Shown: positions 1 through 64,000 of the stretch, in pieces
Layout: each line of letters starts with the position of its first letter
How positions within the stretch are numbered: position 1 is the stretch's first letter
DNA from: Desulfitobacterium metallireducens DSM 15288
GTDB taxonomy: Bacteria > Bacillota > Desulfitobacteriia > Desulfitobacteriales > Desulfitobacteriaceae
Assembly: GCF_000231405.2 (NCBI RefSeq)
Contig: NZ_CP007032.1
Span: 2,232,001-2,296,000 of the forward strand
Reading direction: 5' to 3'
Length of the DNA: 64,000 nucleotides
Notes under the pieces: generated by a model
The model's input: only the letters and a program-made list of their open reading frames with translations
Databases searched by the model: none
Told to the model about the DNA's origin: nothing
Translations under genes and position numbers: made by a program

Positions 1-16
1 TTAATCGTCATCTTAA

Positions 17-448
17 TTAATGAAAATCAACTTCAATGCTCCGTGCTGCTGGATGACGGTCTTTTAAAAGAGTAAGCTCCAAAACGCCATTCTTATACGC
101 AGCATGTGCACCATCCGCTTTTACCACAGCAGGCAACGTGATCGTGCGATTAAATCGACCGAAGAAACGTTCTGAGTGATGTGAAAATCGCTCCGTTTCT
201 GTCGTGTTCCGTTTGATCTCCCCATGTATCGTGAGCTTGTTTTCATCAATCTCAAGATGCAAGTCTTCTTTATTTTCGATCCCGGGAATCTCTGCCGTAA
301 CGATCACGTTTTCCACTGTCTCTTCGACGTCCACACGATATAACCACTTCGATAGAGCTTCTTCTCCCCGACCTGGGTGAAAATGCCGATCCATCTCTTC
401 CCAAATGGGTTCAAACATACGAAAGGGCTCATAAGGAACTAAAGCCAT
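17..448 (-). CDS. hsp20: Small heat-shock protein, Hsp20/alpha-crystallin family
   Basis: An ATP-independent holdase chaperone that binds unfolding proteins in the cytoplasm. The 143-residue product has a short N-terminal arm, an alpha-crystallin domain at about residues 35-130 (VDVEETVENVIVTAEIPG, then AAYKNGVLELTLLK with the family G-V-L motif) and a short tail. I start at 448 because GAGGTG lies six bases upstream; further in-frame starts upstream overlap that ribosome binding site. It sits 100 bp downstream of copZ, behind a hairpin, so it may be transcribed alone or by read-through. No CIRCE-like operator was seen. Family sure; client range unknown. Confidence 0.93.
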   Translation of the reverse strand: MALVPYEPFRMFEPIWEEMDRHFHPGRGEEALSKWLYRVDVEETVENVIVTAEIPGIENKEDLHLEIDENKLTIHGEIKRNTTETERFSHHSERFFGRFNRTITLPAVVKADGAHAAYKNGVLELTLLKDRHPAARSIEVDFH

Positions 449-477
449 TGTCATCACCTCACTACGATTTAAATAAA

Positions 478-516
478 GAAACTTCAGATAGAGTTTTGTA
501 CTCCACCTGAAGTTTC
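478..516 (-). terminator. Hairpin after copZ, probable intrinsic terminator
   Basis: Perfect 10-bp arms GAAACTTCAG (478-487) and CTGAAGTTTC (507-516). On the minus strand the second arm runs into TTTCTTTATTT. The position 40 bp past the copZ stop fits the end of the copper operon and separates it from hsp20. Confidence 0.65.
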
Positions 517-558
517 CCTATCCATAGCTAAGTATGGCAGTTTAGCGAAAAATTATTC

Positions 559-756
559 TTATTGGGCACCGTATCCGGCTTCAACAACAGCTTTTACTAA
601 ATCTTCGCGACTCGCTGCTCCAGAAACAACTGCTTCACCTTTAGCAAGGTCTACTTGTGCTCCTTCGACGCCATTAACCCCGAGAAGCGCCTTCTCAACA
701 TGCATTTTGCAGTGATTACAGGTCATTCCTTCAACTTTTAAAGTGGTTTGACTCAT
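559..756 (-). CDS. copZ: Copper chaperone, single HMA domain (CopZ type)
   Basis: A soluble metallochaperone expected to carry Cu(I) and hand it to the CopA ATPase encoded just upstream. The 65-residue product is one heavy-metal-associated fold with the metal-binding motif GMTCNHC near the N terminus. I chose the start at 756 (MSQTTLKV) because GGAGGTG stands seven bases before it; the longer frame starting at 777 would lie upstream of that site. It is third in the csoR-copA-copZ order on the minus strand, about 100 bp after copA. Metal specificity is inferred from the neighbours. Confidence 0.92.
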   Translation of the reverse strand: MSQTTLKVEGMTCNHCKMHVEKALLGVNGVEGAQVDLAKGEAVVSGAASREDLVKAVVEAGYGAQ

Positions 757-854
757 CTTTTTCACCTCCAAAGACACTATCTATATTTCTCTCCAAGTCA
801 AATCATTTTCAACCTGAAGAAATCCAACAAAATTGATTTAATTGATTATCCAGA

Positions 855-3752
855 TCAATCCACTAGTTTTTTATCATAGCGCTTAAGCAAGAGGGAACTG
901 GTTACGACTGAAACTGAAGAGAACGCCATGGCTAATCCAGCCCATTCAGGGGGCAATAACTCCCCGGTAATTGGGTAGAGCACACCGGCAGCAATCGGAA
1001 TGCCAATCGTATTGTAAATCAACGCCCAAAACAGGTTTTGCTTGATTTTATTTAAGGTTTTCCGTCCTAAACGAATCGATCGCTCGACATCGAGCAAATC
1101 ATTCCGCACTAAGACAACATCCCCAGTCTCTTTTGCTACATCTGTTCCAGAACCGATAGCAATTCCAATATCAGCCTGAGCTAAAGCGGGTGCATCATTG
1201 ATACCATCACCCACCATTGCAACTTTTAGCCCCTGTTCTTGATATTTTTTAACGATATTGATTTTATCCTGAGGTAAAACCTCAGCAATCACTTCGTCAA
1301 TTCCTACTTGTGAACCGACGACGTTCGCCACCTTTTTATTATCCCCTGTAATCATAAAGGTCTTAATTCCCAAATGATGTAAACGCGTAATGGCTTCTTG
1401 GGTGGTTTCCTTCAAAACATCGGCAAGCGCGATTAAACCAATGACTTCACCTTTCAAAGCCACTAAGCTGGTAGTTTTACCTTCCTCCGCTAAACGTTGA
1501 AAATCTTGATTAGCATTACCTAAGCTCACATTGTGCTTCTGCATCAATTTCATATTTCCAATCAAAAGTTGCTGGCCTTCGTAGTTACAAATCGTTCCAT
1601 GACCACTCTCTTCTTGATAATTTTGAACTTCGTTAATCGTGAGCTTATCCGCTTTTGCTTTCGCGACAACGGCTTGAGCTAAGGGATGAATAGATGGATT
1701 CTCACCTGCGGCTGCGATCTTTAGCAAATCCTGCGTCGAATATCCGTTATAGCTCACGAGATCGGTCACCTCAGGTTTTCCTTTAGTAAGGGTGCCTGTC
1801 TTATCAAAACCAATCGCTTGAACTTTTGAGATTTCTTCTAGAACCGCTGCCGATTTAAATAGAATTCCTCGATTTAAACCCACCCCACTTCCGACCATAA
1901 TCGCTGTCGGCGTGGCTAAACCCAATGCACATGGACAAGCAATGACTAGAACTGCAACGGCAGCGGTAAATGCGAACACAAAGTTGCTGTGAAGCAAGAA
2001 ATACCAGATTAAAAACGTGAGCAATGAAATGGAAACAACCGTTGGAACGAAATAGTTAGAAATGGTATCCGCTAAACGTTGAATCGGGGGTTTAACACCT
2101 TGGGCATCTTCAACCATTTTGATAATTCCTGAAAGCATTGTGTCCTTACCCGTTTTCGTCGTTTTGATTTTAATGCTTCCAGAAGTGTTAATTGTCGCAC
2201 CGACAACCGGATCCCCAACGCCTTTATCAACTGGAATCGATTCCCCAGTGATCATCGCTTCGTCAATGCTCGCTCGTCCCTCAATGATTTCTCCATCAAT
2301 CGGAATCTTTTCGCCCGGTTTAACAACGACGATATCTCCTATTTTGACACTGGAGGCAGGAACTTCTTTTTCTTGGCCATCAATTAGAATTCTAGCCTTA
2401 TCAGCCTGTAGCTCCAACAACCGTTTTAACGCTTGTCCAGCACGACCTTTTGCTTTGGCCTCTAGATATTTTCCAAAACGGACAAAGGTGATCAGCAAAG
2501 CAGAGGTATCAAAAAAAGTTGGTCCTTCAAAGAAAATATTGGGAAAAGTCGTCATGAAACTATATCCATAAGCTGCCGTAATTCCTAAAGCAACGAGCAC
2601 ATCCATATTTGCCGAACGATTTTTCAAGGCATGATAGGCTCCTCGATAAAACGTCCAACCTGATGTAAATTGGACAATCGTTGCTAATATAAGCATGGTG
2701 TACATCGTCGTCTTGCTCATAGGCAAATACATGAGCGGCATGAGTGGGAGAGAGAGAACAGCACTAAAGATCAACCAAAAGAGCTGCTTTCTAACTGCTT
2801 TATCCTCCCGGTTCTCTTCTTTATTCTCAATCGGAATATAACCTGCATCTTTAACCTGTTCAAAAATTCCATCGAGATTAACGATACTCGGGTCAAACTC
2901 CACACTTACCGTTTCAGTCGCAAAATTGACGTTAGCTAAGCTGACTCCTGCAGTATTCTTTAATTTCTTCTCAATCGTCAACGCGCAATTAGCACAGCTC
3001 ATTCCACTGACTTTAAATTGTTGCTTTCCCTCTTCTTGAGATTCAGTGTAAGCTCCATAACCGAGGTCCTTAACCTTCGCCAAGACGTCTTCTGCCTTTA
3101 CAACCTCCGGGTCATATTCTAAGGCCAACTTTTCGGAGGCAAAATTCACCGCAGCTAGCTTTACACCAGGCATTTTCGCTACACCTTTTTCAATGGTTAA
3201 AGCACAATTAGCACAGGTCATGCCCGTTAATTTAAACTGTTGTTTTTCACTTGCCGGAGAACTATTTATCGTTTCTATCTCTTCCTGACCTTCTTCAAGA
3301 AGCGGTGTTGTTAAATAACCTGCCTCCTCAATTGCCTTGCGGATATCCTCCACCGGAACTTGATCTGGCTTATACGTAAAATTCGCCTTTGAATCTTGTA
3401 AAGACACGTTTACATTTGTTAATCCGGGGAGCTGTTCTAGTGCCTTACGCACGCGATTTACACAATGCTCACAAGTCATTCCATAGACAGAAACTTCACC
3501 CGTAACATTAGACAAATCCTCCTTGGATTCAGGATCATCCACTTCATAGCCTGCTTCTTCTATCGCATGATGTATCGATCGACGATCGGTCAGTGATGAG
3601 TCCCAATTAAAGCGAGCTTTCTCTTCAGCGAGTGATACCTCTACCTTCTCTATCCCAGGGAGACTCTCTAGGGCCTTTGTTACACGTCGTACGCAATGTT
3701 CACAAGTCATTCCCAGAACCTTTAATTCGACACTTTGGACTTCATTTTCCAT
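855..3752 (-). CDS. copA: Copper-translocating P1B-type ATPase with four HMA domains
   Basis: Exports Cu(I) across the cytoplasmic membrane using ATP. About 965 residues. Four HMA domains fill the first ~310 residues: two with GMTCEHC and two with GMTCANC or GMSCANC. Then come membrane helices, the actuator TGES motif ([10 protein letters not shown]), the CPC metal site ([11 protein letters not shown]), the phosphorylation motif DKTGTLTKG and the hinge GDGINDAPA. All catalytic motifs are intact. Bacterial CopA usually has one or two HMA domains; four is uncommon, and the two sequence types suggest stepwise duplication. Start 3752 is set by GAGGTG six bases upstream. It follows csoR by 16 bp, in one operon with copZ. 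Confidence 0.95.
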
Positions 3753-3768
3753 AGTACTCACCTCGCTC

Positions 3769-4110
3769 TTACTTCATCATTTTAAAAATTGTTTTCAATA
3801 CTTCATCAATGACTTCTTCGTCACCCTCTTGAAGTTGCTCCCGTACACATGACTTCATGTGCTTTTCCAATAGAAGTTTGGAAACTCCATTGAGTGCCGA
3901 TTGCACTGAAGCAATTTGATTAAGGACATCATCGCAATAGACATGCCTTTCGATCATCCCCTTAACACCTCGGACTTGGCCCTCAATCCGATTCATTCGA
4001 TTGACTAAGTCTCGGATCGTTTTCTCACTATGATGACTTGTCCGTTCATCTCCCATAGCTATTTCAGAATGGCAGCTCGGACAAGATTTGTTATCTGTAT
4101 TTTCATCCAC
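3769..4110 (-). CDS. csoR: Copper-sensing transcriptional repressor, CsoR/RcnR family
   Basis: An all-helical DNA-binding repressor that releases DNA on binding Cu(I). The 113-residue product carries the CsoR ligand set: Cys in VYCDD, then His and Cys in EKHMKSC. The start is GTG, with GGAG nine bases upstream. It is the first gene of the copper operon and almost certainly autoregulates through the palindrome at 4135-4158. Odd feature: about 25 residues precede the canonical fold and hold CPSC plus an HH pair, which may add a second metal site. Family clear from the YCDD and KHMKSC motifs. Confidence 0.93.
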
Positions 4111-4134
4111 TGGACATCACTCCTTTAACATCTA

Positions 4135-4158
4135 TATAGTATACCCCCCTATACTATA
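4135..4158. promoter_or_regulatory. CsoR-type operator, GC tract inside a perfect palindrome
   Basis: Perfect 9-bp inverted arms TATAGTATA (4135-4143) and TATACTATA (4150-4158) surround six consecutive C (G on the minus strand). CsoR operators are known as AT-rich dyads around a G/C tract. It lies 25 bp upstream of csoR. Confidence 0.85.
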
Positions 4159-4164
4159 AGTCAA
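4136..4164 (-). promoter_or_regulatory. Promoter of csoR-copA-copZ
   Basis: On the minus strand TTGACT (4159-4164) and TACTAT (4136-4141) are separated by 17 bp. The operator occupies the spacer and the -10 element, so bound CsoR would block RNA polymerase directly. Confidence 0.7.
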
Positions 4165-4567
4165 ATAACTATCCAATATAATGATTATAATATCTGTTTA
4201 TTTTAATTTCTAAACGTAAAGCTATTTAGTATCGACTCCATCGCGTTAATCCAAAACCCTGAATAATGAATATTTCATCCATATTTACGAGTTCTCTGAG
4301 TCGTGAATCGAGCGAATGTCGACAAACGAGGAATTTTAAGTTTCCATAAATAGACATAGTTTACAAATTGCACAAGGTTTGTATGGCAAGATGTGCGGGC
4401 CTTTTGGTACAAAAAGCCACATATTTCCTGTCTATTCCAGGAGACAAGGTTTAAATGGATTATATTGCTAAAATTTTTCACTCAAGAATTTTGATTGGAG
4501 AAAAAATACTTGAATTTAGGGCATTTTATTTTTCCTATAATATGAATATAAATAATTTTCTGAAGAT
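4165..4567. other. Intergenic region upstream of the sigma-54 promoter
   Basis: AT-rich spacer between two divergent operons. I see no convincing gene. A weak dyad around CTTTTGGTACAAAAAG (4401-4416) is a candidate enhancer site for the activator that a sigma-54 promoter needs, but this is guesswork. Confidence 0.35.
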
Positions 4568-4583
4568 TGGCACGATTGTTGCA
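4568..4583 (+). promoter_or_regulatory. Sigma-54 (RpoN) -24/-12 promoter for the hbd operon
   Basis: TGGCAC at 4568-4573, five bases, then TTGCA at 4579-4583 matches the RpoN consensus TGGCAC-N5-TTGC without a mismatch. It is about 100 bp before the first gene of the operon and on its strand. Such promoters require an ATP-dependent activator, none of which is encoded nearby. Confidence 0.8.
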
Positions 4584-4684
4584 TTAATTTCTTATATCTT
4601 TAGATGGATTGAGGTGGATAAAGAAAAAACTAAAAAAAGACGGTTTTTTAACTGGGAAAGAAATGAGAGAAGGGGTAGAACTTG

Positions 4685-5548
4685 GTGGGAATTAGTAAAA
4701 TTGGTGTTTTAGGCGCTGGAACAATGGGAGCCGGAATTGCTCAAGCCGTGGCTCAGAGTGGATTCGTGATCATCCTGATTGATGTCAGTCAAGTGTTTGT
4801 TGATCGTGGTCTTGAGCGGATCAGTAAAGCCCTTCAAAAACTTGTGGAAAAGGGAAAATTGCCCATAGAAGAAAAAAAGAATATCCTTGCCCGGATTGAA
4901 GGAAAGGTCGGCCTTGAGAACTTTAGGGATGTAGATATTGTTATTGAAGCGATTGTTGAAAATATGGAGCTTAAGAAAAAAGTATATGCAGAACTTGATC
5001 AGGTTTGTCCAGAACAGACGATTTTAGCCAGTAATACATCTTCACTCTCAATTACGGAGATAGGGGCTGCAACTCAACATCCGGGTCGAGTAATTGGCAT
5101 GCATTTCTTTAATCCCGTCCCCGTTATGAATTTGGTGGAGGTCATTCCGGGAGTTGAGACGACTGAGAAGGTTGTGGGTTTAGTCATGGAATTGGCTCTG
5201 CATTTTGGAAAGGTTCCGATTAATGCTAAGGAATCTCCAGGGTTTATTGTAAACCGGATTCTCGTTCCTATGATCAATGAAGCTATTCAAGCCTATCAAG
5301 AAGGGGTCGGTTCTGCAGAAAATATTGATACTGCGATGAAATTGGGGGCTAATCTTCCGATGGGACCGCTTGCCTTAGCTGATTTGGTTGGGATTGATAT
5401 CGTTTTGGCGGTGATGGAAGTTTTATATCAAGAGTTTAATGATCCAAAATATCGTCCAGCCCTTTTGCTCAAGCAGATGGTTAGAGCTGGGCATTTGGGG
5501 ATTAAGACAGGAAAAGGATTTTATGATTATAGACAAGCGAAAGCTTAA
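4685..5548 (+). CDS. hbd: 3-hydroxybutyryl-CoA dehydrogenase
   Basis: Interconverts acetoacetyl-CoA and 3-hydroxybutyryl-CoA with NAD(P)H. About 287 residues, the usual length. The N-terminal Rossmann motif is [25 protein letters not shown] and [17 protein letters not shown] carry the catalytic region with the conserved His of HFFNP; the C-terminal dimerisation domain has [15 protein letters not shown] and GKGFYDY. I use GTG 4685 because it gives the family-typical start [13 protein letters not shown] 4682 is equally possible. First gene of an operon with thiolase, acyl-CoA dehydrogenase and CoA-transferase. No crotonase gene lies in the operon. Confidence 0.94.
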
Positions 5549-5597
5549 TTTTAGAGAGATTAAAACACAAAAGATTAGTAGTCAGAGAGGAGAAATA

Positions 5598-6779
5598 ATG
5601 ATGCAAGAGGTTGTCATTGTAAGTGCTCAGCGTACCCCAATTGGAGATTATCTGGGTGCTTTAAAAGAGGTTTCAGCGATTGAGCTTGGGGTGATCGCTT
5701 TAAAAGCAGCGCTTGAAAAAGCAACCATAGATGCTTCTCAGATTGAAGAAGTGGTGGCAGGTAATGTTTTTCAGGCCGGGTTAAAGGGAAACCCAGCACG
5801 TCAAGTTGCTCTAAAAGCGGGTTGTTCCATGGAAACAGTAGCTGTTACGATTAATCAATTATGCCCTTCATCCATGCGTGCTACGGAAATTCTCAGTCAG
5901 GAGATCGCCTTGGGCAAGGTGGATATTGGTGCTGCAGTCGGTATGGAAAGCATGTCAAACATTCCCTATCTTTTACCGAAGGTCCGGAGCGGCTATCGAA
6001 TGGGGAATAATGAAGTCCTGGATGCCATGTTGCATGATGGCTTGTTTGACGCATTCTATGACTATCATATGGGCATGACAGCAGAAAACTTAGCAGAGCA
6101 GTATGAAATTTCCCGTGAGGAACAGGACGAGTTGTCATACTTAAGTCATCAAAGAGCACTGCAGGCAATACAAACAGGAAAATTCAAGGAAGAAATCGTC
6201 CCTGTTGAATTCAAGACCAAAAATGGAACCGTAGTAATTGATACCGATGAGCATCCTAACGCTAAAACGAGTCCTGAGATCTTAGCAAAGCTGAAACCTG
6301 CTTTCAAGAAAAATGGAACCGTAACCGCAGGAAACTCGTCCGGCCTCAATGATGGGGGCTCAGCATTAATCTTAATGTCAGCGAAAAAGGCAGTCGAGCT
6401 TGGGATTAAGCCTTTAGCCAAAATCCTTTCCACCGCATCCGCTGCAGTGGATCCTAAGATTATGGGGATCGGCGTTGTCCCCGCCGTGAAGAGAGCTTTA
6501 AAGTTTGCTCAATTAAGTCTGGAAGATATTGATTATTGGGAACTGAATGAAGCCTTTGCTGCCCAATTTCTGGCGGTTAACCGTGAATTTAAACTGAGTA
6601 TGGAGAAAGTGAATGTGAATGGTTCAGGCATTTCCTTGGGGCATCCTGTTGGAAATTCTGGAGCTCGTTTAATTGTCTCTCTATTGTATGAAATGCGGCG
6701 TCGTGGAGCGCGCTACGGCTGTGCCTCCCTTTGTGCTGGTGGTGGACCTGCCGTTGCTACCGTGGTTGAACTTCTTTAG
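5598..6779 (+). CDS. thlA: Acetyl-CoA C-acetyltransferase (thiolase)
   Basis: Condenses two acetyl-CoA to acetoacetyl-CoA, or cleaves it in the degradative direction. 393 residues. The nucleophile Cys is in QLCPSSMRATE; the other active-site parts are NEAFAAQ, GHPVGNSGAR (His) and CAGGGPAVA (second Cys). Residues around the nucleophile (CPSSM) differ from the commoner CGSGL pattern, so chain-length preference is uncertain. I start at 5598, five bases after GAGGAG. An in-frame extension upstream runs into hbd and has no ribosome binding site. Second gene of the operon, about 50 bp after hbd. Confidence 0.93.
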   Translation: MMQEVVIVSAQRTPIGDYLGALKEVSAIELGVIALKAALEKATIDASQIEEVVAGNVFQAGLKGNPARQVALKAGCSMETVAVTINQLCPSSMRATEILSQEIALGKVDIGAAVGMESMSNIPYLLPKVRSGYRMGNNEVLDAMLHDGLFDAFYDYHMGMTAENLAEQYEISREEQDELSYLSHQRALQAIQTGKFKEEIVPVEFKTKNGTVVIDTDEHPNAKTSPEILAKLKPAFKKNGTVTAGNSSGLNDGGSALILMSAKKAVELGIKPLAKILSTASAAVDPKIMGIGVVPAVKRALKFAQLSLEDIDYWELNEAFAAQFLAVNREFKLSMEKVNVNGSGISLGHPVGNSGARLIVSLLYEMRRRGARYGCASLCAGGGPAVATVVELL

Positions 6780-6833
6780 GAATATACCCTAGGATAAATT
6801 TTTAGTAGAGGCAAATTTGAGGGAGGAATTACG

Positions 6834-7970
6834 ATGGATTTCAAATATACCGAAGAACAGGAAGTGATGCGAGCAGTAGCTCGTAAATTTTCGGAGAAAG
6901 AAATTGCCCCAGTAGCTGGAGAATATGACGAAAAGGATGAGTTTCCCTGGGAGATTGTGCATAAGCTTCACGAAGTTGGGCTTTTAACGATTGGGGTTCC
7001 AGAAGAATACGGTGGTCCGGGGTTAGATCCAATCACCCAAGCTTTGATTGCAGAGGAACTTGCGTTTGGAGATGCAGGCCTGTCTACTACAGTAGTCGCT
7101 AGTAACTTGCTGGCTGCGAATCCCGTTTTAGTCGGTGGTAATGATGATCAGAAGAGACGCTTCTATAATGTCATGAATGAAGGAAAATTAGCAGCCTTCT
7201 GTCTAACCGAGCCAGGTAGTGGTTCAGATGCAGCAAGTTTATCCACATCAGCCCGTCGGGAGGGTGACTACTATATTCTCAATGGGACGAAACAGTTTAT
7301 AACCAATGCAGGTGTTGCTGATATTTTCACGGTCTTTGCTACAACAGATAAATCGTTGCGCCATAAAGGGGTGATTGCGTTCATGGTTGATGCGCATACC
7401 CCGGGAATTACTATTGGAAAGAAAGAAAATAAAATGGGAATTCGGACTTCCGACACGTGTCAGATCAGTTTTGAGGATGTAAAGGTTCCGATCACCAATC
7501 GTCTAGGAGAAGAAGGCGAAGGCTGGACAATTTGTATGAAATCCTTGGATATCTCCCGTCCGTTTATTGCCGCGATGGCGGTTGGAATTGCTCAGGCAGC
7601 CTATGAAGCTGCTGTGAATTATGCAAAAGAGCGAGCTGCCTTTGGAAAACCAATTGCTACGTTTCAAGCGGTACAGTTTATGTTGGCAGATATGGCCATA
7701 GAAATTGAAGCTTCTCGACTGCTTGTGCATAAAGCTTGCTACTTAAGAGAACAGGGTCAACCGTTTACCCAAATGGCTTCCTTTGCTAAAGCTTTTGCCG
7801 GGGATACAGGGATGAAGGTTACCACCGATGCAGTACAAATCTTTGGTGGCTATGGTTACATTAAAGATTATCCAGTTGAAAAATATATGCGGGATGCCAA
7901 GATCATGCAGATTTATGAAGGGACGAATCAAATTCAACGGGTTGTCATTGCTAGTAACATTTTAAGGTAA
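6834..7970 (+). CDS. bcd: Short-chain (butyryl-type) acyl-CoA dehydrogenase
   Basis: FAD enzyme oxidising acyl-CoA to enoyl-CoA or, with electron bifurcation, reducing crotonyl-CoA. 378 residues, the full family length. Signatures: LTEPGSGSDAASL and KQFITNAGVADIFTVFA in the beta domain, and GGYGYIKDYPVEKYMRD followed by IYEGTNQIQ, whose Glu is the catalytic base. GGGAGGAA lies upstream of the ATG. Third gene of the operon. The etfAB genes that normally accept or bifurcate its electrons are absent here and must be elsewhere. Substrate inferred from hbd and thiolase next door. Confidence 0.93.
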   Translation: MDFKYTEEQEVMRAVARKFSEKEIAPVAGEYDEKDEFPWEIVHKLHEVGLLTIGVPEEYGGPGLDPITQALIAEELAFGDAGLSTTVVASNLLAANPVLVGGNDDQKRRFYNVMNEGKLAAFCLTEPGSGSDAASLSTSARREGDYYILNGTKQFITNAGVADIFTVFATTDKSLRHKGVIAFMVDAHTPGITIGKKENKMGIRTSDTCQISFEDVKVPITNRLGEEGEGWTICMKSLDISRPFIAAMAVGIAQAAYEAAVNYAKERAAFGKPIATFQAVQFMLADMAIEIEASRLLVHKACYLREQGQPFTQMASFAKAFAGDTGMKVTTDAVQIFGGYGYIKDYPVEKYMRDAKIMQIYEGTNQIQRVVIASNILR

Positions 7971-8030
7971 TGTTTAAGTATTCTGTTAAGCACGTGAATG
8001 GGAAGAAAAAACGTTCTGAGGAGGAGCTTT

Positions 8031-9359
8031 ATGAGTTACAGTGGTGAATATCAAAAAAAGCTAGTCACCCCTGAGGAAGCAGTCCGTGTTGTCAAGTCTG
8101 GAGACTGGGTCGATTATGGTGCTTTTGCCGGGCAAGTTGTTGCGCTTGATAAGGCGTTAGCGGCTCGTAAGGAAGAACTTTTTGATGTGAAGATTCGCGC
8201 AGTTACCGCGTTGCGAGCTCCAGAAGTCGTCAAAGCTGATCCTGAGGCCAAACATTTTATTTATAATAACTGGCATTTTAGTGGTATCGATCGTAAGCTT
8301 CATGACAAAGGACTTTGCTATCATATTCCCTTGCTCTATCATGAACTTCCCGGTTATTATCGACGTTTTGCTGATGTTGATGTGGCAATGCTTCCAGTTA
8401 CCCCGATTGATGAGCACGGATTTTTCAACTTTGGCCCCCAAGTATCTCATGCAAAGGCAACTTGTGAAAAGTCAAAAGTGATTATACTTGAGGTCAACCC
8501 AAATATTCCGCGTTGCTTAGGAGGAAAAGAAGAAAGCATTCATATCTCACAAGTGGACTATATTGTTGAATCAAACTGGACCTTGCCTCAGATTCCGAGT
8601 GGTGCTCCGACGGAGATTGAATCTAAGATCGCCTCTTATATCATGCCTGAGCTTGAAGATGGAAGCTGCATTCAGCTTGGTATTGGAGGTATGCCGAATG
8701 CTGTAGGTCAGATGATCGCTCAATCTGATCTCAACAATCTTGGGCTTCATAGCGAGATGTTCACCGAGTCCATGGTTGATATGGTGGAATCCGGGCGTGT
8801 AACTGGAGCAAATAAGACAACGGATCGGTATAAGATTGCTTATACGTTCGCCTTCGGAACCCAAAAGACGTACAATTTTTTAAACAATAATCCGATGTGT
8901 GCGATCTATCCCGTCGATTATGTCAATGATCCGTTTATCATTGCACAAAATGAGAAGGTTATTTCCATTAACAACTGTATTGAGGTGGATTTAACCGGGC
9001 AAGTCTGCTCAGAATCCTCAGGAACACGTCAAATCAGTGGAACGGGAGGACAGTTCGATTTTGCCTTTGGTTCATATCGTTCAAAAGGTGGAAAATCCTT
9101 TATTGCTATGGAGTCGACCTTTAAAAAGGGCGATGAGCTTCGCTCGAGGATTAAGCCGAGCTTAACTCCAGGAGCGATCGTCACAACGCATCGCGCGATA
9201 GTCCACTACCTCGTCACCGAGTATGGAATTGTAAACTTAAAAGGAAAATCGACCTGGGAACGAGCTGAAGCTTTGATTTCGATTGCTCATCCTAATGTTC
9301 GCGAAGATTTGATCAAAGAGGCAGAAAATCTTGGGATTTGGCGCCGAAGCAATAAATAA
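8031..9359 (+). CDS. Acetyl-CoA hydrolase/CoA-transferase family, probably butyryl-CoA:acetate CoA-transferase
   Basis: Moves CoA between acyl groups and acetate, conserving the thioester energy. About 442 residues. Conserved blocks include [26 protein letters not shown] (likely catalytic Glu) and [22 protein letters not shown] start at 8031, just after GAGGAG; the longer frame from 7998 lacks a binding site. As last gene of the operon it would turn butyryl-CoA into butyrate, or activate fatty acids in reverse. 4-hydroxybutyrate CoA-transferase is the main alternative in this family. Confidence 0.88.
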
Positions 9360-9373
9360 TAAACATAGAGTGT

Positions 9374-9407
9374 ATAAATGCCTCAGCTTAACCGCTGGGG
9401 CATTTAT
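9374..9407 (+). terminator. Terminator of the hbd-thl-bcd-cat operon
   Basis: Hairpin with ATAAATGCC (9374-9382) pairing GGCATTTAT (9399-9407), and CAGC/GCTG inside. It begins 15 bp after the last stop. The U-run is short, and the structure could also serve comM from the other side. Confidence 0.65.
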
Positions 9408-9500
9408 CATCTTAATTCTGAGCATTTTAAGCTACTTACCCGCTGCGAGAGTCGTTCCAATGGGAAAATTAAACGAATGGAGTTCAATCCTAATAGTATC

Positions 9501-11045
9501 TCAACCTCCTACCTCTTGATCCAAAGCCCTGAATTGCAACGCTTCCGCAAGGTGCCTTGTCTGAATCTCGTCCTCTCCTTCTAAATCCGCAACTGTTCGT
9601 GCAACACGTAAAATTCGATCATGACCACGTGCGCTTAAATTCCGCTGTTTAAAAACCATTCTCAACAGTTGCTCGCCTTCAACTTCTACTTGACAAAACT
9701 CTTGGGTTTCTTCAGCCGTCATTTCTGCATTCGTTCGTGTTTTTCCTAAACGCTGCCACTGCCTTTCTCGTGCTCGCAATATGCGTGTTCTAACTTCTGC
9801 AGAGGTTTCCCCTTGCGTCCGTGAATGCAACTCTTCGTACTCCACTCGAGGCACTTCGACTTGGAGATCAAAGCGATCCATTAATGGACCTGATACTCTC
9901 CCCCGATAGGCCTCGACCTGTCTTGGAGTGCAGGTACACGACCGCTGCCCATCTCCATACCAACCGCAAAGACACGGATTCATACTTGCGATCAAACTCA
10001 GGCGAGCAGGATACTTGATGCTTCCCTTCTGTCGAGTTACTGTGAGTTCCCGATCTTCTAAGGGTTGTCGTAAGGATTCCAATACACCTCGTGAAAATTC
10101 GGGGAGTTCGTCCAGAAATAGCACCCCATGATTTGCAAGTACGAGCTCTCCAGGCTTCATGTCTCGGCCCCCACCGAGAATCCCCGCCGCCGTTGCTGAA
10201 TGATGAGGTTGGCGAAAAGGACGGCTTGTAATTAGGTTTCCATTATGACCAAGTAACCCTGCGATACTATAAAGTTGAGTCACTTCCAAACTTTCGCTTC
10301 GACTTAAGGGCGGTAGAATTCCTGCATAAGCTTTCGCTAAAAGTGTCTTTCCCGAACCAGGAGGACCGATCAACAGAAGGTTATGCCCTCCAGCCGCAGC
10401 TACTTCGAGAGCTTTTTTGGCTTGTTGCTGTCCATGGATGGAAGAGAAATCAACACTTAATCTTTCCTCGGGATGATCAGCTCTTCGATCCCATTCTCTT
10501 TTAGGGACATTTTCTATGGAAGGGCGATAAAAAGGAACCTCTCCTCGGAGCGTTCGTACTAAACTTTGAAGAGTAGGTGCGGTCTCACTACGAATCTCAT
10601 CAATTAAGGATGCTTCCTCCCAGTTCTCTGGTGGAACAATCAATGCGTGTTTCATCCCCGCAAGGGAAACAGCCATAGCAAGAATCCCCGGAATCGGACG
10701 TAATACCCCTTCTAATGAAAGCTCTCCTACAAAAACATAGTCTTGGATTTTACTTTCTGCGCATTGGCCTGTCGCCGCTAAGATTCCCATCGCTATCGCT
10801 AAATCCAAACCCGATCCGTCTTTTTTGATATCCGCAGGGGCTAAATTAACGGTAATCCGTTGTAACGGAAATTCATAGCCGGAATTTCTTACGGCTGAAC
10901 GAACTCGTTCCCGAGATTCTCGAACTGCTGTGGCAGGTAAACCGACGATATCAAACACTGGCAACCCGTTAGCCACATCCACCTCAACTCGAATGAGGTG
11001 AGCTTGGATCCCAGAAACCGCCATTCCGTAAACTGCTGCAAACAA
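9501..11045 (-). CDS. comM: YifB/ComM family Mg-chelatase-like AAA+ ATPase
   Basis: Family members act as hexameric helicases in branch migration during natural transformation. 514 residues: N-terminal Lon-like/ChlI domain (about 1-180), Walker A GPPGSGKTLLAKAYAG, Walker B VLFLDELPEF, a Cys-rich finger (NPCLCGWYGDGQRSCTC) and the C-terminal Mg-chelatase domain. The start is TTG 11045 with AAGGAGGG seven bases upstream. That binding site lies in the 3' arm of a hairpin (AATCCCTC/GAGGGATT), so translation may be partly masked. In related genomes comM sits near yraN and rnhB; here a two-component system and an MFS gene intervene. Confidence 0.93.
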   Translation of the reverse strand: MFAAVYGMAVSGIQAHLIRVEVDVANGLPVFDIVGLPATAVRESRERVRSAVRNSGYEFPLQRITVNLAPADIKKDGSGLDLAIAMGILAATGQCAESKIQDYVFVGELSLEGVLRPIPGILAMAVSLAGMKHALIVPPENWEEASLIDEIRSETAPTLQSLVRTLRGEVPFYRPSIENVPKREWDRRADHPEERLSVDFSSIHGQQQAKKALEVAAAGGHNLLLIGPPGSGKTLLAKAYAGILPPLSRSESLEVTQLYSIAGLLGHNGNLITSRPFRQPHHSATAAGILGGGRDMKPGELVLANHGVLFLDELPEFSRGVLESLRQPLEDRELTVTRQKGSIKYPARLSLIASMNPCLCGWYGDGQRSCTCTPRQVEAYRGRVSGPLMDRFDLQVEVPRVEYEELHSRTQGETSAEVRTRILRARERQWQRLGKTRTNAEMTAEETQEFCQVEVEGEQLLRMVFKQRNLSARGHDRILRVARTVADLEGEDEIQTRHLAEALQFRALDQEVGG

Positions 11046-11047
11046 GA

Positions 11048-11119
11048 AAATCCCTCCTTACTAGAGGGATTCGACTCGTTTCCTTATTATCCTTCCCATT
11101 TTCTCCAAAGTATTCCAAT
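11048..11119. repeat. 72-bp direct repeat, copy A (comM leader)
   Basis: Matches 12445-12516 at 68 of 72 positions in the same orientation. It contains the hairpin AATCCCTC-N7-GAGGGATT. The two copies bracket the MFS gene exactly, as if that gene entered by an event that duplicated this spacer. Confidence 0.85.
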
Positions 11120-11165
11120 GGAGGAACTTATTTAAGACCGTTATTAACCAGATGCAGTCAAGAAA

Positions 11166-12371
11166 CTAACTTTGATATTCTCTACTCGTTAGAATAGATA
11201 GTGAAAACATTAGAATTGCTGAAATACATGAGATTAAAAAGGTAACGAACCATACAGCATTTATACCCATAAAACCAATGTATACACCCATAAGTGAAGT
11301 TCCAAGAGCCCCACCAAGTGAATTGGTTAAGTTACCTATAGCACTAAGTCTTGCTCTATAATTTCTCGGACTATTATTAGCAATATATACCCCAAAATTA
11401 GTGGCCATTAGTATTTCTCCAATTGTCCACAATATGGTAGATACTATGTACAAGGAAAACGTATTAATTTCTCCTATCATACCAAATCCAATAGCATAGA
11501 GAACCCCCGCAATACCCATATTAGTTAGGGACTTAAACCTTTTTGTAATATTAGTAATCCACATTGTTAATATTATTACCGTTAAAGCATTGATACTCAT
11601 AAGCAATCCGAATTTTTCAGGACCCTGAACTAAGAATCTATTATCTAGCATTATGGGTAGGGAAAATCGATGTTGTATATAAACGAAACTATATATTATA
11701 TAAATGAGTAAAAGGATAATTATCCGAGGTCTTCTCAAAAGAACCTTAAGTACATTCCCAGATTCATCATTTTCCTCTTCAGCGATAGCAACTTCTGAGC
11801 TTATTGGATTAACTTCGGTGACGTGCATTATAACAAGGCTGACTGCAATAAATGATGTTAAAGCATCTCCTATAAAAAGTGAGGGTAGAGAATGATTAAA
11901 CAAAAAGCCAGCGACTATCGGGCCTAAAGCTACTCCGATATTTATCCCTAAGTAATTAAGTGAATAACCCAGCTGCCTTTTATTGGGGGGTAATATGTCC
12001 GCAATTATTGAACTTATTGAAGGTCTTACAGCTGCATTAAAAAAAGTAGCTAAAAGGATGCCTATTACGATGAAAGAAGGGGTGTTGAGAAAAGCACAGG
12101 GTATTAGTAATATTCCTGCAATTGATTGTGCTACTATATATACTTTTCTTTTGCCTAGTTTATCTGCAAATTTACCCCCTAAGAGAGAGCCCGGAATACT
12201 TATTAACGACGCAACCATTACTATTACGCCTGTCGTTGCAAACGATAAATTCAGCTTACTTGTTAGGTATAACGTTAAGAATGGAAACACAAAATCTCCA
12301 AACCTGTTAATTATTTGAACTACGAAAATAATATAAATATTTTTAGGAAGCCCTCTATAATCACTTATCAT
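11166..12371 (-). CDS. MFS transporter, probable drug/multidrug efflux
   Basis: 401 residues with about 12 predicted membrane helices. The signature of the first cytoplasmic loop, GGKFADKLGKRKVY, is the MFS G-x-x-x-D-x-x-G-R/K motif. Substrate cannot be told. Codon use is clearly more AT-rich than in comM or the kinase next door, which suggests recent acquisition. The gene lies alone between the two copies of the 72-bp repeat, with its own terminator-like hairpin upstream at 12435-12479 that should isolate it from the kinase transcript. Confidence 0.88.
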   Translation of the reverse strand: MISDYRGLPKNIYIIFVVQIINRFGDFVFPFLTLYLTSKLNLSFATTGVIVMVASLISIPGSLLGGKFADKLGKRKVYIVAQSIAGILLIPCAFLNTPSFIVIGILLATFFNAAVRPSISSIIADILPPNKRQLGYSLNYLGINIGVALGPIVAGFLFNHSLPSLFIGDALTSFIAVSLVIMHVTEVNPISSEVAIAEEENDESGNVLKVLLRRPRIIILLLIYIIYSFVYIQHRFSLPIMLDNRFLVQGPEKFGLLMSINALTVIILTMWITNITKRFKSLTNMGIAGVLYAIGFGMIGEINTFSLYIVSTILWTIGEILMATNFGVYIANNSPRNYRARLSAIGNLTNSLGGALGTSLMGVYIGFMGINAVWFVTFLISCISAILMFSLSILTSREYQS

Positions 12372-12434
12372 TTATTTTAATATGACACCTTACTTTCAAA
12401 ACTAAACAAATTACTCCGTAATAATGAAAAACTG

Positions 12435-12479
12435 AAAATGAGTCAAATCCCTCCTTACTAGAGGGATTCGACTCATTTT
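12435..12479 (-). terminator. Long hairpin between histidine kinase and MFS gene
   Basis: AAAATGAGTC (12435-12444) plus AATCCCTC (12446-12453) pair with GAGGGATT (12461-12468) plus GACTCATTTT (12470-12479), interrupted only by one mismatched base per side. T-rich sequence follows on the minus strand. It lies 50 bp after the kinase stop. Copy A has lost the outer part of this stem. Confidence 0.75.
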
Positions 12480-12516
12480 CTTATTATCCTCCCCATTTTA
12501 TCCAAAGTATTCCAAT
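12445..12516. repeat. 72-bp direct repeat, copy B (after histidine kinase)
   Basis: Partner of 11048-11119 with four mismatches. Here the inner hairpin is extended by an outer stem into a full terminator. Confidence 0.85.
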
Positions 12517-12529
12517 AACCAAATCAAGC

Positions 12530-14383
12530 TTAATTTTCGTGATCTATCGGAATGGAAAAGACAAACTCAGTTCCCTTTCCCACTTTGCTATCCACTTTGA
12601 TGTTCCCCCCATGGGCGTCAACAATCTGCTTAACAATAGACAGACCCAAACCCATCCCGCCATCTTTTCGTGAGCGTGCTTTATCTACACGGTAAAATTG
12701 ATCAAAGATATGTTTGATCGCCTGCTCTGGAATCCCCTCTCCTTCATCTCGAATGACAAATTGTATCTTGTCTTTTTGCTGACTTGCATCGACTTGGATT
12801 TTCTTTCGCTGCGGCGTATGGCGGAAAGCATTATCAAGCAAATTAATAAACACTTGGAGCAAACGATCCCGATCTGCAAGGATTTCACCTTGCATTGACA
12901 TGATTTCTAAATCAACTTCTTTTTCCTCAGCTAAACCCTGATAACGGTGTTTTAGCTCTTCCATAAATTCCTTAAGATCAATTGATCGAAGTTCTAAGGT
13001 TTTCCACCGTTCCAATCGATTCATCTCTTGTAACTCATTGACGAGTTTAGCCAAACGACGTGCCTCATCAAGTACGAATTCGATTTGCTCAGCTTCTTCT
13101 TCTTGAGGAATAACACCATCTTGAATCGCTTCGAGATATCCTTGAATAAGATGAAGAGGGGTTCTCAATTCATGAGTTACACTCGCCATGAAATCACGTC
13201 GTTCCTTCTCTGCCCTTAAAGATGCTGTAATATCTCGAAGCACAGCGACATAACCCTCAACCCCATTCTGCGCAGAAGTCGAAGCTAAAGCCACCTGTAA
13301 AACCTGGGTATCAAGAGTGAGATTTTTAACTTTTTCCGGTATTATAGGTTGAAGTAACATCTGCTGGAGGAATTTAAGAATTTGCAGTTTGCGGCCTGAT
13401 ACTTTACCCTCACTTTCCATCCAAAGCACCTTAGCGGGCTCATTGGTATAAAGAATCTCGCCTCCTGCATTGAGCATAATTACAGCATCGCTCATACCTT
13501 CAACTATTCCCTCCAGCAGGTTTCTCTCCTGAGATAACCAGTCCATATGGTTCTGTAAGCTTTCACCCATCGAATTAAGTGCACCAGCCAATTCACCAAT
13601 TTCGTCACGGCCATTAACCCCTGTAATTTTTTGAAAGTCACCTTCAGCCATACGACTAGCCGCCCTTTGCATGATAAGCAAAGGGCGAGTGACAAAACGT
13701 GCAAGAAAGAGACTCACAAGAGTTGCTAAAAACACTGCAAATAGTGAAGAGTAAAAAATAATCTTACGAAAAGTAGAGATACTTTCTTGCACCGGAGCAG
13801 GAGAACTTCCTAGCAAAAGGACCGCTTCTGCCGGGTCCCCTATAGGTGTTGCAGCGACCAACATGGCCTGCCCACTATTATTATTCGGCAAAGCCTCGAT
13901 AGTCAGTGTTTTCCCTGATAATACTTGTTGCAGATTTTCCTGAGAAAAATAATAATTGGGGAGAAGAGGATGAACCCACCATCCAGTGGTTCCTGACCCC
14001 CCTGATCCATTTAATCCCATTCCACCGTTCCAAGGAACGATGTTGCTAATCATTCCTCCAGCCGATATATTTCCTCTAATCGTAATTAGCTCGCCGGTGC
14101 GATTTAGAAGTACCAATTGATTTCCCGTCTTAAGCTTCGTATTTTGCACTGTCGTCAATCTTTGCGCCCAACTCGATTGGCTCGTCAACTGATTCGAAAT
14201 ATCAACTACATCATTCCCTAGCTCACCCAACTTCTGATTTACGTAGAAGTCTCCAAATAGCCAAGTAATCGCGATTCCTAGGCCACCTAATACGCCTAAA
14301 ATGAGAATCATCATAGCAGCCCATAATTTTATTGCAATACTCCAGTTTCCCTTTCTGGGCTTCATTTTTAATTTCCTTCCCAA
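12530..14383 (-). CDS. Membrane sensor histidine kinase (HAMP-PAS-HisKA-HATPase)
   Basis: Senses an external or envelope signal and phosphorylates the adjacent response regulator. 617 residues: helix at about 17-40, extracytoplasmic domain rich in Gly/Ser/Asn to ~195, second helix at ~203-225, HAMP, PAS (NLLEGIVEGMSDAVIMLN), H-box SVTHELRTPLHLIQGYLE, N-box NLLDNAFRHTP, then DEGEGIPEQ and GGMGLGLSIVKQIV. The architecture matches ResE/PhoR/WalK kinases. The response regulator ends 3 bp upstream. The stimulus cannot be deduced; the nearby nuo operon makes a respiratory role tempting but unproven. Confidence 0.92.
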   Translation of the reverse strand: MGRKLKMKPRKGNWSIAIKLWAAMMILILGVLGGLGIAITWLFGDFYVNQKLGELGNDVVDISNQLTSQSSWAQRLTTVQNTKLKTGNQLVLLNRTGELITIRGNISAGGMISNIVPWNGGMGLNGSGGSGTTGWWVHPLLPNYYFSQENLQQVLSGKTLTIEALPNNNSGQAMLVAATPIGDPAEAVLLLGSSPAPVQESISTFRKIIFYSSLFAVFLATLVSLFLARFVTRPLLIMQRAASRMAEGDFQKITGVNGRDEIGELAGALNSMGESLQNHMDWLSQERNLLEGIVEGMSDAVIMLNAGGEILYTNEPAKVLWMESEGKVSGRKLQILKFLQQMLLQPIIPEKVKNLTLDTQVLQVALASTSAQNGVEGYVAVLRDITASLRAEKERRDFMASVTHELRTPLHLIQGYLEAIQDGVIPQEEEAEQIEFVLDEARRLAKLVNELQEMNRLERWKTLELRSIDLKEFMEELKHRYQGLAEEKEVDLEIMSMQGEILADRDRLLQVFINLLDNAFRHTPQRKKIQVDASQQKDKIQFVIRDEGEGIPEQAIKHIFDQFYRVDKARSRKDGGMGLGLSIVKQIVDAHGGNIKVDSKVGKGTEFVFSIPIDHEN

Positions 14384-14386
14384 TGA

Positions 14387-15079
14387 TTAATTCCCTTTTA
14401 CTTCGGGATCAAATTTATAGCCAACGCCCCAAACTGTTGCAATCATACTTTTTACTTCAGGATCAGCTAGCTTCTCCCGAAGTTTTTTCACATGCGTATC
14501 GACAGTACGTGCATCTCCATAGAAATCGTATCCCCAAACCGTTTCCATCAATTGTTCTCGAGAAAAAACACGACCCGGATTTTTTGCTAAGAAATATAAT
14601 AGCTCAAATTCCCTGGGGGTAAGCGTTACCATTTCCTCGCCAATCAAGACACGATGCTTCTCCTTTTCAATCTGTAGCTTGCCAAACAAGAGAGCTGAGG
14701 AGTTTCCTAACAAGTTCCCGCTCGTCCGACGAAGCAGAGCTTTGACACGTGCCACTAATTCTTTGGTGCTAAAAGGTTTAACTAAATAATCGTCAGCCCC
14801 AAGTTCTAACCCGAGGACACGATCAAACTCCTCCCCTCGTGCAGTCAGCATAATAATCGGGATAGTAGAGACTTGTCTAACCTCACGACAGACATGCCAG
14901 CCATCCACCTCAGGCATCATTAAATCAATAACTAAAAGCGCATAGCTACCCTTGTGAAACTTCTCTAAGGCTTCCTTTCCATTTTCCGCTTCTTCAACCG
15001 TAAATCCTTCATTTTCTAAATACATGCGCACTAAATGCCGAATTCGTTCTTCATCATCAATAACTAAGATGGGCTCCAC
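14387..15079 (-). CDS. OmpR/PhoB-family response regulator
   Basis: Phosphorylation-controlled transcription factor, 230 residues. Receiver domain (about 1-118) with acidic pocket DDEER, phospho-acceptor Asp in LLVIDLMMPEVDG, Thr in MLTARGEEFD and Lys in DDYLVKPFS. Winged-helix DNA-binding domain follows with VTLTPREFELLYFLAKNPG, ending in VWGVGYKF. It precedes its histidine kinase by 3 bp, so the pair is translated together. ResD- or PhoB-like in form; the regulon is not visible. Confidence 0.94.
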   Translation of the reverse strand: MEPILVIDDEERIRHLVRMYLENEGFTVEEAENGKEALEKFHKGSYALLVIDLMMPEVDGWHVCREVRQVSTIPIIMLTARGEEFDRVLGLELGADDYLVKPFSTKELVARVKALLRRTSGNLLGNSSALLFGKLQIEKEKHRVLIGEEMVTLTPREFELLYFLAKNPGRVFSREQLMETVWGYDFYGDARTVDTHVKKLREKLADPEVKSMIATVWGVGYKFDPEVKGN

Positions 15080-15160
15080 TGGGCCTTCCCCCTTTGCTCT
15101 AATTTTAACCTAGAGAAGTGAAAAATTCGTGAACGATCTATTAATTATTAACAAAACCTT

Positions 15161-15556
15161 TCATATTCCTTTAATCCATTTCGTTTGAGGATTATCTTCA
15201 TCCCAACGTATTGCAATTAAGTCAAAACGGATGGGTGGCCATTCTCTATATTGACGACTTAAAAGAAAATACTCTGCAATCCGTTGTAAGCGACCTCTTT
15301 TTTTAGACTGGATCGATTCTTCTCCCCACCCAAATTTGGGGGTAGATCGAGTTCTAACCTCAATAAAGATCAGCCTATTCCCCTCTAGGGCAATTATGTC
15401 CATTTCCCCAACAGAACACCGAAAGTTTCTCATGAGGATTTTTAGCCACTTGCTTACTACGATTTGAGCAGCAAGATTTTCCCCTTGTTGTCCTCTCTCT
15501 TTTTTTGGTCCTGCAGACAATTTTTCGTCCTCCCTAGGGGATGACAAGTCATCCAA
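15161..15556 (-). CDS. yraN: YraN family protein (UPF0102), nuclease-like fold
   Basis: 131 residues of the conserved UPF0102 family, which has a restriction-endonuclease-like fold and no firmly established role. Visible: GENLAAQIV near residue 25, then the family core VGEMDIIALEGNRLIFIEVRTRS, with an E-x-D and E-V-R/K arrangement typical of PD-(D/E)XK nucleases. In related genomes it stands between rnhB and comM. Here it still precedes comM in direction of transcription but is separated by the two-component system and MFS gene, and from rnhB by the nuo operon. Confidence 0.92.
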   Translation of the reverse strand: MDDLSSPREDEKLSAGPKKERGQQGENLAAQIVVSKWLKILMRNFRCSVGEMDIIALEGNRLIFIEVRTRSTPKFGWGEESIQSKKRGRLQRIAEYFLLSRQYREWPPIRFDLIAIRWDEDNPQTKWIKGI

Positions 15557-15637
15557 TAATTTTATTTATATCTACTTTAACATATTTTTCCTATCTTGTC
15601 CCTTCGAACATGACGTCCTATCACCCACTAAAAAAAA

Positions 15638-15670
15638 TGAAGGGATCCTCTCATTTCGAGGATCCCTTCA
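15638..15670 (-). terminator. Intrinsic terminator of the nuo operon
   Basis: Perfect 13-bp stem TGAAGGGATCCTC (15638-15650) and GAGGATCCCTTCA (15658-15670) with a 7-nt loop, followed on the minus strand by seven T. It lies 28 bp after the nuoN stop. Confidence 0.93.
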
Positions 15671-15697
15671 TAAAATAAACCCATTGTTTGACTTGGA

Positions 15698-17161
15698 TTA
15701 TTTCACCAAGCTCGTGGCAGCCGCTATCGCCATTTGAGCAAGCGGTGTCGGATAAATACCAAGAGCTAAAGTGATGATTAACGTAAACACCATTGTGAAT
15801 TTTGATGATCCGTGTACAGGAATATCAGGTAGTCCTTCCCCTTCTGTCCGGAACATAGCTTTAACAACACCAAGATAGTAATAAACAGAGATCATACTCA
15901 TGACAAATCCGACATAAGCAATCCATACATACCCTTGATCCATTACAGCCGAGAAGAGATAGAATTTACCAACGAACCCTGCCAATGGAGGAATACCAGC
16001 TAAAGATAGAACCGAAGCAGTCATTACAACCGCAGCTAAAGGAGATCGTTTCGCTAACCCTGCGAAATCTTTGATTTCAGAGCTTCCCTGTGCTTGCTCA
16101 ACATGAGTTGCAACAGTAAAGGCTCCCATATTCGCGAAAACATAAATCATCGCGTAGAAGAGTACAGCTTTAATTCCGCCAATAAAAGTCGAAACCGAAG
16201 GAGTCGCTACCGCAATAACACCGATTAACATGTAACCTGCTTGCGCAATACTGGAGTATGCTAACATCCGTTTGATATTAGTCTGTGGAATCGCAATAAG
16301 GTTACCCACAATCATCGTGATTGCTGCAAGCACTAAAAGCAGTGTTTGTCCCGTTTGAGCAAACGATTGACTATACATCATGAGGAGATAGAACCGAATT
16401 AAAGCCGCAAAGCCAGCAGCTTTAGATGCGACAGCAAGAAAAGCCGTAATAGGAATTGGAGCTCCCTCATAGATATCGGGTGCCCACAGATGGAAAGGTA
16501 TCAATGAAATCTTGAAACCAAAACCTGCAAGCAAGAATACCGTAGCCAACACAGTTGCCGGCGACACATCCGTCCCTAAAGCTTGAGCAATCATAAACAT
16601 TTGAGTAGAACCGGTCAAGCCATAGATCAAACTGATGCCGTAAAGCAAAATGGCTGACGAGGCTGAGGCCAGTACTAAATATTTAATCGCTGCCTCAGAA
16701 GCCTTGCCATCATTGACCCGATACCCTACAAGAATAAAGAAAGTAATCGTCATAAGCTCAAGCCCGATATACATGGTGATTAAATCACTGGCACCTGCCA
16801 TGAGCATCATACCCAAGGCTGCCGCCATAATTAGAGGATAAAATTCACCACGATGAACAGGCAATGTGCTGACATAGCCTTTCGAGGAAAGTACGACCAG
16901 CAACGCAGCAATCAAAAATAAGATTTTAAAGTACACTGCGAATTGGTCATGCATGTACATCCCTTGAAGGAAGGCTGCTCGTTCTCCATAAAAGAAATCA
17001 TAGAACGTATAGGCGAGTGTTCCCAGCAAAGCAAAAACGGTTAATGGGAACATTCCTTTTCTCTCACCTGGCGGGATCAGAAGGCCGATAACTAATAGCC
17101 CAAGGCTCAGTACTGCCATGATGATTTCCGGAGTGAGTAAAGCGAAATTGAGATCCATCAT
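15698..17161 (-). CDS. nuoN: NADH-quinone oxidoreductase (complex I) subunit N
   Basis: One of three antiporter-like proton-pumping subunits in the membrane arm. 487 residues, about 14 helices. The Proton_antipo_M core is visible: VGYRVNDGKASEAAIKYLVL, ISLIPFHLWAPDIYEGAP with the functional Lys/His/Glu pattern, and AYSSIAQAGYMLIG. Last gene of the nuo operon; its start directly abuts the nuoM stop, so translation is coupled. Confidence 0.96.
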   Translation of the reverse strand: MMDLNFALLTPEIIMAVLSLGLLVIGLLIPPGERKGMFPLTVFALLGTLAYTFYDFFYGERAAFLQGMYMHDQFAVYFKILFLIAALLVVLSSKGYVSTLPVHRGEFYPLIMAAALGMMLMAGASDLITMYIGLELMTITFFILVGYRVNDGKASEAAIKYLVLASASSAILLYGISLIYGLTGSTQMFMIAQALGTDVSPATVLATVFLLAGFGFKISLIPFHLWAPDIYEGAPIPITAFLAVASKAAGFAALIRFYLLMMYSQSFAQTGQTLLLVLAAITMIVGNLIAIPQTNIKRMLAYSSIAQAGYMLIGVIAVATPSVSTFIGGIKAVLFYAMIYVFANMGAFTVATHVEQAQGSSEIKDFAGLAKRSPLAAVVMTASVLSLAGIPPLAGFVGKFYLFSAVMDQGYVWIAYVGFVMSMISVYYYLGVVKAMFRTEGEGLPDIPVHGSSKFTMVFTLIITLALGIYPTPLAQMAIAAATSLVK

Positions 17162-18696
17162 TAGAACAACCCTCCAATCGTCGCCTGACCCACAGTTTCA
17201 AGCACCTTGACTAGACCTGAGGAATAAACCCCAGAATCAATAAGTTGGAAAAGACTGTTCGGGAACATCCCCGTTGCAAATATGACAAGGACTAAGACGA
17301 TAACCGGCACAAGTTCAGCTCCACGGATATCCTTGAGATGATCCCACTCGGAACGTCGAGGTCCGAACAGAACGTTCGCAATTACACGCAAGGTGTACAC
17401 TGCGGTAAAGACAATCCCGATCACTCCAAAGACGGCTTGTGCGGGCATCACTTTAGCAACACCGTTAAAGATGGTAAACTCAGCGATAAAGTTCACTGTT
17501 CCTGGAAGACCCAGACCTGCCATACCTGCAATTAAGAAACCAGTAGCTAAGCGGGGCATTTGATGAGCAAGTCCCCCAAGATCTGCAATATTCCGAGTAT
17601 GCGTCTTCTCATAGATAAACCCGATCATGGAGAAGAAGAGCGCTGCCATAACACCATGAGCGAACATCATGGCCACCGCACCATCAATACTCGTCACATT
17701 AAGAGCTGCTATAGCCAGTAAAACATTCCCCATGTGACTGACGGACGAATATCCAACAACATACTTTAAGTCTTTTTGGGCCAAGGCAATAATGGCTGCG
17801 TAAAGGATGTTCACGATGGCCAAGACTGCAATGATTGGAGCCCAGAACCTTGCCCCTAAAGGAAGTACCATCAAGCCTAAACGAATTAACCCATAGCCCC
17901 CAATTTTCTTAAGGACACCAGCATGGATCATACTGACTGCTGTTGGAGCACCAGCATATCCATCAGGAGACCAAGAATGGAACGGGAACATGGATATCAA
18001 CGATCCAAAACCAAACAGGAACAAGCCGAAAACAAGAATCTGGAAGTTCTGATCATAATGAAGCTGTGCAAGCTGCGCAAACATAAATGTCGGACCTTGT
18101 CCTAATGCAGCCAACTGATGTGACGCATTAAGATAAAGCGCAACCATCGCAACGAGCATGAAAGCAGACCCGATCAAAAGGTAAATCGTTAGTTTCATCC
18201 CTGCATATTCTTTGCTGACTCGTTTATCGGAACCCCAGATAATAACCATAATATAGATCGGGATAACCACGATTTCATAGCAAAGGAAGAAAATGAACAG
18301 GTCAGTCGCAATAAACGTTCCCATAACCCCAGTGATTAAGATAAGGAGGAGAACAAAGAAATCTTTAACCCGCTTATCCGTATTCCACGAGGAATACACA
18401 GCCGTAAAGCCGATCAAGTTGGTTAGGAGAAGCATGGGTAGACTAATCCCATCCACGCCGAAACCAAGATTCACTCCGATATCACGAACCCAAGGAATCG
18501 TCATCGTGAACTGCATTCCACCAGCAGCTTTGTTATACGCGAAGAATAGAAAAATCGAAAGAGCCAGTGAAATAAAGGTGCCCAAGGCTGCTACAATTTT
18601 AATCGTCTTCGATTCTTCTCTCGGAAGGAAAACAATAACTAACAGCGCAAGGATTGGCGCAAGTAACGTCATGAGTAGAATATAGGAGTTAGACAT
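17161..18696 (-). CDS. nuoM: NADH-quinone oxidoreductase subunit M
   Basis: Second antiporter-like proton-pumping subunit. 511 residues, about 14 helices. Landmarks: WVRDIGVNLGFGVDGISLPMLLL near the N terminus, the functional Glu in FLCYEIVVIP, FPFHSWSPDGYAGAPTAVSM, GYSSVSHMG and the conserved Lys of GVLKKIGGYG. GGAGGTG precedes the ATG, which overlaps the nuoL stop codon. Length and motifs are normal for the family. Confidence 0.96.
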   Translation of the reverse strand: MSNSYILLMTLLAPILALLVIVFLPREESKTIKIVAALGTFISLALSIFLFFAYNKAAGGMQFTMTIPWVRDIGVNLGFGVDGISLPMLLLTNLIGFTAVYSSWNTDKRVKDFFVLLLILITGVMGTFIATDLFIFFLCYEIVVIPIYIMVIIWGSDKRVSKEYAGMKLTIYLLIGSAFMLVAMVALYLNASHQLAALGQGPTFMFAQLAQLHYDQNFQILVFGLFLFGFGSLISMFPFHSWSPDGYAGAPTAVSMIHAGVLKKIGGYGLIRLGLMVLPLGARFWAPIIAVLAIVNILYAAIIALAQKDLKYVVGYSSVSHMGNVLLAIAALNVTSIDGAVAMMFAHGVMAALFFSMIGFIYEKTHTRNIADLGGLAHQMPRLATGFLIAGMAGLGLPGTVNFIAEFTIFNGVAKVMPAQAVFGVIGIVFTAVYTLRVIANVLFGPRRSEWDHLKDIRGAELVPVIVLVLVIFATGMFPNSLFQLIDSGVYSSGLVKVLETVGQATIGGLF

Positions 18697-20654
18697 TATT
18701 TCACACCTCCTAGCATCGCTAAGGGATTAAGAGCTGAAAGTTGTCCTTCTCCCACCGCAAAGACGAGATAGAATACGACTACAGCAAAGAAAAACACCAA
18801 AGCGTACGTTTGTAGTTGTCCTGTCGATGTACGACGTAAACCACTTGCAGCGCCACGGACAGTCAGGGCAATACCGTTGATAATTCCATCAATGATATAG
18901 AGATCAAACCAGTAGAGCACTTTAGCAACGAATCCATCCATAACCATAGTAATAAGCCATTGGTAAATCTCATCGATATAGTATTTGTTCTTCAGAATCT
19001 TGTAGACTCCTGGAAAACGAGCAACAACATCATCTGCTTTAATCGCTTTTTTCATATAGACAGTATAAGCTAGCCCAATTCCCAAAAGTCCAGCGATTAC
19101 CGATATACCCGCTAAACCCCAGTTCATAGCTTCATGCTCAAATTCTCCATAATGAACAAAGTAAGCAAAATTATGCTCAGGAAGAGCAGCCCAACCACCC
19201 ACAACGCTGAAGAAAGCCAAAATCATAAGCGGTATGGTCATTGATTTTGGAGATTCATGAGGATGATTTTCGGGTTTTGCATCACCCATAAAAGCGACAA
19301 AGAAAAGTCGACTCATATAAAACGCGGTCAAGAAAGCCGTGAACAAACCTACAGCATAAATAACAGGATGGCCATTATTCAAGGCTGCTGCAAGGATTTC
19401 GTCTTTCGAGAAGAAACCGGCAAATGGAGGAACGCCAGAAATCGCTAAAACACCAATCGCAAAGGTAACCGTGGTAATGGGCATTTTCTTATACAGACCG
19501 CCCATGTCCCAAATGTTTTGCTTTTCATGAAGGGCATGAATAACTGATCCTGCTCCAAGGAACATCAACGCTTTAAAGAAAGCATGTGTCATTAGGTGGA
19601 ACATAGAGGCCGTCAAGGCTCCAACTCCTAAAGCAAACATCATATAACCCAGTTGACTTAAGGTCGAATAAGCGAGAATCCGCTTAATATCATCCTGGGC
19701 GATAGCAATTGTGGCTGCAAAAATTGCTGTAAAGGCACCCAATCCTGCAATGAATTGAAGAGCAACAGGAGATGCATGATCAAAGAGGAAGTACATCCGA
19801 GCAACCAAATATACCCCTGCAACAACCATGGTCGCTGCATGGATCAAAGCACTTACCGGCGTAGGGCCTTCCATTGCATCTGGCAACCAAACGTGAAGTG
19901 GGAACTGACCGGATTTTCCGATCGGTCCAATAAACACAAGGATAGCCATAATTGTCAGGTAACTTACGCTGCCAATTAAGGCGAAATCTTGGAAGTTTGT
20001 CGCCATTTGGGCAGACAAGGAACCAGCACCATAGAAATCTAACGTACCGAATTGCTTGTATAGGAACAAAATTCCCAAAAGCAGTCCAACATCCCCAACA
20101 CGTGTTGTAATGAATGCTTTTTTAGCAGCTTCACGTGCCGAAACTTTGAAATAATAATATCCGATTAACAGATAGGAACAAAGACCTACCAACTCCCAAA
20201 AAACAAACAGCTGCAGGAGGTTCGTTGCTAAAACTAAACCTAACATTGAAGCCGCAAACAAGGATTGATAAGCATAGTAACGAGAGAACCCTTTGTCCCC
20301 ATGCATATAACCAAGCGAATAAATTTGTACCATCGAAGCTACAAGTGTAACCACAAAGAGCATCATCGCACTGATCGGATCGATTAAGGTTCCGAAATCA
20401 ATTTTAAGACCACCGATACTCAGCCAGTTCACGGTACTCATTACAGGATTTTCAACCACTTCTGTCCCAGAGGAAATTACACCTATGCCTATACCTATGG
20501 CTAAGCCTAAAGATGTAAGAATCGCTAGGATTGAGATTGTGGAAGACAGTCCTTTGGAGCGCTTCGTGATAAAGGCAATGATGAGAAACGAGAGAAAGGG
20601 CAAGAATGGGATTAACCATGCCCATTGAAAGAGATTATGCATTTCCTTGAACAC
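18696..20654 (-). CDS. nuoL: NADH-quinone oxidoreductase subunit L
   Basis: Largest antiporter-like subunit, with the long lateral helix along the membrane arm. 652 residues, about 16 helices. Landmarks: FGTLIDPISAMMLFVVTLV, FVFWELVGLCSYLLIGYYY with the key Glu, FPLHVWLPDAMEGPTPVSALIHAATMV and AYSTLSQLGYMMFALG. The C-terminal extension ending in a final helix is present. Start is probably GTG 20654 with GGAG seven bases before; ATG at the fifth codon is possible. Confidence 0.96.
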   Translation of the reverse strand: MFKEMHNLFQWAWLIPFLPFLSFLIIAFITKRSKGLSSTISILAILTSLGLAIGIGIGVISSGTEVVENPVMSTVNWLSIGGLKIDFGTLIDPISAMMLFVVTLVASMVQIYSLGYMHGDKGFSRYYAYQSLFAASMLGLVLATNLLQLFVFWELVGLCSYLLIGYYYFKVSAREAAKKAFITTRVGDVGLLLGILFLYKQFGTLDFYGAGSLSAQMATNFQDFALIGSVSYLTIMAILVFIGPIGKSGQFPLHVWLPDAMEGPTPVSALIHAATMVVAGVYLVARMYFLFDHASPVALQFIAGLGAFTAIFAATIAIAQDDIKRILAYSTLSQLGYMMFALGVGALTASMFHLMTHAFFKALMFLGAGSVIHALHEKQNIWDMGGLYKKMPITTVTFAIGVLAISGVPPFAGFFSKDEILAAALNNGHPVIYAVGLFTAFLTAFYMSRLFFVAFMGDAKPENHPHESPKSMTIPLMILAFFSVVGGWAALPEHNFAYFVHYGEFEHEAMNWGLAGISVIAGLLGIGLAYTVYMKKAIKADDVVARFPGVYKILKNKYYIDEIYQWLITMVMDGFVAKVLYWFDLYIIDGIINGIALTVRGAASGLRRTSTGQLQTYALVFFFAVVVFYLVFAVGEGQLSALNPLAMLGGVK

Positions 20655-20674
20655 CTACCTTCTCCATAGACTCT

Positions 20675-21007
20675 CTACCACTTCAGCCAGTTGAGGTCAT
20701 CAACATTAGTCGTCTGACGATTACGGAAAATCGTGATGACTAGAGCAAGTCCGACCGCGACTTCAGCTGCAGCGACAACGATGACAAATAAAGCCGCGAC
20801 TTGGCCAATTAAGGGATTGATGGCCGAATTTGTCCAGGGCGTAAACCGACTAAAGGCAATAAAGTTAATATTCACAGCGTTGAGCATCAATTCGATTGAC
20901 ATCAGGACTGCTATGAGATTTCTTTTAGAAAAAACCCCATATAATCCAATACAGAAAAGCATTGCCCCGACAAGGAGATACGTTGAAAGTCCTACACTAA
21001 TGTTCAT
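20675..21007 (-). CDS. nuoK: NADH-quinone oxidoreductase subunit K
   Basis: Small membrane subunit, 110 residues, three helices. The conserved pair of buried Glu is seen in [14 protein letters not shown] and [13 protein letters not shown], part of the proton path between the antiporter-like subunits and the quinone site. Its start overlaps the nuoJ stop by four bases. Confidence 0.96.
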
Positions 21008-21513
21008 TTATGCTCTTCCACTCCTTTCGCAAGGATCACAGCACCGATTAAAGCAATCGTCAAGAGGAAGGCCGCCGCTTCAAAGGGGACCATATACCAC
21101 TGAAAAAGCAAAGCAGAAAGATCAATTGTTCCACCCGCAGCGGGTGCCAAAGGTAGAATCCGCCAACTTTCATTCGTAAGAATGACTAAAGCGATTAGAG
21201 CAAAGAGTAATCCAGCAACGCAGACTCCCCAAGTCCATTTACTCGTGTTCGGGTTGCTTACGGCTACATCGCCACGTAAGGTCAACATGACCGCAAAAAT
21301 AACCAGAATGGATACTGCTCCTGCATACACTAGAATTTGTGCTGCTGCTAGGAACTCAGCATTTAATAGAACATAGAGTACAGCCACTCCTAAAAAGGAT
21401 AGTGCGAGGAAAAGGGCACTGTGTACAATATTCTTTGAGGTAACGACTCCCCAAGCAGCTGAAACTGCTATGATCGCGAAAATGAAGAATACAACCGTCG
21501 CCATCGTGCTCAT
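21004..21513 (-). CDS. nuoJ: NADH-quinone oxidoreductase subunit J
   Basis: Membrane subunit, about 169 residues, five helices, with the family stretch [25 protein letters not shown] whose hinge helix links quinone reduction to proton movement. I start at ATG 21513, preceded by GGAGGG and overlapping the nuoI stop as ATGA; the longer in-frame version from 21561 would overlap nuoI by 50 bases. Confidence 0.94.
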
Positions 21514-21923
21514 TCGGTGCCCTCCTTCCTGTTTCGCTTCGAACGCTCGATCATATCCCATTTCAAATGTTCAGGATAATAAACTGCGTTTTCATATTCC
21601 TGCGTCAACGTCAAAGCCTTAGTTGGGCAAGCCTCAGTACATAAACCGCAAAATAAACAACGTCCAAGGTTCATCTCGTAGGATTTCAAAACTTTTTTCT
21701 TCGTTTCTTCATCCTTTTCACTATTAATGGCAATAACTTTGTTCGGACAAGCATTCGCACACATCATGCAGGAAATACATTTATCCGGGTCAAGTCCCAT
21801 CGAACTACGAACCGTTGTAGGAAGTTCGGGTTTTGTCTCAGGATAAAATTCGGTAACATTGGGTTTCAACATTTTCTTAAACGTAATATTTAGTCCTGTA
21901 AAAAGTCCTTTACCAAATAACAC
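21510..21923 (-). CDS. nuoI: NADH-quinone oxidoreductase subunit I, 2x[4Fe-4S]
   Basis: Peripheral-arm ferredoxin-like subunit that carries electrons through two [4Fe-4S] clusters (N6a/N6b) to NuoB. About 137 residues with CISCMMCANACP and CLFCGLCTEACP, both complete. I place the start at GTG 21923, eight bases after GGAGG and just past the nuoH stop; the TTG further upstream precedes that binding site. Because nuoEFG are absent, this subunit is a likely entry point for electrons from ferredoxin or another donor. Confidence 0.94.
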   Translation of the reverse strand: MLFGKGLFTGLNITFKKMLKPNVTEFYPETKPELPTTVRSSMGLDPDKCISCMMCANACPNKVIAINSEKDEETKKKVLKSYEMNLGRCLFCGLCTEACPTKALTLTQEYENAVYYPEHLKWDMIERSKRNRKEGTE

Positions 21924-21927
21924 TCTG

Positions 21928-22977
21928 TCACCCTCCAATCACGAGCTGGTAAATATAGATTCCCAGTCCCGTAAGTACGATGTTGAGAAGCGAGAGCGGC
22001 AACAAGACTTTCCATGCGAAATGCATTAACTGGTCAATTTTGATCCGTGGGAATGTCCAACGAACCCACATCATAAAGAAGATGAGAACGCCGGTTTTCA
22101 ACCAGAACCAAACCCAACCGGGTAGGAAAGCCGGACCTTGCCAGCCACCTAAAAACATGGTAGTCGCCAAAGCGCAAACCGCAGTCATATTTCCATACTC
22201 ACCAAGGAAGAATAACCCCCAGCGTAAACCAGTATACTCTGTCATCGGACCCGCAAGAATTTCCTGATCTGCTTCTACAAGGTCAAACGGAGCACGGTTG
22301 ACTTCAGCAATACTTGCAATCACATAGATCACAAAAGCGAGTGGTTGTAAGAAGATAAACGGAACATAGCTTTGAGACTCAACAATGTTGCTAAGGTTAA
22401 ACGATTGGGTGATCATTACTACCCCTAGTAAGGAGAAGATAAGGGGGATTTCATAACTAATCATTTGAGCGACAGCCCGTAAACCACCGATCAAAGAGAA
22501 TTTGTTATTTGAGGCCCACCCTGCAATCAAAAAGGCAATCGTGGAAATTGAAGACATTGCTAAGAAATAGATTACACCGAGATCAAGATCGATTGGCGCC
22601 ATCCCTTTTCCATAAGGGATAACGGCTAAGGTCATCAAAGGAAGTGCAAAGACAATCATTGGAGCCACTTTAAAGAGAAAGCGATCTGCTCCAGCAGGAG
22701 TTATATCTTCCTTACCGATTAGCTTTAACGCATCAGCAATAGTTTGAAACCATCCCCGGGGGCCTAAGCGATTCGGGCCCGGTCTTAGAGACGCCCAACC
22801 CGCAATTTTCCGTTCTACCAGAATGAGAACCAATGCTGCTAGAACAATAATGACAATAACCGCGATTAGCCCAATAATTGTCATTGTTAAGTCCGCCCAA
22901 ATAGACTGGGGATCTGTAAACAAACCGCGGATGGCAGCTGCAATAGTCAGTGGTATTTGATTTAAAGCTTCCATCAT
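21928..22977 (-). CDS. nuoH: NADH-quinone oxidoreductase subunit H
   Basis: Membrane subunit forming much of the quinone chamber beside NuoB and NuoD. 349 residues, eight helices. Landmarks: [48 protein letters not shown] with the conserved acidic chain, and [21 protein letters not shown]. It follows nuoD by about 25 bp. The start could be either of two adjacent ATG. Confidence 0.96.
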
Positions 22978-23001
22978 ATTCTCCCCTCGTTGAGAGTATT
23001 T

Positions 23002-24105
23002 CTACTTATCCACTTCTCCGAGTACGGCATCCAAGGTCGCAAAATTGACGACAAGATCTTGGATATTTGAGCCTATACAAATTTCGTTTAACACCTGAAT
23101 GTTGATAAACGTTCCTGTACGGATTCTTAACCGGGCAGGTTTTGGAGAACCATCACTTACAATATAAAAGCCTAATTCACCTTTGGGATTTTCAACACGA
23201 TGATAAACTTCCCCAACAGGCGGCTTAATCAATTTGGGTACTTTGGCGATAACCGGTCCATCTGGAATATTCTCCATCGCTTGTTGAATAATCTTGGCAC
23301 TCTCTTGCATTTCATAAATACGGATCATATTTCGGTCATAGGAATCGCAACCGTGAAGTACAGGAACCTTAAAATCAAAGCGATCATAAATTCCATACGG
23401 TTCCGCTTTACGCACATCATAATCAATTCCTGAAGCACGAATGACTGGACCCGTCAGTGAGAGATTTTGGGCCACTTCCTTTGACAGTATTCCTACATGC
23501 TTCATTCTACCCATTGCAATTTCATTACCCAGGTAAATGCCATAATATTCTTCGAGCATATCTGGGAAATCTTCCAGGAACGATTTTAGCGCTGGCCAAA
23601 ACTCTGCAGGAGGCTCGGAGCTTACTCCACCAATTCGCATCATATTCGTGGTCATTCGGTTTCCAGAAATCATTTCGTAGATGTCCAGAATTCTTTCTCG
23701 ATCACGGAAAGGATATCCCCAAGTTGTCCAACCCGCTATATCGAGTGCTGCACTCGCAATAAATACCTGATGACTGGCAATACGAGCTAATTCAGCATAG
23801 ATGACACGTAGAAACTCTGCCCGTTCAGGAATCTCAAGTCCCATGAGTTTCTCGACCGCTTGAACGTAACCCATTTCGTTGTGGGGCGATGCAAGGTAAT
23901 CTAAACGATCCATATAAGGGATAACTTGGGTATAAGTGCGACCTTCAGCTAATTTCTCAATACCGCGATGCAGATAACCCAATTTAGGTTCAATTTTGGT
24001 TACAATTTCGCCCTCTAGATGAATGACCATCCGAAACACACCGTGCATACTCGGGTGCTGGGGGCCCATGTTAAGAATAAGTTCTTCGGTTTTTGCTTCC
24101 GCCAC
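23002..24105 (-). CDS. nuoD: NADH-quinone oxidoreductase subunit D
   Basis: Hydrogenase-derived 49-kDa-type subunit that forms the quinone-binding site with NuoB. 367 residues; conserved [15 protein letters not shown] (His-rich quinone loop), [31 protein letters not shown] and the tail [19 protein letters not shown]. The hydrogenase Ni-binding Cys are absent, as expected. Start GTG with a GGGGGG tract upstream. It is a separate gene from nuoC, unlike the fused nuoCD of enterobacteria. Confidence 0.96.
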
Positions 24106-24118
24106 GGTTCAACCCCCC

Positions 24119-24610
24119 CTATTCATTTTCCGTTCGTACACGCGTGATATCGCGGACTTCTTCTGATTCTATGACATAATCCTTACGTAACGGGAATCCT
24201 TCAAAATCATCCCACATATAAATCCGTTTTAAATTGGGATGACCTTTGAACTGGATACCAAACATATCATAAGCTTCACGTTCCATAAAATTCGCGCCCG
24301 CCCAAATCCGAGTGACCGAATCAATAACGGGGTTTTCATGATCGAGAATCGCTTTGACTCTGAGTTTTTGTGGGCCATTCCAACTTGTTAAGTGATAAAC
24401 CACTTCAAAGTGATCTCCGCCATCTACTCCACCTAAGTCGTGGAGAAAATCACAAGGAACCCCTTCGAAACTCTTGGCCGCAGTCAAGACTTCCGCAATA
24501 TAGGTAGCCTGGATCTTTAAGACCAAGGTACCTATTCCTTCTTCCACTTCTCCGCCAACGCGAGCCGCTAATTCGTCAACACGTTTTCTTAAAATCTCTT
24601 TATTTTCCAT
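24119..24610 (-). CDS. nuoC: NADH-quinone oxidoreductase subunit C
   Basis: Structural 30-kDa-type subunit of the connecting fragment, 163 residues. The signature [20 protein letters not shown] followed by [12 protein letters not shown] is complete. Its start overlaps the nuoB stop by about 11 bases, indicating coupled translation. Confidence 0.96.
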
Positions 24611-25121
24611 GTTTCATTAACCTCACCTTAGCTGGGTAGCTAACTTTTTGTTGAAGTTGCAACAACCCAAAGATTAAGGATTCTGGACGCGGAGGACAAC
24701 CCGGAATATAGACATCAACCGGAACAACCTTATCCACACCAGTATTCATGGCATAAGAATCTACGAAAGGACCTCCACCACTTGCACAGCTACCCATGGC
24801 AATAACCCACTTCGGCTCAGGTATTTGATCATAAACTCGACGAAGTAAGGGAGCCATTTTACGGGTACATGTTCCTGCAACGATCAGTACATCCGCCTGA
24901 CGTGGTGAAGCACGGAAGACTTCCCATCCAAAACGAGCGAGGTCAAAGCGAGGTCCACCCGTTGACATCATTTCAATTGCGCAGCAGGCCAAGCCGAAAG
25001 TTACTGGCCAAAAAGAATGCCCTCGAGCCCAATTCAGCGCCTTGTCAATATTGGTGACCACGGCATTTTTTTCAGCCATCAATTCGGCCTCGCGCATCTC
25101 CTTCTCTTTTGCTACATCCAC
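24600..25121 (-). CDS. nuoB: NADH-quinone oxidoreductase subunit B
   Basis: Holds the terminal [4Fe-4S] cluster N2 that reduces quinone. About 173 residues. Cluster ligands lie in [11 protein letters not shown] (the CC pair), AMGSCASGG and [30 protein letters not shown] is also diagnostic. Start uncertain: GTG 25121 has AGAAGGTG seven bases upstream and overlaps the nuoA stop, while internal ATG at codons 9 and 15 of this frame are alternatives. Confidence 0.94.
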
Positions 25122-25468
25122 TCTAAAGCACCTTCTTTCCATGCGTACCAGAAACCAAGGAGTAGAATTGTAATAAATACAAACATTTCAACAAAGGCAA
25201 AGGTTCCCAGCTTTTGGAACGATAATGCCCAAGGATAAAGGAATACCGTTTCTACATCGAATGCTGTAAAAACAATTGCATAAAGGAAGTAATTACTTTT
25301 GAATCCTAACCATGTTCGCCCAATGGTCTCATTACCACTTTCAACGGGTTTGAGTTTTTCTGCGTGCGGTTTATTTGGAGCAACTAGTTTTGGCAACGCC
25401 ATCATGATTAGATTAAGTGCAATTGCTCCAATGAGAAAAATACCTACAGCAGCAAAATTATCGGACAT
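25112..25468 (-). CDS. nuoA: NADH-quinone oxidoreductase subunit A
   Basis: Small membrane subunit, 118 residues, three helices, with [41 protein letters not shown], in which the [12 protein letters not shown] block is the family hallmark. First gene of the 11-gene nuo operon (A, B, C, D, H, I, J, K, L, M, N). GGAGGGGGGG precedes its ATG. Confidence 0.95.
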
Positions 25469-25521
25469 CTTCCTTACCCCCCCTCCTTAAAAATAATAAA
25501 TTATTTCAATAAGCCAAACTC

Positions 25522-25550
25522 ATTTTGCCATAATCATTCATACGCGTCAA
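25522..25550 (-). promoter_or_regulatory. Candidate sigma-A promoter of the nuo operon
   Basis: TTGACG (25545-25550) and a poor -10 CAAAAT (25522-25527) with 17 bp between, about 55 bp upstream of nuoA in a gap of 125 bp that must hold the operon promoter. The -35 is good, the -10 weak, so this is tentative. Confidence 0.4.
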
Positions 25551-25593
25551 TGATCAGGCTTAATTCATAAATATTCTGAGTTTTAGCTTAAAT

Positions 25594-26376
25594 TCAGCTA
25601 ACTGATGTCTTTTCCTCCACAGGAGAAAAGCTTCGGCGGTGAATAGGACACGGGCCGTATACTTTGAGCGCCTCTAAATGTTCTTTTGTTCCGTACCCTT
25701 TGTTTCGGTCAAACCCATATTCTGGATATATCTTATGGAGTTCAACCATCCAACGATCACGGGTAACCTTCGCCAATATCGACGCTGCCGCAATACTCGC
25801 GCTAAGAGAATCACCCCTAATAATTCCCTTCTGGGGAATCTTAATCTGGGTCAATTCCAAAGCGTCAATCAACAAGAACTGAGGACGTATTCTTAAATCT
25901 TCTACAGCTCGCTTCATCGCTAGTTTCGTCGCTTGTAAAATATTAAGCACATCGATTTCGGCCGATTCTGCACTTCCAATAGCATACCCCAAAGCTTGAC
26001 TTTTAATTTGCTCAAATAGTTTTTCTCTTCTACTCTCTGATAATTTTTTTGAGTCATTGAGCCCTGGCAAATCAAATCGAGCAGGGAGAATACAGGCAGC
26101 AGCCATAACCGGGCCTGCTAGGGGTCCCCGTCCCACTTCATCAATCCCCGCAACATAGAGAAAACCTTTTTCCCAAAGTCCTTTTTCTTCTGCGAGCAGG
26201 CCTTCAATTCTCTGCTTCTCTGCCCTTTGTGCCAAATCGTGCTTACGGTGGCGCGCAACAAGACGCCGAATCCCTTCTCTAGAATCTTGAACGCAGAGCT
26301 CTAAAAATTCCTCGGATGGTTCCGACTTCATGATATCTTCCACCTCACGAATGCTCAATTGAGACAATTGTTTCAA
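25594..26376 (-). CDS. rnhB: Ribonuclease HII
   Basis: Cleaves the RNA strand of RNA-DNA hybrids, including single ribonucleotides in DNA. 260 residues. Catalytic acids are in GIDEVGRGPLAGPV and LLIDALEL; SLSASIAAASILAKVTRDRWM and the C-terminal DRNKGYGTKEHLEAL are typical. About 75 residues precede the catalytic core, as in other Firmicutes RNase HII (Bacillus form). Second-last of the rRNA/tRNA-processing block; rbgA lies 110 bp upstream. Confidence 0.96.
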   Translation of the reverse strand: MKQLSQLSIREVEDIMKSEPSEEFLELCVQDSREGIRRLVARHRKHDLAQRAEKQRIEGLLAEEKGLWEKGFLYVAGIDEVGRGPLAGPVMAAACILPARFDLPGLNDSKKLSESRREKLFEQIKSQALGYAIGSAESAEIDVLNILQATKLAMKRAVEDLRIRPQFLLIDALELTQIKIPQKGIIRGDSLSASIAAASILAKVTRDRWMVELHKIYPEYGFDRNKGYGTKEHLEALKVYGPCPIHRRSFSPVEEKTSVS

Positions 26377-26486
26377 TGGACTTCTCTTCTTTCCCCAATA
26401 TTATTGAATTCGACGTCAAATGTTACTTCCCTTTTTTGTATACAAAATTATAATATATTAAATTTCTATATTACTATATAAATATG

Positions 26487-27311
26487 TTATATACGGTCCA
26501 ACGTCATTTTCCCCAGAGCACCCGCTCGAAATTCACGCAAAAAAATTTGGGACGCTTTAAGGATATCCACTTGTCCTCCTTTAATTAAACATCCCCGACT
26601 TCGCCCGATACCTTCAAGCGTCAATTGAGCTGGTTCTTGTGTATACCGCTCTAAAGAAGTCGGATAATATGCTTTAAGCTGCATTAGCAACCACTCGGAG
26701 AGCTCTTCCTGATTGAGTACCTCATCCCGAATAGTGCCTGTCGCGGCGAGTTTATTTCCCACTTCTGGATCTTCAAATTTAGGCCAAAGCAAACCCGGTG
26801 TATCCATAAGTTCTACTTTATCATGGATGCGAATCCATTGATTGCCTCGTGTGACTCCCGGCTTATTCCCTGTCTTCGCTTTTGCGCTTCCAGTCAGTTG
26901 ATTGATCAGTGAAGATTTCCCAATATTGGGAATTCCAATGACCATTGCGCGGATACTTCTGGCACGTACACCTTTAGCTGCCATCCGCTCCTGTTTACCT
27001 GCCATTAGTCGTTCCAATTCAGGAACAATCTTCCCAACCCCGAAACCTGCCGTAGCACTTACAGCTAAAACAGGGCTTGTCTTCTTTAATTCATTAAGCC
27101 AAATATCAGTCCATTGAGGGTCGGCCAGATCTGCTTTATTTAAGAGGACAATTTTGGGTTTGTCTTTAATCAATTGTTGCAAAAGCGGATTACGACTACT
27201 TTCGGGCACACGTGCATCGCCTAGTTCAACAACGACATCTACCCACTTTAATTGATCTAAAAGTAATCGTTTAGCCTTTGCCATATGACCAGGAAACCAT
27301 TGAATACTCAT
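26487..27311 (-). CDS. rbgA: Ribosome biogenesis GTPase RbgA (YlqF)
   Basis: Circularly permuted GTPase needed for late assembly of the 50S subunit. 274 residues. Motif order shows the permutation: G4 LLNKADLAD comes first, then G1 GIPNIGKSSLINQL and G3 DTPGLLWPKF. The N-terminal IQWFPGHMAKAKR and C-terminal ANTAR-like domain are present. In many Firmicutes it lies, as here, between lepB or rplS and rnhB. Confidence 0.96.
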   Translation of the reverse strand: MSIQWFPGHMAKAKRLLLDQLKWVDVVVELGDARVPESSRNPLLQQLIKDKPKIVLLNKADLADPQWTDIWLNELKKTSPVLAVSATAGFGVGKIVPELERLMAGKQERMAAKGVRARSIRAMVIGIPNIGKSSLINQLTGSAKAKTGNKPGVTRGNQWIRIHDKVELMDTPGLLWPKFEDPEVGNKLAATGTIRDEVLNQEELSEWLLMQLKAYYPTSLERYTQEPAQLTLEGIGRSRGCLIKGGQVDILKASQIFLREFRAGALGKMTLDRI

Positions 27312-27365
27312 GAAAACACCTTCAACTCTTCCTAAACTTCTTATATTCTATGGAGAAGCTCATTA

Positions 27366-27878
27366 TTACTGGAGAAATTTAATACGCTGTAAGGGATAAT
27401 AAATCATCGTAGCCTTACCGATAAGATAATTATAGGGAAGTAACCCCCATTCCCTTGAATCTTCACTCTGACGTCGATTATCGCCGAGCACAAAAACGTT
27501 TTTCTGGGGAATCGTTTCTGGTCCAAATGGGGGGTAATCTCCCGGTTTCAAATAAGGCTCATTAACCAATTGGCCATTGATAAACACCTGATTATCTTTT
27601 AATTCAACCGTTTCACCTTCAAGCGCTATAACGCGCTTCACAAACGTCCGACTTGGGTCACGAGGATATGCAAAAACTAGAATATCTCCACGTGATGGTG
27701 CTCCAAAACGATAAGAAAGTTGATTTACTAGGATTCGATCTCCAGACGTAATGCCGGGCTCCATGGATGCTGAAGGGATTAAGTAAGGTTTAAACACAAA
27801 GAGTCGCAAAAGTATACCAATCAATATAATTCCAATCAGAGTCCAAGTCAGTCCGCCTAATCTCATCTTTTGTCTCAT
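27366..27878 (-). CDS. lepB: Signal peptidase I
   Basis: Membrane-anchored protease that removes signal peptides from secreted proteins. 170 residues: one N-terminal helix (about 10-30), then box B SASMEPGI with the nucleophile Ser, RGDILVFAYP, box D RTFVKRVIALEGE with the general-base Lys, and box E GDNRRQSEDSREWG. Length is typical for Gram-positive SipS-type enzymes. Encoded about 180 bp after rplS, behind its terminator, so probably from its own promoter. Confidence 0.96.
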   Translation of the reverse strand: MRQKMRLGGLTWTLIGIILIGILLRLFVFKPYLIPSASMEPGITSGDRILVNQLSYRFGAPSRGDILVFAYPRDPSRTFVKRVIALEGETVELKDNQVFINGQLVNEPYLKPGDYPPFGPETIPQKNVFVLGDNRRQSEDSREWGLLPYNYLIGKATMIYYPLQRIKFLQ

Positions 27879-28023
27879 AATAATATTCCTCCCCGTTCAA
27901 AAGAACTCCTCTTTAGTATGAACAAGGGATTTATAGAGCATACACTCAAAATTTTATCCTGGAGACCCAAGCCAGAAAAAGAAACTTGGCCAAAGCCAAG
28001 TCTCAATGCAAAAAAATCCAATT

Positions 28024-28053
28024 AAAAAGGACTGGATGAATCCAGTCCTTTTT
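28024..28053 (-). terminator. Intrinsic terminator after rplS
   Basis: AAAAAGGACTGGA (28024-28036) pairs perfectly with TCCAGTCCTTTTT (28041-28053) around a 4-nt loop; a U-rich tract follows on the minus strand. It starts 4 bp past the rplS stop. Confidence 0.92.
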
Positions 28054-28056
28054 AAA

Positions 28057-28398
28057 CTAGCGACGATCGCGAATCCGAGCAGCCTTACCGGAAAGCTGAC
28101 GGAGATAATACAATTTAGCGCGACGCACTTTACCGTGGCGAACGACCTCAATCTTGTCGATTCGAGGAGAGTGGAGTGGGAAAGTTCTTTCCACACCGAC
28201 GCCATAAGTAACACGACGTACCGTAAAGGTTTCGCGAAGTCCGCCACCTTTCACTTTGATGACGACGCCTTCAAAAGCCTGAATACGTTCCCGAGTTCCT
28301 TCCACGACTTTAACGTGAACACGTACAGTATCTCCGGGACGGAAGGTAGGAAGATCCTTTTTCATCTGTTCTTCTTCAATCATGCGAATATAATCCAT
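28057..28398 (-). CDS. rplS: Large ribosomal subunit protein bL19
   Basis: 113-residue ribosomal protein at the subunit interface. Typical sequence [32 protein letters not shown] and the C-terminal [21 protein letters not shown]. Strong GGGGGG binding site upstream. It has its own promoter and terminator, a common arrangement at the end of the rpsP-trmD block. Confidence 0.98.
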
Positions 28399-28493
28399 TT
28401 AAATTCCCCCCTTCCTTGCTTAGATGTTCATCACTGAGCCGGTTTAAACGACTTCTAAACAGCGAGCGGACCATCCATCATACGTCAGTATAT

Positions 28494-28522
28494 ATTTTAG
28501 CATATGGTTTGCAAGCTCGCAA
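28494..28522 (-). promoter_or_regulatory. Promoter of rplS
   Basis: TTGCGA (28517-28522) and TAAAAT (28494-28499) spaced by 17 bp. Transcription would begin about 90 bases before rplS, leaving a leader long enough for an L19-type autoregulatory structure, which I could not confirm by eye. Confidence 0.55.
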
Positions 28523-28540
28523 CCATAAAAAATATTCTTA

Positions 28541-29098
28541 TCAGTGTCCTCGAAGTCGATCAAGAATAATCGAGGCAGCGGATCGAACAGAAAGGTGATT
28601 CCATTCTCCCGGGCCATATACCGGATCCAGAATCAGGTCACAACTCTCCAACACATCGTGAATCAAGCCCCAGCCCGTTCCAAAAAGAAGCAGGACCGGG
28701 TCATCCGTCTCTTCAATGCGTTGTCTAAGTGCAGGATAGCTAGTCGTATTAGGATTTTGATGGGCATCTGTAGCTACTTTTAATGCTTTTCGCCCCTGCT
28801 CCTGCGCGATGTCCGCTTCAACTTCAGATATATCGAACGCTAGACGTACCCGAGAAAAAGCTTCCTGGCGATTCTGATTATACTCCGACCCGAAGCCTTC
28901 TTGCCAATACCCCATAATTCGTCCAGCCAATGCCCTCTGTGCTTCAGCCGGGTGAACGATATAATAACGCTTCGCCCCAAATGTTGTCGCACTCCGAGCT
29001 ATGTCATGGATATCCAAATTCGTGATCGAAGTTGCGATCGTTTCCATGTTCTTATTATAAACTGGTGCATGAATCAAGGCGATATACAAGTCACCCAT
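28541..29098 (-). CDS. SPOUT-class RNA methyltransferase (PF09936-like), trmD-adjacent
   Basis: 185 residues resembling the small SPOUT family (COG4752, Thermotoga TM1570 type) commonly encoded next to or fused with trmD. Expected to use S-adenosylmethionine to modify an RNA, target unknown. Visible: ITNLDIHDIARSATTFGAKRYYIVHP near the N terminus and the knot region VLLLFGTGWGLIHDVLESCDLIL. Its start overlaps the trmD stop by 8 bases. Confidence 0.85.
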   Translation of the reverse strand: MGDLYIALIHAPVYNKNMETIATSITNLDIHDIARSATTFGAKRYYIVHPAEAQRALAGRIMGYWQEGFGSEYNQNRQEAFSRVRLAFDISEVEADIAQEQGRKALKVATDAHQNPNTTSYPALRQRIEETDDPVLLLFGTGWGLIHDVLESCDLILDPVYGPGEWNHLSVRSAASIILDRLRGH

Positions 29099-29897
29099 TC
29101 AACTTCCTCCTATTTCGTTTAGGCTTAGGCTTAAGATGCTCCCACCGAGCGTGTTCCTTCCTAATCTCCGGATATTCCTCAGCGAGTTCCTCGAGAAGAG
29201 AATAATCTCCAGGCAAAAACTTGATATTCGGAATCATATCTGGGCGTATTAAGAAAGTCCTCCGGAGAGATTCTTTACGTCGCCAAGCTTCAATTCGTGC
29301 ATGATGACCGGAGAGCAATACTTCAGGGACTTCCATTCCTTCAAAGACAGATGGGCGAGTATATTGCGGATACTCCAACAAACCTGCACTATGCGAGTCT
29401 TCTTCGAAGGAAGCACTCTCGCCAAGTACCCCTGGTAGGAGACGAGCTACCGCATCGATCATGACCATCGCCGCAAGTTCTCCTCCAGTTAAAACAAAAT
29501 CTCCTAACGAAACTTCCTCATCAGCCAGAGAACGAATCCGCTCATCAAAGCCCTCATAATGCCCACATATAAAAACAAGCTCATCCGCACTGCTCCAGTT
29601 TTGAGCTCGTTTCTGATTAAAAACTTGACCCTGCGGAGTCAGCATGATAATCCGACGCTGGCCTTGAGCCAGTGGAAGATCACGCACGGCAGCATAGAGC
29701 GGTTCTGGCTTTAAAACCATCCCTGCTCCACCTCCATACGGAACATCATCTACATTTTTATGTTTACTTAGGGCATAATCCCGGAAATTAATAAGCGCTA
29801 TGTTGATCAGCTCATTATCTTGCGCTCTCTTTAAAATGCTTTCCTGCAAAGGAGCAAACATTTCTGGGAATAACGTAAGAACCGTAAATTTCATCAT
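29091..29897 (-). CDS. trmD: tRNA (guanine37-N1)-methyltransferase
   Basis: Methylates G37 next to the anticodon, preventing frameshifts. 268 residues. The deep-knot motifs are visible: PYGGGAGMVLKPEP, ICGHYEGFDERI, SLGDFVLTGGELAAMVMIDA and RLLPGVLG. The C-terminal DNA-binding-like domain with HARIEAWRRKES is complete. The start overlaps the rimM stop as ATGA. Confidence 0.97.
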   Translation of the reverse strand: MMKFTVLTLFPEMFAPLQESILKRAQDNELINIALINFRDYALSKHKNVDDVPYGGGAGMVLKPEPLYAAVRDLPLAQGQRRIIMLTPQGQVFNQKRAQNWSSADELVFICGHYEGFDERIRSLADEEVSLGDFVLTGGELAAMVMIDAVARLLPGVLGESASFEEDSHSAGLLEYPQYTRPSVFEGMEVPEVLLSGHHARIEAWRRKESLRRTFLIRPDMIPNIKFLPGDYSLLEELAEEYPEIRKEHARWEHLKPKPKRNRRKLNG

Positions 29898-30403
29898 TGA
29901 GATTCATCCTCCAGGAGACCAGGAGGTAGCTCTACCTCCATTCTGCGTCCAGGAACATCAACCTTCTTAACAACACTTTTCAGTGCAGGAACACAGATTT
30001 CTCTTTGTTCCCCTTTAACGAGGTAAACATCATTTGCGCCTGTTTCAATAACCTGGGTTAAAACACCAAGGCAAATCTCACCTTCAAACACTTGCATTCC
30101 TTCTAGTTCGAAGTAGTACCAGCCTTCCTTCAGTGGAGGTACATCGGCTCGATCGATTTTCACTGCTGAACCCCGAAGTTTATCCGCCTCTTCCCGGGTC
30201 TCGATTCCCTCCAAGGTTAAATAGACCTCATCCTGATGGACTCGGGCTTTCAGAATTTTGAAGGATCGCGTCACTCCCTTTTGCTCGAGGGAAACCCTAT
30301 CCAGCTTTTTGAACCGCTGCGGATTGTCAGTAATGGGATATACTTTAAGCTCACCTTGAACACCATGCGATTTAATCACTTCACCGATTAGAACCTCATT
30401 CAT
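29894..30403 (-). CDS. rimM: Ribosome maturation factor RimM
   Basis: Assists processing of 16S rRNA and head assembly of the 30S subunit. 169 residues: N-terminal RimM barrel (GEVIKSHGVQGELKVYPITD) and C-terminal PRC-barrel (EGWYYFELEGMQVF). Translationally coupled to trmD, and 85 bp after khpA. Confidence 0.97.
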   Translation of the reverse strand: MNEVLIGEVIKSHGVQGELKVYPITDNPQRFKKLDRVSLEQKGVTRSFKILKARVHQDEVYLTLEGIETREEADKLRGSAVKIDRADVPPLKEGWYYFELEGMQVFEGEICLGVLTQVIETGANDVYLVKGEQREICVPALKSVVKKVDVPGRRMEVELPPGLLEDESQ

Positions 30404-30488
30404 TCAGAAAGACTCTCCTTCCCTAAAGAGAACGCTATGCTTTAATAAGTACTCTAACGTCAAAAAGGGCTTAAAGCCCTTCTTAACG

Positions 30489-30719
30489 TTACTGATCAAT
30501 GTCGACATGAACTCTACGTCCATCTTTTACTGCAGCTGCTTTCACGATTGTACGAATGGCATTAGCGATTTTACCCTGTTTTCCAATAACCTTGCCCATA
30601 TCTTCCGGAGCGACCGTCAATTGCAAATGAACAGCTCTCTCCGAATCGGTTTGAGCGACCTGGACTTGGTCTGGGTGATCAACTAAAGCCATTGCGAGGA
30701 CTTCTACGAGTTCCTTCAC
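30489..30719 (-). CDS. khpA: KH-domain RNA-binding protein KhpA (YlqC)
   Basis: Small RNA-binding protein, about 76 residues, one KH domain with the GKQGK loop (GxxG) in MGKVIGKQGKIANAIRTIVKA. Family members partner with KhpB/Jag in cell elongation and RNA regulation. I start at GTG 30719 because GGGGGTGG stands five bases upstream; TTG 30734 lies inside that binding site. Between rpsP and rimM as in most Firmicutes. Confidence 0.94.
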   Translation of the reverse strand: MKELVEVLAMALVDHPDQVQVAQTDSERAVHLQLTVAPEDMGKVIGKQGKIANAIRTIVKAAAVKDGRRVHVDIDQ

Positions 30720-30742
30720 AGGAACCACCCCCAACCATCCAC

Positions 30743-31009
30743 TTACTTTTTAGATTCGTGGAATTTAGCCATAATACCGGCTTTACGAAGCAAAGATTTA
30801 GCAGTATCCGAAGGTTGAGCACCGGTAGCCAGCCATTGGAGGACTTTTTCCTCATCAATTTTCATGATTGCCGGATTCTTCGTCGGATCATAATAGCCAA
30901 TTTCTTCAATAAAACGTCCGTCACGGGGAGCGTTAGAATCAGCTACGACTAAACGGTAAAACGGATTCTTTTTAGCACCCAAACGGCGTAAACGAATTTT
31001 AGTTGCCAT
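30743..31009 (-). CDS. rpsP: Small ribosomal subunit protein bS16
   Basis: 88-residue protein of the 30S body. Signature [21 protein letters not shown] and [13 protein letters not shown]. Good GGAGGTG site before the ATG. Follows ffh by about 90 bp in the conserved ylxM-ffh-rpsP order. Confidence 0.98.
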
Positions 31010-31096
31010 ACTCTATTCACCTCCTCAAAAGAGTACTTGATCATTTCATAATATTAATTCTCCAAGGGAGAAAAATAACGTTCTTAACGGGTAATC

Positions 31097-32494
31097 TTAT
31101 TGTCCAAAAGGAAACTTAAAACCGGGTTTTTTACCCTTCTTTCCTTTTTTCCCTTTAGCCCCAAGCATCCCCATTCCAGGCATTCCGGGCATTCCGGGCA
31201 TTCCAGGCATACCGCCTGCAAATTGCTTCATCATTTTTTGCATTTGTTCAAACTGTTTAATCAAGCGTCCCACTTCTTGAATGCTCGTCCCGCTCCCCTT
31301 AGCAATCCGTCGTTTACGGGAATCTTTAATAATTGCCGGTTTGCGGCGCTCCTCCGTTGTCATGGAACGAATAATCGCTTCGACGTGAGCTGTATCTTTC
31401 TCATCGATCTGCACATCTTTGAGCTGTTTTCCTACTCCAGGAATCATTTCAAGAATCGAGGACAGAGGGCCCATTTTCTTAATCTGCTGCATTTGATCCA
31501 AAAAATCATCGAGCGTAAATTCCTGCTTGCGCAGTTTTTGCTCCATTTCTCGGGCTTGTTTCTCATCAAAAGCGGATTGGGCTTTTTCAATCAGGGTAAG
31601 AACATCACCCATCCCTAAAATTCGAGAAGCCATACGCTCCGGATAGAAGGGCTCGAGCGCCTCCATTTTTTCCCCAATACCTGCGAATTTTATGGGACAA
31701 CCGGTTACAGCCTTAATGGAAAGAGCAGCTCCACCCCGTGTATCTCCATCAAGTTTAGTGAGGATAATGCCATCAACCCCGAGTTCACTATGAAAACTCT
31801 CCGCGACATTCACTGCATCCTGCCCCGTCATTGCATCAACAACAAGTAGAATTTCATGAGGTCTAACGGTAGCTTTAATATCGCGCAACTCACCCATCAG
31901 TTCTTCATTGATATGCAACCGCCCGGCTGTATCAATAATCACGACATCTTGGCCCTGACTATTGGCGTGGCGAATACTCTCTTGAGCAATTTTCACTGGG
32001 TTCTCCCCATCTATGGAAAAGACCGGAACCTTGATCTGCTCTCCCAAAACTTGGAGTTGTTTTACGGCAGCCGGTCGATATATATCGCAAGCAACCATCA
32101 GGGGGTGTTTTCCCTGTTTCTTAAGCAAGGTCGCTAACTTAGCCGCGTGCGTTGTTTTACCTGCTCCTTGCAAACCAACCAAAAGAATCACCGTTGGCGG
32201 TTTGGAGGAAATATTAATTTTGCTTGAAACGCTGCCCATTAAGGCAACCATTTCTTCATTAACAATCTTAATAACGTGTTGAGCTGGAGACAAGGATTCC
32301 AGAACTTCCTGTCCAATGGACCGTTCCTTAACCTTGGCCACGAACTCTTTAACCACTTTATAGTTCACGTCGGCTTCAAGTAAAGCCATCCGCACTTCGC
32401 GCATTGCTTCACTGACGTCTTCTTCCGTGAGCTTTCCTTTTCCTTTTAAGCGTTTAAAGGTTTCTTGAAGTTTATCACTTAATCCTTGAAACAT
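31097..32494 (-). CDS. ffh: Signal recognition particle protein Ffh
   Basis: SRP54 GTPase that escorts nascent membrane proteins to FtsY. 465 residues: N domain, G domain with GLQGAGKTTHAAKLA, DTAGRLH and TKLDGDTRGGAALS, then the Met-rich M domain binding signal peptides and SRP RNA (GSGTSIQEVGRLIKQFEQM). The C-terminal end contains four tandem MPG units and a Lys-rich tail, a known low-complexity ending in this family. Follows ylxM by 15 bp. Confidence 0.97.
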   Translation of the reverse strand: MFQGLSDKLQETFKRLKGKGKLTEEDVSEAMREVRMALLEADVNYKVVKEFVAKVKERSIGQEVLESLSPAQHVIKIVNEEMVALMGSVSSKINISSKPPTVILLVGLQGAGKTTHAAKLATLLKKQGKHPLMVACDIYRPAAVKQLQVLGEQIKVPVFSIDGENPVKIAQESIRHANSQGQDVVIIDTAGRLHINEELMGELRDIKATVRPHEILLVVDAMTGQDAVNVAESFHSELGVDGIILTKLDGDTRGGAALSIKAVTGCPIKFAGIGEKMEALEPFYPERMASRILGMGDVLTLIEKAQSAFDEKQAREMEQKLRKQEFTLDDFLDQMQQIKKMGPLSSILEMIPGVGKQLKDVQIDEKDTAHVEAIIRSMTTEERRKPAIIKDSRKRRIAKGSGTSIQEVGRLIKQFEQMQKMMKQFAGGMPGMPGMPGMPGMGMLGAKGKKGKKGKKPGFKFPFGQ

Positions 32495-32509
32495 ACCTGT
32501 CCCCGCTTT

Positions 32510-32878
32510 CTAGGAGGATTCCATTACATTAAACACATCATTGAGCTGCTTGCGAATCTGTTGATAGTTTTCCCAAGCTTTGGGATTTGCAAAATCCACC
32601 TTAGCAAACACCTGCAACTGTTCCCTAACTTCGCTTAGTTTTCCTTGCTCTAACAAAAAGCGCTGAACTAAGCCAAGCTTCGCTTCATAATCGCGTAAGA
32701 TTTTTTCGGTTCGCTTGAGTAAATCATAAACGGCTTGGCGGCTAATGTCCTCTGTAGAGGCGATTTCCACTAGAGATAGGTCCTGGTCATAATGAAGATC
32801 CCATATATACCGCTGCTTTTCTGTAAGAAGCGGACCGTAGAAATCAGCGAGTAATGCCATTTCTGCAAAACGTTCCAT
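32510..32878 (-). CDS. ylxM: YlxM/p13-like helix-turn-helix protein (UPF0122)
   Basis: 122 residues of the UPF0122 family, an SRP-associated sigma-70 region-4-like HTH protein. Visible: LTEKQRYIWDLHYDQDLSLVEIA and DISRQAVYDLLKRTEKIL, the HTH core. It may modulate SRP assembly or ffh expression, as proposed for relatives. First gene of the block; promoter not identified in the 85 bp upstream. Confidence 0.95.
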   Translation of the reverse strand: MERFAEMALLADFYGPLLTEKQRYIWDLHYDQDLSLVEIASTEDISRQAVYDLLKRTEKILRDYEAKLGLVQRFLLEQGKLSEVREQLQVFAKVDFANPKAWENYQQIRKQLNDVFNVMESS

Positions 32879-32962
32879 TTTTCAAACCACCTGTAAAGGA
32901 GTTTTGCTTTACTAAAACATTCTAGTTGATTCGAGAATATTTGTCAACCTAACCCACCCATT

Positions 32963-33394
32963 TTACTCTGTGAATCCTTTCTGTTGCATGAGCTTTTGAT
33001 TTAAGAACATTCCCATTCCCGTTTTTAAGCGTTTAAAACCAAGCTTTTGATAAAATTCCTCTTTACCCACCGCAGCATAAAGAATGACATTGCACTTCGG
33101 TAAACGAGCAAGAAGATTTTCGACGAGTAAGCGCCCTATCCCTTGTCCTTGAAACTCTGGCAGCACAGCTATATCGTAAAGAGTCGCTTGATAAGCCCCA
33201 TCAGACAAGGCTCGACCCAAACCGATCAGCTTGTCTTCATCAAAGATAAAAACGACGGCATAACTGTTCTCAAAAGCCTTCTTGTGAATTTCCGCATTGA
33301 AGTAAGCCATATTCACCCGTTTTAACGTGGCTCTAACCCACTCCCAATCGATATTAGAGCAGTCTTGTTGAATTCTTAGGTTCAAGTTATTCAC
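32963..33394 (-). CDS. GNAT-family N-acetyltransferase
   Basis: 143 residues with the acetyl-CoA-binding motif A: DIAVLPEFQGQGIGRLLVENLL (Q-x-x-G-x-G/A). Then VILYAAVGKEEFYQKLGF, the usual C-terminal GNAT strand. Substrate unknown. Monocistronic-looking, 20 bp downstream of the ABC exporter permease, so it could be co-transcribed with it. Confidence 0.88.
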   Translation of the reverse strand: MNNLNLRIQQDCSNIDWEWVRATLKRVNMAYFNAEIHKKAFENSYAVVFIFDEDKLIGLGRALSDGAYQATLYDIAVLPEFQGQGIGRLLVENLLARLPKCNVILYAAVGKEEFYQKLGFKRLKTGMGMFLNQKLMQQKGFTE

Positions 33395-33413
33395 TCCTTA
33401 GGCATTCAGATTA

Positions 33414-36400
33414 TCATTCAACTGCCTTCAAAGCTTCCACCATGTCAATCCGTTTGAGCCTTCGATGCGTAATCAGCATGACAACAAAGGAAAAGGCAAA
33501 TGTGAAGACTGTTGACCAAATATAGCTGTCCACTTTAACCGCAGGGTCCAACAGCACGTTTGGAGGCGCCATCGTTGTGACGATGAAGCCGTGCAGGAGT
33601 AACCCCAAAATGTAGCCGATAAAAATCCCGATTGTTGTAAGAAGCATCGTTTCTCGGTAAACATAGGCTGTTACCTCACTTGGATAAAAACCCAGCACCG
33701 AAATTGTAGATAATTCTCGTATCCTCTCCGAAACATTGATATTAGTTAAGTTGTACAAAACCACAATGGCCAACAACGAAGAAGCCAGAACAATGACCAC
33801 CACCACAATGTTTAAGGATTTCGTCATATCCCCGATTGCGTCACTGGCGGTATTGGTATTCACCATCCGCAAAACAACATCTTTCTCCAGCATGCTTCTG
33901 GAAAAATGGCTGATACTTTCAGCGCTGTGGTCCTGTAGCGAAATATAATTGCTATTCGGGTGATAGGCTTTTCCGAAGATTTTTTCATAATAGCTTGGTG
34001 ACATGTAGAAATAGTGACCAGCGTAGTTCTCTGTGATCCCTGCTATTTCAATGGTTTTAAACGTGCCGTCATTATCCTTGAATTCAAGCGTATCGCCCAC
34101 ACCCAGCCCGAGGAGCGTGGCAATCTTCTCCGAGATAACCGCACCATCCCCTAGCGTAATCGGCTTTTTGTTTTTACGCTCCCGCAACTGGTTGATCGTC
34201 TGGAAGGCCGACACATCCTCGGGTACAACAACAGCGACAGTTTGGTCAAGCTTCCCTGGGATCTGAACAATGCCTTGTTCAAATCGTGCTGGATAAATTT
34301 TAGAAATACGGCTGTCGCTCCCCAACCCGTCGCTCAAAGCCTGAAGATCTTCACTTGCAGCATTCTCGTCAAAGATCATAATGGTGTCATAGCGTAAAAT
34401 CTCACCGTACTGCTTGACAAAAATGGAGCCGACCGAATCGCGAATTCCGAAGCCCATAAAGATCAGCGCAGTACACCCAGCCACCCCAAGAATCGTCATC
34501 AGCATCCGCTTTTTGTAGCGGAAAATATTTCGGGCTGTAACCTTAGAATTGAAGGATAGGCGATGCCACAATGGCGTGAAACGTTCTAGCAAAATGCGGT
34601 TTCCGCTCTTCGGCGCCTTGGGTCTAAGCAGTTCGGCGACATTCTCCTTCAACGATTCCCGGGTTGTCAGAAAGGCGACAAACCCTGTGCATAACAAGCT
34701 AATCAGAACGGCGAGCACACTGAAGACAGGCGAGAGCTGAGGCAGCTCCTGTTTAAAAAGGAAATTTGCGGAATAGGCGTCAAAAATGACCGGCATTATG
34801 ATTTTCTGCCCTGCAACGATACCAATCAAACTTCCGATCAGACTGGCAAGGCTCCCGTAGGCCAGATATTTCTTGTTGACGTCCCGGTTCGAATAACCGA
34901 GCGCTTTCAGTGCGCCAATCTGCAGTCGTTGCTCGTCCACCATACGCATCATTGTCGTCAGTGAAACTAACAGGGCAATCACGAAAAAGAACACGGGGAA
35001 GAAAAGGGACAACAAATCCATGCTCTCGGAATTCTGGATATACTGGAAAAAGCCCTTATCCTTATAGCGATCATTAATGGTATAGTCAGGTACCTTCAAT
35101 CGAGCGAGGTCATTTTTGGCTTTGTTAAGATCGATCTTACCTTGATTAATCTCCTTCTGGGCAGCGGGCAGCTTATCCATATATGTACTCCGCCCTTGCT
35201 CATAATCCCCTTCGCCATCGAGGAGCTTCTGATGCATTAACTTCAGGGCGGACTCATATTCTGCTTTTTTAACGTTAAAATCAGTTTTCTGCTTATCTAG
35301 CGTCTGCTGACTGTTGTTCAGCTTGTCTCTCGCGTCGGTCAGCAAGGAAGAGGAGTCAAGAGTTGTCTGCCTTTGGGCGACTAGGGTGGTGTACTGTGCC
35401 TGAAGCTCTTTCTTCTTGTTCATAGCATCAGTCTGTTTGTTCAACAGATCGGTCCGTTGGGCCAGTAACGATGCTTTTTTAGCTTCCAAAGCCGTTTTTT
35501 GAGCTACAAGATCGGCTCTTTTCTGTTCAAGCTCCGCTTTAGTTTGCAACAGCTGCGTATTTTGGGCGTTAGCATCTAGGCTCTTGTTGACATCTGCCAA
35601 TTGGCTATCAATTAATGCGATGCCATCAGCAAGGGGCGCAAGGCCAGCCTCAGTTTGCTGCAAACCGGTTTCGACCTGAGACAGACCTGCAGCAAGCTGG
35701 GGAAGGCTTGCATCGATCTGTGCCAAGCCAGCGTTAATCTGGCTCATCCCTGTCTCAATCTTGCCCAGCCCATTTTGAAGCTCAGTCGTCTTCACATCAA
35801 GCTCCGCTCTGCTGTCATCGATCTTTTTCTGAGCCTCATCAAGCTGTTTCTGACCGTCTGTAAGCTGTACCTTTGCCTCGGCAAGCTGAGCATAGTCACC
35901 TTGAGTCGTCTTCGAAACCCGCAACGCTTTCTGTCCGGAGGTATTTTGCGCCTGCAAGTCCCAGTAAACAGCCCAGCCTTTGTCCATTTCAACTCTTGCA
36001 TCATCCAGCTTTTTTTTCGCATCGCTCAGTTGTTGTTCCGCATCGTTGAGCTTCCCCTGAGCTGTGGAAATGTCAGCAGTTCCTTCCTTGCGATACTGCT
36101 CAAGCCGGATTCCTGGCCTGGAAGCAAAAGCCTGTTCCACTTCGTTACTATGCGCTTTCATCTTGTCTTTGTACTCCGTCGAATAGCTGTCAAGGCCTTG
36201 GATATCACTGAATGTCAGTCGCGCCAGACTGACATTTTTCATAATGAAATTCTCTTTCGCGATCACAGCGAAGCAGTCCACAACGCCATCGCCGATGGAG
36301 GACGTACCCTTATCCGACGGCATTAGGTATTCGGGAGAGTTCACAAAGCCGACAATGACAAAATCGTAATTTTTCAGGGCATAGCTGCCCCGCACTTTGT

Positions 36401-36848
36401 CAGGGATAAACGAGAGGTGGTCACCCAATTTATATCCCTTTGCTTGCATTTTTCCATCCAAAGCCAGCTCATCCGCCCCCGAAGGCAGTCTTCCCTCGAG
36501 GATCTCATAGCTTGGCAGTCTCCCTAAAGACTCGGCTCGGACAATAATGTCTGCATCTCGCTGCATTAAATCGGTACGATAGCTGTAATCTAGGATCTCA
36601 ACTCCCGGAATAGAACTGAGAATCTGCTCGTCTTCCATGGCTAGCCCCAGTGGAGATGTCACCATCAGATCTTCGAGTTGGTACTTATCCGCATAAGTAA
36701 GTAACGTATTGCGCATCGTCGGACCGGTCACAAATAGCCCAACAAAGATAAGTGAACCCAAAGCGATCATTACCATGATCGACAGAAAGCGAGTGATTGA
36801 TTTTGTAAATTCCTTAAGAATATCCTTATTTAAAGCTTTTTTATGCAT
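33414..36848 (-). CDS. Large FtsX/MacB-type ABC transporter permease with coiled-coil insert
   Basis: 1144 residues. N-terminal helix (about 18-40), a MacB-like periplasmic/extracytoplasmic part, then about 350 residues (roughly 255-605) of Leu/Lys/Gln-rich heptads predicted as coiled coil. FtsX helix bundles follow (LFFPVFFFVIALLVSLTTMMR, LMTILGVAGCTALIFMGFGI and the last at VVVVIVLASSLLAIVVLYNLTN), ending with RLKRIDMVEALKAVE. Such proteins act mechanically on lipids, peptides or envelope components. The ATPase is encoded 12 bp upstream and the divergent two-component system likely controls the pair. Substrate unknown. Confidence 0.88.
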   Translation of the reverse strand: MHKKALNKDILKEFTKSITRFLSIMVMIALGSLIFVGLFVTGPTMRNTLLTYADKYQLEDLMVTSPLGLAMEDEQILSSIPGVEILDYSYRTDLMQRDADIIVRAESLGRLPSYEILEGRLPSGADELALDGKMQAKGYKLGDHLSFIPDKVRGSYALKNYDFVIVGFVNSPEYLMPSDKGTSSIGDGVVDCFAVIAKENFIMKNVSLARLTFSDIQGLDSYSTEYKDKMKAHSNEVEQAFASRPGIRLEQYRKEGTADISTAQGKLNDAEQQLSDAKKKLDDARVEMDKGWAVYWDLQAQNTSGQKALRVSKTTQGDYAQLAEAKVQLTDGQKQLDEAQKKIDDSRAELDVKTTELQNGLGKIETGMSQINAGLAQIDASLPQLAAGLSQVETGLQQTEAGLAPLADGIALIDSQLADVNKSLDANAQNTQLLQTKAELEQKRADLVAQKTALEAKKASLLAQRTDLLNKQTDAMNKKKELQAQYTTLVAQRQTTLDSSSLLTDARDKLNNSQQTLDKQKTDFNVKKAEYESALKLMHQKLLDGEGDYEQGRSTYMDKLPAAQKEINQGKIDLNKAKNDLARLKVPDYTINDRYKDKGFFQYIQNSESMDLLSLFFPVFFFVIALLVSLTTMMRMVDEQRLQIGALKALGYSNRDVNKKYLAYGSLASLIGSLIGIVAGQKIIMPVIFDAYSANFLFKQELPQLSPVFSVLAVLISLLCTGFVAFLTTRESLKENVAELLRPKAPKSGNRILLERFTPLWHRLSFNSKVTARNIFRYKKRMLMTILGVAGCTALIFMGFGIRDSVGSIFVKQYGEILRYDTIMIFDENAASEDLQALSDGLGSDSRISKIYPARFEQGIVQIPGKLDQTVAVVVPEDVSAFQTINQLRERKNKKPITLGDGAVISEKIATLLGLGVGDTLEFKDNDGTFKTIEIAGITENYAGHYFYMSPSYYEKIFGKAYHPNSNYISLQDHSAESISHFSRSMLEKDVVLRMVNTNTASDAIGDMTKSLNIVVVVIVLASSLLAIVVLYNLTNINVSERIRELSTISVLGFYPSEVTAYVYRETMLLTTIGIFIGYILGLLLHGFIVTTMAPPNVLLDPAVKVDSYIWSTVFTFAFSFVVMLITHRRLKRIDMVEALKAVE

Positions 36849-36860
36849 GATCTTTACCGC

Positions 36861-37562
36861 CTACCATTCAATAACGTCGATGGAAACAGGATGTTCATTG
36901 ACCTGCATTTTTCTAACCCTGGCGTCATTGATCTCAATTACCCGGTCAGCGATTGGCGTAATTGCTTGGTTATGGGTGATCACAATAACGGTCGTTCCGG
37001 TCTCTTTACATGTATTTTGTAAAAGCTTCAGAATCTCTTTTCCGGTCTTGTAATCTAGCGCACCCGTCGGCTCATCAGCCAGCAGCATTTTCGGATTTTT
37101 CGCCAGTGCACGTGCAATAGCTACCCGCTGCTGCTCACCCCCGGAAAGCTGGGCTGGAAAATTATCCAGGCGGTCACCGAGACCGACGCTTTCCAAAACC
37201 GACTTGGCATTCTTGGCGTTAGGTACAATTTGCGCCGACAGCTCAACATTTTCCAAAGCGGTCAGATTGGGCATCAAGTTATAAAACTGGAATACAAAAC
37301 CAATGTCCAACCGCCTGTAGGTTATCAACTCTCTATCCGTGAATTGGGCGATATCCTTGCCATCGATCAGTACCTGGCCCTCGTCGCAGGTGTCCATCCC
37401 CCCCAGAATGTTAAGCACGGTCGACTTGCCGGCGCCTGAAGGGCCAACAATCACCACAAATTCGCCCTTTTCAATTTCAAAATTAATTCCATTATTAGCT
37501 ACAATAATCGTGTTGCCCATTTTATATCTCTTATAGCATTCAACCATCTGAATAAATGGCAT
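36861..37562 (-). CDS. ABC transporter ATP-binding protein (MacB/LolD type)
   Basis: 233-residue ATPase powering the permease encoded 12 bp downstream. Walker [18 protein letters not shown]-loop [20 protein letters not shown], signature [19 protein letters not shown], Walker [12 protein letters not shown] and H-loop VIVITHNQ are all present. The first codons, [16 protein letters not shown], are typical of this subfamily. Divergent from the DUF4342-RR-HK operon across a 303-bp gap. Confidence 0.95.
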
Positions 37563-37865
37563 AGAATCAACTCCAAACTACATTAACTTCATCTTTATAT
37601 GTATAGCTATTGTATCACATTCTATTTCAGGAGGCAGAAGTCTGAACTTATACGTTTGATGGATCAATCTATCTCATTTTTTATTTAACGATATTGCTTC
37701 TTTAGCTTATTGAGAATTTCCTGTTTCCCCTGTATTATTTAAAATGGAATTATCTCCTTTTTAATCCAATTTTAATGTTAGGCAAATTTCACTTAAATTT
37801 TTTTGGGTTAGAATTTACTCATCATCAATTCAGGAATTCTAACAAAAAAACAAGGGGGAATTTTC
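37563..37865. promoter_or_regulatory. Divergent regulatory region with an inverted repeat
   Basis: Gap between the ABC exporter (minus) and the UBA-like gene (plus). A 9-bp inverted repeat GTTAGAATT (37807-37815) and AATTCTAAC (37835-37843) lies 23 bp before the plus-strand ATG, with GGGGGAA as binding site just after. It could be an operator or leader hairpin. No clear -35/-10 pair was fixed. Confidence 0.45.
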
Positions 37866-38414
37866 ATGACAACGCTAGACCAAGTGGAAAAATTATGCGC
37901 AATGGGAAATATAAGCTACGAAGAGGCCAAGGCTGCCTTAGATGCGACAAACGGTGACTTACTTGAAGCCATTATCTATCTTGAAAAACAGGGAAAGATA
38001 CATGCACCGACCGGAGGCGGTTATTACAGTAGCAAAAAAATTATCGACGCCAGCGTCGAGCCAACCAAAGATGATTACTGGAAAAAGCATGATCAAAAAT
38101 CCGATAAGGAAAACGCCTTTATTTCTTTCCTGAAAAAAGCCGGGGAATTTTGCTTGAAACTATTCCGCAAGGGCAATACAAATTCCTTCGAAGTCCTCAA
38201 GGGCGAAGAAATCAAAGCATCTTTTCCGATCTCTATCCTTGCTCTTCTGCTGATCTTCGCATTTTGGGTTACCCTCCCGCTGATCATTATCGGGCTGTTC
38301 TTTGGTTTACGCTATCGTTTTGTTGGACCTGAGTTTAAAAGCAACACAGTTAATGACGCGATGAATAGCGCTGCAGACGCTGCTGAAGAAATCAAAAAAT
38401 CTGTAAAGATTTAA
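37866..38414 (+). CDS. DUF4342-type protein with UBA-like N-terminal domain and membrane segment
   Basis: 182 residues. The N terminus (about 1-45: LCAMGNISYEEAKAALDATNGDLLEAIIYLEKQG) is a three-helix UBA/EF-Ts-like fold; two close hydrophobic stretches lie at about 118-145 (ISILALLLIFAFWVTLPLIIIG), and a charged tail ends the protein. No enzymatic motif. It is the first gene of an operon with a response regulator and kinase, 26 bp upstream of the regulator, so it may adjust signalling or the divergent exporter. Domain call from pattern only. Confidence 0.75.
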   Translation: MTTLDQVEKLCAMGNISYEEAKAALDATNGDLLEAIIYLEKQGKIHAPTGGGYYSSKKIIDASVEPTKDDYWKKHDQKSDKENAFISFLKKAGEFCLKLFRKGNTNSFEVLKGEEIKASFPISILALLLIFAFWVTLPLIIIGLFFGLRYRFVGPEFKSNTVNDAMNSAADAAEEIKKSVKI

Positions 38415-38440
38415 AACTATATTGAAATGGTGGGACTTCG

Positions 38441-39118
38441 ATGCGCTCGAAAATACTGATTATTGAAGATGAGGAAAAGATTGCCCGATTTATTGAACTT
38501 GAGCTTGGCTATGAAGGATATACCACAACGAAGGCCTTTGATGGCCGAACAGGCCTTGAGCTCGCCGAGACCGGCGAGTTTGACCTCGTTTTGCTGGATG
38601 TCATGCTGCCTCAGTTGAGCGGTATGGAAGTTCTGCGTAGAATTCGCCGAACTTCCTCCGTTCCCATCATTATGCTGACGGCACGAGACAGTGTGACGGA
38701 TAAGGTCTCCGGACTTGACAGCGGAGCAAACGATTATATCACCAAACCCTTTGCCATTGAGGAGCTTCTTGCACGTATCCGCACCGTCCTCAGGAATACC
38801 ACACCAGAGGACGCAGTCGTGTTGTCCGCCTCGGGTCTGTTGCTGGACACAGACCGCCATACAGTTACAATGAAGGGTAAACCCATTGATCTCACCAAAC
38901 GTGAATTTGACCTTCTTCACTTCCTGCTCAAAAATAAAGGAATCGTCATTTCCCGGGAAACACTGCTCGGGAATGTATGGGGCTTTGATTTTACGGGAGA
39001 AACAAACGCGGTGGATGTCTACATACGTTTTCTCCGTGGGAAAATTGACGAGGCGTTTAATATTAAATTTATTCACACCATCAGGGGAGTAGGATATGTG
39101 ATCAAAGATGAAAAATAA
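38441..39118 (+). CDS. OmpR-family response regulator
   Basis: 225 residues. Receiver domain with DEEKIAR, phospho-acceptor Asp in LVLLDVMLPQLSG, Thr in MLTARDSVTD and Lys in NDYITKPFA; winged-helix domain with IDLTKREFDLLHFLLKNKG and terminal IRGVGYVIK. The kinase gene overlaps its end by 11 bases. The pair sits beside a divergent ABC exporter, the classic arrangement for envelope-stress or antimicrobial-peptide response in Firmicutes. Confidence 0.95.
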   Translation: MRSKILIIEDEEKIARFIELELGYEGYTTTKAFDGRTGLELAETGEFDLVLLDVMLPQLSGMEVLRRIRRTSSVPIIMLTARDSVTDKVSGLDSGANDYITKPFAIEELLARIRTVLRNTTPEDAVVLSASGLLLDTDRHTVTMKGKPIDLTKREFDLLHFLLKNKGIVISRETLLGNVWGFDFTGETNAVDVYIRFLRGKIDEAFNIKFIHTIRGVGYVIKDEK

Positions 39119-40577
39119 AACGCCAAACAGTCCACCCAACAGTCTTGGCCATAAAATGCGGTTTTCCATTGTCTGGAAGCTCAACCTTAAGCTGTTTCTT
39201 CAGAAGCTGGGTCTTTTTCTGGTTCTCGACCTAATTTTATGCCTGGTGTCAGTAGCTGGGCTGTTTGTTCATGCGGAACAGATTGCGGCAGTAGCGGCCG
39301 AAACGCTAATTCAAACGGGCCTTCCTACCTCAGATGCGAAAAACTGGCTTGCGCTTACTGGCTACAGTATTTCTCCACAAACGGAAGAAATGAAAGGCTT
39401 CCATATCCCCCAAAACCTACAGCCCTATCTTTCCCCACGGACAGCATCCGGTGTCCGAAGTATTGATCTACCGGATTCAGAAAGCTCAACTTCTTGGGAA
39501 CTCTTACAGGATGTTACCTACAACGTGACTATCGAAGCCAACAATAGTTCCTATCTTATTTCCTACTATCCTCAAAAAATCCTCCAAATATTTGGAGGGA
39601 TGTTTGCCGTTGTATTGCTTTTAGAGCTAATCCTGCTGTTTAAAAGCATTCCCTCAGGAGCAAGAATGATCCGCAAAACCCTCCGCCCTATCCAAGAATT
39701 GTCTGAAGCGGCACAAAACCTCAGTACCGAAGGCTTATTCGCACCGGAGCAGTTAAAAGTCCTAGCCGGTAAATTAGATAACATCAATGCGGCCAAGCTG
39801 GACACGAGAATTTCACTGGGCGAAACGCAAAGCGAACTTAAAAGTCTCGCCTCAGCGATTAACGAAATGCTAGACCGTATAAACGAAGCCTACCGTTCTC
39901 AGGTTCGCTTTGTATCCGATGCTTCCCATGAGCTAAGGACACCCATTTCCGTTATTCAGGGATATGCAAATCTCCTTGATCGCTGGGGGAAAAACGATGA
40001 AAAGACCATGCAGGAATCCATTGATGCGATCAAGGAAGAAGCAGCGAATATGAAGGGGCTGGTGGAACAGCTTTTATTTCTCGCACGGGGCGACAATAAC
40101 ACCATGGCTCTGCAAGTCGAACGTTTTGAACTTTCCACCTTTGCCGATGAAGTGTTGCGCGAAACCCAGATGATTGATGGTGGGCACGAATACGATTCGC
40201 GGCGTGTTACTTCTGTTTTCATCAATGCAGATAAAAGCCTGATCAAACAGGCAACACGAATACTCATTGACAATGCGATGAAATACACGCCCTCAGGTAA
40301 ACGAATAACCATCTCTATTTCCGGTGCAGATGGCTATGCCCGCCTGAGTGTACAAGATGAAGGCATTGGTATTGCGCCCGAGGCAGTTCCCCAGATTTTT
40401 GACCGGTTCTTCCGCACTGACGAATCCCGCGCCAAAGCCACTGGCGGGTCGGGATTAGGTCTTTCCATTGCGAAGTGGATCACCGAGCGGCATGGCGGGC
40501 ACATGGAGGTTCTTAGCCGGCTTGATATCGGTACTCGGATTTCTATCGTACTCCCCACTGCGCCCGAAGTGGATTAA
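39108..40577 (+). CDS. Membrane sensor histidine kinase
   Basis: 489 residues. Helices near 25-58 and 160-180 flank an extracytoplasmic domain of about 100 residues. A HAMP-like linker (KTLRPIQELSEAAQNLS) leads to the H-box FVSDASHELRTPISVIQGYANLL, N-box ILIDNAMKYTPSG, then DEGIGIAPEAVPQIFDRFFR and GGSGLGLSIAKWI. All catalytic boxes are present. Partner of the preceding regulator; signal unknown. Confidence 0.94.
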   Translation: MKNKTPNSPPNSLGHKMRFSIVWKLNLKLFLQKLGLFLVLDLILCLVSVAGLFVHAEQIAAVAAETLIQTGLPTSDAKNWLALTGYSISPQTEEMKGFHIPQNLQPYLSPRTASGVRSIDLPDSESSTSWELLQDVTYNVTIEANNSSYLISYYPQKILQIFGGMFAVVLLLELILLFKSIPSGARMIRKTLRPIQELSEAAQNLSTEGLFAPEQLKVLAGKLDNINAAKLDTRISLGETQSELKSLASAINEMLDRINEAYRSQVRFVSDASHELRTPISVIQGYANLLDRWGKNDEKTMQESIDAIKEEAANMKGLVEQLLFLARGDNNTMALQVERFELSTFADEVLRETQMIDGGHEYDSRRVTSVFINADKSLIKQATRILIDNAMKYTPSGKRITISISGADGYARLSVQDEGIGIAPEAVPQIFDRFFRTDESRAKATGGSGLGLSIAKWITERHGGHMEVLSRLDIGTRISIVLPTAPEVD

Positions 40578-40610
40578 AAAGGACATTACCCATCAATGGA
40601 ACCCTATTTT

Positions 40611-42536
40611 CTAGGACTTGTCAGATATCATAACCCACTTGTCATATAATAAATTAAGCTGGCCTTCAATTGTCTCCCGTTCATGCTGAAGCGAAGCAAG
40701 TCTTGATGAGTCGCAAGAAATTGCAGGGTCAGACATTTGAGCCTCAATATCAAGAATATGTTGTTCCAGTGCGGCTATTTCCTTTTCTAGTTGAGTAGCT
40801 GATTTACACGGGTCAGTCATCTTTGCAACAGACGCTTTAACTTGCTGACCCCGTTTATTAGTAAGGCTTGCCGGGCTGTCTGTTTTACTTACGATCTTAA
40901 TAATTTGTTTGTTCTTTCTTTCCAGATAGTCATTATAATTACCCAAGTACGCAGTAACCTCGCCTTGGTCAAGGACCCAAACCCTGTGAGCCAAACGATT
41001 GATAAAATACCGGTCGTGAGAGATTGCCAATAGCGTGCCGGGGAATTCCTCCAATGCTTCTTCCAGAGCTTCACGCGAATCAATATCTAGGTGATTCGTA
41101 GGTTCATCGAGCAATAAGAGATTTGGCTTTTGATACATGAGTAATGCGAGTTGCAATCGGCTCCATTCTCCGCCGGACAAACTGCTAATCTTCTGGAAAA
41201 CGTCGGAACCGTAGAAGAGAAATTTTGCCAACTGTTTTCTGGCTTCACCTTCTTCCATATCCAGTTCTGCACGGAAATATTGAAGGACGGTTTGGTCGGA
41301 CTTGAGCGGTGCACTGTCTTGGGAGAGATATCCGATGTCAACTCGTGAGCCAAGGCGAATTTCACCGTGATCTGGGTTTTCCTGATCTAAGATTAATTTT
41401 AGAAGAGTACTTTTACCGCAGCCATTTTTCCCGATGAGGACGATTCGTTCGCCGTAAAATAGCTGGGCGCTGACTTGACTGAAAAGCGAGCGGTTAGCAT
41501 AGGATTTGCTGATTCCCTCCAGCAAAATCACTTGCTTTCCGGAACGGTCACTTTGTTCGAGCTGAAGGTCAATTTTTTTGCGTTCTAAGATCGGTCGCTT
41601 TAATTTAATCATTCGATCTAAGGCTTTTTGCATAGATGCAGCACGGCGATGAAAACCGGGATTCGGTGGATTGGAGCGGTTGCCCCAGTCCATTAATTGT
41701 TTAATGGATTCCTGCATCTTTTTAATCTTTTTTTGTTGTTCTTGATAATTTGTAAACTCTGAGAGCAGGCGGCTCTCTTTTTCTTTCTGATAGTCGGTAT
41801 AGTTCGTTTGGTAAGTTACAGCTTCTCCGTCTTCCAGTTCAATGATTTTAGTGATCGCTCTATCTAAAAAGTAACGGTCATGAGAAACAACGATGACAGT
41901 GCCCCTATAGTCATTCAAAAAAGTCTCAAGCCATTCAATAGAGGACATATCCAGGTGATTGGTTGGTTCGTCCAGCAATAAAACATCAGGCTGCGTCAAG
42001 AGTAAGGCTGCTAAACCCACCTTCGTTTTTTCTCCGCCGGATAAAGAGGAAAATGGCCGTGAATAGTAATCTGCTGTTACACCGAGTCCGTTGGCAATCC
42101 CGTCGATGCGGGAAGAAATTTGGTATCCACCAGCCTCTTCGAACTTCTCCTGAAGTTTGCCATATTCCAGCATAAGCTGACTCAGTTTATTATTCTCTGC
42201 GTTCATGGAGTCAGACATTTTTTGCTCTAATCGTTTTATTTGCTGCTGCCACTTCTTTACTTCTTGAAAGCACTGTTCCAATACTTCATAGACGCTCATT
42301 TTGGCGTCATATTCAGGGGCCTGAGCTAAGAACCCAATCCTGCTGTTTTTGCGTATTGCGATTTGTCCTTGTTCAGGTTGAAGGGATCCTATGATTAACT
42401 TTAAAATTGTGGACTTTCCTGTTCCGTTACGACCTATTAGACCTACTCGTTCTCCTTGCTGAATTTCAAAGGAGATGTCGGCAAGCACTTCATTGGCGCC
42501 AAAAGATAGTTTGATGTGTTGAAAATCAATAATCAT
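40611..42536 (-). CDS. ABC-F ATPase, probable ribosome-protection (antibiotic-resistance) type
   Basis: 641 residues, two ABC domains without membrane segments. Domain 1: GRNGTGKSTILKLI, LSGGEKTKVGLAALL, LLLDEPTNHLD. The linker of about 80 charged residues (FTNYQEQQKKIKKMQESIKQ) would reach the ribosome. Domain 2: GKNGCGKSTLLKLI, LSGGEWSRLQLALL, LLLDEPTNHLD, then a coiled C-terminal tail. I start at 42536, seven bases after GGAGGAG. The attenuator-like leader (42582-42788) argues for drug-induced expression, as for Vga/Lsa/Vml-type proteins; a housekeeping ABC-F would rarely have one. Exact resistance class not inferable. Confidence 0.88.
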   Translation of the reverse strand: MIIDFQHIKLSFGANEVLADISFEIQQGERVGLIGRNGTGKSTILKLIIGSLQPEQGQIAIRKNSRIGFLAQAPEYDAKMSVYEVLEQCFQEVKKWQQQIKRLEQKMSDSMNAENNKLSQLMLEYGKLQEKFEEAGGYQISSRIDGIANGLGVTADYYSRPFSSLSGGEKTKVGLAALLLTQPDVLLLDEPTNHLDMSSIEWLETFLNDYRGTVIVVSHDRYFLDRAITKIIELEDGEAVTYQTNYTDYQKEKESRLLSEFTNYQEQQKKIKKMQESIKQLMDWGNRSNPPNPGFHRRAASMQKALDRMIKLKRPILERKKIDLQLEQSDRSGKQVILLEGISKSYANRSLFSQVSAQLFYGERIVLIGKNGCGKSTLLKLILDQENPDHGEIRLGSRVDIGYLSQDSAPLKSDQTVLQYFRAELDMEEGEARKQLAKFLFYGSDVFQKISSLSGGEWSRLQLALLMYQKPNLLLLDEPTNHLDIDSREALEEALEEFPGTLLAISHDRYFINRLAHRVWVLDQGEVTAYLGNYNDYLERKNKQIIKIVSKTDSPASLTNKRGQQVKASVAKMTDPCKSATQLEKEIAALEQHILDIEAQMSDPAISCDSSRLASLQHERETIEGQLNLLYDKWVMISDKS

Positions 42537-42553
42537 GTTCATTCTCCTCCGGG

Positions 42554-42656
42554 GAAATGACACTTTTACGGATTTAAGCATAAAAAAACCGCAAGGAAAT
42601 GTCCCTACGGTCGCAGCTTCAATTTTTCGTTGCGGTTATGGTAGGTGTGTCATTTC
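42554..42656 (-). promoter_or_regulatory. Leader long-range stem enclosing the terminator of the ABC-F gene
   Basis: GTGTCATTTC (42647-42656, inside the last codons of the leader ORF) is perfectly complementary to GAAATGACAC (42554-42563, just upstream of the ABC-F ribosome binding site). Ten base pairs that enclose the terminator would bring the leader stop and the ABC-F start region together, so ribosome position on the leader can change folding of both terminator and translation start. Confidence 0.6.
42582..42637 (-). terminator. Intrinsic terminator in the ABC-F leader (attenuator)
   Basis: On the minus strand AACCGCAA (42637-42630) pairs with TTGCGGTT (42594-42587), followed at once by a run of T (42588-42582). 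It stands between the leader ORF, whose stop codon is within the first arm, and the ABC-F start, so default transcription should end here. Confidence 0.8.
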
Positions 42657-42788
42657 GCAATTTTGTTGATCCGTACTCAGTTGTTTAAAAACGGGCATAG
42701 CTATCCCGTTAAATGAAACTGCATACATAATTCCAAAGATTGCTATTGGCAACTGTTCAAGACGAAGCATTGCAAAATCGCGATTCAT
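42636..42788 (-). CDS. 50-codon leader peptide (uORF) upstream of the ABC-F gene
   Basis: Starts MNRDFAMLRLEQ, has a hydrophobic centre (PIAIFGIMYAVSFNGIAM) and ends CEMTHLP with TAA at 42636. A very strong GGAGGTG site lies seven bases before the ATG. The stop falls inside the terminator stem and the last codons form one arm of a 10-bp long-range pairing, so ribosome position can decide read-through. Too short for ordinary ORF lists. A separate small membrane protein remains possible, but the position makes a regulatory role more likely. A smaller hairpin (AACGGG/CCCGTT, 42690-42710) lies within it. Confidence 0.72.
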   Translation of the reverse strand: MNRDFAMLRLEQLPIAIFGIMYAVSFNGIAMPVFKQLSTDQQNCEMTHLP

Positions 42789-42970
42789 CCTACCACACCT
42801 CCTTCACTGAATTAGTATGAATATAGTAACATAATCCAAGTGGAATAATCAACCAAATTCTCAGTCTATATTAAAAGCTACGGGCAGTATCTTTTTTGCC
42901 TGCCTTTCTTAAGTTATCCTTAAGTCCCAACAGTCACATTACAACAACACATTTTTCCTTTTCACGCCTA

Positions 42971-44101
42971 TTAGGTATGCTTTTTCAATTCTTTTAAAGA
43001 ATAAAAAGTCCCCCGCCATTCGAGACCGCCCCGACTTAAAATCCTAACCATCGAGTTTAATATTGCATAAAGGTGGAGAGAAACGGATATTGGGTGAACA
43101 AGAGCATGTTTAAGGGATATGCCCCCAAATCTTTTAGCCACATTATAACAAGTAAATATGATGATAATAGAGAGTCCACATAGTATTCTTGACAAAGTTG
43201 AACCTATGAATATTCCCAGGAAAGGATATATTTGTATAAATCCATTAAACAAACCTGCCGCAAGTGTTGCTGCAACATCATAGTTCATACCAGGAAATTG
43301 ATTTTTCTCGATGCCTTTTAGCATCGTAAAAATACTGTCATATAATTTAACAGATATTAACCCGTTACTGATTCCATATTCTTGTTTATACCCTTTCTTT
43401 ACCACCAGTTTACCTAGAGACCAGTCATCAACTGGTTCTAACGCAAGAGCTTTATAACTGCCGATTTCTTCGTAGGTTGATTTTCTTATTAAGTTAAAAG
43501 CGCCTACCCCTGCCGCTTTGCTCGACATAAAAATAAAAGTAATTGAAAATTGAAACCAAGACATTAAACTGCTAAAGAAAAAGCCTTTTGTAGTAACATT
43601 CGGACCTATGGTTAAATGATCAAGATTATTATTAACGGCATAATTAACAGCTTTCTTTAAACTGTTAGGTGAGAACATTACATCGGCATCGGTAAAAAGA
43701 AGCCACTCGCCTTTTGCCTGTTTCGTTCCTTGATAAACGGCATGAGTCTTACCTAACCAATTTGAAGGCAAGTCAGTAATTGTAATTACTTTCAATTGAG
43801 GATATTCGTTTTCAAGTTCCTTTAAAATATCCCCTGTATGGTCAGTCGAACGATCGTTGATAACAATTACTTCAAAATTAGGATAATCCTGTACAAGCAA
43901 TTGATGGATTGCCCGTTTAATGGATTCTTCTTCATTGCAAGCTGCAACGACAATAGATAATGATGGATAAGTCATGTTTTTATCAGAACAATCCCCATTG
44001 TAAAAAATCGGTCTTTTTCTCATATAACTAATTAACATTGATCCAAGACCCAACCATAGCACAACATTTGCGATAGCCAAGATTAAAAAAGGGTTATTCA
44101 T
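42971..44101 (-). CDS. Membrane-associated family 2 glycosyltransferase
   Basis: About 376 residues. N-terminal helix (5-28), GT-A fold with LSIVVAACNEEESIKRAI, VINDRSTDHTGDIL (metal/nucleotide DxD-like), FTDADVMFSPN as DxD, and C-terminal helices at about 290-350. Resembles HpnI- and CrtQ-type transferases that glycosylate lipids or carotenoids; acceptor unknown. Start chosen at 44101, six bases after GGGAGGAGG; ATG 44107 is too close to it. Divergent from the molybdenum hydroxylase operon. Confidence 0.87.
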   Translation of the reverse strand: MNNPFLILAIANVVLWLGLGSMLISYMRKRPIFYNGDCSDKNMTYPSLSIVVAACNEEESIKRAIHQLLVQDYPNFEVIVINDRSTDHTGDILKELENEYPQLKVITITDLPSNWLGKTHAVYQGTKQAKGEWLLFTDADVMFSPNSLKKAVNYAVNNNLDHLTIGPNVTTKGFFFSSLMSWFQFSITFIFMSSKAAGVGAFNLIRKSTYEEIGSYKALALEPVDDWSLGKLVVKKGYKQEYGISNGLISVKLYDSIFTMLKGIEKNQFPGMNYDVAATLAAGLFNGFIQIYPFLGIFIGSTLSRILCGLSIIIIFTCYNVAKRFGGISLKHALVHPISVSLHLYAILNSMVRILSRGGLEWRGTFYSLKELKKHT

Positions 44102-44324
44102 TCTCATCCTCCTCCCAACCCAATCTATCCTATATGTAAATATTCGGGATTAGAAGGGATTAGACAGCATTAACTAATTTTCAGCATTATTTTAGCCCAC
44201 TGTCAAACGAAATTTCCCAAGTATCTTACCTTGGCGGATTATGCTTAAATTTTAAAGTAATAGGACAAAAGTACGTTCCAATATAAATGTTATAGCGACG
44301 TCCAAAATTAAGGAGCAGTATAAC

Positions 44325-46616
44325 ATGTTTTATATAATAGGAAAAAGTGTATTTAGAAAAGAAGCCTTGGATAAAGTTACAGGCGCAGCTAAATATACAG
44401 GTGATTTTAATATTACCGGACTATTGTATGCCTGCATTGTTGCAAGTCCTTATGCACATGCAGAAATTAAACAAATTCAAACCTCTGAAGCATGGAAAGT
44501 ACCTGGCGTACATGCTATCGTGTCTGGAAAACAGTGCCCTATCCTAACAGGTTCTCCTATTTTAGACAGACCACCTATTGCTTTAGATAAAGTACGATAT
44601 CACGGAGAGCCGGTAGCATTAATCGTAGCTGATAGTGAACAATCCACAAGAAAAGCAGCCGCTTTAATAAAGGTAGAATACATTCCTCTGGATGTTGTAA
44701 ATTCCCCTAATGCTGCTATTAAGAGTAATGCTCCACTCATTCATGAAAATCTAAAACATTATAAGCTCTTAGAAGAGGCTTATCCGGAACCCGGAACAAA
44801 CATTGCCAATCGCACAAAAATCCGAAAAGGCGATCTAAAAAAAGGCTGGGCTAAAAGTCAAATTATTATTGAATCAAATATTTCATTCCCACAATCTGAC
44901 CATGTAGCAATGGAAACCAGGTGCTCTATCGCTCAAATCAAGCCTGATGGAGAAATCATCATTTATACCTCTACCCAAACCCCTTTTTCGGTAAAAAAAT
45001 TAATCAGTTTATATTTTAATATTGAGCCGCAAAAAGTTACAGTGAAAACGCCTCTCGTGGGCGGGGCTTTTGGTGGCAAAACAAGTGTGCAATTAGAGAT
45101 TTTAGCCTACATTGCTTCAAAATCTGTAGGTGGTAAAGCTGTTAAAATGTTAAACTCCCGGGAAGAAGACATGATCACCTCCCCGGTTCATATAGGACTA
45201 GATGCAAAAGTTAAACTTGGATGTACTACAGAGGGGAAAATTGCAGCAGCAGAAATCACCCATTTATTCGACGGTGGTGCTTATTCAGACAGAGGAGCAA
45301 TTATAAGCAAGGCTGCAGCAGTAGATTGCACCGGTCCCTATAATATTGACAACTTATGGTGTGATTCATTATGCCTATATACAAACCATCCCAATGCTGT
45401 GGCTTTCAGGGGTTTTGGGCACCTTGAGCTTACCTTTGCTATAGAAAGAGCAATGGACATTTTAGCTGATCAGTTAAATATGGATCCGATAGAATTAAGA
45501 CTGAAGAACGCCATTATCCCCGGAAATACCACGCCTACCCAAACTTTGCTTAACTCTAGTAATATTGGTAATTTGCCGGCATGCTTAAAAAGATTAAGAG
45601 AACTCATCCATTGGGATGAAGGAAGAAGGATCCAAATCGGAAACAACAAAGTTAGAGCAAAGGGTGTCAGTTGTATTTGGAAAAACTCAAACACACCCAT
45701 TAATGCAGGTGCAGGGGCTATTCTTACCTTTAATCACGATGGAAGCATCAATATCCATACCGGAGCAATTGAAATTGGCCAGGGAACAAAAACAGTACTT
45801 GCTCAAATACTCGCCGAAAGAATGAAAATGGATATCTCTAAGATTCATGTTGACATGGAGGTTGATACAAAAATTGATCCAGATCATTGGAAAACAGCTG
45901 CAAGCAGGACTATTTATCTCGTTGGAGGCGCAGTTTTGGAAGCTGCTGAAGATGCAATGCATCAGCTCAAAACTACGGCCTCTAGAGTTTTAAACATTTC
46001 CACTCAAGATCTGGATGTATCGGAAAGCAGGGTATTTTGGAGGCAAAATCCAAGGGTGGGCCTTGGTTTTGAAAGCATTGGAAGCCAGGTCATCGGACGG
46101 GGACGTTTTGTTATGAAGGGCCTAACCGGTCTAGATCCTGAAACCGGCAGAGGAAATCCAGGTCCTGATTGGGCAGTAGGCGCACAAGGGGTTGAAGTAG
46201 AACTGGACTTGAAAGAATATACCTATAAAATTTTGAAAGCTGTATCGGTCATAGATGCTGGAAAAGTGCTGAATCCGGAAGCTGCCAAAGGGCAGATTAC
46301 AGGTGGTATGAACCTGGGCCTTAGCTTTTCAAGCAGAGAATATTTTATTTTTAATGATAATGGAATTATTCAAAACCCACAATTACGTACATACAAGATA
46401 TTACACTTTGGAGAAAACCCTGAATATATTGTGGATTTTATAGAAACGCCTCAGATGGATGCTCCCTATGGTGCCCGGGGAATTGGTGAACATGGTGTTA
46501 TTGGAATGCCGGCGGCACTGGCAAACAGCCTATCTGCTGCCGTACAGGTACCGCTTAATTTTATGCCCCTCTTACCGGAATTCATTTGGAAAACAACAAG
46601 GGGGGTTAAGAAGTGA
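44325..46616 (+). CDS. Xanthine dehydrogenase-family molybdopterin-binding subunit
   Basis: Large catalytic subunit of a molybdenum hydroxylase, 763 residues. Signatures: PLVGGAFGGKTSVQLE, AFRGFGHLELTFAIERAMD, TGAIEIGQGTKTVLAQI (GQG loop binding the cofactor) and GARGIGEHGVIGMPAALANS with the catalytic Glu. AAGGAG lies nine bases upstream of the ATG. Operon order large-medium-small. The CO dehydrogenase VAYRCSFR motif is absent, so an aldehyde, purine or N-heterocycle hydroxylase is more likely; substrate unknown. No molybdenum-cofactor maturation gene (such as xdhC) is in the window. Confidence 0.91.
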   Translation: MFYIIGKSVFRKEALDKVTGAAKYTGDFNITGLLYACIVASPYAHAEIKQIQTSEAWKVPGVHAIVSGKQCPILTGSPILDRPPIALDKVRYHGEPVALIVADSEQSTRKAAALIKVEYIPLDVVNSPNAAIKSNAPLIHENLKHYKLLEEAYPEPGTNIANRTKIRKGDLKKGWAKSQIIIESNISFPQSDHVAMETRCSIAQIKPDGEIIIYTSTQTPFSVKKLISLYFNIEPQKVTVKTPLVGGAFGGKTSVQLEILAYIASKSVGGKAVKMLNSREEDMITSPVHIGLDAKVKLGCTTEGKIAAAEITHLFDGGAYSDRGAIISKAAAVDCTGPYNIDNLWCDSLCLYTNHPNAVAFRGFGHLELTFAIERAMDILADQLNMDPIELRLKNAIIPGNTTPTQTLLNSSNIGNLPACLKRLRELIHWDEGRRIQIGNNKVRAKGVSCIWKNSNTPINAGAGAILTFNHDGSINIHTGAIEIGQGTKTVLAQILAERMKMDISKIHVDMEVDTKIDPDHWKTAASRTIYLVGGAVLEAAEDAMHQLKTTASRVLNISTQDLDVSESRVFWRQNPRVGLGFESIGSQVIGRGRFVMKGLTGLDPETGRGNPGPDWAVGAQGVEVELDLKEYTYKILKAVSVIDAGKVLNPEAAKGQITGGMNLGLSFSSREYFIFNDNGIIQNPQLRTYKILHFGENPEYIVDFIETPQMDAPYGARGIGEHGVIGMPAALANSLSAAVQVPLNFMPLLPEFIWKTTRGVKK

Positions 46617-47446
46617 TACCATTTGACTTTGAATATTATAAACCCTCTTCAATGATGGAAGCAGTAGATACATTTAGATTATTGAATACCCAGGGAAAAG
46701 AGCCTTTATATTATGGCGGCGGAACAGAAATTATCACCATGGCAAGAAGATCCCATATATTCACCGAAGCTGTCATTGATATAAAAGGAATACCTGAATG
46801 TAATACCTTTAATGTGCAAAATGGAAAACTTGTCATAGGCGCCTCAATAACGCTTACACAGCTTCAAGAATCCAAAATTTTTCCCCTTCTAGGAAGAGCA
46901 GCCAGAAAGGTTGCAGATCATACGGTCCGCAATAAATTAACTGTAGGCGGCAATATTTGCGGTAAAATAACGTTTAGAGAAGCTGTTCTGCCCTTTTTGC
47001 TTTCAGACAGCACGGTGGTTTTAGCGGGACAAAAAGGAATAAGAAATGTCCCTATTAGTCAAGTGTTTAATAAAACATTAAATCTGGAAAAAGGAGAGTT
47101 TTTAGTCCAGCTTGTAACAGATATAGGCTACAGTCAATTTCCTTTTATGAGTATAAAAAAGACGAAGCAGGAAAAATCTGCTTATCCGCTTATTTCTATC
47201 GATTCATTAAAAAAGGACGGACAAACCCGGTTTGCTTTTAGCGGTGTCTGTCCTTTTCCCTTTAGATCATCCACTATAGAGCAAGTTTTAAACGATAAGA
47301 ATATTCCTTTGGAACTCAGAATAAATAAGGCACTATCCATGCTTCCGGCTCCTATCAATAACAATATTGAAGCATCCGCTGAATATAGAGAATTCGTCCT
47401 TAAAAATACATTATCAGATACTATTAAGGTGCTTGAAAGGAGTTAA
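46613..47446 (+). CDS. Molybdenum hydroxylase FAD-binding subunit
   Basis: Medium subunit, 277 residues, passing electrons from the [2Fe-2S] subunit to NAD or another acceptor. N-terminal FAD-binding motif YYGGGTEIITMARR, followed by KLVIGASITLTQL and TVRNKLTVGGNICGKITFREA (PCMH-type FAD fold), then the CO dehydrogenase flavoprotein C-terminal domain. GTG start with AGGGGGG seven bases upstream; it overlaps the large-subunit stop by four bases. Shorter than XdhB of E. coli but in the normal range. Confidence 0.9.
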   Translation: MIPFDFEYYKPSSMMEAVDTFRLLNTQGKEPLYYGGGTEIITMARRSHIFTEAVIDIKGIPECNTFNVQNGKLVIGASITLTQLQESKIFPLLGRAARKVADHTVRNKLTVGGNICGKITFREAVLPFLLSDSTVVLAGQKGIRNVPISQVFNKTLNLEKGEFLVQLVTDIGYSQFPFMSIKKTKQEKSAYPLISIDSLKKDGQTRFAFSGVCPFPFRSSTIEQVLNDKNIPLELRINKALSMLPAPINNNIEASAEYREFVLKNTLSDTIKVLERS

Positions 47447-47447
47447 T

Positions 47448-48641
47448 ATGCTGGTATCCCACAACGAAAATAAATTCCCTCTGGAAATTGACGTTAATGG
47501 TGAAATAAAAAACATTGTGGCAAGACCTGCAGATACTCTGCTTTACGTACTGCGTGATTCGCTTGGTCTTACAGGTGCCAAACCCGGTTGTGAAAATGGA
47601 GATTGTGGAGCCTGTACAGTTCTTGTAGACGGATGGCCTGTTAAATCATGTCTAATGCTCGCCGTTGAAGCAATAGGGCACAAGATAACGACAATAGAAG
47701 GGCTTAAAGATACTCCTATTCAAAAGTCTTTTATAGAAAATTGGGCTTTTCAATGCGGCTATTGTACATCTGGATTTATCATGAATTGTTATGCATTATC
47801 GAAAATCCACCCGGATGCAAATGACGAAGTCATTCAAGAGTGGTTACAATCTAATCTTTGTAGATGTACCAGCTACGAAGAGATAAAAAAAGCTGTAAAA
47901 TCGGTGTTAAAATCCAATCATCATCATTCTTCTCTTGGAATAAATATTAAAGAGAATTGGAGGGATATGAAAATGAATTACACCATCCAACCCGGTGATT
48001 CGTTCTATATAATTGCGCAAAAATATAATATACCGCTAAATGAACTGATAAGAGCCAATCCTCAGATTGATGACCCCGAGCACATTTTTCCCGGGCAAAT
48101 AATTAACATACCCCTAAGCAGTTGTTCGCAATTACCTAATCCATATCGTCTGCCGGATCCTTACCCTGAAAGACGTGTTGCCGTTAAAAATCCCTACTAT
48201 GCTCAACTCATATTAGACGATTATGCCGGAAAAGTGAGCGAGACAACAGCCATCATGCAGTATATTCATCACCATATGGAGATGGAATCAATCCCTTCCT
48301 GGCAGGAAGTATCCGACCTTGAAGAAGGGATTAGCATTGTTGAGATGCTTCATCTGGAAATGTTGGGGGAAATAATTATCCACTTAGGCGCATCACCCTG
48401 CTATTACGACAGCAGACAACAGCCCTGGACCCCTCAATATATCGCCTATCACAACTTCGACCCATGTGCACAACTACGTGCGGATATCCAATCCGAACAC
48501 GATGCCATCCACCAGTATCAGGCCCATATTCAAGTGATTCAGGATCCCTTTATTCAGGCCCTTCTAGCCCGGATTATTAAGGATGAGGAGTTTCATATCA
48601 AGCTCTTTTCCGAAAAACTGGCGAAATTCTGCGGATCATAG
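47448..48641 (+). CDS. Fusion: molybdenum hydroxylase [2Fe-2S] subunit + LysM + di-iron ferritin-like domain
   Basis: 397 residues in one open frame. Residues 1-160 are a complete small subunit: GCENGDCGACTVLVDG for the plant-type cluster, QCGYCTSGF and LCRCTSYEEI for the second. Residues ~176-220 are a LysM repeat (YTIQPGDSFYIIAQKYNIP ... IINIPL). Residues ~245-397 form a ferritin-like bundle with full di-iron ligands: Glu in SETTAIMQY, ExxH in VEMLHLEM, Glu in SEHDAIHQY, ExxH in DEEFHIK. An internal ATG (47967 or 47973) follows GGAGGG, so the LysM-ferritin part may also be made separately. The frame is open over the junction, suggesting loss of a stop codon. Start 47448 is five bases after GGAG. 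Confidence 0.88.
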   Translation: MLVSHNENKFPLEIDVNGEIKNIVARPADTLLYVLRDSLGLTGAKPGCENGDCGACTVLVDGWPVKSCLMLAVEAIGHKITTIEGLKDTPIQKSFIENWAFQCGYCTSGFIMNCYALSKIHPDANDEVIQEWLQSNLCRCTSYEEIKKAVKSVLKSNHHHSSLGINIKENWRDMKMNYTIQPGDSFYIIAQKYNIPLNELIRANPQIDDPEHIFPGQIINIPLSSCSQLPNPYRLPDPYPERRVAVKNPYYAQLILDDYAGKVSETTAIMQYIHHHMEMESIPSWQEVSDLEEGISIVEMLHLEMLGEIIIHLGASPCYYDSRQQPWTPQYIAYHNFDPCAQLRADIQSEHDAIHQYQAHIQVIQDPFIQALLARIIKDEEFHIKLFSEKLAKFCGS

Positions 48642-49101
48642 TAACAACAACCCAGTTTACTAATATGGCTATAAGTACACCAATTATGGTATCTCTGACT
48701 CGATCTATAGTATATCCCCCATTATTTTCGACTGCCAAAATCAGGAGAGCACTTATTGATGCATGATTTGCAACCTCATTGCTTAAAGCCAACAGCTTGG
48801 CCATTCCCATCCCTAATAAAACAACAAGTCCAATACTCCAAGCGTTGCTTCCTATATAAGGAGCAATAAAACCAGTCGCGAATGCGCCTAAAAACGTACC
48901 AATTATTCTCCGGTACCCGTGCAGAATGGATTCATCGAGCGTTGCATGTAAACATATTATCACTGAAAGAGGGGCTAGAAAAGGATGACTCGACCCGGCA
49001 ATCTTAGATAATTCCCAAGCTAAAGATGCACCGATAACATTTTGGATAAGGGTAATAACGGTAATATTTTTTTCCTTCGAATTATTGATACTAGTTGACA
49101 T
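48598..49101 (-). CDS. ArAE/FUSC-like membrane protein (aromatic acid exporter family, N-terminal domain)
   Basis: 167 residues with about five helices, resembling the membrane half of the ArAE_1/FUSC family: ASLAWELSKIAGSSHPFLAPLSVIICLHATLDESI, then GYRRIIGTFLGAFATGFIAP and VRDTIIGVLIAILVNWVV. Family members export aromatic acids or are uncharacterised. The usual cytoplasmic C-terminal domain is missing, as in some short forms. Convergent with the fusion gene; the two coding ends overlap by 44 bp. Confidence 0.75.
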   Translation of the reverse strand: MSTSINNSKEKNITVITLIQNVIGASLAWELSKIAGSSHPFLAPLSVIICLHATLDESILHGYRRIIGTFLGAFATGFIAPYIGSNAWSIGLVVLLGMGMAKLLALSNEVANHASISALLILAVENNGGYTIDRVRDTIIGVLIAILVNWVVVTMIRRISPVFRKRA

Positions 49102-49499
49102 ATATTCTATTCTTCCTTCGAATTAGATTTTATTGTTCTATATCTTTCTTAAGGTGGATTACGGGATTAGTTTATATTTTACGACTTAGCCAACTTATAC
49201 TCTCAAAATATTGTAATGAACTACTCTGAATATTCAAAACTTGTCTGGCGGCCGCGCGAAGATACTTTCTTCGCACGAATTAAGCCTTCTTGCAACTAAG
49301 TTGTGATAGTAAAAAAAAGCCCAGTAGCTGGACTTCAAAATCGAATTATGAATTGGTGAAGCGGCCTGACACTGCTGGAGCGAGAACCCAACTTTAAGGG
49401 GCCTCGCTTCATAATTGCATGAAGTAAATTATTATCCCGTAATCTTACTAAAATATTTGTGTTTGGATATTCTTTATAAATAAATGAATAACCATGAAA
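49102..49499. other. Gene-free stretch with several hairpins
   Basis: No coding frame of note. Three foldable segments: GCGAAGA/TCTTCGC near 49256-49275, a terminator at 49311-49335, and a larger hairpin 49358-49410 (GAAGCG-GCC against GGC-CT-CGCTTC). It may hold a small RNA read on the minus strand, or only the 3' end of the PH-domain transcript. Confidence 0.4.
49311..49335 (-). terminator. Intrinsic terminator, minus strand
   Basis: AAGCCCAG (49317-49324) pairs with CTGGACTT (49328-49335) with one G-U pair; eight T follow on the minus strand (49318-49311). It lies 165 bp after the PH-domain gene. Confidence 0.7.
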
Positions 49500-49877
49500 T
49501 TAAGCAAGAACATAAGTCGCTAAAATAGCCTGTATTGCATAAATATTTAAGCTTTTATTAAATTGCTTTTGTATTGGAACAGGATTTCCTGAAATATAAA
49601 TTTTTAATTCCGCATCCAAATCAAAATGACCTGCTGTCTCTATACTGAAATGAGTAATGCTTTTATAGGGTATAGAATGATACTCGCATTTCTTCCCTGT
49701 AAGACCTTGCTTATCTACAAGAATTAATCGTTTGTTGGTGAAAATGAACATATCTCTGATGAGTTTATAAGCCCTTTCAATATTTTCATTCTCTCCGATT
49801 ATTTTGTCATATTCAGTTTTTATCTCTCCGATATTTACTTCTGAAGCATTTCCCAATACACCATCAAAAAATCCCAT
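49500..49877 (-). CDS. Bacterial PH-domain protein (DUF1696/bPH_1)
   Basis: 125 residues, a single bacterial pleckstrin-homology-like domain: DMFIFTNKRLILVDKQGLTGKKCEYHSIPYKSITHFSIET and HFDLDAELKIYISG are characteristic. Function of the family is unknown; the fold usually assembles into rings. AGGAGG lies before the ATG. Last gene on the island side before the truncated PC4-like remnant. Confidence 0.88.
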   Translation of the reverse strand: MGFFDGVLGNASEVNIGEIKTEYDKIIGENENIERAYKLIRDMFIFTNKRLILVDKQGLTGKKCEYHSIPYKSITHFSIETAGHFDLDAELKIYISGNPVPIQKQFNKSLNIYAIQAILATYVLA

Positions 49878-49983
49878 AATAACCTCCTAGTCGTTTTTCA
49901 AATTATATCCCTTGTAATTGTTGCCAAAAGCAACTTTTCTATGCTTTTTCTTTAAACCCTTCTCAACCAACGCATTAAAACCT

Positions 49984-50133
49984 CTAGATCAACGTATCCA
50001 TCCTGTCCAGCAATCCTTTAAGACTTTTTAGTTCCTCGGCGGTAAGTGTTACCCCTTTACCCATTTTATAATGATCAGGTGACCAATCTCGGATATCATA
50101 CTTAGGATCTTTGATTAGGCGTTGGGTATCGTC
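49984..50133 (-). pseudogene. 5'-truncated PC4/YdbC-like single-stranded nucleic-acid-binding protein
   Basis: Fifty codons reading DDTQRLIKDPKYDIRDW, then SPDHYKMGKGVTLTAEEL, ending RMDTLI and TAG. The block PKYDIRDWSPDHxxMGKG is the C-terminal half of the YdbC/PC4 family. Upstream in frame is TGA (50134-50136) where a Trp codon is expected, and then the boundary repeat at 50142-50164, so the N-terminal half is lost. This looks like a chromosomal gene cut when the island inserted. Confidence 0.72.
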
Positions 50134-50141
50134 TCATTTTG

Positions 50142-50164
50142 CATTATATGGATAATGGAAAGTT
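50142..50164. repeat. Boundary repeat, copy E
   Basis: CATTA joined to TATGGATAATGGAAAGTT, which matches copy A in 17 of 18 positions. Same orientation as the other copies. It separates the truncated PC4 remnant from the accessory gene at 50167. Confidence 0.6.
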
Positions 50165-50166
50165 GA

Positions 50167-50877
50167 TTAAGTTGCTAGTTTGCCGTCTTTAGTTAATTGT
50201 TGCTTTACTTGATCTATAAAAGGGCGCATACGCCTATAAGCTTTTTTACTTAAATCCAACTCGTACTGTATTCCCTTCCGTTGCTCTGCAATAATATGAA
50301 TTCCATTTCGATAGCTATATATCGTTATAATTTCTTCTGTTAGATTAATCTGTTCACTATTCTCATTTTGAAATGTGTGTATTAAGCCGAGCTTTTCTGC
50401 TGTTTTACATTTACTATCAAATCGTATAGATGTACCTTCTTTTTCCTTTCTGTCATAGTAAAATGCAGATAATTGCTTGCCATTATGGCACAGTTCTTTT
50501 TCTAGCTTCTCTCTTTTTTCTTTAGGTATATCAATTTTGACTGGAATCGTATGATGAGTCATCTCATCAAATTCAATAGAATCGGAATAATATGTATATA
50601 ATACATAGTCGATTACTGCTTCATAAAGCGTTGCATAACTTAGTATTTGGCATCTAATTTCAAATAGATAATTTTCATCTTGTGCCTCAATCCCTTCATA
50701 TAACTTATAAGCAAAGCGAATTGCCCTAAATTCTGCAACTAGTCGATCCCTCAACTTTTCATTAGCTATGAAATCAAATTCATGCTGATACCACGCTTCA
50801 TCAGCAAGATGATTATTGCAATACTCATATATTTCTTTTTTGGTTTCTTCTTTAAAAGGCACAGTAATACCCCCCAT
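50167..50877 (-). CDS. Unrecognised protein with HEPN-like RNxIH motif
   Basis: 236 residues, soluble, no membrane segment. The middle is predicted helical (YLFEIRCQILSYATLYEAVIDYVLYTYYSDSI) and near the C terminus is ITIYSYRNGIHIIAEQRKG. An R-N-x-x-H motif after such helices is typical of HEPN-type proteins, many of which are RNases or toxin-like factors in defence and abortive infection. The start may instead be GTG six codons in, since GGGGGG lies between the two. Directly followed by boundary repeat E. Function unproven. Confidence 0.6.
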   Translation of the reverse strand: MGGITVPFKEETKKEIYEYCNNHLADEAWYQHEFDFIANEKLRDRLVAEFRAIRFAYKLYEGIEAQDENYLFEIRCQILSYATLYEAVIDYVLYTYYSDSIEFDEMTHHTIPVKIDIPKEKREKLEKELCHNGKQLSAFYYDRKEKEGTSIRFDSKCKTAEKLGLIHTFQNENSEQINLTEEIITIYSYRNGIHIIAEQRKGIQYELDLSKKAYRRMRPFIDQVKQQLTKDGKLAT

Positions 50878-50921
50878 AATATTTACATCTACGGTGTCAA
50901 GATTTTTTATTATTGATTTAT

Positions 50922-51143
50922 TTAATATACATTTTTTCGGTGGCTCTTCTTTATTTCTTCGAACAAAGGATTAATGTAACAATAACATCTATCTTTGTTT
51001 TTATGAAAAATCCAATTGGTATTATACGTAATTTTCAAATTGTCATCTGGCTCACCATTACTATCAGCCGTATGTAAGAAAAAAATGGTCGTTTCATTGC
51101 AATTGTAGTTTATAACATGTTTGTACGTATATTTTAAATTCCA
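50922..51143 (-). pseudogene. Headless ORF, probable gene remnant
   Basis: An open frame of 73 codons without start codon: ... YKHVINYNCNETTIFFLH, TADSNGEPDDNLKITYNTN, WIFHKNKDRCYCYINPLFEEI, stop TAA at 50922. An in-frame TGA lies at its upstream end. Composition looks protein-like, but I recognise no family. Probably the 3' end of a gene lost by deletion beside 51163. Confidence 0.4.
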
Positions 51144-51162
51144 TCAACGCTCTCTACATCCA

Positions 51163-52086
51163 TCAAAATTCTTTAAAAATATTATCTATAACTAAATACG
51201 AATCTCGTTCTTTTAACAATTCATTTCTTCGTGATTTCCTTCCAAGATACAAAAACTCCATTATAGAGTTGAACTCTAGTACATCAGGTGTTTCACCTTG
51301 AACTATACCTTTTTCATAATAATGGTCAATAGCACCTTCAAAATCATCGTATAATTTTCCTTTTTGTTCTAAAATGTTTCCTACCATCCTTATTCGTTCA
51401 TTGCAAAGGTCATACATATTTGGTGCTTCAGCAATAATAATGCTTGCAAGTTCTTTGCCTATTTTTTCTTCGAGATCTTGTTCTGCTCTTTTACTCACAG
51501 AGGGAGTGTTACTTAATGTTTCTTTCCTTTCTTCAATCCAATTAAAGGCTTTTTCTTTATCAAAAGCTTTTAAAATTGCTAAAGCAAGTTTGTCTATTAT
51601 GATAATATTTTCAGGATATTTATCATTTAGGTATTTCAATGTTATATACCTTATAATAGGCGGTAATATTGAGAAAGAAGATAAAATTTCCATATTGGAG
51701 CCGAATTCATACTTTTCAAAATAACTAGTTAATAAGTAAGAATATAATTCAAAGAGACTATTAATAACATCATTAACATCTTCTTTAGTTATACATTCTA
51801 TATTCTTACTATGAGTACATTTATTTCCAATATTAGTGATAATACTTAAAGCGCCTAATAGAAGGGGATTATTTTGACTTTGTTCATTAATTGCAGATAA
51901 AATGTTTCTATTACCCAAGGTAACAAAATCTTCATTTGATAGGTTTAATATTCTTCTTACGATAACTTCAGAGTATTGTCTTATTGTAGCAATTGTTCCC
52001 CTCCTAGAACGTGCTTCAAGGTAAAAAGCATCATTTATTAAGTCTTTAACTAATGATTCATAAGTACTATTGTTAAATCCCGGCAT
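51163..52086 (-). CDS. Unrecognised protein with DUF4145/HEPN-like N-terminal domain
   Basis: 307 residues. The first ~125 residues read like a DUF4145/HEPN module: TIRQYSEVIVRRILNL, then GALSIITNIGNKCTHSKN (the G-N-x-x-x-H motif) and a helix FELYSYLLTSYFEKY. The rest is helical with no motif I know. DUF4145 proteins commonly accompany restriction or abortive-infection systems. GGAGG lies eight bases before the ATG. AT-rich codon use marks it as acquired. Could be a stand-alone defence factor; no partner is evident besides the neighbouring HEPN-like gene. Confidence 0.6.
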   Translation of the reverse strand: MPGFNNSTYESLVKDLINDAFYLEARSRRGTIATIRQYSEVIVRRILNLSNEDFVTLGNRNILSAINEQSQNNPLLLGALSIITNIGNKCTHSKNIECITKEDVNDVINSLFELYSYLLTSYFEKYEFGSNMEILSSFSILPPIIRYITLKYLNDKYPENIIIIDKLALAILKAFDKEKAFNWIEERKETLSNTPSVSKRAEQDLEEKIGKELASIIIAEAPNMYDLCNERIRMVGNILEQKGKLYDDFEGAIDHYYEKGIVQGETPDVLEFNSIMEFLYLGRKSRRNELLKERDSYLVIDNIFKEF

Positions 52087-52285
52087 CTTAATATCCTCCA
52101 GTTTTTAAGTCTACTTGCATTCCAGCTTCAATAACTAATTCCAAACTTTCTTAAAAATTAACTTTTCATCTATTGCATAATTTAACGATTAACACTTTAG
52201 GACAATCGGGGTTTAAGGTACCCTTCTTGCTATTAAAACCTCCAGATTTATAAAATTATTTTCAATTTCCCATTATTCATAGGCA

Positions 52286-52384
52286 GTTATCCGAAGTTAG
52301 GTATAAAAAAATCAAGCTTCATGGAGAGCATGAGTATCTAAAAACAATTTGTTAAGAGGATAAATGAACCTAACTTTGGATAAC
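52286..52384. repeat. 99-bp inverted-repeat segment beside the transposon end
   Basis: GTTATCCGAAGTTAGGT (52286-52302) and ACCTAACTTTGGATAAC (52368-52384) are inverted complements at 16 of 17 positions, 65 bp apart. The right arm touches the left end of the IS91-like element. It could be a MITE, a recombination site, or a large hairpin. The remaining 52087-52554 stretch has no gene. Confidence 0.7.
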
Positions 52385-52554
52385 TAAAATAGCACGAAAC
52401 CGCGGTAATTGGTGCTTCTCGCTATGGGGATTGAATTCCTCATCCCCAGTCTAATTTCATGAATACAAGGAAAAGTCGGCAACAAAATTGCATCAAAGAA
52501 GCGTTAAATCTGTAAAAATGGGTATAGCTTCCCCTTCCCCATATAGGGCAATTT

Positions 52555-53721
52555 TTAAATATATGCAGTTTCATAAGTAATCGGTGGAGATTTGTCCAGG
52601 CACGTAAAGCGTTTAGGTTTATCCGAACCGCAGATAGGACATTTGGATAGATCGGCTCCGGTAATCTTTTGGATAAGTTGAAGGGTAGAGGCTTTTTCCT
52701 TAGTTAAAAGAGGAGTATGGGTAAGTTGCTTACAAAGCTTTAGCTTTGTTGTCTTATTACGATTACCAAGCAAGCCGTAGTGTCTAATTTTCATAAATCC
52801 ATCCGGTAAAATATGAATAAGAAATCTACGGATAAACTCGTTGGCCGAGAGTGTCATCAATTTCTGCTTACTACCATCCTTGTAATCCCGCCATTTGAAG
52901 GTAACTGTATCTTTTTCAAGGTTTACGATACGCTTATTGGAAAGAGCCACTCGGTGAGTGTATCGTCCCAGGTATTCAACAACACAAACAGCATTTCTGA
53001 ATGGTGGTTTACAGTAAACAATCCACTCTTTGCTATATAAAGAAGATAGCAGCTCTTCGAAGTCTTTTTTATTAGAAAGATAGGTTTGACTGCCGTGAAA
53101 TTCTAACTCGTTTTGGTAGTAGCGCTGTTTAAGGAAATATAGAAATTTTCCTTTAAACTTTCGAGAGAGAACTTTAACCGGAATAAAGAATTTCTTTCGG
53201 CTGTTAACCCATTTGCCGATAGAAGATAACCCGCCGCCAGGGACAATGCAGTGGATATGGTGATGGTGCATGAGGTTCTGTCCCCAGGTATGAAGAACCG
53301 ATGTAAAACCAATTTTGGCACCAAGATATTTTTTGTCGGAAGCCAATTCAATAAGCGTTTCAGCAACGGTCTTAAATAAAAGAGTATAGATAACTTTTTG
53401 GTTTTGGTAAGTCATTGAATTCAGCGTATCGGGAATTGTGAATACTACATGAAAGTATCCAACATCGAGGAGATTGTATTTTTGGTTTTCGATCCAGCGT
53501 TCTTTAGCAAGAGCTTGGCATTTAGGGCAGTGCCTGTTGCGGCAAGAGTTATAGGAAATTCGAGTATGACCGCAATCATCACAAACCTCCTTGTGACCGC
53601 CTAACTGTGAGGTTCTGCATTTTTGCATCGCGGACATCGCTTTATGTTGAACAAGAGTGAGCTTGTGGTGGGTGCGATAGATATTGCCGTATTTGCGAAA
53701 TATATCTTGAACCTCAATCAT
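52555..53721 (-). CDS. IS91-family HUH (Y2) transposase
   Basis: Single-strand nicking transposase for rolling-circle movement. About 388 residues: N-terminal zinc-binding domain (CRTSQLGGHKEVCDDCGHTR, NSCRNRHCPKC), HUH metal motif HHHHIHCIVPGGGLS and the Tyr-containing block EYLGRYTHRVALSNKRI, then a C-terminal CxxC (CPICGSDKPKRFTC). I start at ATG 53721, overlapping the integrase stop; the longer frame from 53769 overlaps that gene further. Appears intact. Confidence 0.9.
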   Translation of the reverse strand: MIEVQDIFRKYGNIYRTHHKLTLVQHKAMSAMQKCRTSQLGGHKEVCDDCGHTRISYNSCRNRHCPKCQALAKERWIENQKYNLLDVGYFHVVFTIPDTLNSMTYQNQKVIYTLLFKTVAETLIELASDKKYLGAKIGFTSVLHTWGQNLMHHHHIHCIVPGGGLSSIGKWVNSRKKFFIPVKVLSRKFKGKFLYFLKQRYYQNELEFHGSQTYLSNKKDFEELLSSLYSKEWIVYCKPPFRNAVCVVEYLGRYTHRVALSNKRIVNLEKDTVTFKWRDYKDGSKQKLMTLSANEFIRRFLIHILPDGFMKIRHYGLLGNRNKTTKLKLCKQLTHTPLLTKEKASTLQLIQKITGADLSKCPICGSDKPKRFTCLDKSPPITYETAYI

Positions 53722-54265
53722 TGACCTTATCCAATTGAGCCAGCTGATCAGGAGGACTCTTAACGCCAAGTGATTCTATCTTAAGCAAGTGTAAATAGAA
53801 ACAGGTTGATGCAATGTCGGAGTGTCCGAGTAATTGCTTAATATGGAATACACTTGTATCGGATTCTAAAAGATGAGTCGCAAAACTGTGGCGCATGGTG
53901 TGAACGGTTACATTCTTGGTAATTTTAGCTTTACTAACGTATTTATGAAATAGATTGCTAACAGCTCTAGCTGTCATATGAGTTCCGGTATTATTTCTAC
54001 TGTAAAAGAGCCATTCTTTAGGGCGGTAAGCTTTCCAATACGTTCTGAGTATGTCGAGATTAGCTTGCGAAAGCAGAGCATATCGATCTTTACTGCCTTT
54101 AGCATTGCGAATGAACAATTGCATCTTATTGCTGTCAATATCAGAAACTTTAAGGGCAGCCACTTCACTGATGCGAAGTCCTGCACCATAAAGAGTCATA
54201 AGAATACATTTATCCCTTAAGTTATCACAGGCATCCAAAAGGGTTTGAATTTCCTCTCTAGTAAG
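53714..54265 (-). pseudogene. Tyrosine recombinase, C-terminal catalytic part (split by IS21)
   Basis: 184 codons continuing the N-terminal half at 56919-57230. It holds all catalytic residues: Arg in GAGLRISEVAALKVSDID, Lys in KGSKDRYA, HxxR in HTMRHSFATHLLE, His in LLGHSDIAST and the nucleophile Tyr in CFYLHLLK. Removing IS21 and one copy of the 5-bp duplication rejoins the halves in frame as KFPDI-LTREEIQTLLDA, giving about 287-300 residues. As it stands the fragment could be translated from ATG 54238 but lacks the core-binding domain. Confidence 0.9.
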
Positions 54266-54278
54266 GATGTTGAATATT

Positions 54279-54361
54279 ACGGTTTTAGAGAGCCACTATT
54301 CCAGATGTCACTGAGCCATCTCTCTGGAAAAAATGATCCACTGCTCCGGACAGAGAGCCAC
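54279..54361. repeat. IS21 left-end internal repeats
   Basis: Four degenerate units, seen on the minus strand as RTGGCTC, 7-8 bases, then a CCGGA-like block. Such multiple end repeats are the IstA binding sites in IS21 elements. Confidence 0.75.
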
Positions 54362-54379
54362 CCGAATTTCCTTGAGTTT

Positions 54380-54440
54380 GTGGAGAGTGTGGGCAAGTTC
54401 TTTTGAGAAAGACCCAAAAGGGCTTGTCCTCACTCTCCAC
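54380..54440 (-). terminator. Long hairpin after istB
   Basis: GTGGAGAGTG (54380-54389) pairs with CACTCTCCAC (54431-54440), and the stem continues with GGGCAAG/CTTGTCC-like and CTTTTG/CAAAAG segments. Located between the istB stop and the element end; probable transcription stop or insulation. No long U-run. Confidence 0.6.
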
Positions 54441-54467
54441 AGCTCTCTAAACTAGAGTAAGGTTTTG

Positions 54468-55211
54468 TTATTCCTGTATTCCTTTGCGTTTACGCATGGA
54501 ATCTTGGCCATCGATCAAGATTGTATAGGAATCATGAACAATTCTGTCCAAGATGGCATCAGCTAAAGTATCCTCACCAATTTTGCCATGCCATCCGGCG
54601 GGTGAAAATTGAGAACTGAAAATGGTTGATCCCTTTTTGTGTCTCGCTTCCACGATTTCTAAAAGATCACGTGCTTCACTATTACCCAGTGGAACGAGTA
54701 ACCATTCATCTAGAATGAGCAGACTGACTTGCTTGTATTGCTTCATTACTTTTTTGTAGATACCTTCTCCTCGTGCTACTGCCAGTTCATTCAGTAAATC
54801 GGGAAGCCGAATATACTTCACTGTATAGAAGTTGCGGCAGGCGGCAATACCGAAGGCACAGCTGAGATAGGGTTTTCCTGCGCCGGAAGCACCAAGGATA
54901 ATGATGTTGTGTTTTTCTTGGATGTAAGTACATGTTGATAACCGAGCGATTTGTGCTTTGTCCAATTTCCTATCCGCATGATATTCAATATCCTCAATGC
55001 ACGCTTGATTAAAGTAAAGATCGGCTTTGCGGATGAGGCGAGTGAGTTTATTGTTCTTACGCCTTGCCCATTCCGTGTCCACCATGAGCCCGAATCGTTC
55101 TTCAAAATTTAATGCGGTATAGGATGGATCTTGAAGTTGTTGGCGAAATGATTCTGCCATAGCAGTGAGTCGCATTTCATTAAGCTTGCCGATTGTTGTT
55201 TCGTTAACCAT
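54468..55211 (-). CDS. istB: IS21 helper ATPase IstB, with altered Walker A
   Basis: AAA+ ATPase that selects target DNA and activates IstA. 247 residues. N-terminal helical part (MRLTAMAESFRQQLQDP), Walker A read as LGASGAGKPYLSCAFG, Walker B LLILDEWLLVPL, sensor FSSQFSPAGWHGKIGE. The usual GKT is GKP here: the Thr/Ser that coordinates Mg is replaced by Pro, so ATP hydrolysis may be impaired and the copy may be immobile by itself. Start overlaps the istA stop. Confidence 0.93.
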   Translation of the reverse strand: MVNETTIGKLNEMRLTAMAESFRQQLQDPSYTALNFEERFGLMVDTEWARRKNNKLTRLIRKADLYFNQACIEDIEYHADRKLDKAQIARLSTCTYIQEKHNIIILGASGAGKPYLSCAFGIAACRNFYTVKYIRLPDLLNELAVARGEGIYKKVMKQYKQVSLLILDEWLLVPLGNSEARDLLEIVEARHKKGSTIFSSQFSPAGWHGKIGEDTLADAILDRIVHDSYTILIDGQDSMRKRKGIQE

Positions 55212-56752
55212 TATGAATTCCTCCTGTAGTAGTCTGCGCCTCGGGTAAAACCAAAGCTGTTAGAGGATTTCTCAGGGTTAACCGGCTCTTCCTTGACGAT
55301 TTTGTCTTGTCCCGTTTTGATGATGGTCTGAATGCTTTTGTAGCTGGGGTTGGGTGTGTAGGAGAGTGCTTTTTCACAGGCTGCTTCTAAGCGACTAACC
55401 GAGTATTTATCTGCTAGTTTGAGTAAACCCATACAGCTTTTGTAGCCTTGTTGTTCTATACGGTGAGAAGACAAGATTGCCTTCACTACCACGGCGGTAT
55501 GTTTACCAACGTTTTCTGCCCAAAATACGAAGCGTTCGCCATTCCATGCTGTATACTTTTGATGGTCTTCCGGCATATGTTCCGTAACTGTGCTGTATTG
55601 TCCGGGACGACCATGCAAGCGAGGATGGGAACATATCCGGTGATTATTAAAAAACACTTCAACTACATAACGGGTGATTCGGACATCGACTTTGTGTTTG
55701 ATGTATTCATAAGGGACGCTGTAATGCATTTTCTCTACAGTAACATGATAGTTAAATTGGACGGTGGCAACCTTCCAAACTGCTAATTCATAGGGTACTG
55801 CGGGAAGAGGTAGTAACAGGGCTTTCTCTTCTTCTCGAAATACGCTCTGACGGCTTCCCGTTTTCTTCTGAAACGGTTTACTGTTGAAGGCCTCCAGTTT
55901 CTCTCGTATCGCCAGGTTAAGTTCTGGAAGAGAAAAGAATTGTTGACGACGGAGAGCCGCAACGATCCAGGTGGAAATGGTGCCAACCGTCCCTTCAACA
56001 CTGGGTTTATCCTTGGGCTTTCTTACCCGAGCAGGAATAACAGCGGTCCCATAGTGCTCGGCCATTTCGTGATAAGACTTGTTGATTATAGGCGTATACC
56101 ATGAGGAGCGTTCCACACCGGTCTTCAGATTATCCGGTACAAGAATCCGTGTAACGCCTCCAAAATACTTGTAGGCATTGACATGAGCTGTAATCCAGGA
56201 TTCTTGGCCTTGATTCAGAAAAGCTTCCACATAAGCATATTGACTGTACGGTAGAACAGCTACAAATATGTAGGCAGCAATGCTCTCTCCTGTATCCGTA
56301 TCCACGAGGCTTGCCGTTTGGCCTGCCCAGTCGACCTCCATTTGTTCGCCAGGCTTTCGTCCGATATGCATGGTCGCTTTGGTCTTCGCCACATACTGCT
56401 GATAATGGTAGCAAAACTGAGTATACATGAGGGGAATCTCATTGCTGAGTCTGCAGGATTCGCAGTATTCATTCCAAAGCAGACTGAGCGTTACTCCGCT
56501 TTTCGCCATTTCTTTATGAATGTACTCATTATCCGGGCGCTTTCGGGTAGGAGGTAATGTGGATTCAGGATAGAAAAGCTTGTGCAATTCACCATTCGTC
56601 CGATCTGGGTTTAACGGCCAAGTAATATTAAGCTCGTTGGATCGTTTCACCACCTTGGCAACAGTGTTGCGTGAGCATTCGCAGCTCACTGCGATGCTGC
56701 GTTGACTGATTCCTTGGCTAATTAGCCGAAGAATCTCTCGATAATTGGTCAT
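55211..56752 (-). CDS. istA: IS21 transposase IstA
   Basis: DDE transposase, 513 residues. N-terminal HTH (ISQGISQRSIAVSCECSRNTVAKVVKR), catalytic core with Asp in MEVDWAGQTA, Asp in ILVPDNLKTGV and Glu in KPKDKPSVEGTVG, then an SH3-like barrel and C-terminal tail. GGAGG precedes the ATG. Reading frame intact. Encoded upstream of istB in the typical overlapping pair. Confidence 0.95.
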   Translation of the reverse strand: MTNYREILRLISQGISQRSIAVSCECSRNTVAKVVKRSNELNITWPLNPDRTNGELHKLFYPESTLPPTRKRPDNEYIHKEMAKSGVTLSLLWNEYCESCRLSNEIPLMYTQFCYHYQQYVAKTKATMHIGRKPGEQMEVDWAGQTASLVDTDTGESIAAYIFVAVLPYSQYAYVEAFLNQGQESWITAHVNAYKYFGGVTRILVPDNLKTGVERSSWYTPIINKSYHEMAEHYGTAVIPARVRKPKDKPSVEGTVGTISTWIVAALRRQQFFSLPELNLAIREKLEAFNSKPFQKKTGSRQSVFREEEKALLLPLPAVPYELAVWKVATVQFNYHVTVEKMHYSVPYEYIKHKVDVRITRYVVEVFFNNHRICSHPRLHGRPGQYSTVTEHMPEDHQKYTAWNGERFVFWAENVGKHTAVVVKAILSSHRIEQQGYKSCMGLLKLADKYSVSRLEAACEKALSYTPNPSYKSIQTIIKTGQDKIVKEEPVNPEKSSNSFGFTRGADYYRRNS

Positions 56753-56827
56753 TTGATGACCTCCTATGAATGTATTTACACTCCTCTCTCGGGTGTATAA
56801 CTACATTCTAATAAGAAGTTTCATCAA

Positions 56828-56909
56828 GTGGCTCACAATCCGGAAGGGTGGCTCTAAAAATCCGGAGCTGTGGCTCTCACAGTCCGGAAGCATGGCTCAT
56901 TTTGCTCCG
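56828..56909. repeat. IS21 right-end internal repeats
   Basis: Four units of GTGGCTC, 6-8 bases, then TCCGGA (the last degenerate: ATGGCTC ... CTCCG), spaced about 21 bp. Mirror the cluster at the other end of the element. Confidence 0.8.
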
Positions 56910-56918
56910 TAATATTCA

Positions 56919-57230
56919 GATGTCTGGAAATTTACGCTGTTTACGATGACGAGGGATTTGCCTTAAGTTCAACTTGATGTTTAGTGTTACACCGTACAAA
57001 AAGCGAAGAGCGCTGTTGTAAGTATTTACGGATGCGGAAGCTAGCTTTTTTTCGGTGGTAAGATAGCGGAGGAACTCTCTAATATCCTCTTCGCCCAATT
57101 CAGTTGCAGGTTTATTGTAGTGGTTCTGATAGCTCTTTACTCTGGAATAGTATTCATCCTTGGTATTCTTGCTTAACCCCTTCAGTTCTACATCGAACAT
57201 TAATTTGCTTAAAACCTCTTCCTTTGTCAT
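56919..57230 (-). pseudogene. Tyrosine recombinase, N-terminal core-binding part (split by IS21)
   Basis: SAM-like N-terminal domain: LMFDVELKGLSKNTKDEYYSRVKSY, EEDIREFLRYLTTEKKLASASVNTYNSALRFLY, ending RKFPDI at the IS21 border. Start placed at ATG 57230 (MTKEEVL), with AAGGAG about 13 bases upstream; an in-frame upstream start at 57269 has no binding site. The frame continues exactly into 54265 if IS21 is removed, so the gene was functional until recently. Confidence 0.88.
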
Positions 57231-57388
57231 AAAACAAACACATCTCCTTTGAAGTAAAATCTCTAACATTTTACAGGAGATGTGAAAAGACTTATAGATA
57301 TTTGAGTAAACAGCGAAGACACATTTACGGAAACCACCGCGCCAGCGGTTTAGTGCTATTGCTATAATTCGGCCTCAACCGAGATGCA

Positions 57389-57426
57389 CATTATTAGCCT
57401 AACTGGTATATGGATACCGAGAAGTT
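57389..57426. repeat. Boundary repeat, copy B
   Basis: 38 bp beginning CATTATTAGCCTAAC and ending GAAGTT; matches copy A (60603-60640) at 34 of 38 positions. It lies between the gene at 57515 and the transposon end. Confidence 0.75.
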
Positions 57427-57514
57427 ATGATTTCATTCTAGTAGACATTTTATAAAGAATTCAAATTGTCTTAACTACAAATTGGAATTTATCGGATCTT
57501 TACGATGCACAAAT

Positions 57515-58276
57515 CTAAAATGTTGATTTATTTTTGCTATCATTGTTATTCATAATTATGTTTTTTAGGTTTTTCAAATATGTTTCATTAAAACTATAAA
57601 AACTGTTATATTCGGATATAACACTATGATCTTCCAGATTAAGCACTTTATATTTTGAATTTACAAATCTTATTAAGCACATTTTTTCAATAAAATCCTC
57701 AAACCCATTAAATGTCATAAGCCAATTATATGTTCCGAGCTTATTTAAATATGCTTCATTTAATTTGCAGTTATCCTTCACATTATCTTCAAATTGCTCT
57801 TGATTTTTATTTCCATCAAAAATTTTTTTACAACCAAAAAACTTACTAATGTCAAATAGCGTATAATCAACTCTGTCTCTAAAAATAGAATATCTGAGTG
57901 TATTAATTGTCGGTTTGTTATGTCGTGGCCAAACTAAATAAGCAGCGGTACACGTTCTCATTTCTTCATAATCATGCAACCATTCTTTGCTACCTTTCCG
58001 CAGGTCGTAGAGTTGTTTCCAACCACATACAGCATCGGCAGATAACTTAATTCCTACATTATTATACAATTCGAATTTACCATCTTTATGTTTCAATTTT
58101 AATCTTTCAGATAAATCCTTGTACACATGTTCATCTCTATTATCAGGGTCGATATATATTGCATTAATGATAGCTTTTATCAAGCTTTTTTCTTTCAAAT
58201 CTCTGTAATAATCACTATTATAAAAATTTTCGATTACTTTAATATTTCTTTGATAAACGTATTTTTCATTTTCCAT
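57515..58276 (-). CDS. Unrecognised accessory protein
   Basis: 253 residues, soluble, Lys/Asn-rich, no membrane segment or signal peptide. Conserved-looking stretches: YDLRKGSKEWLHDYEEMRTCTAAYLVWPRHNKPTIN (split here in my reading at several charged turns) and RYSIFRDRVDYTLFDISKFF. I know no enzyme motif in it and assign no function; it may belong to a domain-of-unknown-function family found in phage-defence or cassette contexts. Start ATG 58276 lies eight bases after GGAG. Flanked by boundary repeats D upstream and B downstream, like a cassette. Confidence 0.6.
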   Translation of the reverse strand: MENEKYVYQRNIKVIENFYNSDYYRDLKEKSLIKAIINAIYIDPDNRDEHVYKDLSERLKLKHKDGKFELYNNVGIKLSADAVCGWKQLYDLRKGSKEWLHDYEEMRTCTAAYLVWPRHNKPTINTLRYSIFRDRVDYTLFDISKFFGCKKIFDGNKNQEQFEDNVKDNCKLNEAYLNKLGTYNWLMTFNGFEDFIEKMCLIRFVNSKYKVLNLEDHSVISEYNSFYSFNETYLKNLKNIIMNNNDSKNKSTF

Positions 58277-58385
58277 CAAAATATCTCCATATCTGATTCC
58301 TATAGTATAATTATGGAATCAAAAAATCATCCACTGCAAATCAGATGATTCCACGCTATCCTTTTGTACCTTTAGCAAAAGATGC

Positions 58386-58410
58386 CATTATTATATGGAT
58401 AATGCGAGGC
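58386..58410. repeat. Boundary repeat, copy D (degenerate)
   Basis: CATTATTA joined directly to TATGGATAATGCGAGGC; relative to copy A the internal GCCTAACAGGTA is missing and the right part is degenerate (12 of 18). It contains the dyad CATTAT/ATAATG. Confidence 0.45.
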
Positions 58411-58521
58411 ACGTCGGAATCTATTAACATGCCATTATGCTCAGATGTTGCAAATTGTCGAAAAGTAGTTCACACGTTCTTCTCGGAAACTTTCCGAGTT
58501 ATGAATCAAAGAAATTTGAAA

Positions 58522-58567
58522 CACAAACCTGCGATGTGTGTAAATATAACAACATCGCAGGTTTGTG
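58522..58567. repeat. Perfect 16-bp inverted repeat
   Basis: CACAAACCTGCGATGT (58522-58537) and ACATCGCAGGTTTGTG (58552-58567), 14-nt loop, no mismatch. It has no following U-run on either strand, so it is not a plain terminator. Candidate small-RNA hairpin, protein-binding dyad or recombination site. Confidence 0.8.
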
Positions 58568-58685
58568 CACACTTCTTCTGAAATAATATCAATTATCTTC
58601 TCTTCCAACTTACGTTCTTCTACTGCCCCCCATGCTTTTTTGAGCATCACCGCATTATACATCAATATAATCTAGAATTAAAGAA

Positions 58686-59450
58686 TTATTGTTCTATCCA
58701 TTCCATACGATTATTCCTATTACACATCATTCCATTTAACGAAATATGTCTGTACTCAAACTCATCCATAATTCTTTTTGAATCTTCTTCTACCAACCAT
58801 CCGTCTTCTAGTTTTTGGAAGTTTATAATATGTTTCATTAAAACATCTTTTGCTTTACTAGTGAAAACTAAATCCTTGCAATCTTTCCAACTTCGATACG
58901 AAGATAAACGTTTAAATATTTTAAAGTCTGTATCTCTTTGTATATCCGTTAATAGATCATATGTTTTTCTGCTGCAAATATCTAAATAGTTATTTTTTAA
59001 CTTTCTAATTTCGTTTATTACTTCTTCATACGAATCACTTAGATATTTTACTGCAATATCAAATCTCTCTAGTGGTTCTTTGTCTTCCAGAATACCCCTG
59101 AAATTCCACAATTGAATGTACCCATGCATATCTTGCATAATATTCATTATATGAATTAAGTCTTCTGCTTCATCCTTTTCTCTCAATTTGTTTTTATGTA
59201 AATTAGGAATATACATTTGTATTATAAAAAATATTGTAGATGATATAAATGCTAATGAAAGTGTTAATAGAATATTAGATATAACATCAGCATACAAAAA
59301 TTTTACTTTATATTTTAAAGACAAAACATTTATCATAACAACAATAATTATTGATATTACATTTATTAAAAAAATTGCTTTATTTTTTTCTTTAAATCTT
59401 TTTATATCACTTAACGTATCTTTGATATTTACTTTTAATTTTTTCATCAT
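58686..59450 (-). CDS. Unrecognised membrane protein, two N-terminal helices
   Basis: 254 residues. Two helices at about 25-47 (AIFLINVISIIIVVMINVLSL) and 55-78 (VISNILLTLSLAFISSTIFFI), then a cytoplasmic helical domain of ~170 residues rich in charged residues, with no known motif. Two-helix membrane proteins with a soluble tail occur among abortive-infection effectors, but nothing here proves it. ATG pair at the start, weak AGGCT site. Between boundary repeats C and D. Confidence 0.6.
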   Translation of the reverse strand: MMKKLKVNIKDTLSDIKRFKEKNKAIFLINVISIIIVVMINVLSLKYKVKFLYADVISNILLTLSLAFISSTIFFIIQMYIPNLHKNKLREKDEAEDLIHIMNIMQDMHGYIQLWNFRGILEDKEPLERFDIAVKYLSDSYEEVINEIRKLKNNYLDICSRKTYDLLTDIQRDTDFKIFKRLSSYRSWKDCKDLVFTSKAKDVLMKHIINFQKLEDGWLVEEDSKRIMDEFEYRHISLNGMMCNRNNRMEWIEQ

Positions 59451-59470
59451 AGCCTATTCCAACTTTCTAT

Positions 59471-59499
59471 AATTAGCCTAATATGGATGATGGGAAGCT
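59471..59499. repeat. Boundary repeat, copy C
   Basis: AATTAGCCTAA followed by TATGGATGATGGGAAGCT; the right part matches copy A in 14 of 18 positions, all differences being transitions, with seven bases missing in the middle. Sits 20 bp upstream of the 58686-59450 gene start. Confidence 0.6.
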
Positions 59500-59541
59500 C
59501 ACAACTTGACGCGTTTTAGTTGGTTATAAAGGGAAATTTGT

Positions 59542-60477
59542 TTAAAAACGTACATTAATCTGAGAAAAATCGATGTTGATTTGAGATTTGATTTCAGGTA
59601 TTTTATTCGCCAATAGTCTTTGTACGCCTTGCTTTGCTACTTCTGGTTCCATCATAGGTGCTAACGTTATGCTTCGAATAGATTGAATTGGATCAAAAGT
59701 TACTACTAAGTGGGGCACAATCAAACCGCCTCCACCAACATGATGCTCAACAGTGCCTCCACTATCTGTCGTAATAGCTGGCGCCTCAATAAGAAACCGA
59801 TACTCTTCTTCATGTTTAAAAGCAGGGTTCTTATAAAACATACACCGTTGCAAAAGATATTCTGCAAGTTTCTCTTGATAACTCTCAATGCACAACTCTT
59901 CATCAATTCCTGCTTTAATATTGTAATCAAATTCCTTGCTTAACTCCATAATCTTATTATGAGTATGCAGTATCTGTTCTTCAACATTATAATTCACTTT
60001 GCCATGTGTTAACTTCTGCCCAAATTGGGGTATAGAATCCATCAATGCATCCACTGACAGGCCGAAGTTGTAGCCCTGATAGTAGCCATTCTTAACGTAG
60101 TAATTCCACATACTATGACTGTCCGGGTCTAGTGAAATGCAAAAAAGATAATAACGCGTCCGTATAATTCCACGACTAAATGAGCCTTTACCTGAAATTG
60201 CATGCTGAGTTGTAATACCTCCATAAGGAACCCCCATCAGATAATCAACAAATTTATCGTTATCATCATGAGGTGTCCCTTTTGCAGCTTGTTTGAATAT
60301 ATTCTTTATATGCACATACTCAGATCGGTCATTCATGAATTGACTATCACTGAACCATAGATTTTTATTTTTAACTACGGAAAGAAAGCTGTCCGGAGAG
60401 GTATAGTGATAGACGATTTTCCCGGTTTCGCAATAAGGCTTTACCTCGTGCCCATCAAAGCACACTATATTTGTCAT
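59542..60477 (-). CDS. DUF2971 family protein
   Basis: About 311 residues. The family opening is clear: KIVYHYTSPDSFLSVVKNKNLWFSDSQFMNDRSEYVHI, followed by FCISLDPDSHSMWNYYVKNGYYQGYNFG and a C-terminal EEYRFLIEAP. DUF2971 proteins are frequent in defence islands and cassette arrays and have been likened to abortive-infection proteins of the AbiGi type; biochemical activity is not settled. Start ATG 60477 follows AGGTG by nine bases; the longer GTG start at 60489 has no site. Flanked by boundary repeats A and C. Confidence 0.85.
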   Translation of the reverse strand: MTNIVCFDGHEVKPYCETGKIVYHYTSPDSFLSVVKNKNLWFSDSQFMNDRSEYVHIKNIFKQAAKGTPHDDNDKFVDYLMGVPYGGITTQHAISGKGSFSRGIIRTRYYLFCISLDPDSHSMWNYYVKNGYYQGYNFGLSVDALMDSIPQFGQKLTHGKVNYNVEEQILHTHNKIMELSKEFDYNIKAGIDEELCIESYQEKLAEYLLQRCMFYKNPAFKHEEEYRFLIEAPAITTDSGGTVEHHVGGGGLIVPHLVVTFDPIQSIRSITLAPMMEPEVAKQGVQRLLANKIPEIKSQINIDFSQINVRF

Positions 60478-60489
60478 CAAGGTATTCAC

Positions 60490-60800
60490 CTATACTTTCG
60501 ATTCTGACTTCACTTTCATAAAACATAAATTTATCCTCCTAGATGAGATTTAACCAAGTAAATAACCATTTCTCCGCGCAACAAATACTTAGATCCGCTT
60601 CCCATTATTAGCCTAACAGGTATATGGATAACGGAAAGTTAAGTAGATAGATTATTTTATGTTTCTTGAGCAGCTAGTTGAAAGCTTAAGCACGCTCCCA
60701 TGAACCTTAAGAAATTGGCATGGTCTTACTAAACCACGGCCCTCTTTGCTTTTAATCTAAATACTTTATAAAAGGTCACAATTTCCCACTTACTGTAAAT
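60490..60800. other. 311-bp spacer holding boundary repeat A
   Basis: Apart from the repeat at 60603-60640 I see no gene, no clear promoter and no strong terminator. Confidence 0.5.
60603..60640. repeat. Boundary repeat, copy A (reference copy)
   Basis: 38 bp starting CATTATTAGCCTAAC, then AGGTATATGGATAACGG and AAAGTT. On the minus strand it ends in GTTAGGC, which resembles an integron-type core site GTTRRRY, but no full attC fold is present. Confidence 0.75.
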
Positions 60801-62012
60801 TTAATGCCAATTTATATTTAAAAGTCCCTCGAGCTCAATAATCATTTCATTTGGATTAACTCCAGGATACTTTTTGGGATAATCAAGCAATGAACGTACT
60901 TTTAGGTACTCCGGTACAATCATATTACACCACTTAAGAGCTACGTCAGATCTTCTCTTTGCAATGATAGTAAATCCCAGTAAAACATCTCCAATAACTG
61001 CAGCATTTTTGTACATTAATCCTTCCCGAAAAAAATTATATAATACATGTGCCAGATTATCTAACCTCATATCGCTTCCTTCAAGAGAGTACAAAAATTC
61101 ACCTATAAAATTACAATATACATTTTGCAAATCTCTTTTTATATACTCTCCGAGTATATTGGATGCTGAAACTAGCATCTCAAACGGTGGCATACTCCAT
61201 TGATTAGAAGCCTTGGCTATCCTAATTAGGGGCCGGGCTAAAAGATAGATAAATCTATACATATCGTTTTTTAAAAGCACATCAGATAGTCGTTCTAATG
61301 ATCTAGGTATTTCTCTTAAAGGATGACGTAAATTACTATTTATTTTTCCTTCCTCGTTTAGCTCTGGATTCATTTCAAAATAGACGGTGGCTAATTTAGA
61401 ATAGGCCTCAATGACTGTTTCGACTATACTTGTATAGCCTTTTTGTGCAGCATTCCATCCCATTTCCTCCAAAGACATAACTATTTTTACCCGTTCCTCA
61501 TTAGTTGTTGTTTGATGCGCCTTTAATAATAAATTATCAATTGTCTTCTTGGGGCTCATCCAGTTTACGATTGAAAACACATAACTAGCGATTGTAATTA
61601 CGGATAAGGCATTCATGTATAGTAGAGAATTATAACTAACTGCTAAGTGATTTGAAATTATTTGTGGAAGAGTTGTTAATATTAGTCCGTCAATTAACAT
61701 TAGCGTTGAAATAATAATTAGCAAAATAAAAAAACTTTTTTTAGGAAAGAAATCCAGACTCGTAGGAGCTTTGTCTGAAGATAACTGAAGAATTAATAAT
61801 GTTACAGTTACTATTAAAGCAAGCATACTTGCAAGAACCTGAAGCGCGGAACTAAAAATATATCTGTAATTATCGAGCAAAAAGGAAGGTAAAGGTAAAA
61901 AATTGAATAGAATTAACCAGATAGCACCAAATAATATAATAAATTTGATAGGTCGCGGTAGTCTGGTCAGCTTTTTAATTACTTTTCTCTTAAGATTATC
62001 AATACTAAGCAT
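60801..62012 (-). CDS. Unrecognised membrane protein, DUF2254-like N-terminal half
   Basis: 403 residues. Four helices in the first ~160 residues (FIILFGAIWLILFNFLPL, SALQVLASMLALIVTVTLLILQL, FFILLIIISTLMLIDGLIL, ALSVITIASYVFSIVNW), then about 240 residues of helical cytoplasmic domain. The second helix followed by LQLSSDKAP recalls DUF2254 membrane proteins, but the match is only in pattern. Starts eight bases after AAGGAG. Upstream-most gene of the repeat-bounded group; its AT-rich coding contrasts with ywbE and mtaD beyond. Confidence 0.6.
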   Translation of the reverse strand: MLSIDNLKRKVIKKLTRLPRPIKFIILFGAIWLILFNFLPLPSFLLDNYRYIFSSALQVLASMLALIVTVTLLILQLSSDKAPTSLDFFPKKSFFILLIIISTLMLIDGLILTTLPQIISNHLAVSYNSLLYMNALSVITIASYVFSIVNWMSPKKTIDNLLLKAHQTTTNEERVKIVMSLEEMGWNAAQKGYTSIVETVIEAYSKLATVYFEMNPELNEEGKINSNLRHPLREIPRSLERLSDVLLKNDMYRFIYLLARPLIRIAKASNQWSMPPFEMLVSASNILGEYIKRDLQNVYCNFIGEFLYSLEGSDMRLDNLAHVLYNFFREGLMYKNAAVIGDVLLGFTIIAKRRSDVALKWCNMIVPEYLKVRSLLDYPKKYPGVNPNEMIIELEGLLNINWH

Positions 62013-62458
62013 ATAATTTCTCCTTAAAACATATATTCTTAGGTCTTCGTCATTGTTATTACATTTCCTTCATCAGAAATGGATAGTGAAATTTAGGAAG
62101 ATATAATGAACTCGTATGATATATAAGTTTCATTGTTATTAGATAGCCGTTCTAAATGACGGTACAAAAAAAACTACGATACAGTTCAAAGCCGAATCCT
62201 AGTCTTTAAATTTCATAAACGGTTCGCATTATAGACATTAGACGAATTATATCTAATCTAATATAAGGAAATTTATTTTTACTCTTGATCACATTTCTTC
62301 TAACATTCAACTTATTTTCATAATATTCCTGCCTATTCTGACATATTTTTGCAAAATAAACTATTTCTATTACTTTCTCCACTCACTTCCTTCTCTTTAA
62401 GGCAAAAATAAAATGCGTTGGCTAGAAATTTGATTTCTCTACCAACGCATTTATGATT
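62013..62458. other. 446-bp AT-rich spacer, right edge of the accessory region
   Basis: Contains the terminator of the ywbE-mtaD transcript at 62411-62452. I see nothing else: no ORF with a ribosome binding site and no copy of the boundary repeat. Confidence 0.5.
62411..62452 (-). terminator. Terminator after ywbE
   Basis: AAATGCGTTGG (62411-62421) pairs perfectly with CCAACGCATTT (62442-62452), with AGAAA/TTTCT pairing inside; U-rich sequence follows on the minus strand. It begins 7 bp after the gene. Confidence 0.85.
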
Positions 62459-62659
62459 TCACACTGTCTTTATAATCTCCTGAACTCTACCGATTTGTCC
62501 ATCCGTCAGTCTTACTTTAATTCCTCTCGGATGTTTTTGGGAATTTGTCAAGATATCTTTAACGGTACCGCGCGTCCTTTTTCCTGTCCTCTGATCTTCT
62601 TTTAAAACAATATCCACTGTGATTCCAGCCTGAATATTGCTTCTTATCTGCCCATCCAT
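62459..62659 (-). CDS. ywbE: YwbE family protein (DUF2196)
   Basis: 66 residues, complete YwbE-type domain: IQAGITVDIVLKEDQRTGKRTRGTVKDIL, then HPRGIKVRLTDGQIGRVQEI. The family is widespread and uncharacterised; its small basic barrel suggests nucleic-acid binding. I start at ATG 62659, nine bases after GGAGG and just past the mtaD stop; the longer frame to 62743 would overlap mtaD. Co-transcribed with mtaD. Confidence 0.9.
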   Translation of the reverse strand: MDGQIRSNIQAGITVDIVLKEDQRTGKRTRGTVKDILTNSQKHPRGIKVRLTDGQIGRVQEIIKTV

Positions 62660-62675
62660 GTTCTGAGTCCTCCTA

Positions 62676-63977
62676 TCAGTCCGCGAACTCCGCCGCAATC
62701 CGTTTAGCCCTTTGCTCAACTTCTTGGCAAATCTTTTTAACATCCATTGTTAAAAGCTTGCGCTCTTCCATGATGAACTTTCCATCGACCATCATTGTAC
62801 GTACATCACCCGCATGGGCGACATAGACGAGATGGGCTGGGATGGAAAAGCGAGGGTAGAAATGCGGTTGATCAAAGTTAATCGTGATCAAATCCGCTTT
62901 GTAACCTGGAGCAAGCATGCCTATATCTTCATAACCTAAAGCCTTAGCTCCTTGAATGGTCGCCATTTCCAGAACTTCATAGGCGGGAAGGGCCGTTGAG
63001 TCTTTTTTCAACTTCTGCTGGAGGGCCGCGCTGCGCATTTCTCCGAAAAGATCAAGATTATTATTGCTCGAAGCGCCATCCGTTCCTAAGCCGACTACAA
63101 CTCCCTTCGCAATCATTTCAGGGACTGGAGCTGTGCCGCTATTCAGCTTCATATTGCTTTCAGGGTTATGGGCTACAGCGACCTTTTTCTCAGCTAAAAT
63201 ATTGATATCTTCTTCTGTAAGATGGACACAATGGGCTGCAACCACGTGGCCTCCGAAAATGCCCAGATCGTTTAACCATTGAACTGGGGTTTTTCCCTCT
63301 TGTTCTTTAATCGTATTGATCTCATCGAGTGTTTCAGCAACGTGAATATGTATACCAACGCCTCGGCGATCTGCCTCCGCTTTGACCTTCTGTAAGAACT
63401 CTCCCGAGCAGGTATAAGGAGCGTGAGGTCCGAACATGACCTGAATTCTTCCGTCGCCAGCCCCATGATAGTTCTCCACAAGCTCGATTTGTTCTTGAAA
63501 AGCCTGTTCTCCGTTGGGAGCATTCCCAATCATACCCCGTGAAAGGACTGCTCGAGTCCCTGTTTCAAGTACAGCATCTCCCACCCGATCCATATCGCCA
63601 TACATATCAAGCATCGATGTCGTTCCGGACAGAATCATTTCTGCTAAGGCCAGTTTTGTTCCCCAGTATATATCTTCTTTCCCCATTTTCGCCTCGAACG
63701 GCCAGACCTTATCTGTTAGCCAAGGCATTAGCGGAAGGTCATCAGCATAACTTCTCAGCATCGTCATCGCTGCATGGGTATGAGTATTGATCAGCCCAGG
63801 CATCACGACATCATTGGGCAAATCAAGTACGCGATCCGGTACGAAACCGGCAGGAGCTGAACCCTTCGGTCCTACTGAGAGAATACGGTCCCCTTCAATC
63901 GCAATTTCTCCTTCAGGATAAAAATCATCAGGCCCAGTCATGGGTAAGATCATCGCTCGGATTAGGGTTTTTGACAC
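62676..63977 (-). CDS. mtaD: 5-methylthioadenosine/S-adenosylhomocysteine deaminase
   Basis: Amidohydrolase that deaminates 5'-methylthioadenosine and S-adenosylhomocysteine in nucleoside salvage. 433 residues. Metal ligands in GLINTHTHAAMT (HxH), GIHIHVAET, VVAAHCVHL and GLGTDGASSNNNLDLF (the catalytic Asp). GTG start with AAGGAG nine bases upstream. The same family includes other nucleoside deaminases, so exact substrate is probable rather than certain. Followed by ywbE after 16 bp. Confidence 0.92.
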   Translation of the reverse strand: MSKTLIRAMILPMTGPDDFYPEGEIAIEGDRILSVGPKGSAPAGFVPDRVLDLPNDVVMPGLINTHTHAAMTMLRSYADDLPLMPWLTDKVWPFEAKMGKEDIYWGTKLALAEMILSGTTSMLDMYGDMDRVGDAVLETGTRAVLSRGMIGNAPNGEQAFQEQIELVENYHGAGDGRIQVMFGPHAPYTCSGEFLQKVKAEADRRGVGIHIHVAETLDEINTIKEQEGKTPVQWLNDLGIFGGHVVAAHCVHLTEEDINILAEKKVAVAHNPESNMKLNSGTAPVPEMIAKGVVVGLGTDGASSNNNLDLFGEMRSAALQQKLKKDSTALPAYEVLEMATIQGAKALGYEDIGMLAPGYKADLITINFDQPHFYPRFSIPAHLVYVAHAGDVRTMMVDGKFIMEERKLLTMDVKKICQEVEQRAKRIAAEFAD

Positions 63978-64000
63978 GAAAACTCACTCCTTCTACTTTC

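Follow-up and report, generated by a model that had tools for sequence, protein, structure and literature searches.

The region preceding an ABC-F gene of Desulfitobacterium metallireducens DSM 15288 is likely to be a ribosome-sensing attenuator of that gene, a class assignment that is well supported, and the RAxF-45 "small protein family", to which its 50-codon leader belongs, seems to consist of ribosome-sensing RNA switches present across many Gram-positive bacteria. Sequence comparison within this family reveals a common leader–terminator–ABC-F layout, a stem between the leader start (segment A) and the leader end (segment B), a core conserved at the nucleotide level, and complementarity of B to a segment beyond the terminator (segment C), with a weaker one to the terminator. 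On this basis we infer polymerase pausing, ribosome stalling and antitermination. This reading provides a testable function for small proteins of unknown role that are curated as one family.

Organization of the locus

All the leader elements (Table 1) lie on the minus strand of the window, that is, of the whole 64,000-nt stretch of DNA that was analysed; the plus-strand fold is uninformative, and on the minus strand the leader RNA folds better than shuffled sequences (z -2.3, 4/200). A previous sequence-only reading had proposed a 50-codon leader behind a strong ribosome binding site, a terminator hairpin followed by seven T, and a 10-bp complement between the last leader codons and the sequence just before the ABC-F ribosome site, and these three elements have been confirmed, the complement being perfect. 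The same reading had the leader ORF ending within the terminator's 5' arm, which proved incorrect: the stop codon is actually located 23 nt upstream of the hairpin, and would fall in a hairpin only by the alternative pairing AACCGCAA/TTGCGGTT. The candidate promoter shows 83% identity with relatives, versus 41% upstream of it, and is uncertain, its TTGATT/TACTAT boxes scoring under threshold in a promoter scan. An Rfam search of the window returned no family at gathering scores.

Table 1. Features of the leader region and the gene it precedes (window positions)
Feature	Position	Strand	Basis
Candidate promoter, TTGATT (42852-42847) and TACTAT (42828-42823), 18-bp spacer	42823..42852	(-)	Picked by eye
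Leader Shine-Dalgarno AAGGAGGTG, 7 nt 5' of ATG	42796..42804	(-)	Sequence; kept in relatives
Leader ORF, ATG, 50 codons plus TAA (42638-42636)	42636..42788	(-)	RAxF-45 family NF041642
Segment A (leader ribosome site, start codon, first codons); partner B	42760..42804	(-)	Own versus swapped duplex test
Core AACGGGATAGCTATGCCCGTTTTT, conserved hairpin followed by a T-run; putative pause signal for RNA polymerase	42687..42710	(-)	Nucleotide-level conservation across the family
Segment B, leader ORF end; complements A, C and, more weakly, the terminator 5' arm	42636..42670	(-)	Duplex tests
Intrinsic terminator, hairpin 42612-42587, T7 42588-42582	42582..42612	(-)	Fold; 96% identity to relatives
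Segment C GTGTCATTTC, complementary without mismatch to GAAATGACAC (42656-42647, within B)	42554..42563	(-)	Sequence
Predicted hairpin, partly over the ABC-F ribosome site and start, overlapping C	42535..42563	(-)	Minimum-energy fold
ABC-F gene, 641 aa; start codon 42536, GGAGGAG 42550-42544	40611..42536	(-)	NF000355

The ABC-F protein scores 491.8 bits against NF000355 (ribosomal protection-like; general cut-off 380) and falls below the cut-offs of the named resistance subfamilies Vga, Msr, Lsa, Sal, OptrA and CplR. Its nearest solved chains are EttA (the nearest), Uup, the ExpZ-named 8buu and PoxtA. Directly upstream of the ABC-F leader lies a gene for a GT2 glycosyltransferase, 42971-44107 (-), that resembles HpnB/CruG under their cut-offs. 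Elsewhere in the window, a 424-aa ORF at 47367-48641 (+) joins a xanthine-dehydrogenase-type [2Fe-2S] subunit (Fer2, Fer2_2) to LysM and to a ferritin/Mn-catalase-like domain, either as a true fusion or because two genes have been read together.

Conservation and distribution of RAxF-45 leaders

The leader peptide matches the NCBIfam family NF041642, "RAxF-45 family protein", with 34.4 bits in a profile search (curated cut-off 27), and is the single copy in the D. metallireducens genome. In Desulfosporosinus, which belongs to the same family as D. metallireducens, leader, terminator and ABC-F gene remain together and the leader peptides are 86-98% identical. At the DNA level, relatives share 95% identity with the window in the leader and 96% in the terminator, versus 41% in the intergenic DNA upstream. 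The attenuator idea had been staked beforehand, in part, on the conservation of leader ORF and terminator in relatives; both are kept, as is the 10-bp complement, and the idea has survived this check.

Beyond these relatives, NF041642 matches have been found in 110 of 399 Bacilli genomes, from 41 of 145 genera, in 45 of the 150 genomes of one family, and in only 8 of 398 genomes sampled across the phylum. An ABC-F gene follows on the same strand in all 72 RAxF-45 leaders extracted, which come from many Bacillota families, and an intrinsic terminator is present in each of the 68 that could be scored. This invariable order, together with the conservation of the RNA pairings described below, supports the ribosome-mediated attenuator first proposed from the sequence alone. 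The leader ribosome site is also kept, and the start-to-core distance is fixed at 75-87 nt across leaders. A weak extra RAxF-45 match (L027) falls within the leader of an MFS gene, and plasmid searches, whether with a RAxF-45 peptide or with the leader DNA of the window, gave no match. At one locus (L021:1-300), the leader promoter region is immediately preceded by direct repeats in tandem, each of about 50 bp (GCGGAAAAACTGTCCGTCATCG...).

The conserved core

The core has the consensus AACGGGAnnnGUnUGYCC followed by a T-run. In 37 non-redundant leaders that carry it in frame, the core glycines are all encoded by GGG (37/37; background 0.17, p=2.5e-29), and other core codons are similarly constrained (AAC 29/29, AGT 17/17, CTG 20/20, TCC 24/27), with variable first positions in two of these near-fixed codons. 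In one genus, from the same family as the genus carrying the Listeria-type RNA rliI, TAA replaces AAC and ends the ORF, and the core continues beyond it; in the rliI genus, reading by eye from GTGAA(A/C)TTTGTCG gives a frame that extends as far as RAIFHDV, with its stop immediately 5' of the core. At three loci (L119, L122 and L154), the core lies in another frame of the leader. Because synonymous codons are fixed, ORFs are cut short before the core and other frames are used, the core is, by all comparative signs, maintained at the nucleic acid level; the RAxF(H) residues upstream of it may also be conserved for the peptide. The hydrophobic core of the peptide had been suggested as the stalling segment, and this has found no support, since the ORF of one genus stops right before the conserved core, so that the later leader codons are dispensable there.

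These observations also make it very improbable that RAxF-45 is a genuine trans-acting small protein lying in an operon with ABC-F by chance. Such a protein would agree with the curation of NF041642 as a protein family and with the maintenance of the RAxF(H) residues in many lineages, but not with core codons that are fixed synonymously, with an ORF truncated before the core in some genera while the RNA core persists, with a core out of frame at three loci, or with a leader start that is itself buried in a conserved stem.

With respect to its distribution, the pattern GGGANNNGTNTGYCCNTTTTT has 122 matches (a count made from the match listing) in 97 of 399 Bacilli genomes, versus 3 for the reversed pattern. 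The window core, the only copy in its own genome, has GCT for NGT and lacks a strict TTNTTT. Apart from ABC-F genes, the core also occurs in leaders whose genes resemble RlmA(II), Erm, Cfr, Mph, Mef and Msr, the gene identities being best family matches to six representative partial sequences, and directly beside FMN aptamers (L113 and L116, ribD) and a glycine aptamer (L126, gcvT). Three Cfr-type genes (L111, L132 and L141) have leaders with the core in frame, and GSSLSFF is found in the leader peptides of at least L111 and L141; Cfr-family methylases may be under a long-leader attenuator here. The pattern is also found 5' of nitrite/sulfite reductase-like (L101) and RidA-like (L123/L136) genes, where no attenuator is apparent.

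Pausing dependent on NusG has been established for the tlrB, ribD and vmlR leaders of B. subtilis, in which the hairpin ends 11-12 nt 5' of the RNA 3' end and TTNTTT occupies positions -11 to -6 (PMC6851288, PMC12288461, PMC9226507). The geometry of the core is that of these B. subtilis sites, and 25 of 68 leaders have a strict TTNTTT after the core (background 2.3%); in the window, the core shows the hairpin and five T, with no strict TTNTTT directly after. The NusG protein of D. metallireducens reads VVRNTPGVTGFVG, thus carrying the pro-pausing N and T at what we take, from an alignment by motif, to be the contact residues. The NT residues of NusG have been linked to pausing (PMC12288461). 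The core therefore looks like a putative NusG-type pause signal, a reading that rests partly on its position next to FMN and glycine riboswitch aptamers. On balance, we lean towards one pause module common to ABC-F, Erm, Cfr, RlmA(II), Mef and Mph leaders and to FMN/glycine riboswitches in Bacilli, with RAxF-45 and rliI forming one class of long-uORF ABC-F attenuators. Being recognisable, this pause sequence is a possible handle for inducible resistance genes in genome data, including those that have passed unrecognised.

RNA pairings and proposed mechanism

Alignment of 40 whole leaders with MAFFT followed by RNAalifold yielded three pairs only. Since helices with changing sequence get misaligned, alignment-free tests were adopted, comparing own with swapped duplexes over 25 sequence clusters. 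In these tests, the A:B duplex reached -32.1 kcal/mol with own segments versus -21.1 with swapped ones (p=3e-8), and the pairing of the leader start region with the post-core segment was present in all 25 clusters. Complementarity was likewise found family-wide between B and C (p=4e-4) and between B and the terminator 5' arm (p=2.5e-3), whereas control segment pairs were not significant. Two inner helices are also supported, with p=7e-4 and 7.5e-6. A candidate covarying pair inside the core hairpin was not retained, being broken in many sequences.

Three supported helices and a sequence-conserved core might also be expected of a receptor of riboswitch type that binds a small molecule, perhaps the drug, with leader translation being incidental. 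However, the core also stands beside FMN/glycine aptamers and in short macrolide leaders, and is for this reason more likely a shared part of the expression platform than an aptamer; the retention of the leader ribosome site and of the 75-87 nt start-to-core spacing also argues against a receptor, which we regard as extremely improbable.

The effect of a ribosome held on the early leader was approximated in silico by blocking A. Across the family, B then paired with the terminator 5' arm, as this emerged, at a mean of 0.61, versus 0.24 with A free, and with A blocked B paired better with its own terminator arm than with swapped arms (0.61 vs 0.45; p=1e-3). Access to the ABC-F ribosome site increased modestly, from 0.39 to 0.46 (p=0.01), and the leader ribosome site was more open in RNA ending at the core than in the full RNA (0.43 vs 0.23; p=3e-5). 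In the window copy the response was weak, B:terminator pairing going from 0.22 to 0.29, and access to the ABC-F site moved from 0.45 to 0.32, opposite to the model, so that an antiterminator is only weakly supported in this copy. In equilibrium folds, the finished terminator had a probability of about 0.95 with or without A blocked, which rules out a simple equilibrium antiterminator as sufficient; antitermination would thus have to be kinetic.

The constancy of the terminator in these folds is also what would be expected of control at the level of translation only, in which the terminator works at fixed efficiency and the leader acts solely, by way of B:C, on how accessible the ABC-F ribosome site is. 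The family-wide B:C complementarity agrees with this, as does cplR of C. difficile, kept repressed by translation attenuation alone (PMC10201436). We nevertheless consider it unlikely, because the B:terminator complementarity is specific to own sequences, the window's ABC-F site access shifts in the wrong direction, and, according to a review, Term-seq has identified rliI as a conditional terminator of the ABC protein gene lmo2760 (PMC8079631).

In the attenuator that we favour, transcription would start near 42816 and a ribosome would load onto the leader. Polymerase would probably pause at the core, some 80 nt past the leader start, giving time for the ribosome, and the fixed start-to-core distance would fit a ribosome catching the paused polymerase just before the core. 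During normal translation the ribosome would proceed, and either A would pair with B or the ribosome would cover B, with termination as the result. On the contrary, a drug-held ribosome on the early leader would block A and leave B free to interfere with the terminator 5' arm during its emergence; in readthrough transcripts, B would then pair with C and the ABC-F ribosome site would be opened. By analogy to the leaders of other ABC-F genes, the inducing drug would be of the pleuromutilin, lincosamide or streptogramin A type.

Comparison with known systems

Ribosome-sensing attenuators of ABC-F genes are already known for vmlR, cplR, lsaA and msrD (PMC9226507, PMC10201436, PMC10314930), and a long leader ORF for bmrB (PMC4191407). 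The B. subtilis vmlR leader shares with RAxF-45 leaders the ABC-F gene and, in the same order, a uORF in an anti-antiterminator stem, a pause hairpin, a terminator and a hairpin hiding the ribosome site; it differs in its three-codon uORF (MIN) and in another pause hairpin (GCUAUUU...) (PMC9226507). B. subtilis, among the control genomes, gave no RAxF-45 match. The cplR, lsaA and vmlR2 leaders also carry a uORF and a terminator 5' of ABC-F, cplR being drug-inducible, but their uORFs have 3-4 codons and a long conserved leader peptide has not been described for them (PMC10201436). Another example is the leader of tlrB (RlmA(II)) in B. subtilis, with a NusG-dependent pause, a leader peptide, a terminator and a hidden ribosome site, although its peptide has nine residues with an RYR arrest motif, it responds to tylosin and its gene is an rRNA methylase (PMC6851288). 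RlmA(II)-type leaders of other Bacilli do carry the core (L110, L148 and L151). In the bmrB leader of B. subtilis bmrCD, a 162-bp ORF has to be translated for drug-induced readthrough, but the terminator lies inside the ORF and the downstream gene codes for an ABC exporter (PMC4191407).

The Listeria RNA rliI (RF01487) overlaps RAxF-45 matches in a Listeria-like genus, with an ABC-F gene downstream; it differs by a shorter uORF that ends before the core, and it is known chiefly as a trans-acting sRNA. Leaders from two other families align with RF01487 over its full length at scores under the threshold; the RF01487 covariance model had no match in the D. metallireducens genome at E<=0.01 and only sub-threshold ones in relatives. 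A Listeria sRNA would in this way be tied to the control of an ABC-F gene. A search of the open-licence literature found no paper on "RAxF-45" and none on a pause module in resistance leaders; as far as this literature shows, the interpretation of RAxF-45 as a family of leaders, the connection with rliI and the common core are new. Among the known systems, the best reading of the RAxF-45 attenuator is one of the vmlR/tlrB kind.

Follow-up and report, generated by a model that had tools for sequence, protein, structure and literature searches.

How did the [2Fe-2S] subunit of a molybdenum hydroxylase come to share one reading frame with LysM and ferritin-like domains, and what might the joined protein do? 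The gene that raises this question occupies positions 47448–48641 on the plus strand of the window, the 64,000-nucleotide stretch of Desulfitobacterium metallireducens DSM 15288 DNA analysed here, and is read from an ATG to a TAG as 397 residues (424 if an upstream TTG is the start). From an initial annotation of this DNA we retain the one-frame fusion, the functional-looking ends and the internal start, and revise the mechanism of joining and the presumed separateness of the LysM and ferritin-like domains. We consider it rather probable, taking the elements together, that a hydroxylase cassette was inserted into the 5′ leader sequence ahead of a LysM-ferritin gene, that the locus now gives two products, that the joined unit has passed between genera, and that it has a role at the spore cortex or coat.

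Architecture of the fused protein and its operon

Pfam assigns Fer2 to residues 15–63, Fer2_2 to 82–151, LysM to 178–222, Ferritin to 265–393 and Mn_catalase to 311–391 (its best stretch), all five matches exceeding their own gathering scores; open reading frame and Pfam thus agree with the first description of three domains in one uninterrupted frame of 397 codons. The [2Fe-2S] subunit part (residues 1–154, 47448–47909, Fer2 and Fer2_2) carries two clusters and has chain C of 4zoh as its best solved match. A linker (47910–47972) leads into the LysM domain (47979–48113; 52.2 bits against a gathering score of 20.9), which matches the LysM of SafA (7r1l) with an E-value of 2.9e-11, and the protein ends in a ferritin-like di-metal domain (residues 250–397, 48195–48638; Ferritin 35.7 bits against 24.5, together with Mn_catalase). 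In a 36-row alignment of sequences hand-chosen from fetched loci, the eight cluster cysteines (48, 53, 56, 68, 103, 106, 138 and 140, forming two [2Fe-2S] motifs) are all kept in 17 of 17 Fer2 rows, and the ligands E265, E299, H302, E350, E380 and H383, in the pattern E, ExxH, E, ExxH, in 22 of 22 ferritin rows, which upholds the early reading of both sets as complete. A predicted structure of the fused protein (mean pLDDT 41) was too poor to use, and PADLOC returned no match.

The fused gene is the third of an operon in the order Mo-FAD-FeS. A ribosome-binding site, AAGGAG (44310–44315), precedes the gene for an XdhA-like molybdopterin-binding subunit of 763 residues (44325–46616; Pfam MoCoBD_1, MoCoBD_2 and Ald_Xan_dh_C), which is followed by that for a FAD-binding subunit of 277 residues (46613–47446; FAD_binding_5). 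With these partners the fused protein can be placed among the molybdenum hydroxylase [2Fe-2S] subunits of the xanthine oxidase family (XdhC, CoxS, the gamma subunit of 4-hydroxybenzoyl-CoA reductase), with which it shares both cluster motifs, the length of its first 154 residues and the Mo-FAD-FeS order. It differs from them in its C-terminal LysM-ferritin tail, the unfused family relatives and the second copy in the same genome being only 152–186 residues long. That second copy is a 152-residue [2Fe-2S] gene in an ordinary hydroxylase operon (L003). XdhC/CoxI maturation genes are present in two of the three genomes that carry the fused gene and were not found in the third, G005. Near 46080, the window's molybdenum subunit lacks, in frame, 12 residues that follow GFESI in the other two fused-gene genomes; this deletion in the cofactor-binding domain may alter activity. 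On the minus strand, a FUSC or aromatic acid exporter-like gene (48598–49101) is convergent with the fused gene, whose 3′ end it overlaps; G017 has a similar gene beside its fused operon, and G011 has one directly upstream of its unfused operon.

The tail itself reaches the cut-off of none of the narrower families against which it was compared. The ferritin-like domain weakly matches bacterioferritins and manganese catalase-like proteins. It resembles the manganese catalases, including the CotJC-type coat proteins, in family match, ligand pattern and a Mn_catalase score above gathering, but falls far short of the manganese catalase equivalog NF052557 (20.2 against a cut-off of 350 bits). Scores for encapsulin-associated ferritin cargo are likewise below their cut-offs (38–39 against 90 for NF058679; about 27 against 125 for TIGR04535), as is that for the SafA/ExsA model TIGR02899 (56.6 against 67.85 bits). 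No solved structure resembles the LysM domain more closely than that of SafA, whereas the rest of SafA is unrelated.

Recurrence of the fusion and its relatives

Of 82 genomes of the class searched with the whole protein, 3 carry the full-length fusion, and they belong to three genera: the window genome (G000), G017 (94% identity, 446-residue open frame) and G005 (88%, 416-residue open frame). Searches of 45 family genomes and of 73 order genomes had the identical outcome. In an even sample of 398 phylum genomes, queried with the LysM-ferritin half at E-values up to 1e-30, G000 and G017 gave the only open frames of more than 300 residues among the matches listed, G005 being absent from the matches of that sample. 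A pattern scan of contigs from 84,980 species, one genome per species, confirmed three loci: a fused gene (L039), a free LysM-ferritin gene (L040) and an unfused [2Fe-2S] subunit from Anaerolineales (L041). Among viral contigs, three stretches matched a pattern and none was a relative; plasmids gave 1072 matching records, but in none did the match extend over 80% of the query.

This recurrence decides whether the fusion could have been made by a frameshift or by misassembly. Such an artefact would fit the rarity of the fusion in the class, yet three separate assemblies share the frame, with two different linker lengths, and the window genome is a single contig of 3,176,073 bases. Sequencing or assembly error is therefore ruled out as the origin of the fusion, and we give an artefact of either kind practically no chance. 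The junction frame adds little: although the 60-nt junction is open solely in the frame of the fused gene, a shuffle control gives a 15% chance for one frame, so that openness is weak evidence and recurrence strong evidence.

Both halves of the protein also occur apart. The nearest unfused [2Fe-2S] subunits, those of G011 (65% identity, 154 residues) and G033 (59%, 186 residues), are each the third gene of an ordinary three-gene operon. LysM-ferritin proteins without the enzyme part are encoded by a second copy in G005 and by G012 (64%), G043 (55%), G113 (53%) and G092 (47%). The free G005 copy is the nearest of these, at 87–88% identity to the fused copies. The fused and free copies of G005, a Desulfitobacteriaceae metagenome-assembled genome, are the L039 and L040 of the pattern scan; they lie on two contigs, C115 and C185, of similar coverage (4.47 and 4.60) and are likely to reside in the same cell, with the caveat that a genome of this type can mix strains. 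A more distant LysM-ferritin paralogue (about 32–37%) is found in many family genomes. Its representative in the window genome, at G000:C1:2667634-2668257 (L002), is 35% identical. Neither G000 nor G017 contains a close free-standing copy.

LysM and ferritin-like domains are thus an established pair, present in free proteins of several families, and the new join is the one with the enzyme subunit; the opening claim that all three domains are normally separate holds for that join alone. Free LysM-ferritin proteins of Firmicutes (about 222–260 residues) share with the fused protein the same two domains and the ligands, and in several cases a strong GGAGGG site; they differ in not being joined to an enzyme. 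Nor do close relatives always keep two separate genes, as the two closest are fused and the more distant ones separate. The literature searched contained no report combining a LysM domain, xanthine dehydrogenase and ferritin.

Origin of the join

The free G005 copy bears on how the join arose. When the window was compared by blastn with the reverse strand of the free G005 locus (L045), two regions matched: 47921–48640 aligned with 12523–13241 (89%), and a short upstream block, 44256–44302, with 12478–12524 (89%, E-value 1.45e-10). On L045 the two matches overlap by 2 nt at their join. The free copy (contig G005:C185) therefore reads block, leader, gene, whereas the window reads block, three enzyme genes (Mo, FAD and FeS), leader, gene: in the former the block abuts the LysM-ferritin leader on its upstream side, and in the latter it stands just ahead of the molybdenum-subunit gene. 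The intervening Mo-FAD-[2Fe-2S] cassette (about 44303–47920) is the putative insert, and from about 47921 onward the linker is what was once the 5′ leader of LysM-ferritin, now translated. The fused copies read this leader in frame as linker; its counterpart in the free copy is out of that frame, owing to a 1-nt difference near the start and to a TAA. The initial annotation had pointed to loss of a stop codon; such a loss between neighbouring genes is ruled out as the origin by the whole three-gene cassette that separates block from leader. Just downstream of the free copy, at 2042–2470 of L045, lies a small ORF that resembles an IS200-type transposase.

Of ten stretches tested, four contain the block: the window, G017 (47 of 47 positions), the fused G005 locus (93.6%) and the free G005 locus (90.7% over 43 bp). 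Neither G011 nor G033 has it at its unfused operon, it is absent around the free genes of G012, G043 and G113, and the match in G092 (L115) extends over only 13 bp and was left out of the count. Since these three more distant free genes lack it, the block cannot be proven to be the ancestral LysM-ferritin promoter. No recognisable promoter was detected within it, inspection by eye gave nothing convincing for a sporulation sigma factor, and sigma-70-like sites in the region number 11, below the shuffle expectation of 16.1.

We propose that a complete hydroxylase cassette, comprising the molybdenum and FAD subunits and a [2Fe-2S] subunit devoid of its stop codon, landed in the 5′ leader ahead of a LysM-ferritin gene. 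It would thereby have come to lie behind that gene's upstream block, putatively using the block as a promoter, and translation of the [2Fe-2S] subunit would have continued across the old leader (HHHSSLGINIKENWRD) into LysM-ferritin. On this account the locus is a well-preserved example of a multi-domain protein born in one step, by an operon set into the leader of another gene; the leader would have become the linker and the old start site would have been retained. The survival of a free copy in which block adjoins leader allows the event to be followed nucleotide by nucleotide.

The reverse direction, in which the fused operon came first and the free G005 copy is what remained once the three enzyme genes were lost, has to be weighed against this account, and the trees do not settle the matter. 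By neighbour joining the three fused copies form one clade in 73% of 300 bootstraps, and no branch is longer than that of the free copy, which speaks against deletion. FastTree, rooted with distant outgroups, has the fused G005 copy branching off first (local support 0.875 for nucleotides and 0.912 for amino acids), and on that root the free copy would therefore be a deletion derivative. Shared-derived sites number 7 for a fused clade against 5 for a first-branching fused G005 copy among nucleotides, and 1 against 3 among residues. The 2-nt overlap where block meets leader and the finding of the block with no other locus family are also in keeping with deletion. However, a deletion would have had to excise exactly three genes while sparing the upstream block, the leader and the ribosome-binding site, and free-standing LysM-ferritin is the common state in more distant genomes. 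We regard deletion as fairly unlikely and clearly favour insertion, because it accounts both for the stop that the enzyme subunit has lost and for the intact leader, and because free genes are common in distant genomes.

Products, location and spread of the joined unit

Two proteins are predicted from the fused gene. An internal Shine-Dalgarno sequence, GGAGGG (47959–47964), lies 8 nt before the ATG at 47973, and the same hexamer precedes the free LysM-ferritin genes of G005, G012 and G113. Both ATGs originally listed behind it, 47967 and 47973, are present, but the first occurs in the window alone, whereas the second is kept in all fused copies and has the better spacing (8 nt). Because the arrangement GGAGGG, 8 nt, ATG survives in 3 of 3 fused copies, a second product of 222 residues (47973–48641), as the initial annotation had allowed, is likely; full-length free homologues of it exist in G005, G012, G043, G113 and G092. 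The locus would then supply a hydroxylase whose [2Fe-2S] subunit always bears the LysM-ferritin tail and, through the retained ribosome-binding site, free LysM-ferritin as well. A precedent is offered by SafA, which is reported to yield a second product, C30, by internal translation (PMC6282716).

Among the fused copies, pN/pS is 0.22–0.33 for the Fer2 part, 0.18–0.32 for the ferritin part and 0.40–0.96 for LysM (0.96 in one pair); the range for the linker, 0.23–0.97, comes from about 9 synonymous sites and says little. The Fer2 and ferritin halves are under purifying selection and both ends look functional, as first supposed. The linker in the window is 24 nt (8 residues) shorter than in G017 and G005, with the frame kept.

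The long form might nonetheless be a tolerated by-product: the operon would have been captured for expression alone, the tail would be harmless, and LysM-ferritin would work mainly as the separate 222-residue protein. The strong ribosome-binding site and its spacing, retained in all three fused copies, fit this explanation, and, with no close free copy in G000 or G017, the fused gene must supply LysM-ferritin there. The C-terminus of Fer2_2 is, moreover, a natural fusion point. Xanthine dehydrogenase small subunits run on from it into a FAD domain, and TIGR02963, a model of the xanthine dehydrogenase small-subunit type, matches both the N-terminal part of the fused protein and the FAD subunit. 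Against a mere by-product, the frame has been held across the 24-nt difference in all three copies and no stop has arisen in the linker. We judge such tolerance quite possible, if somewhat short of even chances.

As to where the products act, a possible tether to peptidoglycan or to a spore coat was first suggested. LysM domains bind peptidoglycan, and the LysM domain could in principle tie the hydroxylase to the vegetative cell wall. By a crude hydropathy measure, however, neither the 397-residue nor the 222-residue product has a signal-like hydrophobic N-terminus, and maturation of molybdenum- and FAD-binding subunits normally takes place in the cytoplasm. The missing signal-like stretch makes a vegetative wall anchor unlikely, indeed very unlikely in our estimate, and delivery to the spore from the mother-cell cytoplasm more plausible. 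The spore half of the suggestion fares better: SpoIVA is present in all three fused-gene genomes, SafA provides the best LysM match, and a location in the spore cortex or coat is plausible from these sequence features. According to the same SafA report, the localisation signal of that protein contains its LysM (PMC6282716).

At the spore, the di-metal domain would deal with oxidants near the enzyme. In G113 the free LysM-ferritin gene lies (L114, 2982–6148) between ORFs resembling a flavodiiron protein and a rubrerythrin, which we take to be an oxygen-defence neighbourhood, and in G092 it adjoins an ORF resembling a sporulation sigma factor. From these neighbours and from a report on CotJC we infer that LysM-ferritin handles oxidants or metal at the spore. 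That report describes CotJC as a coat manganese catalase in Moorella spores, with a tentative role in oxidative stress (PMC8745062). The fullest version of the idea holds that a metabolic operon captured the regulatory region and targeting domain of a sporulation gene, giving a hydroxylase made during sporulation and anchored in the spore cortex or coat, in which the di-metal centre beside the [2Fe-2S] clusters forms an oxidant or electron sink, and that this unit then spread between genera; we hold it to be a speculative and, as a whole, improbable scenario. Were the spore location true, a molybdenum hydroxylase would sit on a spore structure, an arrangement unreported in the literature searched: no molybdenum hydroxylase report with Desulfosporosinus was found, and nothing evidently relevant on molybdenum hydroxylases and spores in Firmicutes.

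Sequence identities point to horizontal transfer of the joined unit between genera. The molybdenum subunit is 94% identical to that of G017 and 91% to that of G005; for NuoL the corresponding values are 81% (G017) and 85% (G012), and for the LysM-ferritin paralogue 67.5% (G017) and 62.9% (G005). G012 has no match to the molybdenum subunit at E-values up to 1e-100, and the paralogue is the only comparator for G005, whose NuoL orthologue was not found (best 35%). Because the operon is 91–94% identical between genera and the comparator proteins only 63–81%, ordinary vertical inheritance of the operon is unlikely. Transfer is further suggested by the limits of DNA similarity: of 16 kb compared, similarity to G017 spans 44246–49256 only, and similarity to G005 ends at 44248 and 48640. 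No vehicle was identified, but a cluster of mobile elements downstream of the operon, at 52555–56752, is in keeping with transfer; it comprises a transposase of the IS91 type, a phage integrase-like ORF and an IS21 pair.
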